Positions 1 through 64,000 of a stretch of 64,000 nucleotides of DNA are shown one piece after another (positions within the stretch are counted from its first letter, which is position 1; each line of letters begins with the position of its first letter). The notes beneath the pieces are model-generated. The model was not told where the DNA came from and made no database searches. It saw only the letters and a program-made list of their open reading frames with translations. The position numbers and the translations under genes were made by a program. This DNA comes from Akkermansia sp. Lineage in GTDB: Bacteria; Verrucomicrobiota; Verrucomicrobiia; Verrucomicrobiales; Akkermansiaceae. The stretch spans positions 1 through 64,000 of the forward strand of contig NZ_JAJBTT010000034.1 in the NCBI RefSeq assembly GCF_020860705.1, read 5' to 3'.

Positions 1-112
1 CCATGAGGGCAACGCCCAGGAAAGAGACGGAAACGGCGGAAACCAGCGTTTTGACACGCTGTTTTTTCAGTTCCGTAAGGGCGTCTTCTGTACTTTCAAT
101 GTGCAGGCTCAT
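1..112 (-). CDS. N-terminus of an unidentified membrane protein (cut by window edge)
   Basis: Read on the minus strand from an ATG at 112, the frame stays open to the window edge. It starts MSLHIESTEDALTELKKQRV and is followed by a hydrophobic stretch (TLVSAVSVSFLGVALM). A short charged, probably cytoplasmic head followed by a first membrane helix is what can be seen. Too little is present to assign a family. The frame being open to the edge and the helix-like composition are the only support. Confidence 0.5.
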   Translation of the reverse strand, partial: MSLHIESTEDALTELKKQRVKTLVSAVSVSFLGVALM

Positions 113-1085
113 GCAATAAGGGAGGTTCCTGAAAATAATATAATGTTTTTTCCGGTTGGAACGAGCGCAAAGGGGGTATTGTTCCGGCGGCCTGCATAAT
201 GACCAGATGTTGATAATAGGATGATGGATTGTAAGTGTTTTATGTATTTTTGACGGTTGTTCTGTGTTGAATTGAAGATACCCGGGCCTGTTTGGTGTTC
301 GGAGTATGATGGACTTTTGGACGGGTACGCGGATGAAGAAGATTTTTTAGCGTGACGGTTCGGCGGGCAGGTAGGGGATGCAGGGAGGGAGGAGTCCGTT
401 TTTCTATAGGGGGTGGGGAGGGAAAAGCCGGAGAAGTTCCGGATATAAGAGCTTCCGCTGCGCTCCAGAAGGTTTTTGGCCGCGAAAGGCGGGAGCCTTC
501 CGTTCCCAGACGCCGGAGGCGCGCATCCTCTGGGAGCAAACATTTCCACTGTCCGTTTTACAGGCTACCTGCCTGGGAGTTAGGGCCTCCCGGCCCTAAT
601 GAATACTTGGACGGAATGAGGTGAAACTATTAAACGAAAGCTCCCGTCGTGCTCCAGAAGGTTTTTGACCGCGAAAAGCGGGAGCAGTCCGCTCTCAGAC
701 GCCGGAGGCGCGCATCCTCTGGGAGCAAACATTTCCACCGTCCGTTTTACAGGGGTACCTGCCTGGGAGTTAGGGCCTCCCGGCCCTAATGAATACTTGG
801 GCGGAACGAGGTGAAGCTATTAAATGAAAGCTTCCTCCGGGCTCCAGAAAAGTTTTCAACCGCGAAAGGCTGAAGCCTTCCGCTCCCAGGAGCCGGAGGG
901 CCCATTTGCTTCCGGAGCGGAAGTTAACGGGGCACGGAAGATGGGCAAGGGAAAATTCCCGGAAACATTTTTCTTTCAGATGTTCAAGCTTGACTCCGGA
1001 TTGGTAATTCCGGTCCGTATCTTTGCTCTTTTACTAACTGCTTGCCGGAAAGGGAGTAACAATTAAGTTTTTCGAACAGAACGCA
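113..1085. other. Non-coding stretch carrying a tandem repeat
   Basis: No convincing gene is seen here. Short open frames exist on both strands, but they run through the repeat units listed separately and have no recognisable domain. The right part (about 990-1085) is similar to 2063-2150: both begin with the same TGACTCCGGATT palindrome and lead into a PEP-CTERM-type terminator. Confidence 0.5.
449..905. repeat. About 190-bp tandem repeat, two full copies and a partial third
   Basis: The anchor GCTCCAGAAR occurs at 462, 651 and 841, a spacing of 189-190 bp. Units 1 and 2 are nearly identical over their length. Unit 3 diverges after about 60 bp. Each full unit contains a perfect hairpin, TTAGGGCC-tccc-GGCCCTAA, at 580-599 and 770-789. 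The array lies between a membrane-protein gene reading left and the terminator of a PEP-CTERM gene. Its function is unknown; it could be a REP-like element or a decayed, amplified 3' region. Confidence 0.8.
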
Positions 1086-1121
1086 AAAGCCGCCCTTTGG
1101 GCTGACCCCAAAGAGCGGCTT
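1086..1121 (-). terminator. Rho-independent terminator of the PEP-CTERM gene
   Basis: On the minus strand AAGCCGCTCTTTGGG pairs with CCCAAAGGGCGGCTT around a 5-nt loop, followed by a short T-rich run. It lies about 30 bp past the stop codon of the PEP-CTERM gene. A weaker relative of the same hairpin is at 2155-2190. Confidence 0.75.
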
Positions 1122-1153
1122 GAGAAATCAAACAAGAGAGGAAGTCCGGAAAG

Positions 1154-1855
1154 TCACGCCCTGCGGCGGCGCATCATCAGCGCGGCCAGGCCCAGCAGCC
1201 CCAGGGACGCCGTAGCCGGTTCAGGAACCATCAGGTCCCCCTGGAATACCATGGACTTGATGCCGGAGAAAGAACCGTCTGTCTGGGTAGCCTTATCGAC
1301 GAGAACGGAAACATCCAATTGTTTTCCGGTTTCCAGTTTTACCGGCTGGCTAAAGTTCAGCGTCACCTCCTGTCCGTTTGAGGAGTTTCCCGTAATCATA
1401 GGAGTAGCCGTCACCGTCTGTCCGCCGATCGTCAGCGTCAAAGCAAAGTCTTTTCTGTCCTGTTGCACCTGGCCTGTCGAGGAAGAAGCAACCATGGTTA
1501 TTGTAACGGAAGCGATGGAACACGCTTGGGAACCGTTATTGGTAAAGCTCATGCCAGCGGTCCATGATCCCTGCGTTCGGTTGACGTTAGGGACGAACAC
1601 TTCCGCGCTTGACCCAAAGGGATCACCGCTTGCCATCAAATCACAAGATTGCGAAGTTTCACTGCTGTGCAGCTTCTTCGTCAGGGAAGTAACGGATCCC
1701 GTGATATTGGACATCGCCCCTGTGTTGGTGAGCGTTACCTGCGTCGCGTCGGATTGATTCGCGTTTCCGAAGGTAGTCGTCCACAAGGTGGTGGCACCCT
1801 GGGCGGACAGCGAGCAGAAAGCCAGGGAGACAAGGAGTATTAGTGTTTTCTTCAT
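1154..1855 (-). CDS. PEP-CTERM sorting domain protein
   Basis: This 233-residue exported protein has a signal peptide (about residues 1-20, ending SLSAQG). The middle is Thr/Ser/Val-rich and probably beta-stranded. The tail is a PEP-CTERM signal: VPEPATASLGLLGLAALMMR at about 210-229, then an Arg-rich end. In this class the tail is recognised by an exosortase, which removes it after export, so the mature protein should be surface-bound or released. The body resembles no enzyme I recognise. A palindrome lies upstream at 1897-1911 and a terminator follows at 1086-1121. No strong Shine-Dalgarno sequence is visible. Confidence 0.9.
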   Translation of the reverse strand: MKKTLILLVSLAFCSLSAQGATTLWTTTFGNANQSDATQVTLTNTGAMSNITGSVTSLTKKLHSSETSQSCDLMASGDPFGSSAEVFVPNVNRTQGSWTAGMSFTNNGSQACSIASVTITMVASSSTGQVQQDRKDFALTLTIGGQTVTATPMITGNSSNGQEVTLNFSQPVKLETGKQLDVSVLVDKATQTDGSFSGIKSMVFQGDLMVPEPATASLGLLGLAALMMRRRRA

Positions 1856-1896
1856 AACTAAGGAAGTGTTGAATGGAAGTGACTCTTACTCCTTAG

Positions 1897-1911
1897 CGGA
1901 TTACTAATCCG
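1897..1911. promoter_or_regulatory. Palindrome upstream of the PEP-CTERM gene
   Basis: CGGATTACTAATCCG is a perfect inverted repeat about 40 bp upstream of the PEP-CTERM start. The same core recurs as CGGATTAGTAATCCG at 2067-2081 and, less perfectly, as CCGGATTGGTAATTCCGG at 996-1013. It could be an operator or a small dispersed palindromic repeat; the sequence alone does not decide. Confidence 0.4.
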
Positions 1912-2062
1912 GAAAGAAATTTGATGGATTTTAGTTATTTTATAAACAATAGATAGTCAGCGTGTTGTGTTATATTTAATTTCCCGGGAAGAGAATAGCT
2001 TCCCCCAAATACCCCCCCTGCGGGTTTTTATCTAAATATTTCTTTTTGGTTATTTATTGTTG

Positions 2063-2265
2063 ACTCCGGATTAGTAATCCGTTCCGCATCTTTTCTCTTG
2101 CACTAAAGGATTGCTGGAAAAGGTTTAACAGTCAAGTTTTCCAAACAAAAAACAAAAGCCGCCCTCTGGTCTTAACCCAAAGGACGGCTTGAGAAATCAA
2201 GCAAGGGAGGATGCCCGGAGAATCAGCCCCTGCGGCGCGTATCATCAGCGCGTTCAGGCCCGAAG
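2063..2265 (-). pseudogene. Decayed 3' end of a second PEP-CTERM gene with its terminator
   Basis: This segment matches the 990-1190 region over its length: the TGACTCCGGATT palindrome, an A-rich stretch, a degraded terminator hairpin (2155-2190), then the sequence just past the stop codon and the last PEP-CTERM codons. On the minus strand GGCCTGAACGCGCTGATGAT corresponds to the GLAALM end of the intact gene. The Arg-rich tail is frameshifted and no upstream coding sequence remains. It is a remnant of a lost PEP-CTERM paralogue or a copied 3' end. Confidence 0.6.
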
Positions 2266-2296
2266 GGAACGGTTCCCGTTTTGGAGGGAAGGGGAA

Positions 2297-3286
2297 TCAA
2301 TAATGGCCATGGCGCGGGCCGGTCATCCACTTCCACGCGGTTTCCACAATGGCTCCCGCATCTTTGCACTGGGCTTCCCAGCCGAGGATTTCCCTGGCTT
2401 TCTTCGGATTGGCAATCAGGCGGGGCGGGTCGCCTTCACGGCGCGGCCCGTAACGGACGGGGATTTTTTTGCCGGTGACTTTTTCAGCAGTTTCCAGGAT
2501 TTCACGGACGGAAAGCCCCAGGCCTGTTCCCAGGTTGAAGCATTCCGTGGAGCCGCCTTTCATCAGGTAATCCACCGCCTTCAGGTGGGCGTCCGCCAGG
2601 TCGTTGACGTGGATGTAGTCACGGATGCAGGTGCCGTCCGGCGTGTCGTAATCCGTGCCGAAGACTTCAATGTATTCTTTTTCCCCGGTCAGCGTGAGCA
2701 GGATGTTGGGAATGAGGTGGGTTTCCGGTTCGTGGTCTTCGCCGATCAGGCCGTCTTCACTGCAGCCGGAAGCATTGAAATAGCGCAGGAAAACGCTCTT
2801 GAGTCCCCAGGCCCGGTCACAGTCCTTGCAGACTTTTTCCAGCATGTATTTGGAGCTGCCGTACGGATTGATGGGATCCTGCTTTTCCGTTTCCGGGATC
2901 GGAATCTGGGTGGGGACGCCATAGGTGGCGCAGGTGGAGGAGAAAACGAACCGCTTGACGCCGGCGGCCTGCATGGCGCCCAGAAGGACGAGCGGCCGGG
3001 CGATGTTGTTCATGTAGTACTTGAGGGGATTCTGGACGGATTCACCCACGTTGATAAAAGCGGCAAAGTGGATCACGGCGTCAAAGTTGCCCTGCATCAG
3101 GAGCGGATACACCACGGAAGCGTCTCCCAGGTCTCCCTTGACCAGTTTTACTTCCGGGTCCACAAGAGCCCCGATATGGCCGTACACCATGTTGTCCAGC
3201 ACGGTCACGTCAGCGCCGATTTTGACGAGCTGGCGCACCGTATGGGAACCAATATATCCGGCGCCGCCGGTTACAAGTACTTTCAT
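2297..3286 (-). CDS. galE: UDP-glucose 4-epimerase
   Basis: GalE interconverts UDP-glucose and UDP-galactose in the cytoplasm, linking galactose use to envelope sugar supply. The 329-residue protein starts with the NAD-binding motif GGAGYIGSH (residues 7-15). The catalytic set is present: SST at 117-119 and Y142-x3-K146 in PYGSSKYMLEK. The start at 3286 (MKVLVTGGAGY) is chosen because family members begin right at the Rossmann strand; an upstream in-frame ATG at 3352 would add 22 atypical residues. In a mucin degrader this enzyme would process released galactose. Confidence 0.95.
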   Translation of the reverse strand: MKVLVTGGAGYIGSHTVRQLVKIGADVTVLDNMVYGHIGALVDPEVKLVKGDLGDASVVYPLLMQGNFDAVIHFAAFINVGESVQNPLKYYMNNIARPLVLLGAMQAAGVKRFVFSSTCATYGVPTQIPIPETEKQDPINPYGSSKYMLEKVCKDCDRAWGLKSVFLRYFNASGCSEDGLIGEDHEPETHLIPNILLTLTGEKEYIEVFGTDYDTPDGTCIRDYIHVNDLADAHLKAVDYLMKGGSTECFNLGTGLGLSVREILETAEKVTGKKIPVRYGPRREGDPPRLIANPKKAREILGWEAQCKDAGAIVETAWKWMTGPRHGHY

Positions 3287-3609
3287 GATCTTATCAAATT
3301 GCTGTTGTGCCGGTTCAACCTTTTCACCGGCAAGGGCGTCTGCACGTTCCAAAGGCCCGTGGAATCTTCCGGTTCACGACAGGCGGTGTACTGTTCCAGA
3401 CGCCTGTAAAAGTGCCATGTTTTCTCCTTTTTGTCAATTTGTGATATGTCCGCCGCCGCGCTTCCGGAGGATGCCGGACCCATGGGATGGAAAGGAACCC
3501 GTTCCAGGTGGGCGGGGGTAATGAACCTCTGCCCGGCGCTCCGTTTTCATGCCGGAAACTGCCCCGCTTTTTACTGGCTCCCGATGTGCATTTTTGAGAA
3601 CATCGGCTT
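3287..3609. other. Intergenic region between divergent galE and rsmA
   Basis: About 320 bp separate the start codons of galE (minus) and the RsmA-Nudix gene (plus), so promoters for both should lie here. Short frames cross the region on both strands but show no domain and no coding bias I would trust. No clear operator or RNA element was seen. Confidence 0.4.
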
Positions 3610-4962
3610 ATGAAACCGTCCGAGATCAGGAATGTTCTGGAAGATCACGAGGTGCGCCCCAGCAAATCCCTGGGCCAGAATTTTCTGACGGATGAAAATG
3701 TGGCGCGCTGGATTGTGGACCAGCTTGAGATTCAGCCGCAGGACTGCGTGGTGGAAGTGGGGCCCGGAACCGGCGCCCTGACGGAGCATGCCGCGCCCCT
3801 TTGCCGCAAATTGATTCTGGTGGAATTCGACTCCCGCCTGGCGGAATACCAGAAAAACCGCTGGGCCGGGGATCCCCATGTGGAGGTTTACCATGCGGAC
3901 GGCGCTTCCTGGGATCCGCGGGGATTGTTTGCGGAGGCTCCCGTCAAGTTTCTGGGCAATCTTCCCTATTCCGCGGGCGGAGCCATTCTTCAGAACTTCC
4001 TGTCCCGTCCCAGCGCCGTGGAACGGGCCGTGGTGATGCTCCAGAAGGAGTTTATCGACCGCATTCTGGCGACTCCGGATGACGACGCCTTCGGGCTGCT
4101 GTCCCTCCGCATTCAGAAGAACTGGATTCCCCGCGCTCTCAAGACTATTCCTCCGGAAGCGTTCCATCCCCGCCCCAGGATTGATTCCACCGTGATGCTG
4201 CTCACGCCCCGCCCCGTCCGCGATCTGCCTCCGTACGACGACCGGTTGATGGACGAGCTGATGCGCAAGGCTTTTTCCCTGCGGCGCAAGCAGTTGAAAA
4301 AACAGCTTCCGGCCTCCCCTCCATGGGAGGAAGTGGCCGCTTCCCTGGGGATTTCCCCTTCCGCAAGGGCTGAGGAATTGAATTTGTCCCAGTGGGTGCA
4401 GCTGGCGCGGGCTTATGACTCCAATCCTCTTAAAGACGTGGCGCAGAGCGGGGATGAATTGTTTGACGTGGTGGACGAACTCAACCAGATGACGGGACAG
4501 GGGACGCGCCGGGAGATTCATGAAGGGAATCTTCTCCACCGGGCCGTGCACATGTTCCTGGTGAACAAGCATGGAGCCGTGCTTCTCCAGAAAAGGTCCC
4601 TGTGGAAGGACAGGCAGCCGGGCAAATGGGATTCTTCCGCCGCCGGGCATCTGGATGCCGGGGAAGACTATGAAGGCGCCGCGGCGCGGGAGTTGAAGGA
4701 GGAACTGGGCGTCTCCGGCTGCGAACTGCGGAAGATTGCGGATTTTGACGCTGGTGAAAATAACGGCTGGGAGTTCATCGCCCTTTATGAAGGGCGTTAT
4801 TCCGGGAAAGTCCGTTTTCCCGCAGCGGAAGTGGACAGTGTGCAGTGGTTTACGCCGGAACAAATCCAGGCATGGGTGGAGCGCCGCCCGCAGGACTTCT
4901 CTCCCGCGTTCATCCCGTGCTGGAATGCATGGCTGGCCGCGAACAAAAAAGCATCATTCTAA
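3610..4962 (+). CDS. rsmA: 16S rRNA adenine dimethyltransferase RsmA (KsgA) fused to a Nudix hydrolase
   Basis: Residues 1-270 form a complete RsmA/KsgA, which dimethylates two adenines near the 3' end of 16S rRNA. The N-terminal SKSLGQNFL is at 18-26, the SAM motif VVEVGPGTGALT at 47-58 and the catalytic NLPY at 117-120. RsmA normally ends near here. The protein instead continues to 450 residues with a Nudix domain. Its Nudix box begins at G346 and includes E352, R360, E361, E364, E365 and G367, so all key residues are present. The start of this half (GDELFDVVDELN) resembles YfcD/IPP-isomerase-like Nudix enzymes. Why the two are joined is unknown. Three small genes follow in the same direction. 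Confidence 0.95.
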   Translation: MKPSEIRNVLEDHEVRPSKSLGQNFLTDENVARWIVDQLEIQPQDCVVEVGPGTGALTEHAAPLCRKLILVEFDSRLAEYQKNRWAGDPHVEVYHADGASWDPRGLFAEAPVKFLGNLPYSAGGAILQNFLSRPSAVERAVVMLQKEFIDRILATPDDDAFGLLSLRIQKNWIPRALKTIPPEAFHPRPRIDSTVMLLTPRPVRDLPPYDDRLMDELMRKAFSLRRKQLKKQLPASPPWEEVAASLGISPSARAEELNLSQWVQLARAYDSNPLKDVAQSGDELFDVVDELNQMTGQGTRREIHEGNLLHRAVHMFLVNKHGAVLLQKRSLWKDRQPGKWDSSAAGHLDAGEDYEGAAARELKEELGVSGCELRKIADFDAGENNGWEFIALYEGRYSGKVRFPAAEVDSVQWFTPEQIQAWVERRPQDFSPAFIPCWNAWLAANKKASF

Positions 4963-4976
4963 CTCAAATACATATC

Positions 4977-5438
4977 ATGATTACCCCTGATCAATTATCT
5001 CCGGAGCAGGTCCAGTCCATCCGGGACTGGGCGGAAGAAGGGCTTGATTTAAACGCCATTCAGAAAAAACTGCATGAAGACCTGGGCATCAAGCTGACGT
5101 TCATGGACACCAGGTTCCTGCTTCAGGATCTGGAGATCCGTCTCAGGCAGCCGGAACCGGCTCCTCAGGCTGAACGGACGGAAGAACTGCCCGGAGCGAC
5201 GGCCGCCCCCTCCCCCCTGCTGGGCAAAACCCAGGTAAGCGTGGATGAGGTGACGCCTCCCCATGCCCTGATGGCCGGCAAAGTTCTGTTCAAGAGCGGC
5301 GCACAGGGTGTATGGGACATCGACCGCACGGGCCGCATCAACTGGGACGCGACGCTTGGAGAACCCACGGCGGAGGACCTGAGGGAATTTGAAACGGAAC
5401 TGCAATCCGTTATCCGCAGCCGCATGGGCGGCATGTAA
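4977..5438 (+). CDS. Conserved hypothetical protein, helical N-terminus
   Basis: This 153-residue protein starts at ATG 4977 (MITPDQLSPEQVQSI), 14 bp after the RsmA-Nudix stop. The first 60 residues look helical and could form a small winged or HTH-like fold (WAEEGLDLNAIQKKLHEDLG). A Pro/Ala-rich linker follows. The C-terminal part (about 90-153, GVWDIDRTGRINWDATLGEP) looks like a compact beta-containing domain. No family is recognised. It is probably co-transcribed with its neighbours; the close spacing suggests a housekeeping rather than accessory gene. Confidence 0.75.
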   Translation: MITPDQLSPEQVQSIRDWAEEGLDLNAIQKKLHEDLGIKLTFMDTRFLLQDLEIRLRQPEPAPQAERTEELPGATAAPSPLLGKTQVSVDEVTPPHALMAGKVLFKSGAQGVWDIDRTGRINWDATLGEPTAEDLREFETELQSVIRSRMGGM

Positions 5439-5461
5439 GAAGAACAGCGGGAAAAGGTCTC

Positions 5462-5725
5462 ATGGAAATACCGGATGACATGATTGAAACGCTGGTGCCC
5501 GCCGTGCGGGAGCAGCTGGAGGCGCCGGATACGGCCTATGTCAAGGCCTGCCTGGAGCGCTTGACGGGACGGGAAAAGCTGGAAGAACAGGAAGCTCTGG
5601 AACTGATGGCGCAGGCTCTGGCAATCACCATTAACGAGATGGTGGTGAGCGGCCGTCCCTTTGATTCGGGAAGATACAAAGCGCTTTTAAAGGATTTGCC
5701 CGCCCTCCCGGATGAGGCTCCGTGA
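5462..5725 (+). CDS. Small acidic hypothetical protein
   Basis: An 87-residue acidic, Leu/Glu-rich and largely helical protein (MEIPDDMIETLVPAVREQLE). It starts 23 bp after the preceding gene. No domain, signal peptide or membrane segment is visible. It lies between the 153-residue protein and the H1-like protein on the same strand with short gaps, so it is probably in the same transcript. Function unknown. Confidence 0.65.
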   Translation: MEIPDDMIETLVPAVREQLEAPDTAYVKACLERLTGREKLEEQEALELMAQALAITINEMVVSGRPFDSGRYKALLKDLPALPDEAP

Positions 5726-5781
5726 TAAATCTCGACAATCCCCGGAATTGATTCATACTCCTTTCTTTCACTTGAAATTTT

Positions 5782-6597
5782 ATGGCAAAAAAACCATTAG
5801 AAACAGGTGCTCCGGAAGCATCCGCAGCCAAAAAAACAGCTGTCCGCAGGACGGCTGCCAAAAAGACGGCGTCTACGACCAAGAAAGCCGCCGAGGGCGA
5901 AAAGAAGCCCGCTGCTGACGCCGCTCCCGTAGAAGCGCCCACAACCAAAATCAAAACGGTCAAGTCCGCTACGAAGACTACGGGCAGGACAAAGACCGCG
6001 AAAACCGCCAAAAAGGCGGCTGACAAGAAGGCCCCCGCAGCTGAACAGGCTGCTCCTTCCGTGACTGCGGCTCCTGCCGCTCCCGTTGAAAAGACTCCCG
6101 CTCCCGAGTCTTCCCCAAAGCCCCAGGCTCCCGCTCCGGTCAAGGTCAAGCGCGAATCATTCCGCCCCAACCGTAATCCGGAACAGCAGGAACGCCATGA
6201 ACAGCATGGCGGAGATGTCTTTGCCCAGCCTGAAACCGTGGGAGGGGCTTCTGAAGTTTCCTTCAACAAGCGCAAGCGCCGCCGCCGCAATAAAAAGGGC
6301 AGCGGTTCCGACGACCGTCAGCCCATGCAGGATTCCGTTTCCTACAAGCAGCTGGACGGCAAGAAAGTGGCCGCCCGCGCATGGAAGATGTTCCTGGCGG
6401 AAGTGTCTGAGGAAGGGCTTGCCCTGATGGACGACCAAACGGCCCGTGAAGCCGCCCGCCGCGCCTTCCGCTGCGCGGAATTCTTCATGATGGAAGAATG
6501 CCGCCGCAAGGCCCAGAAGGCTATTTCCCACCAGCAGGAAAAAGCGGCCTCCCCGGAAGAGGAACGTGATTCCGAAGAGGACTCTGGCGAAGAATAA
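5782..6597 (+). CDS. Lys/Ala-rich histone-H1-like tail protein with a conserved C-terminal domain
   Basis: In this 271-residue protein, residues 1 to about 120 are low-complexity Lys/Ala/Pro/Thr with repeated AAKKTA-type units, like bacterial H1/Hc1-type DNA-binding tails. A second Pro/Ala-rich stretch and a basic patch (KRKRRRRNKK, about 163-172) follow. The last 85 residues form an ordinary helical domain (LDGKKVAARAWKMFLAEVSE) ending in an acidic tail. The basic tail suggests nucleic-acid binding. The C-terminal domain is not recognised, and an RNA or ribosome partner is equally possible. A strong terminator follows, so it ends the transcript. Confidence 0.8.
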   Translation: MAKKPLETGAPEASAAKKTAVRRTAAKKTASTTKKAAEGEKKPAADAAPVEAPTTKIKTVKSATKTTGRTKTAKTAKKAADKKAPAAEQAAPSVTAAPAAPVEKTPAPESSPKPQAPAPVKVKRESFRPNRNPEQQERHEQHGGDVFAQPETVGGASEVSFNKRKRRRRNKKGSGSDDRQPMQDSVSYKQLDGKKVAARAWKMFLAEVSEEGLALMDDQTAREAARRAFRCAEFFMMEECRRKAQKAISHQQEKAASPEEERDSEEDSGEE

Positions 6598-6617
6598 TTC
6601 CGGCTTGCCCCGTTTTT

Positions 6618-6646
6618 GCCCTGCGGTATCTGCCGCAGGGCTTTTT
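6618..6646 (+). terminator. Rho-independent terminator
   Basis: GCCCTGCGG and CCGCAGGGC pair around a short loop and are followed by TTTTT. It lies 20 bp past the stop of the H1-like gene and ends that gene cluster. Confidence 0.9.
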
Positions 6647-7016
6647 AGTGCCCTTTAAAAAGGTCATGAAGGGAGGAGACACTTTCCGGTGCGGCGGGGT
6701 TTCTCCATCATGCCGGACTTGTTTGCCTCTGATTTACGGGATGAAAGGGGCTTGCTCCAAGGTTCACGGTCTTCCTGAAGTTGCAAGGCCCAGGCCGTTC
6801 CCCCGGCGTTAGTTGATGGCCGGGCTATCTTTGGCCCGGCATAGGGGAGAGGATATAGTTTGGGGCCCGTCCGTACGGCTTGAACGGACAAGGGCCATTC
6901 GCTTCCTGGCGCTTTCATGAGGGGATGTTCCTGGGATGGATGCAGCCATCTTTTCCGGTGGAGAAAAGGGAACGGAAGCAGGCCGTTTTTTGGCAACTTT
7001 CCTCCCATGTTCCCGC
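6647..7016. other. Intergenic region, no gene recognised
   Basis: About 370 bp between the terminator and the convergent MATE gene. A 114-codon minus-strand frame crosses it, but its Pro/Arg/Ser-rich product has no domain and no good start context. No RNA or repeat was identified. Confidence 0.4.
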
Positions 7017-8354
7017 TTAAACCCTTTTACCTCGCCATCTTCCACTTTTAAGGTACCACCACGCCAGGGCGATCAGGACCGCCCCGTAAATGTGTTCGGA
7101 GAACCAGCAGACAGCCACATCCGGCTTGAGCCTGATGACGCCGTAATAAATGGCGGCGGAGTAAACGGCTAGGGAAATCATCTCCATGATGAAGCCTGCC
7201 TTTGTATTTCCCGTGCCGGATACGGCGTTAAACAGAATAAACGCCGGGGCTATGATCAGGGTGGAGGAGGCCATCACGTACACGGAATTGACACTGGCGG
7301 CAATCAGGGACGGGTTATCCGTGAAAATTCTCAGAACGGGTTCCGGGAATATGCACAGGAGGATCAGCAGGGGAATCAGGATGGCGTACGTCAGGTTGAG
7401 CGTCATGCCGCAGGTCTTAAACAGGTAGCGCTGTTCCCCGGCGCCGATCTGGTTGCTGATGAGGGCTCCCGCCGTGGTGCCGAAGGCGCTGATCACCATA
7501 ATGAGCATGGCGGAAATGTTGCGTACGATGTTGGTGACGGCCAGGGGGCGTTCTCCCAGATGCTCAATCGCCAGGAAAAAGATGAACCAGATGGAGACGG
7601 AAATGAAGGACTGCACCATGGTCCAGCCGGAAATGGACAGCATGCCTTTCAGCAAATGGGGGCGGAACGTGAACGCCCGGCGGAAGCCGTACTTCCTTTT
7701 ATCCGCCGTCGTGCCCGTGTAAATGATGAAAAAGAGGAGAGATACGGCCTCCGACACACTGGAGGCAATTGCCGCTCCGGCAATGCCCATGGCGGGAAAG
7801 CCGCCTTTCCCGAAGATGAGGCAGTAATTCAGCACCACGTTGCTCAGAAGCATCACGATGGAATTGACCGTGAGGATCTTTGTCTGGGTAATCCCCACGT
7901 AATAGGCGCGGAACATCACGCAGAGGAAGGAGAAAAAAACGCCGTAGGTGCGCCAGTGCAGGTAATCCACCGTAGCGTTGTACACCTGGGGGGATTCAAT
8001 GATATCCCGCAGGATGATGGGGGAAAAGTATTGGGATGCGGTAAAAAGCGCCACCGCCAGGACCAGCATGAAATAACAGCCCTGGACCATGGTGGGGGCG
8101 ATGCGGTTGTACCGCCGCTCCCCGTTGCGGCGTGCGATAATGATCTGCGCCCCGAACCCGAAGCCGAAGGCCAGCATGAACATGGCCATGTAATACACGC
8201 CGCCCAGGGCGCACGCTCCCAGCGCCACATCCCCCACGCGTCCCAGAAAAACGGCGTCCGTCAGGCCGATCAGGTGCTCAATGATCAGGCTGATCATCAG
8301 GGGATAGGACATGAGCCATATCTTTTGATAGGAAATAGAGGAAGGACTATTCAT
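7017..8354 (-). CDS. MATE family efflux transporter
   Basis: A 445-residue inner-membrane protein with about 12 hydrophobic helices in two related halves, the usual size for MATE/NorM cation-coupled exporters of drugs or metabolites. The N-terminus (SYPLMISLIIEHLIGLTDAV) and the following FLGRVGDVALGA stretch are characteristic, as is the SNQIGAGEQR segment at the start of the second half. The substrate cannot be told from sequence. It stands alone, 139 bp downstream of the TrkH-like gene on the same strand. Confidence 0.92.
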   Translation of the reverse strand: MNSPSSISYQKIWLMSYPLMISLIIEHLIGLTDAVFLGRVGDVALGACALGGVYYMAMFMLAFGFGFGAQIIIARRNGERRYNRIAPTMVQGCYFMLVLAVALFTASQYFSPIILRDIIESPQVYNATVDYLHWRTYGVFFSFLCVMFRAYYVGITQTKILTVNSIVMLLSNVVLNYCLIFGKGGFPAMGIAGAAIASSVSEAVSLLFFIIYTGTTADKRKYGFRRAFTFRPHLLKGMLSISGWTMVQSFISVSIWFIFFLAIEHLGERPLAVTNIVRNISAMLIMVISAFGTTAGALISNQIGAGEQRYLFKTCGMTLNLTYAILIPLLILLCIFPEPVLRIFTDNPSLIAASVNSVYVMASSTLIIAPAFILFNAVSGTGNTKAGFIMEMISLAVYSAAIYYGVIRLKPDVAVCWFSEHIYGAVLIALAWWYLKSGRWRGKRV

Positions 8355-8493
8355 AGCAAAGGCGTCCTGCGGGCTTCATGTGCCGGAAGCAGGCGCTAAA
8401 GGTCCGGCATTTTTGACGCAAACCGTTTTCATGCAAGAAAGAAATGCGTTTGTTTTTCATGTATGTCATGAAAAACGGGGGCAGGAACGCCGC

Positions 8494-10293
8494 TCAGCTG
8501 AGGGGCAGCCTGGTTTCCGGATACCGCAGCGGAGATTTGGTGGGCTGTTTCATGAAGGCCAGGACGAAGGCCACCATGCCTACGCGGCCCACGATCATGT
8601 TGAATACGATGATCCATTTGCCCGCATCACTGAGTTCCGGCGTGACGTTCCAGGAAAAACCGACGGTGGCAAAGGAGCTGACCACCTCAAAAAACAGGCG
8701 TTCCAGGCTTAGGTCCGGCTCCGCAAAGCACATGACCGTGGTCATCATGCCCACCCAGGCTCCGGCCAGGATGACGGTGATGACGGCGCGCTCCACCACG
8801 CTGCGGGCAATCCGGCGCTTGTGCATCACCACGTCCTGCTTGCCCTGCAAAATGCGCGCCACTTCCCCGCAGGAAACGGCGAATGCGGTGGTATGGACGC
8901 CCCCCGTGGTGGAACCGGGATTGCCGCCGATGAACATGAGCGCCCCCAGGAACAGGGCGTACGGGATGCTGTTGAGCGCCATGTCTGAAATATTGAAGCC
9001 GGCGGTGCGCGCCGTGGCGTTGAACAGGCTTTCCCACAGAATCCAGTACCAGGGATCGGCTGAGGTGAACAGGCTGCCGTCAATCGCCTTGATCAGGAAG
9101 AGGATCAATCCTCCGCCCAGCACCAGCGCGGCGGTCATGCGCACGACCAGCCAGCTGTAGGTGGACCAGTGGCGGCTGACGGTATTCCGGTCGTCCCAGC
9201 CCAGGGCCACCCTGGCCCGGCGGACGATTTCCAGATACATGGCGAATCCCAGGCTGCCGCAGAGCACCATCACCATGATGGTAATCTGCCCGCCCATATT
9301 GTAGGCCACGTCCGGCGTGGCCAGGTTGTCCGCAAACAGGCTGAACCCCGCATTGCAGAAGCCGGAGACGGAATGGAACACGGCGTACCACCAGAGCGTG
9401 TCTCCCTCCAGGCCCGGCACGTTCCTCCAGGAAAAATAAAGGCCGATGGCCCCCAGAGCCTCCACCCCGAACGTGACGGCGATGATGTTTTTAATGAACC
9501 GGTCCACCTGAGCGATCCCCTCCTCGTCCAGCAGGGTGCTGATGGTGACCTTGGAGCGCAGGCTCAGGCCCTGGCCCACCATCAGGGAAACGAAGTAGGT
9601 GAACGTCATGATGCCGAAGGCCCCCACCTGGAAAAGTACCAGCAGGATGGTCTGTCCGTAATTGGTGAAATGCTCATGGACATTCAAGGGCACCAGCCCC
9701 GTGACGCAGACGGCGCTGGTGCTGATGAAATAGGCGTCCGTGGGGGAAAGGGAGATGCCTTCCTTGGTGGCTCCCGGCGACATGAGGAGGGTTCCCCCCA
9801 GTGTGATGAAGGCAATCAGCGTAAGCAGGAAGAGCATGGCGGGGCGCATGCGCGGCAGGTGAAAACCCCGGTTCCTGCGGGCTATGCGGAAAAAGTACTC
9901 CTTGAGGTTCAGCAGGGGCGCCGCGCCGTAGCAGAGGCACAGGGCGCGGAAAATGTTTTGAAGCTCTATCCTGGAAATAAAGGAGGAATTGAAAAAATTC
10001 CCCGCTAGCATGACCAGGATCACGAGGCCCAGCCCCAATTCCATCCACCGCGGGTTCCGGATGGATTTGGTAAGCCATTTTTCCCGCAGGATGCCGATGA
10101 CGCCGGTGAGCTGTCCGAGCACCAGCAGGGAGAGGATTTCCCGGAAATAGCGCAGGGAAAGCTGGTCTTCATGAATCTCGCCAAAGCCGTTCCACCACAG
10201 CAGCCACATCAGGGCGGCCAGCGTGCACAGGCCGAATCCCATTTCCATGACCTCAAAGCGGTTCAATAGCGGTTTTTCACTCGTCTCATTCAC
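8494..10293 (-). CDS. TrkH/KtrB-type potassium uptake membrane subunit
   Basis: This 599-residue channel-like K+ transporter has four pore-loop filter segments: STSAVCVTGL (191-200), HSVSGFCNAGF, NATARTAGFN and SFATVGFS. GGNPGSTTGGVHTT between the later helices is also typical of the family. The KtrB-like core begins near residue 148. The first 145 residues are an extra hydrophobic domain of about four helices, making the protein longer than ordinary KtrB. The start codon is GTG at 10293; the next in-frame ATG is around codon 16. The cytoplasmic NAD/ATP-binding partner (TrkA/KtrA) is not adjacent and must be encoded elsewhere. Confidence 0.92.
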   Translation of the reverse strand: MNETSEKPLLNRFEVMEMGFGLCTLAALMWLLWWNGFGEIHEDQLSLRYFREILSLLVLGQLTGVIGILREKWLTKSIRNPRWMELGLGLVILVMLAGNFFNSSFISRIELQNIFRALCLCYGAAPLLNLKEYFFRIARRNRGFHLPRMRPAMLFLLTLIAFITLGGTLLMSPGATKEGISLSPTDAYFISTSAVCVTGLVPLNVHEHFTNYGQTILLVLFQVGAFGIMTFTYFVSLMVGQGLSLRSKVTISTLLDEEGIAQVDRFIKNIIAVTFGVEALGAIGLYFSWRNVPGLEGDTLWWYAVFHSVSGFCNAGFSLFADNLATPDVAYNMGGQITIMVMVLCGSLGFAMYLEIVRRARVALGWDDRNTVSRHWSTYSWLVVRMTAALVLGGGLILFLIKAIDGSLFTSADPWYWILWESLFNATARTAGFNISDMALNSIPYALFLGALMFIGGNPGSTTGGVHTTAFAVSCGEVARILQGKQDVVMHKRRIARSVVERAVITVILAGAWVGMMTTVMCFAEPDLSLERLFFEVVSSFATVGFSWNVTPELSDAGKWIIVFNMIVGRVGMVAFVLAFMKQPTKSPLRYPETRLPLS

Positions 10294-10494
10294 AAGCCTG
10301 CAATGGTGGTGCCTCTGATGCTGAGGGGAGACTACTGCATACGGAAGTATTTGAGAAGCCCTTATATCGTTTCCGTGCGGTTCCGGATGACGGGCGGCGG
10401 AAGGCCCGGGAAAATATTTTCTTTCATGTGAAGGAAAAAAGTTGCCAATCCGCCGCCTCTGTGCATAATAAGCCCCGTTCTTACCAAACCATGT

Positions 10495-10581
10495 GCGCTC
10501 GTGGCGGAATTGGTAGACGCGCTAGATTCAGGTTCTAGTGGGGGTTCCCCCGTGAAGGTTCGAGTCCTTTCGGGCGCACCA
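10495..10581 (+). tRNA. tRNA-Leu(CAG)
   Basis: Acceptor GCGCTCG pairs with CGGGCGC (one G-U), followed by discriminator A and an encoded CCA. The anticodon stem CTAGA/TCTAG encloses the loop TTCAGGT, giving anticodon CAG, which reads CUG. A long variable arm (GTGGGGGTTCCCCC) marks a class II tRNA, as expected for Leu. The T-loop GGTTCGAGTCC is intact. The 3' part is the attachment site of the downstream element, whose copy restores the gene. Confidence 0.97.
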
Positions 10582-10583
10582 AA
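10555..10583 (+). repeat. attL, 29-bp core in the tRNA-Leu 3' end
   Basis: The repeat spans the T-arm and acceptor 3' strand of the tRNA plus CCA and two extra A residues. It is identical to 19496-19524. As the intact tRNA is on this side, the element-borne copy supplies the functional 3' end. Confidence 0.93.
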
Positions 10584-10584
10584 T

Positions 10585-10615
10585 AGCCTCTGTAAGTTAG
10601 TAACTTACGGAGGCT
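10585..10615 (+). terminator. tRNA-Leu terminator supplied by the element
   Basis: AGCCTCTGTAAGTTA pairs with TAACTTACGGAGGCT (one wobble) and is followed by a T-rich run. It is 4 bp past the tRNA CCA and inside the element. Confidence 0.8.
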
Positions 10616-10624
10616 TCTTGTTTC

Positions 10625-10648
10625 TGCTCACACTTTGGTCACACTAAA
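10625..10648 (+). promoter_or_regulatory. Left arm-type site candidate for the integrase
   Basis: Two 11-bp units, GCTCACACTTT and GGTCACACTAA, lie in tandem between attL and the integrase start. The same 24-bp pattern, with one mismatch, is at 19365-19388 near the right end. Paired sites inside both ends are typical of integrase arm binding. The role is inferred from position and repetition. Confidence 0.6.
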
Positions 10649-10687
10649 CAGAATTGATTTTTAGACCAATTCTTCTACGTTGAGGGT

Positions 10688-12424
10688 ATGAAAAAGGTGA
10701 TAGCAGAGTACCCCCATAAAATATATATTACTCTGACAGGACAAAAAAGAGCGCCTTATAGAATTTGGTATTCACAACAAGGTAGCGACGGGAAGGTACG
10801 GAGAGTTTATATTTCTTCTTCTACCCGTGCAGAGGCAGAAAAAATTGCCTCGAGATTGGTGAAGGAGGTTGAAGACTCCGGATTGTCATTGGGGAAAATA
10901 TTATCGAAAGAAGAGAAAGCGGCTATACAACAATATCAACATAGCGACCCTTCGCTCCCCCTTGCCGACTTGATAAAAGACGGAATCCGTAAGTCATTTT
11001 CGAATAGGTCAAAATGGACTGTTGAACAGGCAGTAGAACATTTTGTGGTGGAATGGAAAAAGAAAAATCAAGGAATATCTAGGTCAGAGATATATCAGAA
11101 AAGTATGAAACGCCATCTAAATAGATTTAGTGTTGATTTTTCTGGGAGGCAAATGTTTTCACTAACGCTGAATGAAGTCAGGGAATGGAGGGATAGCCTG
11201 TCTAGCCTTTCGCAAAAAATCTTAACTGCTAAAGTGCGCAACGATTATCTTTCAGATGTGAAGCGTCTTTTTTCCTACTGTGACCTATCTACAATTGAAA
11301 AATTGGAATTTCTACCGAAGGGAGTTCCTGAAAAAGATTTTTATACCATCGAAGAAGTACAGAAAATATTGGATATTTTACGCCCTCATAAAGAAAAGGC
11401 TATGCATCGGTGTTACGCTACTGCTGTCTTATGTTTTTTTGCCGGATTGCGTCAAAGCGAAGCTCTTGTGTTGGATTGGAACGTTATTAATAAAGCTCTG
11501 AGGTCTTCTGTAGAAAAAAAGTCTTTTGTTGTGACTGATTCAAAAACAGGAAGTAGGCAAGTTTTTATGAATGAGACGCTGATTAAATGGCTTGAAATCA
11601 TTCCTTCTCAAGAGAGACAAGGGAAAATATTTAAAACTACTTCTACGAGCGAACAGGGCAAACAGGATGCTTTTTCTGATAGTTTTAGGAATGCAGTTAA
11701 GGGGATAAGAGTTATTAAAAATGGCCTGAGGCATTCTTGTGCAACATATTTGGTAGCGATAAATAACAACTATGATGCCGTAGCACGCCAAATGGGGCAT
11801 ACTGTTAGCATGCAGAAAAAACATTACATGCGGGCTATTACTTATGAAGAAGCTATGGCTTATTGGAATTTAACTCCTTTCTCCGAAATAGAAGGAATAG
11901 AATTTGCAGCCAAAGAAGAAATTAGGAAAAAAGAAAAAGAAGCAGTCGTGGCATTATTGGATGAAGAAGATGAAAAAAAGAAAGATGCTCTGATTGAACA
12001 CATGCAAAATGGAGAAGACTACGAGCCTTTTATGGATATGCTTGAAAATCCGAACAACTATGACGAAACAATGCTTCCTACAACGAAGGGTGTTTCCTCT
12101 GGTGTTTCGGGGAAAAGCAATGAGCAAATAGCCGAGGAGATATTAGAACAGTCCCGGATTAGCAAGCAAAAAGAGCAGGAGATACTTAAGAAAATTGATA
12201 CTTTGGGAGACGGAAAAACATGGATAGATGAAGATGATGTAATGTACTCAAAATCTACGATTCTCGCCTCAAAAGAGGAGAGAAAAGAAGTAAGGAAAAT
12301 CATAAAAGAACTAGAAGAGGGGAAATTTAATCCAATACATTTTGATGCAGAGTCTATGAAAAATGAGCGCGGAAGAGGCGAGATATTTATCAGGAGCTCA
12401 GAGAGAAGTACGGACGAGAACTGA
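10688..12424 (+). CDS. Tyrosine recombinase (element integrase) with long C-terminal extension
   Basis: This 578-residue integrase should insert and excise the element at tRNA-Leu. An arm-binding type N-terminus (about 10-60) is followed by a core-binding domain (about 110-200) and a catalytic domain (about 218-390). Catalytic residues are R255 (GLRQSEAL), K286 (SKTGSR), R348-H349 (NGLRHS), H371 (MGHT) and Y380 (KKHYMR). The usual H of the HxLR box is N345. Family members normally end soon after the tyrosine. This one runs about 180 residues further with a Lys/Glu-rich, helical, coiled-coil-like region of unknown role. The ATG at 10688 is 107 bp from attL. Confidence 0.93.
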   Translation: MKKVIAEYPHKIYITLTGQKRAPYRIWYSQQGSDGKVRRVYISSSTRAEAEKIASRLVKEVEDSGLSLGKILSKEEKAAIQQYQHSDPSLPLADLIKDGIRKSFSNRSKWTVEQAVEHFVVEWKKKNQGISRSEIYQKSMKRHLNRFSVDFSGRQMFSLTLNEVREWRDSLSSLSQKILTAKVRNDYLSDVKRLFSYCDLSTIEKLEFLPKGVPEKDFYTIEEVQKILDILRPHKEKAMHRCYATAVLCFFAGLRQSEALVLDWNVINKALRSSVEKKSFVVTDSKTGSRQVFMNETLIKWLEIIPSQERQGKIFKTTSTSEQGKQDAFSDSFRNAVKGIRVIKNGLRHSCATYLVAINNNYDAVARQMGHTVSMQKKHYMRAITYEEAMAYWNLTPFSEIEGIEFAAKEEIRKKEKEAVVALLDEEDEKKKDALIEHMQNGEDYEPFMDMLENPNNYDETMLPTTKGVSSGVSGKSNEQIAEEILEQSRISKQKEQEILKKIDTLGDGKTWIDEDDVMYSKSTILASKEERKEVRKIIKELEEGKFNPIHFDAESMKNERGRGEIFIRSSERSTDEN

Positions 12425-12459
12425 CTCGCGATGAGATTTTTAGAGAATATCCGGAGTAG
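12363..12459 (+). pseudogene. Possible frameshifted 32-codon mini-gene overlapping the integrase end
   Basis: An ATG at 12363 opens a frame reading MSAEEAR. From 12382, another frame reads DIYQELREKYGRELTRDEIF and on to a stop at 12457-12459. Restoring two bases at about 12381 (GAGA for GA) would join them into one amphipathic 32-residue protein. The fragment overlaps the 3' end of the integrase in other frames. The joined product looks much more protein-like than the integrase's own last residues, so either a small gene is broken here or the integrase tail itself has shifted. Confidence 0.35.
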
Positions 12460-12775
12460 TTTTAATCTTTTTTAGCAAATTCTTGACTTTATAGATAGTG
12501 CTGAATGAGCAACCCTCCATTTGAAATTTCCCTAATGGCTTGCTTCTTTTTCAAGCGCCTGACATTCACTTTCTACTCTTCAGTGAAGGGAGAACAGAAT
12601 ATATGAGAGAAAAGTCTTTCAGCTTTCCCTATTGGAATGTACTGAAAAAAGGTCGGGAGAAAAAATTACTGTTTGGAGAATGAAAAATAGGCGATTGAGG
12701 CGGCAGAAAACGATTTTTTATTGTACTGTTTTTACCTATTGCTTTTTTCAGTACTATTACTATATATAAATTCTT
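12460..12775. other. Gap upstream of the serine recombinase
   Basis: A 316-bp A+T-rich stretch without a recognisable gene. Its notable content is the 13-bp inverted repeat listed at 12639-12754, which lies directly in front of the serine recombinase gene. Confidence 0.5.
12639..12754. repeat. 13-bp inverted repeats enclosing a 90-bp segment
   Basis: GTACTGAAAAAAG (12639-12651) and its exact complement CTTTTTTCAGTAC (12742-12754) flank 90 bp ending 21 bp before the serine recombinase start. Sites in this position could be the recombinase's own target, either a resolution site or a small invertible segment. No other member of the repeat was noticed in the element. Confidence 0.5.
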
Positions 12776-13438
12776 ATGAAGAAAATTCCTGTAGCTCTTT
12801 TCGTTCGAGTTTCGACCAACGGGCAAAATAATGAACGCCAGATTAGAGATTTGAGCAAAGTTGCCGAAGAACGGGATTGGCAGATAGTGGAGATTATCGA
12901 AGAGAAGATTTCTGGGGCTACAAAATCGGAAGAGAGAAAAGGCGTTCAGAGACTATTAGCCCTAGCCAAAGAAGGGAAAATCAAAAAAGTTCTCGTTACG
13001 GAAATTTCTCGTCTAGGACGAAATACTTATCAAGCAATTTCTGTGGTCAAAGAACTGGAAAAGAGACAGGTTTCTCTTTACTGGCAAAATCAGAACATGG
13101 AAACACTTCTCGAAAACGGGAAAAGGAATCCAGCCGCAAGCCTAGTGTTTGTAATTCTATCTGATTTGGCCGAGACAGAACGGGAAACCATGCTGGAGCG
13201 CATTAATTCGGGCATACAGGCCGCAAAAGCAAAGGGAGTCCACTGTGGCCGCCCAAAAGGGAGTCACGAGTCTCAAGAGGCTTTCCTATCCAAATATGCG
13301 AAAGTCATAAAAGACCTAAAAGATGGAATTTCTGTTCGGAAAGTCATGAAAATTCATGAGGTAAGTAACTTTACCGTTATGAAAATTCGAAAAACTCTTT
13401 CTCTTCAGCACGAAAAACGGGAAAGGAGTAGAGGATAA
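12776..13438 (+). CDS. Serine recombinase (resolvase/invertase family)
   Basis: This 220-residue protein has the full small serine recombinase layout. The catalytic serine is S13 in FVRVSTNGQ. ISRLGRN supplies the conserved active-site arginines. A long helix follows, then the GRPKGS hinge and a C-terminal HTH (about 170-205, SVRKVMKIHEVSNFTVMKIR). Such proteins resolve dimers or invert segments. The Tyr integrase probably handles integration, so this one may resolve multimers or switch the segment between the 13-bp inverted repeats just upstream. Confidence 0.92.
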   Translation: MKKIPVALFVRVSTNGQNNERQIRDLSKVAEERDWQIVEIIEEKISGATKSEERKGVQRLLALAKEGKIKKVLVTEISRLGRNTYQAISVVKELEKRQVSLYWQNQNMETLLENGKRNPAASLVFVILSDLAETERETMLERINSGIQAAKAKGVHCGRPKGSHESQEAFLSKYAKVIKDLKDGISVRKVMKIHEVSNFTVMKIRKTLSLQHEKRERSRG

Positions 13439-13453
13439 TTATCATGACTGTTA

Positions 13454-14440
13454 TTACCTGTAATAGTGTCCATAGGTTTTTTCGAATATCTCCGCATCAC
13501 GTCTGTTCCTTTCTCTTCTTTCTGCATCACGTCTTCTTTTTTCTTGCTCTATCGCTATTATACGTGACCATATAACGTTCAACATTTTTCTTCTAAGAGT
13601 ATTTTTGTCTGTCGTCTTATACTTTTCCTCTAATATATTATAATAATCCTTAGAGGTCATAGGAGTTAATCCTCGCCACTCTAAATTTTCTTTCAAATCT
13701 ACGTGAAACCTCTTTGCGATTGCTATTTTCTCTTTATAAGAATAGTTATTCCAAATATAACCATTACCATCTGTGCCTGTACCATTTATGTAGATAAATA
13801 CAATATCCTTTATTTTTTTGTTAAGCCGATTTTCGTCCGTCGTTTTATACTCTTTATCACATAGCTTGTAATACTCCGTGTAACTTGGAGTCTGTTCATT
13901 ATCCGAGTACAAGTTTCGATAGACCACTTCTAAGGCTTTTGCGATTTCGGTTTTTTCTTCAGGAGAAGCACTATTCCAAGTGTGGCCGTCACCATTTAAT
14001 CTTGAAGAATTACGCTCAACAAGTTTTTCCTCAGCTGCAACCTTCTTCGCGGCTAATCTTTGATTCTCTGCGGCTAATCTAGCAAAGGATTCTTGTTCAG
14101 CAGCTTCTCTTAACTTCTTCGCTTCTGTCTCTGATGCATTAGTATAACAAATTATCAGCGATATGAAGACTCCGATAAATGCAAAAATGCCATATTTTAG
14201 AGTGTGTGTTTTCTTTCTTTGTACTTCTGAATTAGCATTTTTGGAGCCTTCTGCTTTAAATTTAATAACAGTAAGAGTTAAAATCAACCCAAGCAAAATA
14301 CAACCAAATATTATAACGCCTGTGGAGCCGTTATGGTTTGCTATAAAGTTACCTATCACCCCTGTTGTAGCAAACGCTAACGAGGTAATCATAAAATATA
14401 CAAATCCCGAAAAATCATTATTTTCAACATCTTCACTCAT
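13454..14440 (-). CDS. Membrane protein with a duplicated C-terminal domain, unknown function
   Basis: A start at 14440 (MSEDVENNDF) is preferred because AAAGGA lies 9 bp upstream; an earlier in-frame ATG at 14467 lacks such a site. The 328-residue product has three hydrophobic helices (about 13-34, 42-60, 82-100), a charged coiled-coil stretch (about 102-145), then two copies of a roughly 70-residue unit at 149-218 and 224-294. Shared positions include GDG/GNG, W, EEK/KEK, IAK, NL, YY, and KTTD followed by N and L. The end is Arg-rich. No family is recognised. It converges on the serine recombinase with 15 bp between stops. Confidence 0.8.
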   Translation of the reverse strand: MSEDVENNDFSGFVYFMITSLAFATTGVIGNFIANHNGSTGVIIFGCILLGLILTLTVIKFKAEGSKNANSEVQRKKTHTLKYGIFAFIGVFISLIICYTNASETEAKKLREAAEQESFARLAAENQRLAAKKVAAEEKLVERNSSRLNGDGHTWNSASPEEKTEIAKALEVVYRNLYSDNEQTPSYTEYYKLCDKEYKTTDENRLNKKIKDIVFIYINGTGTDGNGYIWNNYSYKEKIAIAKRFHVDLKENLEWRGLTPMTSKDYYNILEEKYKTTDKNTLRRKMLNVIWSRIIAIEQEKRRRDAERRERNRRDAEIFEKTYGHYYR

Positions 14441-14530
14441 AACTTCGTTTCCTTTCTTTATTGGCAATATCTACTTGAGAGACGCATTTTCAAAAAAGGG
14501 GCATTGCGTTAATTCATGAAGGAAAAGGGA

Positions 14531-15145
14531 TTAGAAATCCCAGCTAAATCCGGCTTCAATGGCATGCCAAGGGGAACAATTAGACCCTATTCCCAAAAGC
14601 TCATAGCCTATTTGGATTTTGGCGTTTTCACTAATATTAAAAACCAATCCCGCATTGAACGTGTACATGCTAATACTTTGTTTTACCCCACGATAAGCCG
14701 TGCTGGTTTTGGATTTCTCATCAAGTCGCGTCCATGCTATTCCATATTTTGCACCGAAATAGAGGGAAGCACTGTCACAGACAGGAACATGCAAAGTATA
14801 TCCTCCCAGTAATGGAACTACTTTTCTACTTGTATCTTGAATATCAAAATCATGACTTCCTTTCATATATCCAGAGGTGATTGAGAGCTGATGAATCACG
14901 TTTCCTGTATTGATATTTTCGTGGAAATCAGCAAGTACCCCTCCCATATCGGGTTCCCAATCCTGAGAAGCCCAGGCATAGAGGGCTTTGATTCCTATCC
15001 CATATGTAGTTTCATTATAGGACTGGCTGTAAGACCGCGATTTCTGATTCGGCCAATAATAAGACCAAGGATTTTCGGCGGCTTGGGATATAGCGGCAAG
15101 AGAAAAGGCACTGAGAATGCCTGCAATGAGTATGTTTTTCTTCAT
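14531..15145 (-). CDS. Outer-membrane beta-barrel-like protein
   Basis: A 204-residue exported protein with a clear signal peptide (about 1-22, ending ISQAA). The mature part alternates polar and aromatic residues in strand-like segments (SISMYTFNAGLVFNI, AKIQIGYELLGIG). It ends FSWDF, an aromatic C-terminus of the kind used by the Bam machinery to insert barrels. It resembles small OmpA/OmpW-like or autotransporter-type barrels in style but no exact family is claimed. On a mobile element it might alter phage or conjugation susceptibility of the host; that is speculation. Confidence 0.8.
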   Translation of the reverse strand: MKKNILIAGILSAFSLAAISQAAENPWSYYWPNQKSRSYSQSYNETTYGIGIKALYAWASQDWEPDMGGVLADFHENINTGNVIHQLSITSGYMKGSHDFDIQDTSRKVVPLLGGYTLHVPVCDSASLYFGAKYGIAWTRLDEKSKTSTAYRGVKQSISMYTFNAGLVFNISENAKIQIGYELLGIGSNCSPWHAIEAGFSWDF

Positions 15146-15207
15146 GGTATTTACGTTTAATGTTGAAAAGGAATGATTTGCGAGGTTTTGTTAGAATAAC
15201 TAATCAA

Positions 15208-15378
15208 TTAACTAACCAGCGTTTTTCGTGCCTGTTTTGCCACGGAGGCCTCAACAATCTGTTGAACATTCAGTCCAGTTCTCAAACTCAGAATTACTAA
15301 AGCTTTCAACGCTCGTTGAGAGAGAATGGTCGTAACTTCTGATTCTGAATCCTTCATTGATATAGTTTTTGCGCTCAT
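15208..15378 (-). CDS. Small element protein, possible DNA-binding partner of the divergent regulator
   Basis: 56 residues from ATG 15378 (MSAKTISMKDSESEV). A TTG further upstream at 15414 would extend it into the palindrome region and is less likely. The segment LSQRALKALVILSLRTGLNV resembles the C-terminal part of the divergent HTH protein (ISNRILNLAMKAAVRKGIPL): the S-x-R-x-L pattern, helix length and the Gly match. The two may share a small helical module, perhaps dimerising. Its stop is 62 bp from the start of the barrel gene; the order suggests shared transcription. Confidence 0.55.
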   Translation of the reverse strand: MSAKTISMKDSESEVTTILSQRALKALVILSLRTGLNVQQIVEASVAKQARKTLVS

Positions 15379-15399
15379 ATTTTCACAAATATGCACTCT

Positions 15400-15423
15400 T
15401 TGACGATTTGTCAATCATGATTG
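15400..15423. promoter_or_regulatory. Operator-like palindromes between divergent small genes
   Basis: TTGAC-gattt-GTCAA (15400-15414) overlaps the perfect 12-bp palindrome CAATCATGATTG (15412-15423). They sit in the 90-bp gap between the 56-residue protein (minus) and the HTH regulator (plus), where a lysogeny-switch-like operator would be expected. Confidence 0.55.
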
Positions 15424-15467
15424 CTCAAATGCGTTGAAATATCCCCACAAAGAAGGATTTTTCTTTC

Positions 15468-15827
15468 ATGAAAGACCCAAATATCATTGACGTTCCTACG
15501 TTAGGCCGCTGGATGGCTGAGAATCACGTAAGCCGAGCCACATTGGCTTCTGCCCTCGGATTGAAAAGAAGCGCCATAGATAATTACTTTGTTCGCAATA
15601 GGATACCACGCCAAACCCAGATTCTCCTTAACCGCTATATCCAGGGGCGTGACCCGGCTTCCTCCAAAGACATTTCTTCCTTAATTACTATTCCAATTAG
15701 CAACCGCATCCTAAATCTGGCCATGAAGGCCGCTGTCAGAAAAGGAATTCCTTTAGAAGATTTTGTCGCCTTCTCTGTCGAAGAGATAGCAAAAATGACC
15801 GTGCCAGAGGATTCTTCACCCCTCTAA
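15468..15827 (+). CDS. HTH transcriptional regulator-like protein
   Basis: 119 residues. Residues about 12-55 (WMAENHVSRATLASALGLKR, then SAIDNYFVRNRIP) look like a helix-turn-helix of the XRE/Cro type. A linker follows, then a C-terminal helical part (about 75-112) similar to the small divergent protein. It faces that gene across a palindrome, the usual arrangement of a phage or element repressor pair. Probable role: control of element gene expression. Confidence 0.7.
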   Translation: MKDPNIIDVPTLGRWMAENHVSRATLASALGLKRSAIDNYFVRNRIPRQTQILLNRYIQGRDPASSKDISSLITIPISNRILNLAMKAAVRKGIPLEDFVAFSVEEIAKMTVPEDSSPL

Positions 15828-16301
15828 TGAGCTTGTTTAAGGCATAGAAAAGAAATTATAGGGCTATTGAAAGAAAAGCCCCTCAAGATGCTTGCAAAGA
15901 TATGGGACAAGGCGAATTATAATTCACAGTCTCCCAAATTCCTGAGCAACGAAAAACATAGTCCCTATACGGGCTTTTTCTTAGGATAGCTTCCCAATAA
16001 GATGTACTTGATTCTTGAACGTGTAGGCAGCTTTTTGACTTCATTATATATAAATAGTTTATTATAAATAAGTTATTATATCAATGCTGTAAATGTATCA
16101 AAAATCAAGTCCATTATAGCTAGCAGAGAAAAGCCGCCCCCCGCCGCCCCTCTTTTTTCTATATACTATTTTCCTATATCAACTTCAAAAAAGATACATC
16201 TACTACATTATTTTTATAACTATATAAATATTAGTATATAACGTCGGCGTTTTGCCATGTAGAAGGCATGCAGTGCGAAATCAGCTACATGCTTTTGGAA
16301 C
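15828..16301. other. A+T-rich gap, candidate replication origin
   Basis: No gene is seen. From about 16020 to 16240 the DNA is extremely A+T-rich, with repeats of TTATTATA-type words (16055-16080). It is interrupted by a C-rich tract (GCCGCCCCCCGCCGCCCCTC near 16134) that is a run of G on the minus strand. A weak inverted repeat ACTTGATT/AATCAAGT lies at 16006-16013 and 16103-16110. Next to a primase-helicase gene, such a region is a natural origin candidate; this is inference. Confidence 0.4.
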
Positions 16302-16345
16302 AAAAAAGGGGCCGCCTCAACTTTTGCGAGACAGCCCCCTCTTTT
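16302..16345 (-). terminator. Terminator of the primase-helicase gene
   Basis: On the minus strand GGGGCTGTCTC and GAGGCGGCCCC pair with two mismatches and are followed by TTTTTT. It lies about 15 bp past the stop codon. The opposite strand also has a T-rich run, so it may work both ways. Confidence 0.75.
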
Positions 16346-16356
16346 TCCTGCTTCTA

Positions 16357-18618
16357 TTAAAAGGGAACGGGAGTTCCTTCAACTTGTTTCACATACAACT
16401 CATCCCCTTTGCAAGGAATAAACGTCCATTTGTAACCCTTGCTGACCCTTTTTCCCTTTTTGATGCGCTCAGGATGACTTTTGCTCAGTTTGGAAAACAT
16501 TTCCCCCAGATAGTTGGGAGAAGACAAGAATTTCATTTTCTGATGATATTCATGCTTTTGTAGCTCAACTGACCAATCATGTGCAGTAAGCGAGATTTCT
16601 TCTTTGAACCCTAAAGAATCCAAGTGTCTAAGTAGCCGACCTTCATCTCCAACATCTTCCAACCGCTCTTCAATCTCAGGATGAATATAGCAGGAAAAGC
16701 CGTTTCTTTTCACAGAAGAGTTATCTTCCGCATCTTCAATATTGTATTCATTCTCCAGAAAATCAATGAACGCAGGCAATTCTTGCTCTATCTTTTCATC
16801 AAATCCCCGCGGGTCTTGATGCACCATTTCCGGCACTTCTCCATTGCAGAATATACCGCAAACCTTATCGCGCATGTCAATACCGAGCAACGGGAACGCC
16901 TGAATGGATTTTGCGTCTTCGTTGAGGGCCATGATAAAAAACCACAAAGGATTTGTGCTAAAAGCTTCAATGCCTTTTTTTTCTATTCGAACTACATTAG
17001 AATACTCAAATTCCTTGAATCTTGTGGAAACGCCCCGGCGCGTGCTATTATCGATGTTTGGCTGCACATCATCCATCAACTGAATCTCATTGCCCAGCAT
17101 ATCTCCATTGAAACGAGTTTTCTCACTCATGCAATTATATGGGTTCCCCATTCTTCCGCCCAAGATTGGAATTAGAAGCCGCTTGATGATTAGGCTTTTC
17201 CCGCTTCCTGTGGGACCTACAAAACATAAGAGAGGAGATTTATAATGGCTTTCTGGGTTCATCAAACGTTTCCGTGCTATTTTCAGCCAATTCAATAAAA
17301 CTTTCTTTTGCTCCGGATTATTTGAACTGCCCAGCACGCAATCAATAAGTTCATTGATAGTATCCCACCTCCCAGATTTGCCCTCAATGATGTTTGCTTG
17401 AGTGCGGACAATAACATTTTTACAATCAATGATGTGAAAACCACGTTTTTTGCCTGCGTAGCCCTCAAAAACAGCATGAATCAGTTTGTTGCTCTGAATG
17501 TACAGTATTGCCTTTTCGACTTCGGAAAGGTCTTTTGAACCTCGTTTATCACTTAAGCCTCTTTCTCTCAGCTTCAATACTACGTCCTCCTTCCTCAAGT
17601 CCACATAGTGGATTCCATTTTCTTGTAGGTAGCCGACCTTTCCTAGAAAATAAAAATCTTTTGTCGCCTCTTTACAAAAGCAGTCATCTATTTCCTTGCG
17701 AACGCTCTTCACAAGTGCCAGTGGGAGAGCATGAGAATTTTCAAACGACCTCATTTTCTCAGCAATGTTCTGTTCGAAATCCCATGTAAATTTCGTTTTC
17801 TTCAGATGTTCAACCCCTTCACCTTGCCACATTATCCAAGCGGCCCTAAGAATTTTTTCGTAATGCTCATATTTCTCGATATAAGCATGCCCTGTCCTTT
17901 TCAATAAAATATCGGCCAATTGCTCCAGCTCGCCCACTGTCTTTTCCCTCTCGGATATCCGTTCTTTTTCAGAAAGAGAATCCCATTCATTTTCCCCGCT
18001 ACTCTGCTTTCTATGACATTTCGAAGAAACGGCTTTCTCCGTTTCTTTATAATAGGGTTCAATGGGAACAAGCTTGCTAATATCCGGGCAGATATAGAGG
18101 TTCGCATCACTAGAAAAGAAGCAAAGGCGCGCGGGGTCTTTCCCTGATTCGTCTATTGGAATGCCTAATTCCCGTTTAAAGAGCTGTTTTGCTCCGTTAA
18201 AAATGGCCGTGAAGTTCTCTTTTGACTCCCACTCAGGAATTTTCACGATAATCTTAAGACCTTGACCAGAAGGAGAAACGAAAGAAGCGGCAACTTGAGG
18301 CATTCCTGAGGATTTTCTTTTCAGTCCCTCCCAATCGGCCTCTTTTCCATCTTCATTGTCGAAATCAAGCACCATGAATCCCGATTTTGATGAAATATTG
18401 TGGTCTTTGCGGCCTCCTTCAAACGTTCCTGCAATTGTTACTGCTGGAAGGTCAAACTTCAACTGTTTCCGTTTCGCTTTATCCTCCGCATTGCGGATGA
18501 GTTCTATTTGAGTTTTGTAGTCTTCATTCTTGATTGAATCAAGAAATGATTCCAGTGATAACTCTTCCCCGACTTTATCTGTTACGTGTAAATATTTATG
18601 AATATAAATATTCTTCAT
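16357..18618 (-). CDS. Primase-helicase (VirE/BT4734-like N-terminus with SF3-type ATPase)
   Basis: A 753-residue replication protein. The N-terminal 190 residues match the primase-like fold of BT4734/VirE-N proteins: VLDFDNED (83-90), SPSGQGLKI (115-123) and DPARLCFFSSD (161-171) are the expected catalytic and nucleotide-binding positions. The C-terminal half is a phage/plasmid-type helicase ATPase with Walker A GPTGSGKS (468-475), Walker B EIQLMDD (511-517) and sensor-like MALNED (563-568). It should prime and unwind the element's own origin. It is the largest element gene, with the A+T-rich gap on its 3' side. Confidence 0.9.
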   Translation of the reverse strand: MKNIYIHKYLHVTDKVGEELSLESFLDSIKNEDYKTQIELIRNAEDKAKRKQLKFDLPAVTIAGTFEGGRKDHNISSKSGFMVLDFDNEDGKEADWEGLKRKSSGMPQVAASFVSPSGQGLKIIVKIPEWESKENFTAIFNGAKQLFKRELGIPIDESGKDPARLCFFSSDANLYICPDISKLVPIEPYYKETEKAVSSKCHRKQSSGENEWDSLSEKERISEREKTVGELEQLADILLKRTGHAYIEKYEHYEKILRAAWIMWQGEGVEHLKKTKFTWDFEQNIAEKMRSFENSHALPLALVKSVRKEIDDCFCKEATKDFYFLGKVGYLQENGIHYVDLRKEDVVLKLRERGLSDKRGSKDLSEVEKAILYIQSNKLIHAVFEGYAGKKRGFHIIDCKNVIVRTQANIIEGKSGRWDTINELIDCVLGSSNNPEQKKVLLNWLKIARKRLMNPESHYKSPLLCFVGPTGSGKSLIIKRLLIPILGGRMGNPYNCMSEKTRFNGDMLGNEIQLMDDVQPNIDNSTRRGVSTRFKEFEYSNVVRIEKKGIEAFSTNPLWFFIMALNEDAKSIQAFPLLGIDMRDKVCGIFCNGEVPEMVHQDPRGFDEKIEQELPAFIDFLENEYNIEDAEDNSSVKRNGFSCYIHPEIEERLEDVGDEGRLLRHLDSLGFKEEISLTAHDWSVELQKHEYHQKMKFLSSPNYLGEMFSKLSKSHPERIKKGKRVSKGYKWTFIPCKGDELYVKQVEGTPVPF

Positions 18619-18709
18619 AATTCGATTCTATTAAGCCTCTTTTCATTTGAATATAAAATGACGACCAATCGTTCTGCAAATGGGAAGGGGCTTGGTTTAT
18701 AATAAATTG

Positions 18710-19132
18710 TTAATGGGCAAAGAATGCTGTTAAACGTTCAGCTTCGATTTCTTCCGTCGTTTTCATCCAAGGAAAAAATGCTTTCCTCTTTTCCAGCACG
18801 TTAGGAGCGACTTCAAAAGGCTTTGTCTTTTTAGGTCCCTGATAATAACTAAACTGGTTTTCCTCGTTGCATTCATACTTGGGAGTAAACGCGTAATAAA
18901 CGTTTTTATTTTCAATATTGAAGAATAAGGAAAGATACTTTTCCCAGCGTTTCCAATGCTTTCCACAGATAGCGGCGGGGCTGATTCCCATCATTAATGC
19001 TATTTCTTTCTTGCGAAAGATATTTGCTATTCTCTTCTCTTTATTGTGCTCAATAATAGAGATTAACAATATGATTCTGTTCGCCATTCTAGGACGATGT
19101 TCCATTAATTTTTTCAATAATATGTTAACCAT
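18710..19132 (-). CDS. Small HTH-like element protein
   Basis: 140 residues, rich in Lys and aromatic residues. The segment RKKEIALMMGISPAAICGKH (about 41-60) has the pattern of a helix-turn-helix. The C-terminal part (KPFEVAPNVLEKRKAFFPWM) is unlike any family I know. It lies 91 bp upstream of the primase-helicase on the same strand and may regulate it or act in replication initiation or excision. A very A+T-rich upstream stretch (19133-19200) could hold the promoter. Confidence 0.65.
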   Translation of the reverse strand: MVNILLKKLMEHRPRMANRIILLISIIEHNKEKRIANIFRKKEIALMMGISPAAICGKHWKRWEKYLSLFFNIENKNVYYAFTPKYECNEENQFSYYQGPKKTKPFEVAPNVLEKRKAFFPWMKTTEEIEAERLTAFFAH

Positions 19133-19495
19133 ATATATTTTAATTTTATAGTTTTGGTTTATAGCTTGATAAACCCTTCATATTTCTTTACATTTGGAAC
19201 AAAAAAATTTACTTACTTTTTTTATTTTTTTATTTTCTAACTCGAAAAAGTACGTTTTTTCCTTCTCTGCGATATATTTATTTTTTATCGCATCCGTGAC
19301 CCTTCTATGGTTTTCAGAAAGGACACATAGAAGTCATTTTCAAAAAAGGGGGAGTTTAGATTTTTGCTCACACTTTGCTCACACTAAAAATCTCCTAAAA
19401 CACAATGATATTTTTGAATTTTTGACATATATTGCATTTGGTAAAAATGTAAGTCGTTGATTATAAGTATTTATATTTTAACTCTGTCATAGTGA
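19133..19495. other. Right-end gap of the element
   Basis: A+T-rich, without a trustworthy gene. It contains the right arm-type site (19365-19388). A short hydrophobic plus-strand frame (19194-19460) is probably chance in A+T-rich DNA. CATTTTCAAAAAAGGGG near 19335 also occurs near 14484 inside the element. Confidence 0.45.
19365..19388 (+). promoter_or_regulatory. Right arm-type site candidate for the integrase
   Basis: GCTCACACTTT followed by GCTCACACTAA, 107 bp inside attR, in the same orientation as the left copy at 10625-10648 and differing from it at one base. Confidence 0.6.
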
Positions 19496-19524
19496 AAGGT
19501 TCGAGTCCTTTCGGGCGCACCAAA
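19496..19524 (+). repeat. attR, 29-bp displaced copy of the tRNA-Leu 3' end
   Basis: Identical to 10555-10583. It has no 5' tRNA half upstream, so it is not a tRNA gene. It marks the right end of the element and is followed directly by the strong hairpin at 19526-19558, probably the original tRNA terminator. Confidence 0.93.
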
Positions 19525-19525
19525 C

Positions 19526-19558
19526 AAGGCCCTGCAAGTTAACTGCTTGCAGGGCCTT
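19526..19558 (+). terminator. Probable original tRNA-Leu terminator
   Basis: AAGGCCCTGCAAG and CTTGCAGGGCCTT pair perfectly around a 7-nt loop, one base after attR. Its stem differs from that at 10585-10615, consistent with one belonging to the host and one to the element. Confidence 0.8.
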
Positions 19559-19726
19559 ACTGGTTTTAAGGGATAGTTGTTTTTTTCCATAGGGCGTATA
19601 ATGCGGGTGCTTGGGAGCTCTGTCCGCAAGTGATGGAAACGGTGCAGGGAAGGGGGAACTGACTCTTGTGAAATGAACGCGGGAAGTTGCTGTGTTGTCT
19701 TGCAGTGAATAGAAAGATCACATCCC

Positions 19727-20773
19727 ATGTCCCCCGTTAAATGTTTCGTTTTTTCCGTCTTTGTTTTTTTATTCCTCATGTATGCTTTTGCTCTGTCCGG
19801 CCGGGCGGAGGGGAATATTGAGGATGTCGCCTCGTTCAAGGGGGCACAGGTGACCGGAGTGACGGTGACGGACAAGGGAAGGATTTTTGTCAATTTTCCC
19901 CGCTGGCGTGAGCAGATTCCGTGTTCGGTGGCGCAGGTCCGCAAGGACGGCAGCTACGCTCCTTATCCGGATGAAAGGACCAACCGGTGGGAGAAAGGCA
20001 TGCCCGGAGACGGGGATGCGTTTGTGTGCGTGCAGTCCGTGGCTGCGGACGGGGACAGGCTTTATGTGATTGATACGAAGAATCCCATGATTGGCAAGAC
20101 CGTCGCGGTTCCTACGCTGTACGTGTATGATCTCCATACGGACAAGCTGGTCAGGAAGTATCCGCTGGCTGAGTCCACCAGGCCGGATTCCTATGTGAAT
20201 GACCTGCGCGTGGACCGCGACCACGGCAAAATTTATTTTACGGATTCCAATGATCCGGGCCTGATCGTTCTGGACATGGAGAGCGGGGAGAATTACCGCA
20301 TGCTGGACCATCATCCGTATACCACGGCGGAGCAGGATCATATTACCGTTGGAGGAAAGAGGCATGACGGGAAGGTTCATTCCGATGGAATTGCCCTGGA
20401 CAGGAAGAACGGCATCCTGTATTTCCACGCCCTGACGGGCAAAACCCTGTATGGAATACCTACCCGCCAACTGATTGACCGGAAGGTGGAGGAGGACGGG
20501 ATTTTTTCCATGAAGACGCCTTCTCCGGACGGCATGATCATGGACGGCCGCGGCAATCTGTACATGGGGGATCTGGAAAAGAACCGTATCGTTTACCTCA
20601 CTCCGGACCGCAGGGAGATCAAGGTGCTGGCTTCCGGCCCCGGAATCAGCTGGCCGGATACGTTCAGCATCCATGACGGTTATCTTTATTTCACCAATTC
20701 CCGCATTCAGGAGGCCAAGGGGGATATTTCCAACATGGAGTTTACGCTGAAGAGGGTAAAGCTTCCGGAATGA
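19727..20773 (+). CDS. Exported SMP-30/major-royal-jelly-type beta-propeller protein
   Basis: 348 residues with a signal peptide (about 1-28, ending LSGRA). The mature protein is a six-bladed propeller-like sequence with repeated D-x-G/N-x-L-Y/Y-x-x-D segments (ADGDRLYVIDTKNP, RGNLYMGDLEKNRIVYL, IHDGYLYFTNS). The N-terminal phrases GRIFVNFPRW and LRVDRDHGKIYFTD are typical of MRJP/yellow-related proteins in bacteria. Some relatives are lactonases; the substrate here is unknown. It is the first host gene after attR. Confidence 0.85.
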   Translation: MSPVKCFVFSVFVFLFLMYAFALSGRAEGNIEDVASFKGAQVTGVTVTDKGRIFVNFPRWREQIPCSVAQVRKDGSYAPYPDERTNRWEKGMPGDGDAFVCVQSVAADGDRLYVIDTKNPMIGKTVAVPTLYVYDLHTDKLVRKYPLAESTRPDSYVNDLRVDRDHGKIYFTDSNDPGLIVLDMESGENYRMLDHHPYTTAEQDHITVGGKRHDGKVHSDGIALDRKNGILYFHALTGKTLYGIPTRQLIDRKVEEDGIFSMKTPSPDGMIMDGRGNLYMGDLEKNRIVYLTPDRREIKVLASGPGISWPDTFSIHDGYLYFTNSRIQEAKGDISNMEFTLKRVKLPE

Positions 20774-20965
20774 GCAGCCGGGGCAGCACGGAGGACGGTT
20801 GTTGCTCCGGCCCGTGTTGCAGGAATCCTTCCGGGAGTCCTGTCCTCTTTTTCCGGCCTTTGCAGGGGGGCGCCGCTACTGTCCGGTCCGGTTCCGGGGT
20901 CCAGTTCATATTCCTTTACATGAAAAGCTCCCGGGGCTATGGTCCCCGCGTTTTTCAGGAAGACA

Positions 20966-22003
20966 ATGATTCTTTTCAACTGTGACTACAGTGAGGGCGC
21001 CCATGCGGATATTCTCCGCAGGCTGGCGGAAACGAATATGGAACAGACGCCCGGATACGGGGAAGATCCCTATTGCGGGCAGGCCCGGGAGCTGATTGCC
21101 AGCCTGTGCGGCAGAACGGACCTGGACGTTCATTTCCTCATTGGAGGAACCCAGACCAATTTCACGGTGATTGCGGCGGCGTTGCGGCCCCATCAATGCG
21201 TGCTGTGCGCGGATGCGGCCCATATCAACGTGCATGAGTCCGGTGCCGTGGAGGCCTGCGGTCACAAGGTTTCAGCCCTTCCTTCCCTGGACGGAAAGCT
21301 GACGGCACGGCAGATTGAGGATGCATGGCACGCCCATTGGGGCGATGAAACGCATGAGCATATGCCGCAGCCCAGAATGGTTTACATTTCCCAGCCGACC
21401 GAGCTGGGCACCATTTATTCCCGGAAGGAACTTCAGGAGATTGCGGAAGTCTGCCGCCGCAGGGGACTGTACCTGTATATGGACGGCGCGCGCCTCGGCT
21501 ACGGCCTGTGCGCTGAAGACAATGATCTGGATCTGCCGGAGATTGCCTCTCTCTGCGACGCCTTTTACATAGGCGGCACGAAGGTCGGCGCCCTGTTCGG
21601 GGAAGCTTTGGTTCTGCGCCATGATTCCCTCAAGGAGGATTTCCGCTACATTGCCAAGCAGAAGGGCGGACGCCTTGCGAAGGGGCGGCTCCTGGGAATC
21701 CAGTTTCTGGAGCTGTTCCGGGACGGCCTTTATTTCCGGCTTGGGGCCCATGCGGACAGGCTGGCCGTGATGCTCCGGGATTTCTGCCGCTCCAGGAGGC
21801 TTGCGCTGCCCGTTGCCAGCGGGACGAACCAGCAGTTTGTCACGATGCCTGATTCCGTTCTGGATGAATTGAGGAAGAAGTACGGGTTTGCCTATCTGCG
21901 CCGGGAGGATGAATCCCACAGTACGGTACGCTTCTGCACCAGCTGGGCCACGCGCGAGGAAGACGTCCGGGAATTGATCTCGGATATCGGCCGTTTGTGC
22001 TGA
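20966..22003 (+). CDS. Threonine aldolase family PLP enzyme
   Basis: Start chosen at ATG 20966 (MILFNCDYSEG) with AGGA just upstream. The 345-residue protein follows beta-eliminating lyase/threonine aldolase layout: HFLIGGTQTNF near the cofactor phosphate site, YLYMDGARLGYG with the PLP-binding Asp, and IGGTKVGALFGEA with the Schiff-base Lys. It probably splits L-threonine or allo-threonine to glycine and acetaldehyde in the cytoplasm. Related lyases share these motifs, so the substrate is likely but not certain. Confidence 0.9.
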   Translation: MILFNCDYSEGAHADILRRLAETNMEQTPGYGEDPYCGQARELIASLCGRTDLDVHFLIGGTQTNFTVIAAALRPHQCVLCADAAHINVHESGAVEACGHKVSALPSLDGKLTARQIEDAWHAHWGDETHEHMPQPRMVYISQPTELGTIYSRKELQEIAEVCRRRGLYLYMDGARLGYGLCAEDNDLDLPEIASLCDAFYIGGTKVGALFGEALVLRHDSLKEDFRYIAKQKGGRLAKGRLLGIQFLELFRDGLYFRLGAHADRLAVMLRDFCRSRRLALPVASGTNQQFVTMPDSVLDELRKKYGFAYLRREDESHSTVRFCTSWATREEDVRELISDIGRLC

Positions 22004-22173
22004 AGTTTTTCCTTTTCCAGGGCGCGCCGGGGTATCCGCCAGGGTTTCTCCGCCGGAGGGGCGGGAATGGCCTTTCCGGTGATCGTCCCCTTGGAAGAAG
22101 GCTTCCCCAGGTTCATGGAAGGGAGATTGATTTTTATCTTTCCGGGGAGCGGGGGATCGGTCATGATGCGGAT

Positions 22174-23490
22174 ATGCCCTTAATAGTTCGACAGGAATGG
22201 CCGGCCCGGATTTCCCGGGTGCAGTGGCTGGTCAATGCGGTGATGACGGCGGAGTGCCTGTGCATTCCCTTTTTTGCCGCCGGGGCGGTTTTGGGGATGG
22301 CATGGTACGGTGGCCGCAGGTTAGGGGTTGACTGGGGCTGGCTGGCGGCAATATCCCTTTCCGCGGCGGTTTTGTTTCTGGCGGCATGGGGTTGGAGAAA
22401 ACTCCGGGGGCGTTTTTTCAGCAGGCGCGACGCGGCGGCTTTTCTGGATGAACAGATGGGATTGCATGCGGCGTTGAGCGCCCGCGAGGAGTGGGGGAAT
22501 TCCACGGAGGGGCCGGAGAGGGCCGTGCCGCAACATCCCGTGGTTCGGGTGCGTTCCGTGTGGTGCCTGGGCTGGCTGGCGGGAGGCGTGGCTTTGATGG
22601 TTTGCGGCGCGTTGCTGCCGCTGCCTGTTCAGCAGGCTGTCCGGAAGCTTCCGGAGTTGCCGCCCGCGCTGTCCCAGGTGGAGGAAGCCCTGGACCGCCT
22701 GGAGGAGATGGAGAGTGTGGATGAGAAGAGCCTGGAACCCTTCAGGGAGCAGCTGGATGTCCTGAAACAGATGTCGTGGAATGAGATGTATTCCCATGCG
22801 GGGCTGGAAGCGGCGGATGCCCTGAAGGGCAAGACGGCTGCTGCCGTTGCCGGATTGTCCAACCAGTTGTACCAGACGGATTCCGCTCTGTCCCTGCTGG
22901 ATAGCCGGAATGGCGCATCCAGTCCGGAGGGGATGCAGTCCCTTCAGGAGGCTTTGAAAGGGATGGAATCCCAGGCTCTCCAACCGGGCGGCGTCATGAG
23001 CCGCCAGCTTCAGGAATTGAAGGCGGCCCTCCCTTCACGGGAGATTGATCCGGAGACGGCGCGCCGGTTGAAGGACCAGTTGGAGCAGGCTGCCCAGCAG
23101 CTGCGCAGCATGTGCGGCCAGTGCGGCATGTCCTTTATCGCGTCACCTGATGACAACGCTCCGATGGCCCGTGGACAGGGGGAAGGAGGGGACGATGAAA
23201 CCGGGGGAGGCGGAGTGGACCGCGGCCGCGGGGATGCTCCCCTGGCCTTTGAGCTGGAAGAGCGCAAACAGCTTGATACGGTGTCCCAGCGGGCGGTGAA
23301 CGAGGATTTGAGCCGTGCCGCCCTGGGCGATGCGGCAGGGGTGGAAATGGCGGCCCCCTCTCCGGAGAAGGAGCGGAGGGGCCTGGAACACGGCGGCCAG
23401 GGCGCACGGCCCGCCCGCGGGGGAGACGCGGTGTGGTCCGACCAGCTGACGCCTCAGGAGCAGTCCGCCTTGAAGGGAATTTTCAATTAA
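22174..23490 (+). CDS. Membrane-anchored coiled-coil protein beside the vWA operon
   Basis: The start at ATG 22174 (MPLIVRQEWPARIS) is preferred; upstream codons look non-coding. The 438-residue protein has two N-terminal helices (about 25-45 and 55-75), a third near 135-155, then a long helical Glu/Gln/Leu-rich region (about 165-330), a CGQCG pair, a Gly/Asp-rich linker and a charged tail. Similar architecture is often found in MoxR/BatA-type gene clusters. Here it converges on that operon, with stop codons 3 bp apart. It may scaffold that envelope complex. Confidence 0.7.
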   Translation: MPLIVRQEWPARISRVQWLVNAVMTAECLCIPFFAAGAVLGMAWYGGRRLGVDWGWLAAISLSAAVLFLAAWGWRKLRGRFFSRRDAAAFLDEQMGLHAALSAREEWGNSTEGPERAVPQHPVVRVRSVWCLGWLAGGVALMVCGALLPLPVQQAVRKLPELPPALSQVEEALDRLEEMESVDEKSLEPFREQLDVLKQMSWNEMYSHAGLEAADALKGKTAAAVAGLSNQLYQTDSALSLLDSRNGASSPEGMQSLQEALKGMESQALQPGGVMSRQLQELKAALPSREIDPETARRLKDQLEQAAQQLRSMCGQCGMSFIASPDDNAPMARGQGEGGDDETGGGGVDRGRGDAPLAFELEERKQLDTVSQRAVNEDLSRAALGDAAGVEMAAPSPEKERRGLEHGGQGARPARGGDAVWSDQLTPQEQSALKGIFN

Positions 23491-23493
23491 GGG

Positions 23494-26061
23494 TCATTCT
23501 TTCCGGGAGGGAAAGGAAGACGGGATGTCCTGCGGCAGGCGCCTGCGCGGCAGCAGTTCCGTTCTGGTGAACAGGGCGTCCAGCACCACCAGGATGCAGG
23601 CGCCCCACAGCAGGAAGGGGCGCAGCTGAAGGTTTGTGGCGGGCCTGGGTTCCTGAAAGATGGAAGGGAGGTCTATCCGTTCCCTGCCTCCGGTGCGGTT
23701 TACCAGATCCAGAAAGGCCTCCCTGGCTGCGGGCGGCATGGTCCATTCAGGGTCGACCTGATGGTTGACGGGACCGAAGGGGATAACGCTGTTTCCAATG
23801 CGGACCGCACCCCGCGCCATGACGCCGTGCGGCAGGGGAAAGCTGCACTGGAAGACGCCCGGCTGTAAATGTTCCCAGACGCCGGCTTGTGTCCGGGAAC
23901 CTTCCTTTCCGGAGAAGTCCATGGAGATTTCCGGCATGCGTTCCGCCAGCCGGGGGGTGTTGTCGTCACTGTAGTAAAGCCGCACCCGGAGCCTGTCTCC
24001 CTCCGTATCCGCCCGTACGGAGTAGCCCTGCGGGGGATTTTGCCTGTTGAGCCAACGGGCCAGGGTTTGAATGAGGTCGCCGTAGCCGTTCCATTGCTGG
24101 ATGGAGTGGCCGTATTCCCCTCCCATGGCCAGCGTGACGGCGGCTGTCCGTCCCGCCCCCCGGTTCCAGAAGGATACGAGGGGGGCTTCATTCCCGTCTT
24201 CCGTCACGCAGGCCGCCGTGGCTCCGTCCCTTAAATAGCACAGGTTGTAGCCGTCTACGGCCGGGGGCCACGCGGGCTGGGCCGCCGCTATCTGGAGCCA
24301 TCCGGCCGTTCCATGAAGGGGGGTGCGTTCCCGGATGAAGGCGGAGCGCGCCACGCTGATGGTTTCCTGCGCAAAGATGTTGGGGATGTCTCCCGGACGG
24401 TCGCAGAAGAAGATGCGGCCCTGGCCCAGTTCCGCTATTTCCTTGAGCAGGGCGGCGTCTGAACTTTTTTCACTGCCCAGGGCGATGACGCTCACGGTAG
24501 TTCCCTCTTTCACCATTTCTTTCAGGGTCTCCCTGTAGTCGTCCGGTTCCTCGGAATCATCCGCGTCCGCAAAAAGAATCAGATGCCTGGTTCCGGCTAC
24601 GGAGCGCCGGAGTTCCCCCCAGCCCGCTTTAAGCCCTACTCCTATAAAGATGCCTCCGCCCATGGAGGCGATCCTGGAGACGCTGTTCAGCATTCGTTTC
24701 CGGTCGGCGCCCACGTTGCCCAGGCTGACGATGGTGTGCGGGGAGCTGTCTACGGCGTGGACGGAGATGAAGTCCTGCTCGGACAGGAGGGAAATGGTCT
24801 GGCACACTCCGGAGTTGGCCAGGTCCATTTTTGTCTTTCCCCCGGAGACGGAGGTGGCCATGGAGCCGGAACGGTCCAGAACGATGCTCATGGCGGTGAT
24901 GAGTTTCATTTTGTCCTTCTTCATTTCCATGGAGACGGGCAGCAGTTCGTCAATGGGGGAGGAGAAGTAGCCCCCGGAGCCGAAGCTTTGCCTGCCGCCG
25001 CACATGAGAAGTCCGCCGCCCTGCTCCCGCACGTAGTAGTCCAGGGCGTAGAGAAAGTCCGGGGACACGGAAGAGGCTGAAATGTTGTTGATGATGACCA
25101 GTCCGGCGCCGGCCAGGTGGCGCGCGTCCAGCTGGCGCAGGTTGGCGGGCCGCCGGACACGGAAGCCCTGCGCTTCCAGGAAGGGAGCCAGAGGGTCCCG
25201 GTCATAGCCGGAAATCAGCAGGATGTTGTTCCCTCCGGTCACTTCCATGAAGCTGACGGCATGGTTGTTTTCGGGAATGGGATCGTTCTGCGGAGTGATG
25301 GTCATTTCATAGGCAGAGCAGCCGGGATCGGTCAGGCGGTCCGTCAACCTCACGGTGGCTTTCCCGTTAACCAGAGTGGCCTCCCCCTTCAGAGGGGATC
25401 CTCCGTTTTTGCTGATTTCCCACGGAACCGTGACCGGCGGTCCGGGAGGGCCCGCCAGGACCGCCTCCAGAATAAAGGCTTCTCCGGGACGGATGCGGAC
25501 CGGAGTTTTGATTCGTTCAATGCGGACGTCCGTTTCCCTGTGGGTGGCGGCCAGCCGGTAGTCCACAGGAATTCGGGAGCGGACGAGCTGCTGTGGCGCA
25601 TGGTCCAGCGGCGTGGTGGGCCAGCCGTCCGTGATCATGAGGATGCGGTTGACTCTGTCCGGGTTCATTTGGGCCATGGTGTAGGCCAGCGCCTGTTCCA
25701 TGTCCGTTCCGGCGGTTCCTCCGGCAAAGACGGGGTCTCCATGCCCCTGAAGTACGGCGGACTGGGCAAAGTCCACCAGGCGGATGCGGTCTCCGGAATG
25801 CTTGTTCCGTTCCAGAATGGACTGGATTTCCTCCGCTCCGGAGGCTGGAATTCCTGCGGCGGAGTTGGATCTGTCAATCAGGACCCAGAGATCCATGCCG
25901 CTGCCTCCCTTGTTGAAGACAGGCTGTACCAGGGCCAGCAGAAGGCATGCCAGGAGCAGGAACCGGAGCGGGGAACCCAGGTGCAGGCGCCTGCATTTCC
26001 ATCCGGCTGCAAACAGCAGGGGAACCAGGAAAAACCATTCCGGGGAGGTAAACTGGATCAT
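23494..26061 (-). CDS. Membrane protein with two von Willebrand A domains and a GATase-like core
   Basis: 855 residues, last gene of the minus-strand MoxR operon. Two N-terminal helices (about 8-22, 30-48) precede a first vWA domain with LIDRSNS (61-67) and a second with VLDRSGSM around residue 400; both match D-x-S-x-S metal sites. Between them a glutamine-amidotransferase-like segment (ILLISGYDRDPLAPFLEAQG) is typical of BatA-linked proteins. A last helix is near 820. Such proteins sit in the inner membrane and are thought to act with MoxR ATPases. The gene overlaps the previous one by 4 bp (ATGA), indicating translational coupling. Confidence 0.88.
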   Translation of the reverse strand: MIQFTSPEWFFLVPLLFAAGWKCRRLHLGSPLRFLLLACLLLALVQPVFNKGGSGMDLWVLIDRSNSAAGIPASGAEEIQSILERNKHSGDRIRLVDFAQSAVLQGHGDPVFAGGTAGTDMEQALAYTMAQMNPDRVNRILMITDGWPTTPLDHAPQQLVRSRIPVDYRLAATHRETDVRIERIKTPVRIRPGEAFILEAVLAGPPGPPVTVPWEISKNGGSPLKGEATLVNGKATVRLTDRLTDPGCSAYEMTITPQNDPIPENNHAVSFMEVTGGNNILLISGYDRDPLAPFLEAQGFRVRRPANLRQLDARHLAGAGLVIINNISASSVSPDFLYALDYYVREQGGGLLMCGGRQSFGSGGYFSSPIDELLPVSMEMKKDKMKLITAMSIVLDRSGSMATSVSGGKTKMDLANSGVCQTISLLSEQDFISVHAVDSSPHTIVSLGNVGADRKRMLNSVSRIASMGGGIFIGVGLKAGWGELRRSVAGTRHLILFADADDSEEPDDYRETLKEMVKEGTTVSVIALGSEKSSDAALLKEIAELGQGRIFFCDRPGDIPNIFAQETISVARSAFIRERTPLHGTAGWLQIAAAQPAWPPAVDGYNLCYLRDGATAACVTEDGNEAPLVSFWNRGAGRTAAVTLAMGGEYGHSIQQWNGYGDLIQTLARWLNRQNPPQGYSVRADTEGDRLRVRLYYSDDNTPRLAERMPEISMDFSGKEGSRTQAGVWEHLQPGVFQCSFPLPHGVMARGAVRIGNSVIPFGPVNHQVDPEWTMPPAAREAFLDLVNRTGGRERIDLPSIFQEPRPATNLQLRPFLLWGACILVVLDALFTRTELLPRRRLPQDIPSSFPSRKE

Positions 26062-27785
26062 GGGCGCAGGGATTTGTCAGGGATGGAAGGCAGCCAGGAA
26101 ACGATCAGAGCCAGCATGGCCAGCGCCAGCCAGAGGAAGGCGAGCGGGTCATGCTTCATGTTCCGGAGCGTTTCCGCATGGGGCGGGGGAAGGCCGGTGT
26201 CAAAAGAAGAGCAATGGGAAAAGTCGCCCATCCGGGCGTCGGAAAACCAGACGGAGCCCTGGAATAGGGATGTTTTGCGTGGTCCCGGGGAAAGGATTTC
26301 CACATAACCCGCTTCTTCCGGAAGCCTGCCGGAGAAGATGGCCTCCCGGCGTTCTCCCCCCGGCATGGTCTGAATAAGTTTTCCGCCCGCAGGAATGGAT
26401 AGGAGAGTGCCCCCCGGAAGGTTGCCGTGACGCGTGCCGGGCTGCTGGTCCTGGATGGATTGCATGAATCTGCGGATCATGAGCAGAGGGGCCGGGATGC
26501 GTTCCGCATTGGATTTTTCCCAGGCCCAGTTGAGAAAAAGGCGGCCGTTTTCTTCCCATGCCAGGGGCGCTTCCCCCTGCCAGAGCAGGATGGAAGCTTT
26601 TTCTCCGGGAACCATGCTGCCGATGGAAGGCACGAGCAGACCGCTCCAGTTCAGGCCATCGGTCAGCGGATGCCGTTCCGCCGTGACGGTTCCGGAGGAA
26701 GGCCTGCCGCCGGCCGCCAGAATGATGACTGGTCCTCCCGGCTTCCGGTTGTTCCACGTTTTTTCCGTCAACAGACGGAGTGAAGTCGTGGAGGCCGCCG
26801 GGGCGGGGGTGAAGCCGGGAATGCCGTCCATGATTTTACGGAATGTTCCCGCAGCCGTTTCCGGCAGGTCCATGCTGACGGTGACGGGTTTGGGAACAGC
26901 CCGGACCAGCAGGAGCGTATCATCCCCAGGAAAGGCGTCCGGCGGGAGTCGGAGCATGGCTTTTCCGCATTCCGGGGGAAGGCTGTATTCGAATTCCGTG
27001 ACGGTTCCAGGATTCAGGTGAAGCGGCTGTCCGGAGGGAGGGCTACCGTTGTCCGCATGAATGGTGACAGTGGTTTGAACAGGGACGTAGCTGTTGTTTT
27101 TGACGGCGATCCTCCAGTGGGAAGAGCCGTTGCCTTCTACCGGAGTGATTCCTGCAAAGCCCACGTTATCCAGCGGTCTGCCCACCCCGCGTGCGGATTG
27201 ACCGGGAGGCACCCGGCGTGCGGTGGAGGTGACCAGCCGCGTGATGCCCGCAGGAGCGGCAATGGCCGCGGCCGTACGCAGGGCCGGAGCGGCATCATGC
27301 GTTCCTTCATGGGGATGCCACTTGTCCAGGGCCTGCAAAGCCTTGCGGGAGTCCATTCCACGGTAAAACGGCCTGCTGGAAGGAAGGCTGCCCATGAGGA
27401 TCCAGGTGGAGGGTATTCCGGATTGGCGGATGGCGTCCATGTCCCGGGAAACAGCGCGGATAGCTTCTTCGCGGAACGGGGCCATGTCCGCGGAATCGTC
27501 AAGGATGAAGACCACAGTCTGGCTGGCGTCCCTGCCGGGCCATACGGGAGCGGCCAGGACCCAGGTGAGCAGGAGGACGGCCAGAATTTGCATCCAGAAG
27601 GAGCGGGAGGTGCGCAGCCTGTCCCAGATGTTTCCTTCATGGGCTTCCGGAGACAGCGCTTCCAGCAGGAAGAGCGTGGCCGTAGGCTGCTCCTTCGTTT
27701 TGTGCTGAAGGAAATGGATGGCGATGATGAGGGGAATGGCCAGAAGAGCCCATAACGCGGCCGTATTGGTGAAATGGGGAATCAT
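26058..27785 (-). CDS. BatA-like membrane protein (aerotolerance N-terminal type)
   Basis: 575 residues. The N-terminus (LWALLAIPLIIAIHFLQHKT) and following ATLFLLEAL are the BatA/aerotolerance signature. A second helix is at about 65-85, then a vWA-like domain begins with VVFILDDSADM, where the metal site is only partly conserved. A final helix lies near 550-565. It overlaps the double-vWA gene by 4 bp and lies 27 bp after the DUF58 gene. Role inferred from context: envelope complex assembled or regulated by the MoxR ATPase. Confidence 0.85.
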   Translation of the reverse strand: MIPHFTNTAALWALLAIPLIIAIHFLQHKTKEQPTATLFLLEALSPEAHEGNIWDRLRTSRSFWMQILAVLLLTWVLAAPVWPGRDASQTVVFILDDSADMAPFREEAIRAVSRDMDAIRQSGIPSTWILMGSLPSSRPFYRGMDSRKALQALDKWHPHEGTHDAAPALRTAAAIAAPAGITRLVTSTARRVPPGQSARGVGRPLDNVGFAGITPVEGNGSSHWRIAVKNNSYVPVQTTVTIHADNGSPPSGQPLHLNPGTVTEFEYSLPPECGKAMLRLPPDAFPGDDTLLLVRAVPKPVTVSMDLPETAAGTFRKIMDGIPGFTPAPAASTTSLRLLTEKTWNNRKPGGPVIILAAGGRPSSGTVTAERHPLTDGLNWSGLLVPSIGSMVPGEKASILLWQGEAPLAWEENGRLFLNWAWEKSNAERIPAPLLMIRRFMQSIQDQQPGTRHGNLPGGTLLSIPAGGKLIQTMPGGERREAIFSGRLPEEAGYVEILSPGPRKTSLFQGSVWFSDARMGDFSHCSSFDTGLPPPHAETLRNMKHDPLAFLWLALAMLALIVSWLPSIPDKSLRP

Positions 27786-27812
27786 GGCGTAAGGAATGGG
27801 AAATGAAGCGGT

Positions 27813-28685
27813 TCAGGAGAGTTCTACGGCTCCCTGGCGGAGCGCTTCTCCGGACAGGGCTTCCGTCAGGCTTCCCGTGCAGGGGATGCGGGCAAAAACG
27901 GCCTGGTGGCGCAGGCAGGCTGCCGCCCATAATTCAAAGTGGGCTGCGTAGGCGCGGGCATACCGTTTGGACACGGAGGAAGTGACGAGCTGGCGGCGAA
28001 TGAAGCCTGACTCGCAGTTTTTAAGTTTTACGTTTCCGGCGGCATGGAGCACTGCTTCCTCCGCCAGGGTGGGGGTTAGAATGATGGACAGGCCTTTTTG
28101 AGCGGTCATGGAGCCCAGCAGGGCGTCCGGTTCTCCGGGGTAGAGCAGGTCGGAGATGAGGATTTTCATGCCGTTGGGCCGCCAGATGGAGATGGCGGGC
28201 ATGGATTCATCCGGCGGAAGGTTCCGGACCCTGGCGAGCCCTTGGCCGGAAAGGACGTCCGCGTTCTCCAGGGGGGAAATCCTGCGCCCCTTAACCGCAT
28301 GAAGCCGGACCTGGGCTCCCGTCCGGACGGCGGAGAGCAGGCAGAATCTGAGGAGGCTTTGTGTGCGAGCAGCGCGGGCCTCATGAAAGAACATGGATTC
28401 GGAAACGTCCACCACGACGTCGACGCGCGGGGAAAGTTCCGCCTGAAAGACTTTCATGGTCAGCTGCCCGGTTCTGGCATACGCCGCCCAGTGGATGTCG
28501 CGCGGATCATCTCCCCACTGGTAGGAACGGTTTCCCTGGAAGTCAATGGAACTTCCAGCTCCCATCCCCGTCCAGCTGCCTTGCGCGCCGCTCCAGGCGC
28601 GTCTGGAAAAAGGCAGGCGGAAGCGCCGTGCCGCCTGCTCGGAGTCCGTTTGGATTTCCTGATGGAATGGAGGGGAAAAGGGCAT
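27813..28685 (-). CDS. DUF58 domain protein
   Basis: 290 residues from ATG 28685 (MPFSPPFHQEIQTDSEQAAR). The longer frame upstream overlaps the ABC permease and is rejected. The DUF58 signature is clear: YQWGDDPRDIHWAAYARTGQ then LTMKVFQAE, followed by a vWA-like VVDVSESM. DUF58 proteins regularly accompany MoxR ATPases and vWA proteins, as here. No membrane helix is visible, so it is probably a cytoplasmic or peripheral member of the complex. Confidence 0.9.
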   Translation of the reverse strand: MPFSPPFHQEIQTDSEQAARRFRLPFSRRAWSGAQGSWTGMGAGSSIDFQGNRSYQWGDDPRDIHWAAYARTGQLTMKVFQAELSPRVDVVVDVSESMFFHEARAARTQSLLRFCLLSAVRTGAQVRLHAVKGRRISPLENADVLSGQGLARVRNLPPDESMPAISIWRPNGMKILISDLLYPGEPDALLGSMTAQKGLSIILTPTLAEEAVLHAAGNVKLKNCESGFIRRQLVTSSVSKRYARAYAAHFELWAAACLRHQAVFARIPCTGSLTEALSGEALRQGAVELS

Positions 28686-28719
28686 GCTGTCGCAAGGAAG
28701 AAAAGCGGCTGTGGATGGC

Positions 28720-30171
28720 TTATTTCCGTCCCTGGAGACCGGCTTCCGGTTCCGGAGGCGGTGAAGAAGCGGAGGCGTTTCGGCGCACGGCGAACCAGTA
28801 TTGGCTGGACAGGAACAGTGCCACCATCCCGGCAACCAGGTTAATCAGGCTGAGTAGGGAGAATTCGCTGAAGGGCGGCAGGGATTTCTCATTTATCAGT
28901 TCATATAAATACCCGCCGGGGATGATGGGAAGGGCGAGATGGATGGAATGCAATACGTTCAGCAGCAGGGAGAGGACGAGCCATATCAGGGCATAGGCCA
29001 GAAGGGTGTTGTTTTTCAGTTTTTTCCAGAGAGGTTTCAGGAGTATGGCTGGCATGACAAGGGCATACCAGATGCCGACCGTAAGGCAGAAGAGGAAGGG
29101 GAAGGAGTGGAATTTGAAAGTGCCCGTCATACGGTCAATCAAGTACAGGGCCAGCACTGACAGGATGCTGAGCAGCAGGGTAAAGAAGACGCCCCCCGGC
29201 AGTCCGGGGAGGAACAGGAATTGCTGGAGCCCGGAGAGCGGTTTGTTTTTTATTTGCTTTACATGGATGGGGAGAAGGTGCGCCGGGGCAGTCAGGTTGA
29301 CAATCATCAGGAAGGCTCCATAAAGCATCAGAAAGATGATTTGGACGCTCATCGTCTTTTGAATGAAGGAACTTGCATGCTCAAGGAAGGGAAGAGGGAT
29401 GATGAAGAGGATGAAGAAGGCCAGCAGAAGCTTCCTTAGGGGGGCGGCTGTATTCTGTGCGGCAGGGGAGAACCATTCCCTGGCCAGAAGAAGCAGGGAT
29501 GAGGTCATCAGGACCGCATCAACCAGAATGATGAAGGCCAGGAAAAGGCTTTCCCCCATCTCCTCCTGGAAGGAGATCAGGTCCATGGGGCTGATGGTTA
29601 TGGTCAGCACGCCCATACCCAGAAAGAAGAAGGCAATGATACGCAGAAGGGAGGGCATGGCGGAGGTCCAGAGGGTGTACGCGGTCAGAATGCCGGATCC
29701 CAGGTAAAGAAGGGCAAACAGGGCCATGTCCTGCACCAGGTCGATCTGGCCGTAGTAATACCGGATCAGGAAGAAAGGCAGGGAGATGAACATAATCAGC
29801 AGGGATTGGGCCATGAAGGATATCCATTTCCCCAGGACGATGCGGCCTGCGCTCTGCCTGGTGAGCAGCAGCAGTTCATTGTTTCTGGAGAGCAGTTCTT
29901 CCCTGGTGGAAGTGGATGCCCGAATCGGCATGATGAAAAGCAGGGTAACGATCATGGTACCCCAGAGGATGACCTGGCAGCCGTCCGGACTGATGAAGGG
30001 TTCTCCATCAAAGGGATTGACGATGAAGCTGAACAGAAAAAAGAAGGCCAGCAGGGTGGGAATCAGGCTGGTCAGCACGATGAACGCAGGCGTCCTGAGG
30101 CCCTGGCGCAGTTCCTTGACCAGGGCGGAGGGTACCCAGATGGGGAAATCCAGAGAGCGGGAGGTATTCAT
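28720..30171 (-). CDS. ABC transporter permease (ABC-2 type)
   Basis: 483 residues with roughly twelve hydrophobic helices. The N-terminal LVKELRQGLRTPAFIVLTSL is a common ABC-2 permease opening (short cytoplasmic amphipathic segment before helix 1). It overlaps the upstream ATPase gene by 4 bp, so the two are coupled and form one exporter. The substrate is unknown; the operon context suggests an envelope-directed function. Confidence 0.87.
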   Translation of the reverse strand: MNTSRSLDFPIWVPSALVKELRQGLRTPAFIVLTSLIPTLLAFFFLFSFIVNPFDGEPFISPDGCQVILWGTMIVTLLFIMPIRASTSTREELLSRNNELLLLTRQSAGRIVLGKWISFMAQSLLIMFISLPFFLIRYYYGQIDLVQDMALFALLYLGSGILTAYTLWTSAMPSLLRIIAFFFLGMGVLTITISPMDLISFQEEMGESLFLAFIILVDAVLMTSSLLLLAREWFSPAAQNTAAPLRKLLLAFFILFIIPLPFLEHASSFIQKTMSVQIIFLMLYGAFLMIVNLTAPAHLLPIHVKQIKNKPLSGLQQFLFLPGLPGGVFFTLLLSILSVLALYLIDRMTGTFKFHSFPFLFCLTVGIWYALVMPAILLKPLWKKLKNNTLLAYALIWLVLSLLLNVLHSIHLALPIIPGGYLYELINEKSLPPFSEFSLLSLINLVAGMVALFLSSQYWFAVRRNASASSPPPEPEAGLQGRK

Positions 30172-31157
30172 AAGACGGGGGAGGTTGGAGGTTCCGGGGT
30201 TAAGGGAGTCTCCTGGTCACGGCGGATGAGGATGTCTACAAAGGCTTCTTCCAGGCGGCGTTCACTGCGGTGGAAGTCAATTACGGGAAGATCCCTGCAT
30301 AGCTGGCGGAGCTCCGCAGCCACCGCTTCCGGCTCACAGGAGGAAAAAGTAGCCACCACCCCGTGCTGCTGCACGGAACGCACGTTCCAGCCCTGGTGAA
30401 GGTCCAGCCATTCTTCCAGGGGGGCGGTATTGTCTCCCGCCGTGCGGATTTCAAAGACATAGCCGGATTCCGTTTTCCGGTGCAGGAGGTCTTCCATGCC
30501 GCCGTCATGGACGATGGCTCCGGCGTCCATGAAGAGCAGGGAATCACACATCTCTCCCAGTTCCGAGAGAATGTGGGAGCTGATCAGCAGCGTTTTTCCG
30601 CGGGATTTGAGCAGATGGACCAGGTTCTTGAATTCAATGCGGGCTTTGGGGTCCAGTCCGGCCGCCGGTTCATCCAGAATAAGGAATTGCGCGTCGCTGA
30701 TCAGGGTGCGGGCCAGGCAGAGCCGCTGCGTCTGCCCCTTGGAGAGTTTGTTGATCATCTGGTCCTGGAGTCCGTCCAGTTCCGTAAAGTCAACCACTTC
30801 GTCCACGGCGTCCAGCAGCCGTTCCCTGGTGATGCCGTATGCCCTGGCGAAGAAATCCAGGTATTCCCGGACGCTGGTGTTTTTATAAGGGAAGAAGTAG
30901 TCCGGCATCCATCCGATCAGGGGGCGGACCTGTTCAGGATAGTCTACGGCGTTGATTCCGTTGATCAGGATTTGTCCGGAATCAGGCGTTTCCAGCGTAG
31001 CCAGCATGCGCATGGCAGTGGTTTTCCCGGCACCGTTGGCGCCAATCAGGCCGACTACCTGGCCCTGGCGGATGCAGAAGGAGGCATTATTGACGGCTTT
31101 CAGAGGACCGAATGATTTGGTCAGGCCGGAAACCTCCAGCAGAAATGGCGTGCTCAT
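30168..31157 (-). CDS. ABC transporter ATP-binding protein
   Basis: 329 residues. Walker A is GANGAGKTT (about 38-46), the signature loop is LSKGQTQRL and Walker B is FLILDEPAAGLD, followed by the H-loop SSHILSE. The C-terminal 90 residues are an extra domain usual in ABC-2 exporters of the CcmA/NatA type. It overlaps both neighbours by 4 bp, so it is translated together with the permease and the preceding membrane protein. Confidence 0.95.
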   Translation of the reverse strand: MSTPFLLEVSGLTKSFGPLKAVNNASFCIRQGQVVGLIGANGAGKTTAMRMLATLETPDSGQILINGINAVDYPEQVRPLIGWMPDYFFPYKNTSVREYLDFFARAYGITRERLLDAVDEVVDFTELDGLQDQMINKLSKGQTQRLCLARTLISDAQFLILDEPAAGLDPKARIEFKNLVHLLKSRGKTLLISSHILSELGEMCDSLLFMDAGAIVHDGGMEDLLHRKTESGYVFEIRTAGDNTAPLEEWLDLHQGWNVRSVQQHGVVATFSSCEPEAVAAELRQLCRDLPVIDFHRSERRLEEAFVDILIRRDQETPLTPEPPTSPVL

Positions 31158-32755
31158 GGTTGTTCGTGGGGCTGGGGTGTGGCGGAAACGGGACCGGATA
31201 CGGTGATCGTGGTTTTTTCCCAGGTGATGGAAGGCAGCGTGGAAATGGGACCAAGTTCCCCTTCCACCGGGTCCATGGTCGCCAGGAAGTGTTCCGGAAG
31301 AGGTTCGGACGGTTTCTCTACCGGGACGGACGGAAGTGCGTGCGTTCTCTGTCCGGGAGGCAACTGTTCAATGGTCCAGTATTTTCCGGAGGCGTCCTGG
31401 TAGGCAAGGTGACGCAGCGTCCCCGGGAAAGTGCTTTGGAACACGGGGGTTCCGTCCGGAAGCGTTTCCAGCAGGGTTAGCTCCGCCCTGGTGGCAACGG
31501 GCATGATGAGCTGGTGCTTGAGCGTGGAGCGGCTGGTAAACCAGTTTCCTCCGCACCATTCTCCCTGGCGCGTCGCATTTTTTATATCCTCTGTGTTCCG
31601 TGTTGATTTGCCTGTTCTTTCCAGCCTTGTTCCCGTGATGCCGGCATTTTCCGGCAGTTTGAATGAGTTGCTCAGAAGGACGGAGGTTTTGCAGATCTGG
31701 CTTTGAGTAATCAGGCCGGAATGGTCCTGCGGATTGATTTGGATAAGCACCTCCCGTTTTCCCGTGCCTCCCATTCCGTCTCCGATCAGGATGAGGAGGA
31801 ACAGCAGGATGGAAAATCCCAGGGAAATGGACGGAATCAGGAGGAAGAGCCTGTGGCGCTTGCCTGCGGGAGCCCATAGGAAAAGGCACATGGGACCGAC
31901 GAGCACGGCAAAAATGATCAGCACCAGCCCCAGCAGCGTGGACGGGGTGGAAAGAAAATAGGGAGCGGTGGCGGAGAGCGGTGGGTAACTGCCTCTCTTT
32001 ACATGGAGTTTGACAAATTCTTCCAGCTTCAGCTTTTTTTCCTTCTCCGGCAGCCCTTCCAGAGACGGCACGTGCAGGATGCGCCCATGGCCCAGCATCT
32101 GTGCGGAGACGGGCTGCCCCTTGTCACCGATCAGCCACAGGTTGCCGCCCCCCAGCACCCATTGGCGAATGGCTTTGCGGTGGGCTTCGTCGAAATAGGT
32201 TTGATAGGTTTTTTCCGGAATGATGAGGCAGCTCTGGCCTTCATACACCCTGTAGTCGGCAGGCCATTTCATCAGGTCACAGGGAGAGACGCCGGCATCG
32301 AAAGAAGAGGTGGATAACAGGTGCCAGTCCGCCGGAGTGTTTTCCTGGATGACGGCATAGAGGTCTTTGGTATCGGTATTTATATCAATGTAAAAGCTTC
32401 CTTCGCTGGATTCCTTTATTTCATAGAGGAGATTGTAGGAAACAGACGGATAAACGACCGCCTGAATGCTTTCCCCTGCGGGAATGAAGAAGGGATAGGT
32501 GTGGCTGTTGCCCTTCCCGCTTCCCCAGCTTTCCTTGAGTTCAAGGGTGGCGGTTCTGTCTGAGGAGGTTGTATTTTCCAGTTTTACCCGGAAAGGGACG
32601 CGGCAATTTTTCGCGCTGTAATCAAACGCTTTATCCAGGGTTGCAACAATGGGGGGCTTGGCAACGGGGCTTGCATGGAGTCCGGAACTGCTGAATGCAA
32701 GAAGCAGAAGAAGGCTGAGGAACAGCCATGAATGGGAGAGAGGCTGGCGGAACAT
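31154..32755 (-). CDS. Exported/membrane protein of the MoxR-ABC operon
   Basis: 533 residues with a signal peptide (about 1-28, ending SGLHAS). A large outside domain follows (about 30-265), containing KAIRQWVLGGGNLWLIGDKG, a GATase/GldG-like stretch. Two helices are at about 275-295 and 305-330, then a second soluble domain. The layout resembles auxiliary components of gliding-type ABC systems but I do not recognise a named family. It lies 18 bp after the MoxR gene and overlaps the ABC ATPase gene by 4 bp. Confidence 0.75.
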   Translation of the reverse strand: MFRQPLSHSWLFLSLLLLLAFSSSGLHASPVAKPPIVATLDKAFDYSAKNCRVPFRVKLENTTSSDRTATLELKESWGSGKGNSHTYPFFIPAGESIQAVVYPSVSYNLLYEIKESSEGSFYIDINTDTKDLYAVIQENTPADWHLLSTSSFDAGVSPCDLMKWPADYRVYEGQSCLIIPEKTYQTYFDEAHRKAIRQWVLGGGNLWLIGDKGQPVSAQMLGHGRILHVPSLEGLPEKEKKLKLEEFVKLHVKRGSYPPLSATAPYFLSTPSTLLGLVLIIFAVLVGPMCLFLWAPAGKRHRLFLLIPSISLGFSILLFLLILIGDGMGGTGKREVLIQINPQDHSGLITQSQICKTSVLLSNSFKLPENAGITGTRLERTGKSTRNTEDIKNATRQGEWCGGNWFTSRSTLKHQLIMPVATRAELTLLETLPDGTPVFQSTFPGTLRHLAYQDASGKYWTIEQLPPGQRTHALPSVPVEKPSEPLPEHFLATMDPVEGELGPISTLPSITWEKTTITVSGPVSATPQPHEQP

Positions 32756-32773
32756 GGGAGCAGGAGAGTTGGG

Positions 32774-33865
32774 TCAATGGATTTTGGCGGCAGCCAGGGA
32801 ATCCGGGAGGGGTTTGTTCTGGGCCGGGATTTCCTTCATCAGGCGGTCGATGACAGCGGCGGTCGTCATGCCGTCCAGTCGTGCCATGTGGTTGAGCAGG
32901 ATGCGGTGCCCCAGTACGGGATGGAGCACGGCCTGTACGTCTTCAAAGGAACAGAAGGCGCGTCCGTGGCGCAGGGCGCGCGCCTTGGAAGCTGACGCCA
33001 GGCCCAGGGCGGCGCGGGGGCTGGCCCCGTATTTGACTCCTCCGGAGGCGTCCGATTCACCGGGGTGGGTGGCATTGACCAGCCTGCCTATGTAGTCCGC
33101 CACCACTTCCGGAATGGCTACGTTCCGGGCCATCTGCATGAGGTTCAGAAGTTCCGGAGCGTCCAGAACCGGTGCAAGTTCGGGTTCCTCGCCCATTTCC
33201 CGGTTGAGGACGATGCGGGCCAGTACTTCTGCGGGAGTCCGTTCTACATTGATTTTGAAAAGAAAACGGTCTAATTGAGCTTCCGGCAGCGGGAAGGTTC
33301 CTTCCAGTTCAATGGGGTTCTGCGTGGCGAGAACAAAGAAGGGATGGGGCAGGGAATGGGCTTCTCCCATGACGGTGACGCGGCGTTCCTGCATGGCTTC
33401 CAGCAGGGCGGACTGGGTTTTGGGGGAGGCGCGGTTGATTTCATCCGCCAGCATGATATTGGCGAATACCGGCCCTTCCTGGAAGACGAAGGTTTTCCTG
33501 CCGTCCACTTCCTGCAGGACGGGCGTTCCCGTGATGTCTCCAGGCAGCAGGTCCGGGGTGAACTGAACGCGCCTCGCCGTGATATTCAGGGCCTTGGAGA
33601 GTCCCTTGACCAGCTCTGTCTTGCCCAGGCCGGGCAACCCTTCCAGCAGGATGTGGCCGCGCGCCAGCACACCGATGAGAATGAGTTCGATGAGGTCTTC
33701 CTTGCCGAATAGTACCTGGTTCATGGCGTCGGCCAGGGCGTCAAGCCTTTGCACGGCCAGACCGAGTTCTTCCTGGGAGAGGGAGGGGAGGGTGTTCATA
33801 GGGGGGACAGCCGGTTGGCCGCGGCTCTTTGGGAAAAGAGCCGGAAAGTTGTTAGAGTTCTCCAT
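32774..33865 (-). CDS. MoxR family AAA+ ATPase
   Basis: 363 residues from ATG 33865 (MENSNNFPALFPKS), which has GGAATAAG upstream; ATG 33799 is an alternative and the longer frame to 34075 is unlikely. Walker A is LEGLPGLGKTELVK and Walker B IMLADEINRASP. VMGEAHSLPHPFFVLATQNP contains the sensor region. MoxR proteins act as chaperone-like ATPases for vWA partners, here probably the BatA-like and double-vWA proteins downstream. It is the first gene of the seven-gene operon; the promoter should lie in 33866-34040. Confidence 0.93.
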   Translation of the reverse strand: MENSNNFPALFPKSRGQPAVPPMNTLPSLSQEELGLAVQRLDALADAMNQVLFGKEDLIELILIGVLARGHILLEGLPGLGKTELVKGLSKALNITARRVQFTPDLLPGDITGTPVLQEVDGRKTFVFQEGPVFANIMLADEINRASPKTQSALLEAMQERRVTVMGEAHSLPHPFFVLATQNPIELEGTFPLPEAQLDRFLFKINVERTPAEVLARIVLNREMGEEPELAPVLDAPELLNLMQMARNVAIPEVVADYIGRLVNATHPGESDASGGVKYGASPRAALGLASASKARALRHGRAFCSFEDVQAVLHPVLGHRILLNHMARLDGMTTAAVIDRLMKEIPAQNKPLPDSLAAAKIH

Positions 33866-34040
33866 AAGCTTATTCCATGCACCCGGTAATTCGCAAGCAG
33901 AAAGAGACCGGTACTTGTTAGTTTTCAGGAATATGAAAGAAAAACGCCTCGGCGCGGATTTTAGCTGTAAACGGTTTGGTTGTGGGGTAACGTTGCCTTT
34001 GTTGAAATAAAGGCGCCTCCCGCGCTGTAATATCACTGCC

Positions 34041-35216
34041 ATGGACCCTGTACTCTCTCCCGACAGCAAACGCATTTATGTAGTGGACGCCCTGCGTGGC
34101 TTTGCCGTGATGGCGATTATGCTGCTGCATTTCCTGGAGCATTTCATTTACAATTCCTACCCTGTAGCTTCCTCCCCGCTGCTGGAGGCGGCCAACCAGC
34201 AGTTCAAGGACGTCTTTTTCTTTCTGTTCGCCGGAAAGTCCTACACTATATTCGCGCTGTTATTCGGTTTTACCTTTGCCATCCAGTACCGCAACCAGGC
34301 GCGGAAGGGACGGGACTTTGCGGGCAGGTTCGTCTGGCGCATGTGCCTGCTGGCCGTATTCGCGTGCTTGAATGCGCTATTCTTTCCGGGAGGCGACGTA
34401 TTGCTGACCTTCTCCATTGCGGGGCTTCTGCTGGTGCCGTGCCGCCGCCTGAAAACCTCCACGCTGGTGATTTTGTCCCTGTTCTTTTTGGCACAGCCCC
34501 TGGAATGGGCGTATGCGGCGGCGCAGTGGATGAATCCAGGATGGGTTCCTCCCTCCCTGTCCGTTTCCGAATCGTACGCCTCCCTGAAGGCCGCGGTGGA
34601 TACGGGCAATTTCTGGCTGATGGCCCGCGAGAACCTGACTGTAGGCCAGTGGGCCAGCCTGGCGTGGGGCATTGAGGCCGGGCGCTTGATGCAGGCTCCG
34701 GGGCTGTTCCTGCTGGGCTTTGTGCTGGGAAGGCAGGATTTCTTTTTACAGAATGACGGGAACGCCGTGTTCTGGATCCGCGGGGTGCTTCTTTCCCTGG
34801 CCGGGACCGTGGCGTTTTACGTGCTGATGTCCCTTCCGGGTTTGCCGGCTCCGGTGCATACCGTGTTTAACATGTGGCACAACGTTTGCTTTACCGGAAT
34901 ATGGGTGGCCGGCTTCGTTCTGCTGTACCGGCTGGAATATTTCAGAAAAGTGACGGTTCCCTTGCTGACTTATGGACGCATGAGCCTGACCAACTATGTT
35001 TCCCAGTCCATGATCGGTTCCCTGATCTTTTTCCCGTTTGCGCTGGGGCTGGCTCCTTATTGCGGGTATCTGGCCAGTTTTATCATCGGCTGCGCCGCCA
35101 TGGTCGGGCAGATATGGTTCTGCCGCTGGTGGCTGGAACGCCACCGCTACGGCGTACTGGAAGGACTGTGGCACCGGGCGACCTGGATAGGCGCCGGAAA
35201 GGCAACCAAGTCTTGA
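34041..35216 (+). CDS. DUF418 family membrane protein (YeiB-like)
   Basis: 391 residues with about nine helices. The N-terminal VVDALRGFAVMAIMLLHFLE and the C-terminal block LTYGRMSLTNYVSQS with GVLEGLWHRATW are the hallmarks of DUF418/YeiB proteins, which are related to membrane acyltransferases but have unknown substrates. It is divergently placed from the MoxR operon. Confidence 0.9.
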   Translation: MDPVLSPDSKRIYVVDALRGFAVMAIMLLHFLEHFIYNSYPVASSPLLEAANQQFKDVFFFLFAGKSYTIFALLFGFTFAIQYRNQARKGRDFAGRFVWRMCLLAVFACLNALFFPGGDVLLTFSIAGLLLVPCRRLKTSTLVILSLFFLAQPLEWAYAAAQWMNPGWVPPSLSVSESYASLKAAVDTGNFWLMARENLTVGQWASLAWGIEAGRLMQAPGLFLLGFVLGRQDFFLQNDGNAVFWIRGVLLSLAGTVAFYVLMSLPGLPAPVHTVFNMWHNVCFTGIWVAGFVLLYRLEYFRKVTVPLLTYGRMSLTNYVSQSMIGSLIFFPFALGLAPYCGYLASFIIGCAAMVGQIWFCRWWLERHRYGVLEGLWHRATWIGAGKATKS

Positions 35217-35249
35217 ACCCCGGTAGAAATGGATTTTAACCCGGTGCGG

Positions 35250-36155
35250 TTATTTTTCTGACACCCGGTCGTAAAAGACAATGGAGGCCTTTTGCAGCGT
35301 GTGCTGCCACAGCTGGAACCCCACCTGGGCAGCCGGAGTGTCTTCCGCTACGGGCAGGGAATCCGTGTCCAGAGCGTATACGGTGACCAGGTACAGGTGC
35401 CATCCGTGGCCTGCGGGCGGGAAGCTGCCGCTGTACCCTGCAAATCCGGCGTCGTTGCGTATCTGGACAACCTGTTCCGGCATCAGGCCCAGGGCTGGGT
35501 CTCCCGCGCCTGAAGGCAGTTCCCGGACGGTGGGCGGCAGATTGACGGCCAGCCAGTGCCAGAAACCGCTGCCTGTGGGCGCATCCGGATCATGGATGGT
35601 GATGGCGAAGCTTTTTGTTCCTTCCGGAGGATTGGTCCAGGAAAGCTGGGGGGACCTGTTGCCGCCGCCTACGCTGAAATGCCGCTGGGGCTGCTGCACC
35701 ACGCCGCCGAGGTCGTTGCTGTGAAGGGTGAATGTTGCTGGCATGTGAGTGATGATTCCGTCTGTGGATGATTTGTTCAAAGTGCGGCGGCCGTTTTCCG
35801 GGCGCCGTTTCCAGAGGATAGCTCCCATAGCGTTTTTTTCCGCTTTGTTACGCATGGATCGTATCAACTCCTTCTTGATCCTGCCTTCCCTGTCATGTTC
35901 GGTCAAGCCGAGAATTCCGGCGCCGGAGCACTCTTTTTCAAAGTCCGCCAGCAATGCCAGGATGTTTTCCGGAGAACGTTTGATTTGAGCCGCTTTCCAT
36001 TGTTCCAGAATCATCCAGGTGATGGAAAGCTGTTCAGCTTTCTGCATGAATTCCAAAAGGGGGGGAAATGGCCGTTCCTGTGCCGGGATCAGGGGAACCG
36101 CATGGAACAGGAGGGAGGAAAGAAACGCAGGGAAAAGAAGAGAGGGGGACTTCAT
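35250..36155 (-). CDS. YbhB/YbcL-type PEBP protein with an extra signal-peptide domain
   Basis: 301 residues. The second half (from M138, MPATFTLHSNDLGG, at 35744) is a complete YbhB/YbcL phosphatidylethanolamine-binding-like protein: DPDAPTGSGFWHWLAVNLP and GYSGSFPPAGHGWHLY form its ligand pocket. The first 137 residues carry a signal peptide (about 1-25) and a helical domain (EFMQKAEQLSITWMILEQWK) not normally attached to this family. Either a true fusion that exports the PEBP domain, or two genes in one frame with an internal start at 35744. Confidence 0.85.
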   Translation of the reverse strand: MKSPSLLFPAFLSSLLFHAVPLIPAQERPFPPLLEFMQKAEQLSITWMILEQWKAAQIKRSPENILALLADFEKECSGAGILGLTEHDREGRIKKELIRSMRNKAEKNAMGAILWKRRPENGRRTLNKSSTDGIITHMPATFTLHSNDLGGVVQQPQRHFSVGGGNRSPQLSWTNPPEGTKSFAITIHDPDAPTGSGFWHWLAVNLPPTVRELPSGAGDPALGLMPEQVVQIRNDAGFAGYSGSFPPAGHGWHLYLVTVYALDTDSLPVAEDTPAAQVGFQLWQHTLQKASIVFYDRVSEK

Positions 36156-36292
36156 GGTTCGTAAGAAGATATGAACCAGGGGAAGGGATTTTTTTCATCA
36201 ATGGACACGATATGTTCTGAAAAATTCTTGAGGAGTGGAATTGTACTGCATTTTCCGTACAATTTATACAAGGGCTTTTCCGGTTGCATGCC

Positions 36293-37291
36293 ATGTGGTA
36301 TTTCAGGGGCATGGACGGGCACAGGAGCATCGGCGGTTTTTTCGGCCTGGAATTGCCGGAATACGGCAACTTCCCACAGTGGCATGAAGGAAGAAGCGTG
36401 GCGGTGAATTCCGGCAGGCGTGCACTGGAATACATTCTGCGCTGTCTGGGAGACGTGCGCCGCGTGCATGTGCCCCGGTATACGTGCGCCACCATTCTGG
36501 AACCGATGAAGCTGCTGGGCATTCCGTGTTCCTTTTACTGCATTGACGAACGGCTGGAACTGGTAAATCCGCCCGTTCTTGGAGGAGGGGAATACCTGTT
36601 GTATGCCAATTATTTCGGCATCAAGGAGAAGTACGTGGATCTGCTGGCCTCCCGGTATGGCGGCAGGCTGATTGTGGATAATGCGCTGGCCCTGTATTCT
36701 CCCGCCCGGTCCGGCGTGTCTTCCTTCTACAGTCCGCGCAAGTTTTCCGGTCTGTCCGACGGAGGCGTGGCCGTCATGGAACATCCCCGGCTGGAAGTGG
36801 AGGAGGGGGACGAGTCTTTTCCCGGGGCCTCCTTTTTGCTGGAATGCCTGGAACATGGGCCGGAAAGGGCATGTGCCGCCTGCGAACGGAGCGAACGGCG
36901 GTTGCAGAACGCCCCCCTGCGGAGAATGTCCCGGCTGACGGAGCGGCTGATGCGCGGCATCGACTATGAACAGGCGCGGCTCCGCCGCATGGACAACTTC
37001 CTGTTTCTGCATGAAAGGCTGGGGCATTTGAACCGTCTTGCCGTGGATATGGATTCTCTGTCCGGCCCTTTTTGTTATCCGTTTTGGACGGCTTTTCCCG
37101 AGCTGAGGAACGTGCTGATTGATGAACGCATCCTGGTCCCCCTGCTATGGCCGGAGGTTCTGGCGCAGACCCCGGCGGGCAGTCTGGAACGGAAGCTGGC
37201 ACTGCACCTTCTGCCTCTTCCCGTGGATCAGCGCTGCGGGCCGCAGGACGTGGAGCGGCTTGCCCGGATAGTGGAGGCATTTTATTCCTGA
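36293..37291 (+). CDS. DegT/DnrJ/EryC1/StrS-like PLP-dependent protein
   Basis: 332 residues from ATG 36293; the open frame reaches a TTG at 36284 and another ATG at 36311. NSGRRALEYILRCLG resembles the cofactor-phosphate loop, YANYFGIKEKYVDLLASRYG and LIVDNALALYSP give the PLP-ring Asp, and FYSPRKFSGLSDGG supplies the Schiff-base Lys. The fold is that of sugar aminotransferases acting on nucleotide-linked ketosugars, but the sequence is divergent and the second half is not well matched. A role in surface-sugar synthesis is inferred. Confidence 0.78.
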   Translation: MWYFRGMDGHRSIGGFFGLELPEYGNFPQWHEGRSVAVNSGRRALEYILRCLGDVRRVHVPRYTCATILEPMKLLGIPCSFYCIDERLELVNPPVLGGGEYLLYANYFGIKEKYVDLLASRYGGRLIVDNALALYSPARSGVSSFYSPRKFSGLSDGGVAVMEHPRLEVEEGDESFPGASFLLECLEHGPERACAACERSERRLQNAPLRRMSRLTERLMRGIDYEQARLRRMDNFLFLHERLGHLNRLAVDMDSLSGPFCYPFWTAFPELRNVLIDERILVPLLWPEVLAQTPAGSLERKLALHLLPLPVDQRCGPQDVERLARIVEAFYS

Positions 37292-37366
37292 AATAGGGAG
37301 GAAACTATTTTGTTAGAAATGGAATAAGGCGTTGACGGTGTGGTGTGGTTTTTCTAACATTCCCAT

Positions 37367-38056
37367 ATGTCCGACTACCTTTCCTCTCTGGGCTATCCTT
37401 TCCGTGGCCGTCCCATGGTTTTTGTTTTTGCCGTTTTGATTATATGGGCCATGCTTCTGGCGGCCTGGGCTCCTGTCATTGGCTGGATTGCCGTTTTTTG
37501 TTTCCTGATGCCCTTCATGTGCGTCTTTTTCATGAAGATGGTGCAGCAGTCTTCCATGGGGGATGAGGAAATGTGCCTCTTTCCGGAACTGGAGGAATGG
37601 CTTGACGGCCTCATGATGCCTTTCATCCGGCTGGTAGTATGCATCGGCGTCTCTTTCCTGCCTCTGGCCTTTTACCTCCATAGGTTGGACTGGGAAATGG
37701 ACGGCACCGGCTCCATGAGCTGGCTGTTTATTGCGGCGGGAGTAATTTATTTCCCGGGAGCTTTCATGAGAACGTCCGTTCTGGAAAGTTTTTCCGGGCT
37801 TTCTCCCGTGGGCTGGTGGATGCTCGTCAGGAAGGCTCCTCTTTCCTATGCCGGGCTGGTAGGAGCCTTTAGCGTCGGGGGGTGGGTGATCCTGAACCTT
37901 CCTTCCGGGCTTTTGATGGATTTTGCCATGGCGCCCGTGAAACTGTATGTCACCTGTGTGTTGATGAACATGTGCGGCCTGTTTATGCTCAAGCATGAAT
38001 TTGCCGCGGAAGAGGACGACGGCGGTTTTTCCATTTCCGGGCCGGAGTTGCGGTAA
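37367..38056 (+). CDS. Hypothetical membrane protein
   Basis: 229 residues with about five to six hydrophobic helices (first pair about 13-50, later ones near 88-105, 118-135, 155-180 and 190-210). No signature residues were recognised. It ends in a short acidic tail (EDDGGFSISGPELR). It follows the DegT-like gene on the same strand after 75 bp and converges with the B1 gene. Confidence 0.7.
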   Translation: MSDYLSSLGYPFRGRPMVFVFAVLIIWAMLLAAWAPVIGWIAVFCFLMPFMCVFFMKMVQQSSMGDEEMCLFPELEEWLDGLMMPFIRLVVCIGVSFLPLAFYLHRLDWEMDGTGSMSWLFIAAGVIYFPGAFMRTSVLESFSGLSPVGWWMLVRKAPLSYAGLVGAFSVGGWVILNLPSGLLMDFAMAPVKLYVTCVLMNMCGLFMLKHEFAAEEDDGGFSISGPELR

Positions 38057-38150
38057 GATCACTGACTTTAGCATTGTTGAACATACCAATGGGACGCTAA
38101 CGTCAATCTGGGATGATGCTCATAAAGGCAGGTTATTGACGCATCATAAA

Positions 38151-39095
38151 TCAGGAATCCTTTAAAGAAGCGCGTGACTTTTTACCAAATCCTTTATACA
38201 GGAATTCCGTATTTTTATTCCTTCCAACAGTCCTGTTAAGTAAATCAGGAATTTCTTTGGATTCATATCCTCCTGCATTCAGGTATCGTTTTAGTACTGC
38301 GGTTTGTCCCGGGTAACATTTTAGCAATACTGATAACCATTTCTTTTCAAGAGAAGTTTCGAGCATTTGATATGCTTTATTGTTTCTTATTTCGTGCACG
38401 ATGATCTTGTTTTCGAAATTAATTCTCTTATCTGCCATTGCTTGCAGAGGAGGATTTTCTCCTTTTTTGATGTATTCTTCTTCCCATGCGGTTTCTTTTT
38501 TATCGTAATCAGCAGACATTCTCTGATGTTTTTCTTTTAAATTTTTGTCATAGGAACTACGAAATGCCAGAATAATGGCAGAAGAATACTGCGATAACAA
38601 AGATGCTAATTCTTCGTTCTTAATTTGATGCTTAGCCGCAATATCCGTTAGATTGCGCGAAAGTTTTTCCATCTCATTCTGAATATCATATTTTACATCA
38701 TAGTCTAGACTTTCATCAAAAATATTTTCCGTATTTTCATCATAATCAATATGAAATAAGGGAGCAGCGGAAACATAATAAAAAACCCAGAAAAGACGCG
38801 TCAACTCTGCTGTCTCCAGTCCTTCTTCTCTCAGAACGTCAATATCGTCCAGCATGGTATTTGCTTTATCATAAAATTGCTTCATATCCGGTTTCTGAAG
38901 GAGTTTTCCCAAAGCAACGCACTCTGGATCCGTCTGTTTTAAAGCAGATATGGTGTCAGGCATAGACAGATTGTTGCCGAGGGCAAAGGCAGGAAGTCCC
39001 ACTATTTCCGAGCTACAGAATAACCATGCAGCAAGAATATAAAAAAACCTGCTTCCATGAATTCCTGTTTTTTTATTAATGGAATCTGTTTTCAT
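38151..39095 (-). CDS. B1, exported protein of the A/B pair (unknown family)
   Basis: 314 residues with a signal-type hydrophobic segment (about 16-39). It is homologous to B2 and B3 at 45.9-47.7 kb. Matching blocks include the region around FYYVSAAPLFHIDYDENTEN (FYYIADTPLYPADYDKTTPE in B2), AFRSSYDKNLKEKHQRM and the C-terminal YPGQTAVLKRYLNAGGY followed by EFLYKG. The protein is mostly helical and charged. Its ATG lies inside the Tyr-Glu codons near the end of A1 (20-bp overlap), exactly as at the second locus, so A and B are translationally coupled. Function unknown. Confidence 0.82.
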   Translation of the reverse strand: MKTDSINKKTGIHGSRFFYILAAWLFCSSEIVGLPAFALGNNLSMPDTISALKQTDPECVALGKLLQKPDMKQFYDKANTMLDDIDVLREEGLETAELTRLFWVFYYVSAAPLFHIDYDENTENIFDESLDYDVKYDIQNEMEKLSRNLTDIAAKHQIKNEELASLLSQYSSAIILAFRSSYDKNLKEKHQRMSADYDKKETAWEEEYIKKGENPPLQAMADKRINFENKIIVHEIRNNKAYQMLETSLEKKWLSVLLKCYPGQTAVLKRYLNAGGYESKEIPDLLNRTVGRNKNTEFLYKGFGKKSRASLKDS

Positions 39096-40086
39096 AATCT
39101 TGTTGGTCTCTCGTTACATTGCATTTGAATTTTGATATAGTGATAGCTTTATATGATCTTTCTTGCCCGTTTATATTTTTCTTAACTTTGTGGTACTTGA
39201 ATTTTTGTTCCTTGTACTGGATTTGAAACATATCATCTTTTTCTGTTTCCTTAAGAGGACCTCCATTTTTTGTATGTTGTCTCCACGAGCATTTCCATAG
39301 CCATTCCGTAGGGCATGCGATGACATCCGTGATAAAAGCCTCTCGGGTAGAATAGAGAAGCCTGTCCCTGATACGATTTTGATTATTACAATGGAGTGCT
39401 TTATCAACTCCGTTTCCCGTATGCCCTGTTTCTGAATCTAGCACATGTTTTGCGGGCTTGGATCCCAAGTCTCTTTCGATAATTTTAATGTGTTCAAAAC
39501 TTACATCCGTAGGTTGTAGTGTCAGCAGTAATACAGCAGTAGCTCCTACGTAGAATTTGCTGATTTTTCGGTAAGGAGTTCCTCCGTTCAGATGTTCTGC
39601 TTCAAAATGAGTGGGGAGTGCGATAGTCAGTGTAGTGGGTACTACGATCCCATCGCTCGTAGTGACTGTGACAGTTACGTCGAATGTACTTTTATCGGGT
39701 ATTCCATTGGGCCATTTAATATCGGTGTTAGCGCGTAACTGCGTTTCAACTGATCCATTGCTTTTTTTTCTCAACTTGGCGTATTTTTCTCCAGACGTAA
39801 TCTCCCACTTAAGTTTGCTTATATCTCCTTTAGGTTTACCTGTCAACGTAAGTGTTACTGTTTCTCCAATTCCAATTTTTGTTCTCTTCCTGTCAGCTTC
39901 TTCATCATTGGTTTTTCCCAGATGGAAATTAGCGGATAATGATTCTGTTTTCGTTTTAATTTCCAGAGCCCCGGAGTGGCCGGCATCATCTTGTGCCTTT
40001 GCTGTCTCAATATACGGGAATATTGAGACAGCAAAGGCACAAAGAACAGCATGCAAGGTAGATGAATTGAACAAAGGGAAGCCCAT
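39076..40086 (-). CDS. A1, exported beta-rich protein of the A/B pair (unknown family)
   Basis: 336 residues with a signal peptide (about 1-31, ending ETAKA). The first 160 mature residues look like Ig-type beta domains (TVTLTLTGKPKGDISKLKWE, DVTVTVTTSDGIV). The second half has a conserved PTDVSFEHIKIIERD and EWLWKCSWRQH. A2 at 44950 is a clear homologue: GEDVLLTLTGKPKGNVSQLQ, VTVTTSEG, PTEVNFGNIQLIERD, EWFWTCDWKVH. A TTGACA hexamer lies upstream at 40116-40121. A perfect 23-bp hairpin spans the signal-peptide codons. No known family is recognised. Confidence 0.82.
   Translation of the reverse strand: MGFPLFNSSTLHAVLCAFAVSIFPYIETAKAQDDAGHSGALEIKTKTESLSANFHLGKTNDEEADRKRTKIGIGETVTLTLTGKPKGDISKLKWEITSGEKYAKLRKKSNGSVETQLRANTDIKWPNGIPDKSTFDVTVTVTTSDGIVVPTTLTIALPTHFEAEHLNGGTPYRKISKFYVGATAVLLLTLQPTDVSFEHIKIIERDLGSKPAKHVLDSETGHTGNGVDKALHCNNQNRIRDRLLYSTREAFITDVIACPTEWLWKCSWRQHTKNGGPLKETEKDDMFQIQYKEQKFKYHKVKKNINGQERSYKAITISKFKCNVTRDQQDYENRFH
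39991..40042. repeat. Perfect 23-bp inverted repeat inside the A1 signal-peptide coding region
   Basis: TTGTGCCTTTGCTGTCTCAA plus TAT (39991-40013) is exactly complementary to 40020-40042, with a 6-nt loop ACGGGA. It encodes part of the signal peptide and the start of the mature A1 protein. In the mRNA it would form a very strong stem about 45-95 nt after the start codon. Confidence 0.9.
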
Positions 40087-40246
40087 AATGATTATGTGAT
40101 ATATATTTGAAACAATGTCAAGTTTATTGAAAGATTTCTGTTTTGTTGGTGCGAGATCATAATGAGGTCTAACTGCGTTCTACGCTGAACACGGAGACAT
40201 AGAAAAAATATCTTATTTAGGAAGAAAAAGTTTTCAGGAGATACTT

Positions 40247-41113
40247 ATGAATGTAGCCATCACGGGGTCCAGCGGATTTATCGGCAGCCATTTGTCCGGC
40301 CGCCTGGCGGTATTCGGGCACCGGGTGACGCCTTTGTGGCGCTACCTGTTTACGCAGGACAGCGTGGATTGCCTGGCAGAGGCCCTGGCGGGATGCCAGG
40401 CCGTCATCAATCTGGCCGGAGCCTCTCTGGATCGGCGCTGGACGGAGGATTACAAGCTGGAACTGGTGGAGAGCCGGATCATGACCACCCGCAAGCTGGT
40501 GGAGGCGGTCAATCGGCTGAATGAACCTCCGGAAGTGATGATTTCCACCTCTGCTGTGGGTTACTACAGCTCGTCCGGCTGCCACGGGGAGCAGGATGAC
40601 CCGGCGGCGGATTCCTTTCTGGCGGAATTATGCATGGCCTGGGAAAAGGAGGCCGAGCTGGTGAACGACTCCGTGCGGCTGGTCCGCACCCGGTTTGGAG
40701 TGGTCCTTTCCCCGGATGGCGGCGCGCTCCCCAGAATGGTGCGCCCGGCCAGGTTTGGCATTACGGCATCCGTAGGGGACCCGGACCACTCTTTTTCATG
40801 GGTGGCGCTGGATGACCTGGTGGACGCCCTGATTTTCATCCTGGGGAAGGAAGATATTTCCGGCCCCGTCAATGTGACGGCTCCGGAACGAACCACCAAC
40901 CGGGAATTTTACAAGGCCGCCGCAGAGCATTTCCACACCCGCCTGTCCATCCATGTTCCGGATGCCGTTCTCCGCCTGCTGATGGGAGAGGCTTCCCTGG
41001 TGATTACCCGCGGGCAGTGCGCCGTTCCGGAGACGCTGTTGCGGGAGGGATTTGAATTTCAATATCCGGATATCCGCACTTTTTTCAACAAGGCATTTTC
41101 TGTTACATCATGA
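40247..41113 (+). CDS. TIGR01777-type NAD(P)-dependent epimerase-like protein (YfcH/SulA family)
   Basis: 288 residues. NVAITGSSGFIGSHL at the N-terminus is the Rossmann motif of extended SDRs; VINLAGASLDRRW, STSAVGYYSS and HSFSWVALDDLVDA are characteristic of the YfcH/TIGR01777 group. The C-terminal RGQCAVPETLLREGFEFQYPDI is its usual ending. Function in bacteria is not well defined. AGGAG lies upstream of ATG 40247. It overlaps the lipocalin gene by 4 bp. Confidence 0.9.
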   Translation: MNVAITGSSGFIGSHLSGRLAVFGHRVTPLWRYLFTQDSVDCLAEALAGCQAVINLAGASLDRRWTEDYKLELVESRIMTTRKLVEAVNRLNEPPEVMISTSAVGYYSSSGCHGEQDDPAADSFLAELCMAWEKEAELVNDSVRLVRTRFGVVLSPDGGALPRMVRPARFGITASVGDPDHSFSWVALDDLVDALIFILGKEDISGPVNVTAPERTTNREFYKAAAEHFHTRLSIHVPDAVLRLLMGEASLVITRGQCAVPETLLREGFEFQYPDIRTFFNKAFSVTS

Positions 41114-41637
41114 GTATCATTCAGACCATCTTCACTTCACTGTTTACCGGACATTCTGTCAAAACCACGCCCATGCCGGATTTCGACCTGGAACGTTATC
41201 TGGGGGAATGGCATGAAATCGCGCGCCTGGAAAACTGGTTTGAGCGCGGGTTGCGCAAGGTCCTTGCCCGTTATGACCGCGGGGAGAACGGCTCCATTTC
41301 CGTTACCAACAGCGGTTATGACGCCCGTACCGGGGAGCGGCGGGAAGTGCATGCGCGGGCAGTGGTGGCGGATGCTCCCAATCATTTGAAAGTGTATTTT
41401 GTGCCGCTGGTGTACGGCCGGTATGAAGTGGCTTTTCTGGATGAGGACTACAGCCGCGCCGTCGTTTCCGGAGGTTCCGTCAGTTATCTGTGGCTTTTGG
41501 CCCGGACGCCTCAGTTGAAGGACGAGGAGTTGCAGCCGATGCTCCGTTGTGCCCGGGAGCTGGGGTATGATACCTCCCGGTTGATTTACACGAATTCCCT
41601 GTCTTTTCCGGACCATGACAGCACGGGGGATGCATGA
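41110..41637 (+). CDS. Bacterial lipocalin (Blc-like), without lipobox
   Basis: 175 residues. The lipocalin GxW motif is RYLGEWHEIARLENWFERGL; later blocks LKVYFVPLVYGRYEVAFLDE and SYLWLLARTPQL match Blc. E. coli Blc is an outer-membrane lipoprotein; here no lipobox Cys is visible and the N-terminus (MSIIQTIFTSLFTG) is only weakly hydrophobic, so location is uncertain. It is coupled by ATGA overlap to the SDR gene, a pairing that may reflect membrane-lipid maintenance. Confidence 0.9.
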   Translation: MSIIQTIFTSLFTGHSVKTTPMPDFDLERYLGEWHEIARLENWFERGLRKVLARYDRGENGSISVTNSGYDARTGERREVHARAVVADAPNHLKVYFVPLVYGRYEVAFLDEDYSRAVVSGGSVSYLWLLARTPQLKDEELQPMLRCARELGYDTSRLIYTNSLSFPDHDSTGDA

Positions 41638-42099
41638 GGCAGGGCGATTTTTGTAAGCGTAAAGTCTCCTTTTGCAGAAAAAATATCCTCTTTTGCTGTA
41701 GAGCGGATTCAATCATAAAGGCCGGGAAACCGGACCTTCCCGGTTGGACGGAAAGCGCAAGCTTGAAGCACGCCGGGTGAGTGAGTCCGAAGGATGAACG
41801 AATCAAATCCTCATTCCCAGGAGTCAGCTATCCGTACATGTCCATGAAAACAAGTCCTTTTCCCGTTTCCTGCCGGGAACGCTGCGGGTGCAGGGGATCA
41901 CTTGTTCAGCTTTTATGACCAACCACTCCTGCGGGGAGCATGCTTCGCTTTCCGGCTGTCCGGCTTTTCCGGTTTCCCTTCCCTTTGAAGCTGTTCCTCT
42001 CTCCGTTCTTTTCCTTCCGGCTCTTGTATTCTGCATCCCTTCCTTTTTCCTCTTTCCCGGCAGGTAATATAAAAAACGCGGCTATTTTTTTAAATGCGC
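41638..42099. other. Leader/intergenic region upstream of ilvC
   Basis: About 460 bp without a trustworthy gene. A weak hairpin AACCGG/CCGGTT lies near 41729-41746. The part nearest ilvC carries the promoter and hairpin listed separately. No T-box or valine/leucine leader peptide was recognised. Confidence 0.4.
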
Positions 42100-42161
42100 T
42101 TGCAATCGGGCGGGGGATGGTTATGTTGTCATTCATCCAAACATTGGATGTTTGGATGAAT
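42100..42161 (+). promoter_or_regulatory. ilvC promoter with operator-like hairpin
   Basis: TTGCAA (42100-42105) and TATGTT (42122-42127) with 16-bp spacing form a plausible promoter. Immediately downstream ATTCATCCAAACA (42131-42143) and TGTTTGGATGAAT (42149-42161) are exact complements around a 5-nt loop. The palindrome would overlap the transcription start and lie 20 bp before ilvC, so it could be an operator or an mRNA hairpin. Confidence 0.6.
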
Positions 42162-42181
42162 GATCTAAAGAAGGAATAACA

Positions 42182-43162
42182 ATGGATATTATTCATGACA
42201 ACGCCGCTGATCTCAGCGCATTGAACGGCAAGACCGTTGCCGTTATCGGATATGGCGCGCAGGGCCGCGCCCAGGCACTTTGCATGCGTGACTCCGGTGT
42301 GAACGTGATTATCGGCGTTCGCCCCGGCAAGTCTTTTGACGCCGCCACCCAGGAAGGTTTCCAGGTGATGAGCGTGGCTGAAGCCGCTGAAAAGGCGGAC
42401 ATCATCCACATTCTTCTGCCGGATGAAAGCCACGGCTCCGTGTACGAAGCTGAAATCAAGCCCCACCTGAAGGCCGGCAAGACGCTTTGCTGCTCCCATG
42501 GCTTCGCCTATGTGTTCAACACCATCGTTCCCCCCGCGGACGTGGACGTGATCATGGTGGCTCCCAAGGGACCGGGCACGGAAGTGCGCCGCGTGTTTGA
42601 AGAAGGCTTCGGCTGCCCCGGCCTGATCGCCGTGCACCAGAATCCCTCCGGCAAGGCCCGCGACGTGGCTCTGGCCATGGCGAAGGCGGAAGGCCTGACC
42701 CGCGGCGGCGTGCTGGAATGCACGATGGCCCAGGAAACGTACGAAGACCTGTTCGGTGAACAGAACGTGCTGTGCGGCGGCCTGGTGGACCTGATGAAGT
42801 ACGGCTTTGAAACCCTGACGGAAGCCGGTTATCCCCCGGAAATGGCCTATTTTGAATGCGTGCACGAAGCCAAGCTGATTGTGGACCTGATCTACAACGG
42901 CGGCATCCAGAAGATGAATTCCGTGATTTCCAACACTGCTGAATTCGGCGAGTACTACAACGGCCCGCAGATTCTGCCCGCCGACGTGAAGGAACGCATG
43001 AAGGAATCCCTGAAGCGCATTGAATCCGGCAAGTTCGCCAAGGACTGGCTGGAAGAAGCCGCGAAGGGCGCTCCCAACCTCAAGGCGAAGCGCGAAGCTC
43101 TCGGCCAGCACCCGGTGGAAATCGTGGGCGCCAAGATCCGCAGCCTGTTTGAAAGGAACTAA
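42182..43162 (+). CDS. ilvC: Ketol-acid reductoisomerase
   Basis: 326 residues, class I. It converts acetolactate or acetohydroxybutyrate to dihydroxy acids in valine, leucine and isoleucine synthesis, using NAD(P)H and Mg2+. The cofactor motif is VAVIGYGAQGRAQAL (about 19-33). Later conserved blocks are VAPKGPGTEVRR, YEDLFGEQNVLCGG with metal-ligand acids, FECVHEAKLIVDLIYNGGI and NTAEFGEYY. AAGGAATAACA precedes the ATG. It has its own promoter and terminator and no other ilv gene beside it. Confidence 0.97.
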   Translation: MDIIHDNAADLSALNGKTVAVIGYGAQGRAQALCMRDSGVNVIIGVRPGKSFDAATQEGFQVMSVAEAAEKADIIHILLPDESHGSVYEAEIKPHLKAGKTLCCSHGFAYVFNTIVPPADVDVIMVAPKGPGTEVRRVFEEGFGCPGLIAVHQNPSGKARDVALAMAKAEGLTRGGVLECTMAQETYEDLFGEQNVLCGGLVDLMKYGFETLTEAGYPPEMAYFECVHEAKLIVDLIYNGGIQKMNSVISNTAEFGEYYNGPQILPADVKERMKESLKRIESGKFAKDWLEEAAKGAPNLKAKREALGQHPVEIVGAKIRSLFERN

Positions 43163-43227
43163 GGGTTCTTTTGATTTTTTCTACGGGCCGCTCCTCCGGA
43201 CGGGACGGAGCGGCCCGGACAATCATC

Positions 43228-43255
43228 GGGCTTCCCCTCGGAAGCCCTTCTTTTT
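43228..43255 (+). terminator. ilvC terminator
   Basis: GGGCTTCC-cctc-GGAAGCCC followed by TTCTTTTT. A second strong stem (CGGGCCGCTCC/GGAGCGGCCCG, 43184-43217) precedes it without a T-run. Confidence 0.85.
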
Positions 43256-43260
43256 CTGAT

Positions 43261-44058
43261 ATGGACAATTTTCTGCCGGCCGTCAGTGTGGAAAACGCCA
43301 GGGTGTACCTGGGCGGCCAGGAAATCCTGCACAATATTTCCTGGCAGGTGCAGCGCGGAGAACGCTGTTTTATTCTGGGCGCGAACGGCGCCGGAAAGAC
43401 CACTCTGGTCAAGCTGCTGATGGGGTTCGCGTGGCCTCTGTTCGGTGCGAAGGTGCAGGTGCTGGGCAAGACGTTCGGGCAGGTGAACCTGCTGGAATTG
43501 CGCAAATCCATTGCCTGGGTGAGTCCGTTCATGCACAAGTGGCTGGAGGACGGAGCCTGGAACGGCCGCGACATGGTGCTTTCCGGACCGGAGGGAACGA
43601 TTGGCCTCCTGCGCGAATCGACTCCGGAAGAGGAGGAGAAGGCTGCCGGAATCATGAAGTCCCTGAAGGCGGAGCATTTGATGGACAGGCCCGTGGTGGC
43701 CATGTCTTCCGGAGAGCAGGTGAAGGTGCTCATCGCCCGGGCGCTGATGACGAACCCGGAACTGATGATCCTGGACGAGCCCAGCGTTTACCTGGACCTG
43801 GCAGGACGTGAATTTTTACTGAAGACCATTGAGGAGCTGGCGGAGACGCGGCCCGATCTGACTATCGTGTTTATCACCCAGCGCATTGAAGATATTTTGC
43901 CTGTGTTTAACTGCGGGATGATTCTGAAGTCCGGTGAGATTGTGGCGCGCGGTAGCAGGGACGAGGTGCTGACGGAAGAGAATTTAAAGAACGCCTTTGA
44001 TCTGGACATCCAGTTGATCAGGACGGACAAGGGGCGCCTCTGGACGGTGATTCGTTGA
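43261..44058 (+). CDS. ABC transporter ATP-binding protein, no adjacent permease
   Basis: 265 residues from ATG 43261 (MDNFLPAVSVENARVY), 5 bp after the terminator T-run; a longer frame upstream runs through that terminator and is rejected. Walker A ILGANGAGKTTLVK, signature AMSSGEQVKVLIA (degenerate LSGGQ), Walker B LMILDEPSVYLDL, then VFITQRIED in the H-loop position where His is replaced by Gln. Lack of a permease and the altered switch residue resemble YlmA/ModF-like soluble ABC proteins. A gntR gene follows after 7 bp. Confidence 0.88.
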   Translation: MDNFLPAVSVENARVYLGGQEILHNISWQVQRGERCFILGANGAGKTTLVKLLMGFAWPLFGAKVQVLGKTFGQVNLLELRKSIAWVSPFMHKWLEDGAWNGRDMVLSGPEGTIGLLRESTPEEEEKAAGIMKSLKAEHLMDRPVVAMSSGEQVKVLIARALMTNPELMILDEPSVYLDLAGREFLLKTIEELAETRPDLTIVFITQRIEDILPVFNCGMILKSGEIVARGSRDEVLTEENLKNAFDLDIQLIRTDKGRLWTVIR

Positions 44059-44065
44059 GATTCCC

Positions 44066-44761
44066 ATGAAAAAAGGAAAACAGATCGATTTGAAGAAGCC
44101 TGTAAGGCTGTCCCTTTCCCGCCAGGTGCTCAATGCCATGGAGTCCATGATACGGTCCGGCAAATGGCAGGTGGGCGACCGCATTCCGGCGGAGCCGGAA
44201 CTGGCCCGCGCCTTTTCCGTGAGCCACAACACCATCCGGGAAGCCCTGCAATCCCTGATTCACATGGGAATGCTGGAAGCCCGGCCTGGGGACGGCACGT
44301 ACGTGATGGCCTCCGACCGTTTTGCCGTGGCGGTCAGCAACCGGCTCAGGGAGTCGGAGCTGCCCCAGATTCTGGAAGCGCGCCTGGCACTGGAAAAGGA
44401 GATTGCGCGCCTGGCTGCCGTCAAGAGAACGGAAGAGGACCTGGAGAGTCTGGAGGCCGCGCTGAAGGACTGCCATGCCAGGGTGAGGCCGGGCATTGAG
44501 GACGACATGCTGTTCCATGCCGCTGTGGCCCGGGCCACGCACAACCCGGTGCTTGCGGAGTTGTACAACGTCATCATCCGCAACGTGCAGGAGAATCTGG
44601 AAAGCCTGCTGGAGGAGAAGCAGTACGATCCCGGAGCCATGAAGCTCCATGACGATCTTCTGGCCGCCATCCGCGAGCGGAAGGCGGACGCCGCAGAAAA
44701 CATTATTGTGAAAATTGTGGAGTTTGATACGGTCAGCATTGGTGGTCGCTCCCCCGTTTAG
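44066..44761 (+). CDS. GntR family (FadR/FCD) transcriptional regulator
   Basis: 231 residues. The winged-helix domain (about 12-80) contains GDRIPAEPELARAFSVSHNT and IREALQSLIHMGMLEARPGD, the canonical GntR block. An FCD ligand domain follows (about 95-225) with LEARLALEKEIARLAA and the metal-site pattern DDMLFHAAVARATHNPVL plus a late His. The effector is unknown. It lies 7 bp after the ABC gene, so both are probably one transcript. Its last 47 coding bases are repeated at 47789-47835, with only synonymous changes. Confidence 0.93.
   Translation: MKKGKQIDLKKPVRLSLSRQVLNAMESMIRSGKWQVGDRIPAEPELARAFSVSHNTIREALQSLIHMGMLEARPGDGTYVMASDRFAVAVSNRLRESELPQILEARLALEKEIARLAAVKRTEEDLESLEAALKDCHARVRPGIEDDMLFHAAVARATHNPVLAELYNVIIRNVQENLESLLEEKQYDPGAMKLHDDLLAAIRERKADAAENIIVKIVEFDTVSIGGRSPV
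44696..44742 (+). repeat. Left copy of a 47-bp repeat: gntR 3' end
   Basis: Matches 47789-47835 at 44 of 47 positions. The three differences (ATT/ATC, AGC/AGT, ATT/ATC) are all at third codon positions in the gntR frame. The two copies enclose the A2-B2-B3-B4' island. Confidence 0.85.
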
Positions 44762-44884
44762 AACTTGAATGCCTTACTTCCCGGACAGGGAGTCCGTTTA
44801 TTTTCCGGAATTTGATATGGCTCCGAAGGTAGCGGGTGGGAAATCCTCATCCATGGGATGAGGATTCATATTTTTATCTTTTTC

Positions 44885-44949
44885 TTGACATTTATATATA
44901 AAAATTATCTCTTATAAAGTATATTATACAACTACCAAATTATTCTCCT
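44885..44949 (+). promoter_or_regulatory. Probable A2 promoter region
   Basis: TTGACA at 44885-44890 is followed by very A+T-rich DNA with TATAAA at 44913 (22-bp spacing, longer than usual) and other TATA-like words. A1 has a TTGACA at a comparable place upstream (40116-40121), supporting a shared promoter type. Confidence 0.4.
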
Positions 44950-45957
44950 ATGTCTTTCCTGTTTCAGAGCCTAGTTGTTTGTCTGCTGTTTCTGTTCCCC
45001 GGCTTTGGCATTTTTGCTCAAGCCGTTGAAACTTCCTCCGATGAGGTGCAGCCTCTGAAAATCAAATCGGAAACGACAGTGTGTTCCGCTGATTTTTATA
45101 TTGCCAAAGAGCAGGGAAAGGATGTGGATGAGAAGACGGATAAGGAGCGGAAAAAACTCGGCATGGGGGAAGATGTTTTGTTGACTTTGACCGGAAAGCC
45201 CAAGGGGAATGTTTCTCAGTTGCAGTGGAAGATTACCAAAGGGGAAGCTCTTGCTTCTCTTCCTGAAAAAACCGAGGGGCTCGAAGAGGTTACATTGACG
45301 GTTAGTAAGCGGATACAAGAGAAGGGGGAGGTGGAAGTCACCGTCACGACGAGTGAAGGGCTGAAAAAAAACATTACCTTTGAGATTCTTGTGCCGACAA
45401 AGCTGACGGCAGCTGTTCCCGTTAAGTCCGATCTTCCCAGTGATCACAATATCATTATTGTGGCCGCTGATGTTAAATTGACGGTGGAACCTACGGAGGT
45501 GAATTTTGGAAATATCCAACTGATTGAACGCGATGGAGGATTGACGTATGTCATGCCAACCCCTCCTCCCGATCCGCAAAAACATGAAATAAAATTGGGC
45601 GTTCCGCATACGGAGCATGGGTGCGATGACCCCAGGAGCATTGAGCAAAATAATTCATTCATTGACCGGGTGATATATATGGCAAATTATAACGCCATAC
45701 ATGGAGCTAAGTTGCCGCAGGAATGGTTTTGGACCTGCGATTGGAAAGTCCATGATGGGAAAGGCGGCAAGGAATCGACCAGTGACGATATCCTCGAAGT
45801 GGAAACCGTGGAGCAGAGGTTCAAGGTTGAGTATGTGAAATTCCAAGGAATGGATGGAGAATTTGAAGAAATCCAAATTGCCGTCAGGAAATTCGGTCGC
45901 GCCATATCCTATGATTTATGCTATCATCTAATGAATTATGAATATGTTTGGAAATAA
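44950..45957 (+). CDS. A2, exported beta-rich protein of the A/B pair (unknown family)
   Basis: 335 residues with a signal peptide (about 1-24, ending GIFAQA). It is a full-length homologue of A1: the LTLTGKPKG block, a PTEVNFGNIQLIERD block and EWFWTCDWKVHDGKGG align in order. The first half looks like Ig-like beta domains; the second half has conserved Trp and one or two Cys that may form a disulfide. The stop is 20 bp inside B2, whose ATG overlaps the codons TAT-GAA as at locus 1. Function unknown; probably periplasmic or surface-exposed. Confidence 0.82.
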   Translation: MSFLFQSLVVCLLFLFPGFGIFAQAVETSSDEVQPLKIKSETTVCSADFYIAKEQGKDVDEKTDKERKKLGMGEDVLLTLTGKPKGNVSQLQWKITKGEALASLPEKTEGLEEVTLTVSKRIQEKGEVEVTVTTSEGLKKNITFEILVPTKLTAAVPVKSDLPSDHNIIIVAADVKLTVEPTEVNFGNIQLIERDGGLTYVMPTPPPDPQKHEIKLGVPHTEHGCDDPRSIEQNNSFIDRVIYMANYNAIHGAKLPQEWFWTCDWKVHDGKGGKESTSDDILEVETVEQRFKVEYVKFQGMDGEFEEIQIAVRKFGRAISYDLCYHLMNYEYVWK

Positions 45958-46825
45958 TCCAATGAAAGTGTTTACCTTTCTCGCCATGCTGCACTGTATG
46001 GTAGGGCTGGGACATGCCCTACCTTCCCCGGCGTGCCTGGACCCGTTTAAATCTCCCCCTGCAGAGCTGTCCGGCTTGCGGGAGAAGCTGGCGCAAGGGC
46101 GGCTGGGGGAGTTTTATACCGGGGCTCGCTCCGTGCTGGGCCAATGCGCTTCCGTTGACAATAAGCAGATCACGAGGGAGGAGCTGGCGTTGCAGCTCTG
46201 GTTGTTCTATTATATCGCGGACACGCCCCTTTATCCCGCCGACTACGACAAGACGACGCCGGAGAGCATTTTTGACAATAATGATCATGCCGTCAAACAT
46301 GACATGTTTTCCTTCCTCTACGTGATGAGCCGTGACGCCTCGCCGATGGCGCGCCGCCTCCATCTCCGGGGCAAGACGCTGTCCGACTTGCTGGCCACTT
46401 ACGCGGCTTCCATCTATGCGCAGTTCCGGAGCCATTACGATCCGGATTTGGAGGAGAAGCACGAGGCCCTAAAAAAGTCGTTTATCCCGTTAAACCGGAA
46501 GTATTTGGAAGAAGAGCTCAAGAAACGTGATATCGTTTGCAATGTCAATCCCCAGTATTACGTCTTCCTCAACAAGCTGGCAGTAAACAATACCCGTAAT
46601 GAATTGCTAAAGAATTATATTTCCGTTCCCAGAATGAAGTACTTTGTGGAAATGCTGGTGAATCTGTTTCCGGGCCAGAGTGGGGCGGTGAAGAAATACT
46701 TCCGGATGGCGGGCTATGCGGACAGGGAAATCTCGGACTTGGTCAATCAGACGCTGGGACGCACTCCGGCTACGGAATTTCTGTACAAGGGAATGCCGAA
46801 GGATATACAGAAGGCAAAACCGTAG
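45938..46825 (+). CDS. B2, exported protein of the A/B pair, first tandem copy
   Basis: 295 residues. The ATG at 45938 is kept because its position inside A2 (tATGAA over Tyr-Glu) is the same as B1 in A1; ATG 45962 is the alternative and aligns better with B3's start. A short hydrophobic signal segment (about 9-28) ends GHALPSPA, followed by a Cys-containing mature start (ACLDPFKSPP). The rest is helical, with LQLWLFYYIADTPLY, FRSHYDPDLEEKHEAL and NLFPGQSGAVKKYF as blocks shared with B1. Bases 46291-46699 are identical to 47155-47563 in B3. Confidence 0.82.
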   Translation: MNMFGNNPMKVFTFLAMLHCMVGLGHALPSPACLDPFKSPPAELSGLREKLAQGRLGEFYTGARSVLGQCASVDNKQITREELALQLWLFYYIADTPLYPADYDKTTPESIFDNNDHAVKHDMFSFLYVMSRDASPMARRLHLRGKTLSDLLATYAASIYAQFRSHYDPDLEEKHEALKKSFIPLNRKYLEEELKKRDIVCNVNPQYYVFLNKLAVNNTRNELLKNYISVPRMKYFVEMLVNLFPGQSGAVKKYFRMAGYADREISDLVNQTLGRTPATEFLYKGMPKDIQKAKP

Positions 46826-46828
46826 GCC

Positions 46829-47689
46829 ATGAAGTTGGGATGCATCATACTGTTGTTGTGTGCGGCGGCGTTGAGCCATGCCGTTCCCTCTCCGGCGTGT
46901 TTGGACCCGTTTAAATCTCCTCCTGCAGAGCTGTCCGGTTTGCGGGAGAAGCTGGCGCAAGGGTGGTTGGGGGAGTTTTATACCGAGGCGCGCTCCGTGC
47001 TGAGCCAATGCGCTTCTGTTAACAATAAGCAGATCACGCGGGAGGAGCTGGCGTTGCAGCTCTGGCTGTTCTATTATATCGCGGAAACGCCCCTTTATCT
47101 CGCCGACTACGACAAGGCGACGCCGGAGAGCATTTTTGACGATAATGATTTGGACGTCAAACATGACATGTTTTCCTTCCTCTACGTGATGAGCCGTGAC
47201 GCCTCGCCGATGGCGCGCCGCCTCCATCTCCGGGGCAAGACGCTGTCCGACTTGCTGGCCACTTACGCGGCTTCCATCTATGCGCAGTTCCGGAGCCATT
47301 ACGATCCGGATTTGGAGGAGAAGCACGAGGCCCTAAAAAAGTCGTTTATCCCGTTAAACCGGAAGTATTTGGAAGAAGAGCTCAAGAAACGTGATATCGT
47401 TTGCAATGTCAATCCCCAGTATTACGTCTTCCTCAACAAGCTGGCAGTAAACAATACCCGTAATGAATTGCTAAAGAATTATATTTCCGTTCCCAGAATG
47501 AAGTACTTTGTGGAAATGCTGGTGAATCTGTTTCCGGGCCAGAGTGGGGCGGTGAAGAAATACCTCCGGATGGCGGGTTATGCGGACAGGGAAATCCCGG
47601 ACTTGCTCAATCAGACTCTGGGACGCACCCCGGCTACGGAATTTCTGTACAAGGGAATGGTGGAGGATGTACAGAAGGCGAACCCGTAG
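46829..47689 (+). CDS. B3, second tandem copy of the B protein
   Basis: 286 residues with a clean signal peptide (MKLGCIILLLCAAALSHA). It starts 3 bp after B2's stop and is offset by exactly 864 bp. Sequence is nearly identical to B2 except in the signal peptide, a few residues of the first third and the end. The identical 409-bp block indicates a recent duplication or gene conversion. It has no A partner of its own. Confidence 0.85.
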   Translation: MKLGCIILLLCAAALSHAVPSPACLDPFKSPPAELSGLREKLAQGWLGEFYTEARSVLSQCASVNNKQITREELALQLWLFYYIAETPLYLADYDKATPESIFDDNDLDVKHDMFSFLYVMSRDASPMARRLHLRGKTLSDLLATYAASIYAQFRSHYDPDLEEKHEALKKSFIPLNRKYLEEELKKRDIVCNVNPQYYVFLNKLAVNNTRNELLKNYISVPRMKYFVEMLVNLFPGQSGAVKKYLRMAGYADREIPDLLNQTLGRTPATEFLYKGMVEDVQKANP

Positions 47690-47692
47690 GCC

Positions 47693-47788
47693 ATGAAGTT
47701 GGGTTTTATCATGCTGTTGTGGTGTGCGGCAGCGGGGCATGCCGTTCCTTCTCCAGATGCATGGTATTTTTGTTACGGGGTGCGTTGA
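47693..47788 (+). pseudogene. B4', truncated third tandem copy of B
   Basis: Starts 864 bp after B3's ATG with the same 3-bp spacer. The first 22 codons (MKLGFIMLLWCAAAGHAVPS) match the B3 signal peptide, then the frame leaves the family and stops after 31 codons (DAWYFCYGVR). The break coincides with the gntR-end repeat that begins at 47789. Confidence 0.85.
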
Positions 47789-47853
47789 GGAAAACATTAT
47801 TGTGAAAATCGTGGAGTTTGATACGGTCAGTATCGGCAGGTTCTCTCCGGAAT
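47789..47853 (+). repeat. Right copy of the gntR 3' end, with its own stop codon
   Basis: Encodes ENIIVKIVEFDTVSIG as in gntR, then RFSPE and a stop instead of GRSPV and a stop. The first 47 bp match 44696-44742 with three synonymous differences. It has no gntR 5' part and is not a gene by itself. Confidence 0.85.
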
Positions 47854-47949
47854 AGGCCGTTCCGTTGCAGGCCGGTGCGGAATATGCCGCAAGGTAGGGT
47901 TCTGCGGTGCAGCCGCTTTTCCATCAAGGGCGTTACGTATTCCTTCTGC

Positions 47950-48585
47950 ATGAATGATTCCATGAACGAGTATTGCTGTTGCCGGTGCGGCGCCGTGCTG
48001 CCGGAGGAGGACGTTAACCTGGCCACCGGGTTTGCCCTGTGCCGTTCCTGCGGCCATGCGGGGAGGGCTGATAATGTGGAAAGGCCGCGTTATATCACCC
48101 TGGACAAGTGCAGCATGAATGGAAGAAGACTGGTTTATCGCCGGATGAACTGGGGTGGGATTTGCTTGCTGGTCTTTGCCGTAATGTGGAATTGGGTGAT
48201 GGCCGCTTTTTTGTCCAATATTTTTTCTTCCGCCCGCAGTGATATGCATGCGGTGTTGCTGCTATTCTTCATGCTTCCATTTGTGCTGGCCGGCATCGTT
48301 ATTCCTGCCATTGGGCTGCTCTTTCTGTTCGGGAGAATAGTGGTGGAAGTGGGACAGGGGCAGGGAAGAGTGTTCCGGGGCGTAGGACCGGTGGGATGGA
48401 GTTGGTATTTTTCCCTTTCCGGCATGGAGACGGCACGGGTTGTGAAAATGCACACATCCAGGGGGAACTTCTGGCTTGTTTCCGTTCCGCAGCCGAACGG
48501 GAAGGATTTCCTTTTCGGCTGGGCGAATCGGGATGAGAAGGCTGCTGAGTATATTTGTACATGGCTGAACCGGAAGTCCATTTAG
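47950..48585 (+). CDS. Zinc-ribbon/two-TM protein, copy 1
   Basis: 211 residues from ATG 47950 (MNDSMNEYCCCRCGAVLPEE); a longer frame upstream runs through the gntR-end repeat and is rejected. The N-terminus is a zinc ribbon (CRCG ... CRSC). Two long helices follow (about 72-92 and 105-132), then a soluble C-terminal domain with FRGVGPVGWSWYF and a final EYICTWLNRK. It shares all blocks with the genes at 48753 and 53204-53860. Probably an inner-membrane protein with a cytoplasmic ribbon; function unknown. Confidence 0.8.
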   Translation: MNDSMNEYCCCRCGAVLPEEDVNLATGFALCRSCGHAGRADNVERPRYITLDKCSMNGRRLVYRRMNWGGICLLVFAVMWNWVMAAFLSNIFSSARSDMHAVLLLFFMLPFVLAGIVIPAIGLLFLFGRIVVEVGQGQGRVFRGVGPVGWSWYFSLSGMETARVVKMHTSRGNFWLVSVPQPNGKDFLFGWANRDEKAAEYICTWLNRKSI

Positions 48586-48752
48586 GAAGAGTACCATGCG
48601 GCGTGGCGGATTAAGTTGTTTCCGGCCACCCCCTGTTCATGGGGGGAATCGGCAACGGGAGCGGGAGATGATGGGGAATGAAACCAGGGTTGTTCGATGG
48701 GTAAGATGTATTTATCTTTGCAGAGCCGGAAAATATGTTAGATTCGCCGTCA

Positions 48753-49415
48753 ATGGCTGACCCGATTGAATTGAAATGCCCCCAGTGCGGCTTCCCGCTG
48801 GCGATGGAAGATGTGAATGTAGCTGCGGATATAGTCCTGTGCCGCTCCTGCAATTGCGCAGGCAGGTTTTCCGAGCTGGTTCGGGAGGAGAGAGATGAGA
48901 AAATGCTGGAGTCCGTTCCACCCCGCATGAATGTGGTGAAGACGCCGCGCGGCCTGGAAGTGACGTACAGGAAATCAAAGGCCATCGGATTTTTCTTTTT
49001 GTTCTTTGCCTTGTTCTGGAACGGCTTTTTATCCGTTTTCCTATTTAGCTCTTTTGGAAATGGGAAAAACGTCAATTTGGTTGAACAGCTGTTTTTCCTT
49101 CCTTTTATCCTGGTAGGGATTGGGATGCTGGCCACCGCCGTTTATGTATTGTTCGGCCGCATGACGCTGACGTTGAATCCCGGCAAAGGAGAGTTGTTCC
49201 GCGGGGTGGGAGACATGGGGCGCCGCCAGAAGTTTGTACTGGCCAAGGATGCCCGCATTTCCATTGAAGACTGCAACATGCGGCAGAATAACAGAGTGTT
49301 GCACAAGATCGTAGTGGAACAGCCGGGAGGCAAGCCGTTCCAGTTTGGTACGGGAATAGCGGAAGATGAGGCCCAGGAATATGTGGCAGCGTTGCTGCGG
49401 CAGATGAGGGAGTAG
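48753..49415 (+). CDS. Zinc-ribbon/two-TM protein, copy 2
   Basis: 220 residues from ATG 48753 (MADPIELKCPQCGFPLAMED); ATG 48735 would add six residues. Zinc ribbon CPQCG ... CRSCNCAG, two helices (about 78-98 and 110-135), then LNPGKGELFRGVGDMG and a C-terminal EYVAALLRQM. Same architecture as copy 1, with about 170 bp between them, but the sequences are well diverged, so the duplication is old. Confidence 0.82.
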   Translation: MADPIELKCPQCGFPLAMEDVNVAADIVLCRSCNCAGRFSELVREERDEKMLESVPPRMNVVKTPRGLEVTYRKSKAIGFFFLFFALFWNGFLSVFLFSSFGNGKNVNLVEQLFFLPFILVGIGMLATAVYVLFGRMTLTLNPGKGELFRGVGDMGRRQKFVLAKDARISIEDCNMRQNNRVLHKIVVEQPGGKPFQFGTGIAEDEAQEYVAALLRQMRE

Positions 49416-49459
49416 CTTGCGGAGGGGGTGCTGCAGGCTTTATTGCATGGAAAAGACAG

Positions 49460-49780
49460 GGGAAGGGCTCCAATGTTCGCTCTTCACCATTCCTTTTATA
49501 CTGGTGGGCGCCGTCGCGCTGTTTGAAGCGGTGTTTCTGTTGTTCGGCACGATAAGTCTGTCGTTGAGGCCTGGCCGGGGGTGAGGCGGCCGGGGAGTAT
49601 GAGGCTTGGGGTGGAGGCGGCGTTTCCGCCTGGCGAAGGGAGCCCGCGTTGCATGGGTATGTGAGAACGGCGGGATGTTTATTTCCGTGGAGCAGCCATC
49701 CGGCAGACCGTTCGTATTCGACGTGACAGCTATGGAAAGGGAAGTAGGGAAGTATGTTGCCGCAGTTCTCGGACAGTGAA
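49460..49780 (+). pseudogene. Broken third copy of the zinc-ribbon/two-TM family
   Basis: Two fragments in different frames match copy 2. IPFILVGAVALFEAVFLLFG (from about 49489) with SLSLRPGRG then a stop corresponds to its second helix and LTLNPGKG. Further on, SVEQPSGRPFVFDVTA and VGKYVAAVLGQ then a stop correspond to VVEQPGGKPFQFG and EYVAALLRQ. The zinc ribbon and first helix are missing. The rest of 49416-49831 holds nothing else recognisable. Confidence 0.75.
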
Positions 49781-49831
49781 AGGAATAAGTTTTTTGATTG
49801 ATCCACCTTTGGCGGTACGTATATTGGCTGA

Positions 49832-51229
49832 ATGATAGGCAAACTATGCACGGCACTGGTCTTTGCGGGGCTTTTTTGTTCCGTGGCTGCGGTGGAAGCT
49901 CATGCCGCCGTTAGACCGAACATGATCGTTATTCTGGCGGATGACCTCGGATATGGAGATTTGGGATGCACGGGTTCCAAGCAGATCATGACTCCTTCCC
50001 TTGACCGGCTGGCAAAGGAAGGCGTCTTTTGTTCCCGGGCGTATGTGACGGCGCCGATGTGTTCCCCATCCCGCATGGGGTTGATGACGGGCCGTTTTCC
50101 GAAGCGCTACGGCATCACCACGAATCCCAATATCAAGGTGGATTACCTTCCGGAGTCCCACTACGGACTGCCCCAGACGGAGAAGCTGATTCCTGAGTAT
50201 TTGGAGCCTTACGGCTACCGGAGCGCCGTGTTCGGCAAGTGGCACCTGGGGCACACCAAGGGGTACACGCCCCCGGAACGGGGATTTACCCGCTGGTGGG
50301 GATTCCTGGGCGGCTCCCGCGATTATTTTCCCCGGAAAAAGGAGATAGAGGGCTTGAATCCGTCCGCCATTGAATCCAATTTCACGGACAAAACGGACAT
50401 TACCTACCTGACGGACGACATTACGGACAGGGCCGTGGAGTTTCTGGACGAAGCGAAGACGGATAAGAAGCCGTTTTTCATGTTCGTTTCCTATAATGCA
50501 CCGCATTGGCCCATGCAGGCCAAGCCGGAGGACATAGCCCTGTTCAAAAATATCCAGAACCGGGACCGCCGGATTTACTGCGCCATGGTGTACGCGATGG
50601 ATAAGGGAATAGGCCGTATTCTGGATACCTTGAAGAAGGATGGGCTGGAGAAGGATACGATCGTTGTGTTTTTGTCGGACAATGGCGGCGCTCCGGAAGC
50701 CCCCTCCTGCAATGCCCCTTTCCGGGGAGCCAAGAGGCAGCATTTTGAAGGAGGCGTGCGCGTGCCTTTCATCATCAAATATCCGGCGGACAAGAGGCTG
50801 ATCCCTGGAAGCGTTTGCAGGCAGCCCGTTTCCACGGTGGACCTGCTTCCCGCCTTGCTGAAGGCAAACGGCCATCAAATTCCGCAGAAGCTGGATGGCA
50901 TGGACATTCTGGAGCTGGTAGGCAATAAGAAGGCTTCCGTTCCCCGGACGTTCTTCTGGTGCACGGATTACACGTCTGCCGTTCTGGACGGGGATTTAAA
51001 GTACCTGCTGGTGGCGGACCGGGCGCCGCAGTTTTACAGCGTTACGGATGACCCCCAGGAGCAGAAGGATTTATACTTTTCCAAACATCAGGATGCGGAT
51101 TCCCTGGCCAGGAAGCTGGGAACCTACCTGACCATAACGCCCGCATGCCGTTTCCCGGACAGCATAAGCTGGTCTTCCAAGTTGATGCGGGAGTATGATA
51201 AGACCACGCCGGACCAACAGCCTGAGTAA
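49832..51229 (+). CDS. Exported sulfatase
   Basis: 465 residues with a signal peptide (about 1-26, ending VEAHA). Metal-binding ILADDLGYGD is at 35-44. The formylglycine site CSPSR is at 77-81, the type modified by an FGE-type enzyme or anSME. GKWHLGH and VVFLSDNGGAPEAP are further active-site blocks of family S1 sulfatases. It should remove sulfate esters from glycans in the periplasm or outside; in this organism mucin O-glycans are the likely target. The sugar and position are not predictable here. Confidence 0.95.
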   Translation: MIGKLCTALVFAGLFCSVAAVEAHAAVRPNMIVILADDLGYGDLGCTGSKQIMTPSLDRLAKEGVFCSRAYVTAPMCSPSRMGLMTGRFPKRYGITTNPNIKVDYLPESHYGLPQTEKLIPEYLEPYGYRSAVFGKWHLGHTKGYTPPERGFTRWWGFLGGSRDYFPRKKEIEGLNPSAIESNFTDKTDITYLTDDITDRAVEFLDEAKTDKKPFFMFVSYNAPHWPMQAKPEDIALFKNIQNRDRRIYCAMVYAMDKGIGRILDTLKKDGLEKDTIVVFLSDNGGAPEAPSCNAPFRGAKRQHFEGGVRVPFIIKYPADKRLIPGSVCRQPVSTVDLLPALLKANGHQIPQKLDGMDILELVGNKKASVPRTFFWCTDYTSAVLDGDLKYLLVADRAPQFYSVTDDPQEQKDLYFSKHQDADSLARKLGTYLTITPACRFPDSISWSSKLMREYDKTTPDQQPE

Positions 51230-51420
51230 AGTTGAACGGGATATCAGCCGGGTTCAGGGAAGCGTTCGCAGCCAATCCTTTTCTACAGGAAATCTGCTCT
51301 CCTTCAAGCTGGACTGGGCATAGACCAGGGCCGCCAGGCCTGAAAGTGCAGCCGGAACGATCATCCGGACTGTCATGTCCGTTGATTTGTACGGGTCCCT
51401 GGTTCCGTTTTTCATCAAAA
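51230..51420. other. Gap between sulfatase and the FtsB-like gene
   Basis: Convergent gap of about 190 bp with no gene recognised apart from the shared terminator at its right edge. Confidence 0.4.
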
Positions 51421-51442
51421 AAGCGCCTTATTTAAGGCGCTT
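51421..51442 (-). terminator. Terminator overlapping the stop codon of the FtsB-like gene
   Basis: AAGCGCCTTA and TAAGGCGCTT are exact complements around a 2-nt loop. On the minus strand the stem contains the last codons and the stop of the FtsB-like gene and is followed by TTTTTT. The plus strand lacks a strong T-run. Confidence 0.85.
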
Positions 51443-51796
51443 GGGTTCCGCCATGCGGAGGATATGCTCTCCGGGAAGGGCCAGGTTGCCCTTGTCCCGT
51501 GCGATCATTTCAAAATAATGGGGATCCTGTGAAATCCAGATGAATTCATTCTTGGACTGCTCCATCTGCTCCCTGGCTTTTTCCAGATGCGCCTGAAGGA
51601 AAGAACGCTCATGCTCCAGGGAGCGCAGATCCTTCCACGGCTTGAAACACACCAGGGAGAGCAGCATAGTCAGGCACAGGGCCAGGACGATGGCAAAAAG
51701 ACGCAGAGCCCTCTGGACGATCAGGGCACGTTTTTCCCGGCGGATTTCAAGTTCCGCCAAAGTAAAACGATGGTAATAGCGGCGTCTCCAGAGCAT
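51428..51796 (-). CDS. FtsB/DivIC-like septum formation initiator protein
   Basis: 122 residues: a basic N-terminus (about 1-28), one membrane helix (about 32-52, LFAIVLALCLTMLLSLVCF), then a coiled coil (LRSLEHERSFLQAHLEKARE) and a short C-terminal domain with DPHYFEMIARDKGNLALPGE, where IARdkgnLa..GE is the DivIC/FtsB pattern. It would act in the division complex with FtsL and FtsQ-like partners in the periplasm. It lies 28 bp downstream of enolase, a frequent pairing of eno and ftsB. Confidence 0.88.
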   Translation of the reverse strand: MLWRRRYYHRFTLAELEIRREKRALIVQRALRLFAIVLALCLTMLLSLVCFKPWKDLRSLEHERSFLQAHLEKAREQMEQSKNEFIWISQDPHYFEMIARDKGNLALPGEHILRMAEPKRLK

Positions 51797-51824
51797 TCTT
51801 TGCAGTCAAACAACATATTTTTGA

Positions 51825-53180
<1,356 letters not shown>

Positions 53181-53203
53181 TCATGAGCGTGAAAATCCCG
53201 GGT

Positions 53204-53860
53204 TCAAGCACGGAACTGACGCAGAACGGAGGCGATATATTCCAGCGCCTCCGGGTCTGAAATACCGCCGGAAAAGGAAAAAGGCCTTCCCGCCGGTTGA
53301 GGTACGGCTATATGATAATAGTCAGCCTTTTCCCCTTCCTTGCGTTCCATCATGATCCCGGCCTGGGCGGGGAGGAGGAAGGACCATGTGGACCCCACCG
53401 GGCCAATGCCCCGGAAGAGAGAGGCTTTTCCCGGTTCCACCCGGAGCACGGCCTTTCCCAGCATCACGTCCAGGCAGAGAAAAATGAGGCAGGCTTCCAT
53501 GATGGCAAAGAAGGTGGTGAAGACGGGCAGGGCGAAGTCCGTTTTTCCCGGCCCGGAGGACAGGAAGACGAGCACCAGCGTGATGAGTCCCCAGATGATG
53601 GTCAATCCCAGGTAGAAAAGCTTTTGGGAAACGGAGTGCCTGTACGTGAGCGTAACTTTCCCGTTGGCAGATTCCACCGTCAGATGTTTGGGCGGAGCGG
53701 CAGGAGATTTCCGGAATTCGTATTCCCGGACCAGGGAGGACCAGAGGATGGAAACGCCGCAGCACCCGCAGGTGACCGTATCCCGGGGGTCATCCACATC
53801 CGCCGCGGAAAAGGGGGTGCCGCATTTTGGGCATTTGAATTGTTCAAGTCTGGGAGGCAT
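53204..53860 (-). CDS. Zinc-ribbon/two-TM protein, distant family member
   Basis: 218 residues from ATG 53860 (MPPRLEQFKCPKCGTPFSAA); the longer frame upstream overlaps the AlkD-like gene and is rejected. Zinc ribbon CPKCG ... CGCCG, two helices (about 82-104 and 115-138), then VEPGKASLFRGIGPVGSTWS and a C-terminal EALEYIASVLRQF. It shares all elements with the genes at 47950 and 48753. That it stands about 4 kb away in another neighbourhood shows that the family is not tied to the A/B island. Confidence 0.82.
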   Translation of the reverse strand: MPPRLEQFKCPKCGTPFSAADVDDPRDTVTCGCCGVSILWSSLVREYEFRKSPAAPPKHLTVESANGKVTLTYRHSVSQKLFYLGLTIIWGLITLVLVFLSSGPGKTDFALPVFTTFFAIMEACLIFLCLDVMLGKAVLRVEPGKASLFRGIGPVGSTWSFLLPAQAGIMMERKEGEKADYYHIAVPQPAGRPFSFSGGISDPEALEYIASVLRQFRA

Positions 53861-54043
53861 GGGGGATGGTTTTCTGGACTGTGCGCAGGTTAGCACAGGA
53901 AACCGGGAGCCGCCATTTATTTTTAGGCGGTTTTCCGGAGGGAACGGGGACCATCCCGTGGGAAGGTTTCCGCCACGGGGCTTCCCTGCTCCATACGGGA
54001 ATTCTCCCTTGTGCGGAGCATGGCCCCCTTGTAGGATGCGCCC

Positions 54044-54739
54044 ATGATTGAGAGAAGGCGGCAGTTGAGGGAGAAGATGGAAGCATTGGCGGAACCGGCG
54101 TTTCAGCAGTTTTCCGCTTCCCTGATCCCAGGCGTCAACCGCCTGCTGGGCGTCCGGCTGCCTGTGCTCCGGAACCTTGCGCGTGAGGAGGTTCGGGGAA
54201 ATTGGCGGGAGCTGCTGGAATATCCAGCCAGGGAACCGTATGCGGAGGAAGTGATGCTGGACGGCATGCTGATAAGCCTGGCGCGGATGGAGCCGGAGGA
54301 ACGCCTGGAACATGTTGCGCGCTTCGTGCCCCGCATGGATAACTGGGCTGTTTGCGATACGTTCTGTTCCGGATTGAAGTTCAGCAAAAAGCATCCGGCC
54401 CTGGTATGGGAGTTCATCCAGCCGTATTTAAAGTCCTCCCGTGTTTATGATGTCCGCTTTGCCGTGGTGATGATGCTGGCCCATTTCATTACGGAGGATT
54501 ACGTGGAGCAGGTTTTGGTTCTGCTGGACGGCGTGCGGCATGAGGATTATTACGTGAACATGGCGGTGGCCTGGGCGGTTTCCGTCTGTTACGTGAAGTT
54601 CCCGGGGCTGACGCTGGAATATTTGAGGAATTCCTCCCTGCCGGATTTCACTTATAACAAGGCCTTGCAGAAAATTATTGAATCCCTGCGGGTTAGTAGG
54701 GAAGACAAGGATTTGATGCAGAGCATGAAACGCAAATAG
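54044..54739 (+). CDS. AlkD-like DNA alkylation repair protein
   Basis: 231 residues, all-helical HEAT-like repeats. [30 protein letters not shown] and [19 protein letters not shown] are the conserved AlkD/DNA-alkylation-repair blocks, with the active-site W and D in DNWAVCD. It should excise alkylated bases such as 3- or 7-methylpurines from DNA. It stands alone, with a short leader. Confidence 0.9.
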
Positions 54740-54882
54740 GCAGGCGCTGCTGCGTTTGGACGGCGGAGGGAGCGGGAACCGGGCTGCACGGGATGGTGGC
54801 GCAGGGAGGGGCGGCATGCCGGAACAGGGCCTTGATTCCTTTCCGTGCAAGGTATGGAATGGACACACTTACTATTAAAACC

Positions 54883-56124
54883 ATGCCTAACATTAACGAT
54901 AACTTCCTCAAGCTGCAGGCGGGATATTTATTCCCGGAAATCGGGCGCCGCGTGAATGCATTCATCGAGTCCCATCCGGAGGCGGCCAAAAGGCTGATCC
55001 GCTGCGGCATTGGAGACGTGACGGAGCCGCTGCCCATGGCGGCCATTGAGGCCATGCACCAGGCGGTGGACGATTTGTCCACCCATGAACGCTTTCACGG
55101 CTATGGTCCGGAACAGGGGTATTTCTGGCTGAGGGAGGCCATCGCCAAAAAAGCCTACCAGGTCCACGGCGTGCATGTGGAAGTGGATGAGATTTACGTG
55201 TCCGACGGCGCCAAGTGCGATACGGGCAACATTCTGGATATTTTCGGCCCGGGCAACAGGATCGCCGTGCCGGATCCGGTTTATCCCGTGTATGTGGATA
55301 CCAATGTGATGGCCGGTAATACCGGAAAGGCCTGCGCAGACGGTTCGTATGAAGGTCTGGTGTATCTCCCCTGCACGCCGGAGAACAATTTTGTGCCGGA
55401 GCTGCCGGATGAACATGTGGATTTGATTTACCTGTGTTTTCCGAACAATCCCACCGGGGCCGTAGCTTCCCGGAATGAATTGTTGAAATGGGTGGAATAT
55501 GCCCGCGCGAATCATGCCATTATTCTGTACGATTCCGCCTATGAGGCGTTTGTCCAGGATTCTTCCGTTCCCAAATCCATTTTTGAAATTCCCGGCGCGC
55601 GCGATTGCGCCATTGAATTCCGCTCTTTCTCCAAGCAGGGGGGCTTTACGGGCGTGCGCTGTGGCTACGTGGTGATTCCGAAGGAGTTGCACGGCCATGA
55701 TTCCGAAGGGAACAAGGTGCTCATCAGCCAGCTCTGGAGCCGCCGCACCAGCACGAAATTCAACGGCGCTTCCTACATCGTCCAGCGTGGAGCCGCAGCC
55801 CTGTTCACGCTGGAAGGAATGGCGCAGACCTCCGTGCTGATCAGCCATTACCTGGGAAATGCCGCGCTGCTGCTGAATGCGTGCCGCCAGGCGGGCATGC
55901 GCGTGTGGGGCGGGGAAAACGCCCCGTATGTCTGGGTGCAGTGTCCGGATGGCCTGGATAGCTGGCAGATGTTTGACAAGATGTTGTATGAGGCGAATGT
56001 AGTCATCACGCCCGGTTCCGGCTTCGGCTCCAAAGGAGAGGGCTTTTTCCGCGTTTCCGCGTTCAATTCACGGGAAAATGTGGAGGAGGTGTGCCGTCGC
56101 ATCCATGCCCTGTTTGCCAGATAG
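54883..56124 (+). CDS. dapL: LL-diaminopimelate aminotransferase
   Basis: 413 residues from ATG 54883 ([20 protein letters not shown]), the normal DapL start; ATG 54859 would add eight residues. The enzyme makes LL-diaminopimelate directly from tetrahydrodipicolinate in lysine and peptidoglycan synthesis, replacing the acylase branch. [30 protein letters not shown] and the PLP-lysine segment [17 protein letters not shown] are diagnostic. This route is characteristic of Verrucomicrobia, Chlamydiae and plants, supporting the taxon. Confidence 0.96.
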
Positions 56125-56455
56125 GGCGGCGAGTCCCTGTGCAGAGCCTGACGGGCCGCCGTGCGGAAAGCCACGGCGGCCTGCGCGTACACAAATGGGA
56201 GAAGGCCATAGACCCCCCTTCCTGAAAGAGGAAGGAGGGATGATCCGGAAATCGGAACGGAACGTTGCCTTCAATGCTTTCTTTTACCCGTGCAGTCCTT
56301 CACGCCCAAGGTCCTGAACATGGGTTTTCCATGCGCAGTGCGGGAGGTCGCGGCCGGTTCCTCCGGTTTGTTCAGTCCCCTGCGGCCCAGGAATTCATTA
56401 ACTCCATAACGGACCATGATTCGTACTGGGGCAGAAAGCATGAAAGTATCACTGC
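56125..56455. other. Convergent gap with a strong hairpin
   Basis: About 330 bp, no gene recognised. GGCCGCCGTG and CACGGCGGCC (56154-56181) form a perfect 10-bp stem but lack a T-run, so it is only a possible terminator for dapL. Confidence 0.45.
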
Positions 56456-59977
<3,522 letters not shown>

Positions 59978-60021
59978 TCAACTCTTGCTCTTGTTTGTTT
60001 ATGCGGAGTAAGTTTTGAAGC

Positions 60022-61113
60022 ATGATCCCACAGGCGTGCATGAGTGCTTTTTTCCGGCAGGCTGCTGTGCTGGCATGCTGGGCGTGCCTGCTGTTTGTTA
60101 TAGAAGCAAGCTGTGTCCGGGGAATGGAGGCGGAGGGGGCACCTACCATAAAGCCGCTTTCCTGCGTGCATGCTGCAGACGGCAGAGTGACAGTGCGGGG
60201 CGCCGCCATGGGAACGGTGTTTACGGTGCGCACCTATCCCGGGCAAGGCATGGGTGCGGCGGAGACGGAAAGGGCCTGCATGGAGGCGCTGGCCTGTGCT
60301 GTTCACTGGGAGAAGGTGATGTCCGCCATGGATGCGGAAAGTCGGCTGTCCCGGCTTAATGCTGCGGAAAGCGGAGTCTTTGTGCCTGTTTCTCCTGAAT
60401 TGGAAAAGGTGCTGTCCCTGGCTTTGGAATATGCCCGGCTGACGAACGGCGCTTTTGACCCCACGCTGGGGCCCTGCATCCGCTTGTGGAAGAAGAGCCG
60501 CCGCAGTGGCGTGCTCCCGTCCCGCGAAGAACTGGAACATGCGTGCCGGGCGTCCGGATGGAAAAAGCTGACCGTCGGAAAGGGAGGAGTGGTGAAGACG
60601 GTCCCCGGGATGAGGGTGGACCTGGGAGGCATGGGCAAGGGATTTGCCGTGGACCGGATGGCGGAGCTTTTGAGGGGAAAAGGAATAGTTTCCTTCTTTA
60701 TTGACAGTACCAGTGACGTTCTGGCCGGTGCTCCCCCGCCCGGGGAACAGGGATGGCGGCTGCGGGTGGATGAGGGGCATGGGAAGGGCGCAGCATTGCT
60801 GTTGAGCCATGCCGCTGTTTCCACTTCCGGGAATGCCCGCCAGATGGTGAAGATCAGCGGCGTGGAGTATTCCCACGTGCTTGATCCGACGATGGGGCTG
60901 GGAGTTACGGAAGGCAGGCAGGTGAGCGTTCAGGCCCCTTCCGCTGCGCTGGCCGATGCCCTGGCGACGGCGGGGTGCGTGATGCGTGAAGAGGATTTCC
61001 GCACCCTGGCGGCCAGATTGCCGGGAGTGTCCATTCCGGCTTTTTTCCGGGATTCCCCGTGTTCTGCGAAGGAGAAGAGGGATCAGAATGGTGGCCCGGA
61101 GCCGATTCCATGA
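60022..61113 (+). CDS. apbE: FAD:protein FMN transferase (ApbE family)
   Basis: 363 residues with an N-terminal hydrophobic export segment (about 10-34). ApbE attaches FMN covalently to periplasmic redox proteins such as NqrB/C and RnfG. Motifs: MGTVFTVRTYP, FDPTLGPCIRLWKK, VDLGGMGKGFAVDRM, AVSTSGNARQ and the Mg/FAD site YSHVLDPTMG. The likely targets (Nqr or Rnf subunits) are not in this window. The tail after about 335 is Pro/Lys-rich and poorly conserved. Confidence 0.93.
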   Translation: MIPQACMSAFFRQAAVLACWACLLFVIEASCVRGMEAEGAPTIKPLSCVHAADGRVTVRGAAMGTVFTVRTYPGQGMGAAETERACMEALACAVHWEKVMSAMDAESRLSRLNAAESGVFVPVSPELEKVLSLALEYARLTNGAFDPTLGPCIRLWKKSRRSGVLPSREELEHACRASGWKKLTVGKGGVVKTVPGMRVDLGGMGKGFAVDRMAELLRGKGIVSFFIDSTSDVLAGAPPPGEQGWRLRVDEGHGKGAALLLSHAAVSTSGNARQMVKISGVEYSHVLDPTMGLGVTEGRQVSVQAPSAALADALATAGCVMREEDFRTLAARLPGVSIPAFFRDSPCSAKEKRDQNGGPEPIP

Positions 61114-61164
61114 AAGTTACGGTGAATTGGCTGCGTCTTTAAGTTATACCTCCATGGTCCGTTT

Positions 61165-62784
61165 ATGAAATTGCACCGTTTTTTCCTGCCTGCCGTTCTT
61201 GCCGCCGCCGTGTCCGCCTCGTTTGGAGCGGAGTTCCCGAATCCTTATCCCGCTCCCGTGTCCGGGGTCCGTCTGACCCCGGAACCCTCTCCCGCTCCCT
61301 CCATCAACGGAGCCCGCGTCTTTGGGGCCACTCCGGGTTCCCGCATGCTTTTCCAGGTTCCCGTTTCCGGGGAGCGTCCCATGAAGATTCAGGCGGCAGG
61401 CCTGCCTGCAGGGCTGGAAATGAATGAGAACGGGTTGATTACCGGGAAGGCTCCGGCGGGGAAGGGAGAATACAAGGTAACGTTTCATGCATCCAACAGG
61501 CATGGAAAGGACTCCAAGGAATGGATTCTGAGAGTAGGGAAAGACTTGTGCCTGACTCCCCCCATGGGTTGGAGCAGCTGGTATTCCTACAGTGAAGCCG
61601 TGAGCCAGGAGAATGTGTTGAAGACGGCCCGGCTTTTTGTGGAACGGGGACTGGTCAATCATGGGTGGAGCTATATCAACATTGACGATTGCTGGCAGGG
61701 CGAGCGCGGCGGACGGAATTTTTCCATCCAGCCCAACGAGCGTTTCCCCGACATGAAAGCCATGTGCGATTCCCTTCATGCCATGGGCTTGAAAGCGGGG
61801 ATTTATTCCTCTCCCTGGATGGGGACGTATGCCGGATTCATCGGGGGGAGCATCCCTAACGCCAGGGGGGATTATACGGGACTATCCATTCCGGAGAAGG
61901 AGCGGAGGCAGAAGTATCAAATTTTCGGGAGCTATCCTGGCGTGCACCGGCAGAAGGCGGACCGCATGGGGCCCGTCTGGATGTTTGACCGTGACGCCAG
62001 GCAATGGGCGGAATGGGGATTCGATTACGTAAAGGTGGACTGGAAACCCAATGACGTGCCGACGACGGAACGCATCCGCAAGGCTCTGGACGGTTCCGGA
62101 CGGGATATCGTGCTCAGCCTGTCCAATGCCGCCCCGTATGAACATGCGGAAGAGCTGGGGAAGCTGGCCAATTTGTGGAGGACGACGGGGGATATCCAGG
62201 ATCACTGGGGAAGCGTCAGCGGCATCGGTTTTTCCCAGGAACGCTGGCAGAAGCATATGCGCCCGGGCCACTGGAATGACCCGGACATGCTTCAGATCGG
62301 GAAGCTGGGCAAGCCCAACCAGGCCAATACCACTTTTGTGCAGACGCGGTTGTCCCCGGATGAACAGTATACCCAGGTAACCCTGTGGAGCCTGTTGTCC
62401 GCTCCCCTGATCGTTTCCTGCGACCTGGAGCATATGGATTCTTTCACGATGGGGCTGTTGACCAATGACGAGGTGATTGCCGTAGATCAGGACCCCGCCG
62501 CCTGTCCCGCCCGCAAGGCGTGGCACCAGGGGAATTTCCAGGTTTGGACGAAAAAGTTGTCAGACGGTTCCATTGCGGCGGGATTTTTCAATACCGGAGG
62601 AGAGAAGGGCATCCTCCGGGTGAACCTTGAAGATCTGGGGCTGCTGCCGGGCGCGTGTGAGGTAAGGGACCTTTGGAAGCGCGCCGACCAGGGGACGGTG
62701 AAAGGAGAGATTGCGGTGGAGCTCAACAGTCATGGAGCGGCCATGTTCCGGTTCTCCAAAAAGGAGAACGTGGAGGGGAAATAG
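61165..62784 (+). CDS. Exported GH27-type alpha-galactosidase-like glycosidase
   Basis: 539 residues. Signal peptide about 1-22; an Ig-like putative-Ig/He_PIG domain at about 45-125; the GH27 barrel from about 128 with LTPPMGWSSWYSYSE, WSYINIDDCWQGERG, nucleophile D292 in FDYVKVDWKPND and acid/base D343 in WRTTGDIQDHW. A C-terminal beta domain follows. GH27 includes alpha-galactosidases and alpha-N-acetylgalactosaminidases; the loop before D292 lacks the common PGSxGHE pattern, so substrate is uncertain. Export and context suggest removal of terminal alpha-Gal or GalNAc from mucin-type glycans. Confidence 0.93.
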   Translation: MKLHRFFLPAVLAAAVSASFGAEFPNPYPAPVSGVRLTPEPSPAPSINGARVFGATPGSRMLFQVPVSGERPMKIQAAGLPAGLEMNENGLITGKAPAGKGEYKVTFHASNRHGKDSKEWILRVGKDLCLTPPMGWSSWYSYSEAVSQENVLKTARLFVERGLVNHGWSYINIDDCWQGERGGRNFSIQPNERFPDMKAMCDSLHAMGLKAGIYSSPWMGTYAGFIGGSIPNARGDYTGLSIPEKERRQKYQIFGSYPGVHRQKADRMGPVWMFDRDARQWAEWGFDYVKVDWKPNDVPTTERIRKALDGSGRDIVLSLSNAAPYEHAEELGKLANLWRTTGDIQDHWGSVSGIGFSQERWQKHMRPGHWNDPDMLQIGKLGKPNQANTTFVQTRLSPDEQYTQVTLWSLLSAPLIVSCDLEHMDSFTMGLLTNDEVIAVDQDPAACPARKAWHQGNFQVWTKKLSDGSIAAGFFNTGGEKGILRVNLEDLGLLPGACEVRDLWKRADQGTVKGEIAVELNSHGAAMFRFSKKENVEGK

Positions 62785-63424
62785 ATATGTTCCGCAATGG
62801 CATCACTTTTGCCGGCTGAAAGGGCTGTGAGTGCCGCCTTTTCTTTGCAAAGGAGAACCTGGATATCCGGATGACCAAACTGCTGGTACACTGTGATGTT
62901 AAATTGTGGCGTCATGTAGGAAATCAGACATGGACAGGGTTTGATGGCAGGATGAAAGCGCATTTTCTCCATGAGCAGGATCTACCAGGGCATGGGGATG
63001 GAGAATTTCCGTGCCAAAGGGGGGTGTTAGAAATGTTATAAGCCCGTTTTCAGGGAACTGGGTAAAGAAAGTTACGTCTCCTTATTCAGTATCCGTGAAG
63101 CATCTTCCGGAGGGAGAGAAGGCTCGGACGGTTCTGGATAGCTTTTTCCAATTTGCATCTGCCATGTTTGTGCAGTGGCTTTTCAGTTGTCGGTGGAGTG
63201 TAGAATGGCGAGGTTTTCAGTGGTTTGAATAAGGCCTTGCCGTGTTTTGATGTTAGGGTAGCTACGTAGTGTGTGGTTTAACCAAGCCATGCTGTTACAG
63301 AATATGCCGATGCCGTGCAGTAGCTGGACTTGAGGAAGTGACCATTTTACGCAGGTTGATAGAGTTTTACCTTGCGGCATCCTTTTGTTCCGATCCCGTT
63401 GGAGCTGTTATCTTTTCCATAAAA
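62785..63424. other. Intergenic stretch without a recognised gene
   Basis: About 640 bp. Short frames exist on both strands; the minus-strand one at 63183-63380 (NSMAWLNHTLRSYPNIKTRQ) looks somewhat protein-like and could be a remnant, but no family was recognised. No repeat or RNA was identified. Confidence 0.4.
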
Positions 63425-63456
63425 AAAACCGTTCCGGATGGACCGGAACGGTTTTT
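63425..63456. terminator. Bidirectional terminator
   Basis: AAACCGTTCCGG and CCGGAACGGTTT form a strong stem with A-run before and T-run after, so it can serve either strand, most directly the minus-strand gene at 63503. Confidence 0.88.
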
Positions 63457-63502
63457 AAAAAGAGATTGACGTGACTTGCCTTAATCTCTCCTGACAGCTT
63501 CC

Positions 63503-63727
63503 TTAGGCGGCGATGCCGAAGTGTTGCTGGATGGAGGCGAAAATCTTGTCGCGGCGGGCGCGGGCTTTTTCGATGTCACGGGTCTTAAGGGAGAATCTCA
63601 GGCGTTCCGCCGTGGAGTCCGGCTTGTGAACCGTAACGTGGCACCACCAAACCCCCCTGTTGTTCCACAGGTGGTGGTTGGGGTTGTCATCATTAATTCT
63701 AAGAGCGATTTTGGTTTGGGCTTTCAT
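63503..63727 (-). CDS. Small protein resembling an integrase arm-binding domain
   Basis: 74 residues (MKAQTKIALRINDDNPNHHL). The segment RGVWWCHVTVHKPDSTAERL then RFSLKTRDIEKARARRDKI has the pattern of the N-terminal arm-binding domain of tyrosine integrases (three short strands and a helix; compare WYVRV...SLGTRDxxxA). No catalytic domain follows: the stop is clean and a terminator lies 47 bp later. It may be a stand-alone DNA-binding protein, a domesticated integrase piece or a truncation. It has a run of host-like base composition. Confidence 0.65.
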   Translation of the reverse strand: MKAQTKIALRINDDNPNHHLWNNRGVWWCHVTVHKPDSTAERLRFSLKTRDIEKARARRDKIFASIQQHFGIAA

Positions 63728-63926
63728 CTGTGTGATCTTTTCCAGAAGTGGACGTTTTATTTACGTCCGGTGGTATATTAATATTTCAATAAAACCTTCA
63801 ACTTGGAGGCGCCTCACTTAAGCAGATGATCCCTTGTCTTTTTGGACATCTCTTTCTGCCAGTTGCTCACCTCGTTGAAGCCTTAGAGTTCAAGTGGTGA
63901 AACAACGTTCAAAAAAAGAATCTTTT
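63728..63926. other. Gap between the small DNA-binding-like gene and rpmB
   Basis: About 200 bp between two minus-strand genes. It should hold the promoter of the small gene. No terminator with a clear stem was found for rpmB. Confidence 0.35.
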
Positions 63927-64000
63927 TTACAGGAGACCTACCTTTTTAAGAGTGTTGTAAGCACCGTTCTTGTTGATCGTACGCAAGGCCTTGGCGGAAA
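63927..64000 (-). CDS. rpmB: C-terminal end of ribosomal protein bL28 (cut by window edge)
   Basis: The minus-strand frame entering from the right edge reads SAKALRTINKNGAYNTLKKV then GLL and a stop at 63927. The SAKALRTINKNG segment is the typical C-terminal block of bL28 (S/T-A-K-x-L-R-x-I-x-K-x-G). Only 24 codons are visible, so the identification rests on this block. Confidence 0.8.
   Translation of the reverse strand, partial: SAKALRTINKNGAYNTLKKVGLL

Follow-up and report, generated by a model that had tools for sequence, protein, structure and literature searches.

The window analysed here, a 64,000-nucleotide stretch of contig NZ_JAJBTT010000034.1 from Akkermansia sp., contains an island of 8.94 kb with 39% GC, located inside the tRNA-Leu(CAG) gene of an Akkermansiaceae genome with 56% GC. 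GC content drops from ~0.56 to 0.39 between two copies of a 29-bp direct repeat (attL core, 10555–10583; attR core, 19496–19524; both + strand), which are 100% identical; a perfect 29-bp repeat at two places 8.94 kb apart is far beyond chance. The tRNA gene (10495–10581, + strand; ARAGORN and Rfam RF00005) remains whole despite the insertion, its 3′ end being restored by the element, and the right repeat copy holds no complete tRNA, only the tRNA 3′ end. When joined in silico, the flanks yielded 145–147 bp that were 100% identical to the unoccupied site, with an empty attB, of five congeneric species. The native tRNA-Leu terminator, which adjoins the tRNA directly in empty-site genomes, now lies at the right junction (19526–19558, + strand), and an element-borne terminator hairpin with a 14-bp stem (10585–10615, + strand) stands in for it, as judged from sequence; the tRNA gene thus survives insertion because the element supplies both its own tRNA 3′ end and a terminator. 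The att repeats, the restored tRNA, the att-adjacent integrase and the empty site elsewhere establish the island as an integrative element with a tyrosine recombinase in a tRNA gene. An earlier note on this DNA had placed it in tRNA-Leu(CAG) between these repeats, which is correct to the base, and the empty site in congeners adds proof.

The element contains eight ORFs, all intact, among which are all the genes that the note had listed: an integrase, a serine recombinase, a barrel protein, a membrane protein with a duplicated domain, divergent regulators and a primase-helicase. The tyrosine integrase (578 aa; 10688–12424, + strand; PF00589, E=1e-10; phrog_1, E=8e-34) retains the motifs AGLR, GLRH, MGH and KKHY and is 27–29% identical to the 380–400-aa integrases of the genus. 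Its C-terminal extension of ~180 aa is absent from related integrases. The sole phage match was to Akkermansia phage Chantilly (33% identity over about 154 aa), and searches of viral contigs with the integrase and the primase returned no match. A 28-bp repeat, D5, occurs near attL (10621–10648, + strand) and near attR (19361–19388, + strand) in copies that are 93% identical, the latter containing TTTGCTCACA twice; both are candidate integrase arm-type sites, a role that we infer.

The small serine recombinase (220 aa; 12776–13438, + strand; PF00239, E=4e-35) is of the resolvase/invertase type. It is preceded by a res-like site (12639–12754, + strand) in which GTACTGAAAAAAG at 12639–12651 is followed by an inverted copy at 12742–12754. 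This upstream layout of ~115 bp is conserved across the recombinase family, with 40 half-sites in 22 upstream regions versus 2.6 in shuffles. A copy of the recombinase with 98% identity is present in a congener (G046), and the protein recurs in tRNA-linked elements of the order, often next to a tyrosine integrase.

Two cargo genes follow on the − strand. The first (13454–14467) encodes a 337-aa membrane protein with two transmembrane stretches and then two repeats of ~75 aa, which are 33% identical over 73 aa. Searches of Pfam, PHROGs and NCBIfam-type profiles gave it no confident family, and its predicted structure (mean pLDDT 55) was left out of fold searches. The second (14531–15145) encodes an outer-membrane β-barrel of the Lom/OmpX type with a signal-peptide-like start (PF13505, E=4e-6; 27.6 bits, just under the cut-off of 28.7). 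The barrel has a chromosomal paralogue in this genome, an outer-membrane protein (G000:C20:144208) to which it is 44% identical, which suggests cargo of host origin. The note's statement that the cargo resembled nothing familiar stands for the membrane protein, to which nothing related was found in the 76 congeneric genomes, but falls for the recurring serine recombinase and for the barrel, which besides its paralogue has relatives in 68 of those 76 genomes.

The divergent regulators consist of a 119-aa HTH protein (15468–15827, + strand; phrog_2967, E=4e-4), a candidate repressor, and a 68-aa regulator-like protein (15208–15414, − strand), which resembles the C-terminal half of the HTH protein in a weak alignment. 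The HTH regulator shares its two-part layout with the regulators of other loci (L058, L124 and L073) at 20–25% identity. Beyond it lies a non-coding gap (15828–16356) with 36% GC and one palindrome, a candidate origin or control region in which no iterons were found. The A+T-rich gap described in the note is present, but the stretch at 19133–19495, with 27% GC, the lowest in the element, is more A+T-rich. Upstream of the primase lies the gene of a 140-aa HTH-like protein (18710–19132, − strand), whose predicted structure (mean pLDDT 45) was also left out of fold searches.

The primase-helicase (753 aa; 16357–18618, − strand) combines a BT4734_N domain (residues 53–175; PF08800, E=4e-25) with a DUF5906 domain (residues 466–568; PF19263, E=4e-9; 37.6 bits versus a cut-off of 27.6). 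One protein matching both halves was found at another locus (L068), and phage-like loci of congeners (L059–L062) encode a related helicase domain. A pattern scan of viral and genome contigs revealed no close relatives of the primase; the fecal ‘phage’ contigs with BT4734 primases (L213–L215) were left out of the comparison given their ambiguous gene content. Two other assignments were rejected: a defence reverse transcriptase (PADLOC match RTasVirE-PriCT2), of which only the BT4734/VirE-type N-terminal part aligns and the reverse transcriptase is absent, and a CRISPR-associated PrimPol (NCBIfam), which scored 60 bits, far under the cut-off of 200.

Pfam and PHROGs searches of the ORFs detected no small or large terminase, portal, capsid or other structural gene and no Psu/Sid-type protein, and relaxase, coupling-protein and type IV secretion domains were likewise absent from every ORF searched. 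The absence of visible transfer and capsid genes claimed by the note thus holds for each ORF searched. Its proposal of a new satellite or mobilisable element fares unevenly: the integrative element is confirmed and the satellite reading gains support from relatives of its modules that carry a small terminase subunit gene (TerS), but mobilisability in the conjugative sense is unsupported because there is no relaxase. An integrative and mobilizable element (IME), which a conjugative element in the same cell would move in trans through an oriT, would fit a small tRNA-integrated island with an integrase and a replication gene, and an oriT without a relaxase would be invisible to protein searches. 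We nevertheless consider it very improbable, given the lack of relaxase and coupling-protein domains in all ORFs and the plasmid-collection relatives of the primase, which align to only 21–25% of the protein.

Neither the 76 congeneric genomes searched nor the viral, plasmid and phage collections contained a close copy of the whole element. Seven further elements of the order, each att-bounded, integrated in a tRNA gene and 5.5–10.8 kb long, encode proteins distantly related to its helicase; one of them, L058, belongs to this same genome. Complete elements with the same plan thus recur in the order. The lack of a second copy and of structural genes would also suit a relic of some larger prophage or island, dormant or in decay, immobile and retained for its cargo. 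The open ORFs, identical att cores, conserved integrase motifs and recurrence of complete elements of the same plan argue otherwise, and we regard a remnant as unlikely; descent from a prophage is set low because structural genes are absent and the att-bounded layout is complete. Homologues were not confined to decayed fragments, and no described family was matched, the two outcomes that the note had named as refuting.

TerS is present in three of the seven helicase-related elements: L086 (PF03592, E=1e-8; phrog_51, E=1e-18), L083 and L090 (phrog_57, E=1e-7 and 1e-9, respectively). A fourth TerS-bearing element, L197, has two phrog_51 proteins (E=2e-16 and 1e-16) and a serine recombinase 46% identical to that of the island. 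None of the four has another recognised packaging gene, and TerS in such a setting is a hallmark of phage satellites. The helicase link to the TerS-bearing elements is distant (23–24% identity), and the grouping of the helicase with L058 unites two long branches. L058, a second element of the same genome, lies in tRNA-Met between 48-bp att repeats; its cargo, a BsuBI/PstI-type restriction-modification pair, is of a kind usual in satellites. The genome also harbors two resident prophages, C37, which has a contractile tail, and C54. The TerS of C37 also belongs to phrog_57, so that a candidate helper is present. In a search for a packaging site common to the element and the two prophages, no shared sequence clearly exceeded the background level seen in other parts of the chromosome. 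These prophages and phage Chantilly share the integrase family with the island, which differs in having no structural or packaging module.

Phage-inducible chromosomal minimalist islands (PICMIs) of Vibrionaceae are defined by int, AlpA and primase domains including DUF3987 and DUF5906 (PMC10803314). Like them, the island is very small and att-bounded, has a PF00589 integrase and a DUF5906-type primase, and lacks genes for capsid and terminase. Restriction-modification systems are present in some PICMIs and also in L058, though not in the island. Unlike PICMIs, which lie downstream of fis, it occupies tRNA-Leu(CAG) in a Verrucomicrobiota host, has an additional serine recombinase and a BT4734_N primase half, and lacks a recognisable AlpA: Pfam detected no AlpA domain (PF05930 or PF12728) in its ORFs. 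The position of the 140-aa protein recalls alpA in PICMIs, but homology was undetectable, the hhalign comparison with AlpA-like proteins of relatives being non-significant (probability 1.6%). PICIs share the integrase, divergent regulators and primase, and four related elements of the order have TerS without other recognised packaging genes; the island itself has neither TerS, or an equivalent means of redirecting packaging, nor AlpA, and its gene order differs. P4-like satellites are similar in tRNA integration, the primase-helicase and, through L058, defence cargo, but differ in their Psu/Sid-type protein. Tycheposons are tRNA-integrated with a tyrosine recombinase, replication genes, variable cargo and no capsid, as is the island. 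They have other hosts, and the likeness is one of general layout. These marine elements are named in PMC11389934.

We give about an even chance that this integrative element is phage-satellite-like, functioning as a minimal chromosomal island in the manner of a PICMI or PICI; the best reading is a PICMI/PICI-like lineage not previously described in Verrucomicrobiota. This view gains support from the precise att-bounded insertion, the lack of structural, terminase and conjugation genes, the DUF5906 primase, the TerS-bearing relatives, the candidate helper and the satellite-type cargo of L058. Against it stand the distant helicase link, the lack of TerS, a recognisable AlpA and a prophage-shared packaging site, and the want of viral-contig matches to the integrase or primase. 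With TerS and AlpA missing, the chief competing explanation is an integrative element that resembles a plasmid or a tycheposon. Such an element would excise, replicate by its own primase-helicase, have its multimers resolved by the serine recombinase and spread via natural transformation, vesicles or generalized transduction without dedicated helper hijacking. The missing shared packaging site, the conserved res-like site, which suits plasmid multimer resolution, and the host-derived cargo all fit this possibility, but TerS-bearing elements hold relatives of both helicase and recombinase, and the primase is of the type used by PICMIs (PMC10803314); we consider it possible, though clearly less probable than a satellite.

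As a satellite, the island can most likely excise and copy itself but would depend on a virus coat for travel. The integrase would carry out recombination between the 29-bp attP and the tRNA-Leu(CAG) 3′ end. The divergent HTH/small-regulator pair would silence the element until excision is triggered, most likely by a helper phage. Judging from its domains, the primase-helicase may replicate the element from its own origin, and the serine recombinase, acting at its res-like site, may resolve multimers of circles or concatemers. The TerS-bearing relatives suggest packaging by the terminase and into the capsid of the helper. More speculatively, the barrel and the membrane protein probably change the host envelope, for instance against other phages.

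Proteobacteria and Firmicutes are well-documented hosts of phage satellites. Full-text searches of the open-access literature turned up no paper devoted to satellites of Verrucomicrobiota or Akkermansia, only passing co-mentions. We tentatively propose, at rather less than even confidence, a satellite family native to Verrucomicrobiota, including Akkermansia, that combines a tRNA-targeting integrase with a DUF5906 primase-helicase. TerS would be found in some members; others would encode a small serine recombinase that processes satellite multimers at a ~115-bp res-like site of its own, and the cargo would be defence genes or an outer-membrane protein captured from a host. If this is true, a tRNA-sited DUF5906 gene with an integrase, TerS without TerL and the res-like site would be concrete markers for finding and testing such elements, and Akkermansia, prominent as a gut commensal and a candidate probiotic, would harbor a layer of helper-dependent elements through which defence and envelope genes move.

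We identified the insertion site by a tRNA call and a perfect 29-bp repeat of the 3′ end of tRNA-Leu(CAG) (10495–10581). The repeat copies, at 10555–10583 and 19496–19524, define the island proposed in the earlier note as real and with exact boundaries; no complete tRNA was found in the right repeat. GC content is 39% within the element versus 56% in its surroundings. When the flanks are joined in silico, the resulting 145–147 bp match the empty site of five congeneric genomes (G005, G006, G007, G008 and G010) at 100% identity and that of two more at 98.6% (G004) and 95.7% (G011); longer matches to the joined flanks are also present in congeners. Because the joined flanks match the uninterrupted site of these five genomes, this is direct comparative proof that the element inserted site-specifically. 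Both the tRNA and its terminator are repaired: an element-borne terminator with a 14-bp stem (10585–10615) lies just behind the tRNA, and the native terminator is displaced to 19526–19558; every other terminator-like stem in the region is shorter.

The same tRNA is occupied in congener G009 by an island of ~39 kb (L137 and L138; G009:C23, about 69.6–109.3 kb) that encodes an integrase of its own, a BREX set (BrxC, PglX, PglZ, BrxL) and an AbiEi/AbiEii pair, making tRNA-Leu(CAG) a hotspot for unrelated elements. In G010 (L135; G010:C1:1531722–1534177), the tRNA-Leu(CAG) terminator and the stretch that comes after it elsewhere lie about 1.9 kb apart.

All eight ORFs of the element are open, and no similarity to relaxase, terminase, portal or capsid proteins was seen in any of them, in agreement with the earlier reading that transfer and capsid genes are not visible. 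The 578-aa integrase (10688–12424) keeps its catalytic motifs; it also carries an unusual C-terminal extension of about 180 residues beyond the catalytic domain, missing from related integrases of the genus. The primase-helicase (16357–18618) is a BT4734_N–DUF5906 fusion, and both halves are matched by a single 806-aa protein of L068, a locus close to tRNA-Asp in a different genus of the same family. The barrel protein is most simply viewed as captured host cargo, since it has a 44% identical chromosomal paralogue, an outer-membrane protein, in the same genome, and the family is present in 68 of the 76 genomes of the genus; the 337-aa membrane protein has no relative elsewhere in these 76.

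No close relatives of the integrase or the primase were detected in the 76 congeneric genomes, viral contigs, plasmids or phages. Sampling one genome per species, we found helicase relatives at 25–33% identity in 26 of 387 genomes of the order, the genome carrying the window included, with many locus flanks ending at contig ends. Seven of these loci are bounded by tRNA-derived repeats of 28–52 bp, giving elements of 5.5–10.8 kb in tRNA-Met (L058, L090), tRNA-Arg (L075, L077), tRNA-Cys (L082), tRNA-Asn (L083) and tRNA-Lys (L086). With genes in the relatives called mechanically as ORFs, all seven carry an integrase-type gene at one end; in most, an AlpA/excisionase-like HTH or primase gene adjoins the helicase. 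Three (L086, L083 and L090) encode a terminase small subunit (TerS), so that modules of the window element recur in TerS-bearing islands; among the mechanically called ORFs of these three, no gene besides the helicase was recognised as, or is long enough for, a typical large terminase subunit (TerL) or portal. L089, on a truncated contig from another genus, has a helicase closely related to that of L086 beside tRNA-Leu(CAG).

L058 (4109–14588; G000:C31) is a second att-bounded element of the same genome, 10.4 kb long with a 48-bp repeat, encoding an AlpA-like HTH, a primase-like gene, a DUF5906-type helicase and a restriction–modification pair (methyltransferase and BsuBI/PstI-type endonuclease). 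In the helicase tree it groups with the window copy at 99/99, but both branches are long, a situation in which the program itself cautions that the grouping may be false. The HTH regulator of the window element has the same two-part layout as regulators of L058 and two other loci (L124 and L073), at only 20–25% identity. At L124 (G000:C41), where two HTH proteins have this layout, an integrase adjoins tRNA-Tyr and is followed by a putatively TIR-like 207-aa protein starting MSTKVFISWSGELSKQ.

The serine recombinase (12776–13438), of the resolvase/invertase type, has relatives at 39–48% identity in 35 further genomes of the order, sampled in the same way. In eight of the 20 fetched loci there is also an integrase akin to the ones in the helicase elements, and two of the eight are bounded by 29–32-bp tRNA repeats (L197, tRNA-Pro, with two TerS-like proteins; L198, tRNA-Ala); the helicase-bearing L077 likewise has this recombinase (44% identity). 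In the region upstream of the gene, family members carry GTATTCAAA as a half-site, repeated in inverted orientation about 97–107 bp further on. In the window and its homologue in congener G046, GTACTGAAA replaces GTATTCAAA, in the window on both sides. We counted 40 half-sites in 22 upstream regions against a shuffle mean of 2.6 (maximum 9), a test that flatters the motif, which was picked after the repeats had been seen; nevertheless, neither its constant position nor the paired change in the window is easily explained in another way. The total length of the site, about 115 bp, recalls the res sites of Tn3-type resolvases. A 785-bp block comprising the gene and its upstream site is 97% identical in G046 (L186:551–1332; G046:C35), where it adjoins a restriction-endonuclease-like gene. 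Since the rest of the element is absent there, the cassette appears to be exchanged on its own.

The element would be silenced by repression and, once induced, would excise, replicate and have its multimers resolved; it may then be packaged by a helper phage. Two resident prophages are candidate helpers by gene content. One, on C37 (L208 and L129), has a contractile tail and encodes TerS (phrog_57), TerL, portal, capsid, sheath and tail fibre, its integrase adjoining tRNA-Pro(CGG); a second head-gene set (TerL, portal, capsid) lies on C54 (L122). Helper packaging is the least secure part of this scheme, because the window copy lacks TerS and no site common to it and the C37 or C54 prophages was found. 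A helper terminase might act on the element at a site whose brevity or divergence hid it from this comparison; alternatively, the element may not be packaged at all.

By analogy, the element would function most like the phage satellites termed PICMI, as a primase domain of its type is listed in their definition (PMC10803314). However, neither AlpA nor the fis insertion site was found for the element, so we do not file it as a PICMI, and the window copy lacks TerS, the mark of PICI. A fair label is a satellite-like integrative element of a new lineage.
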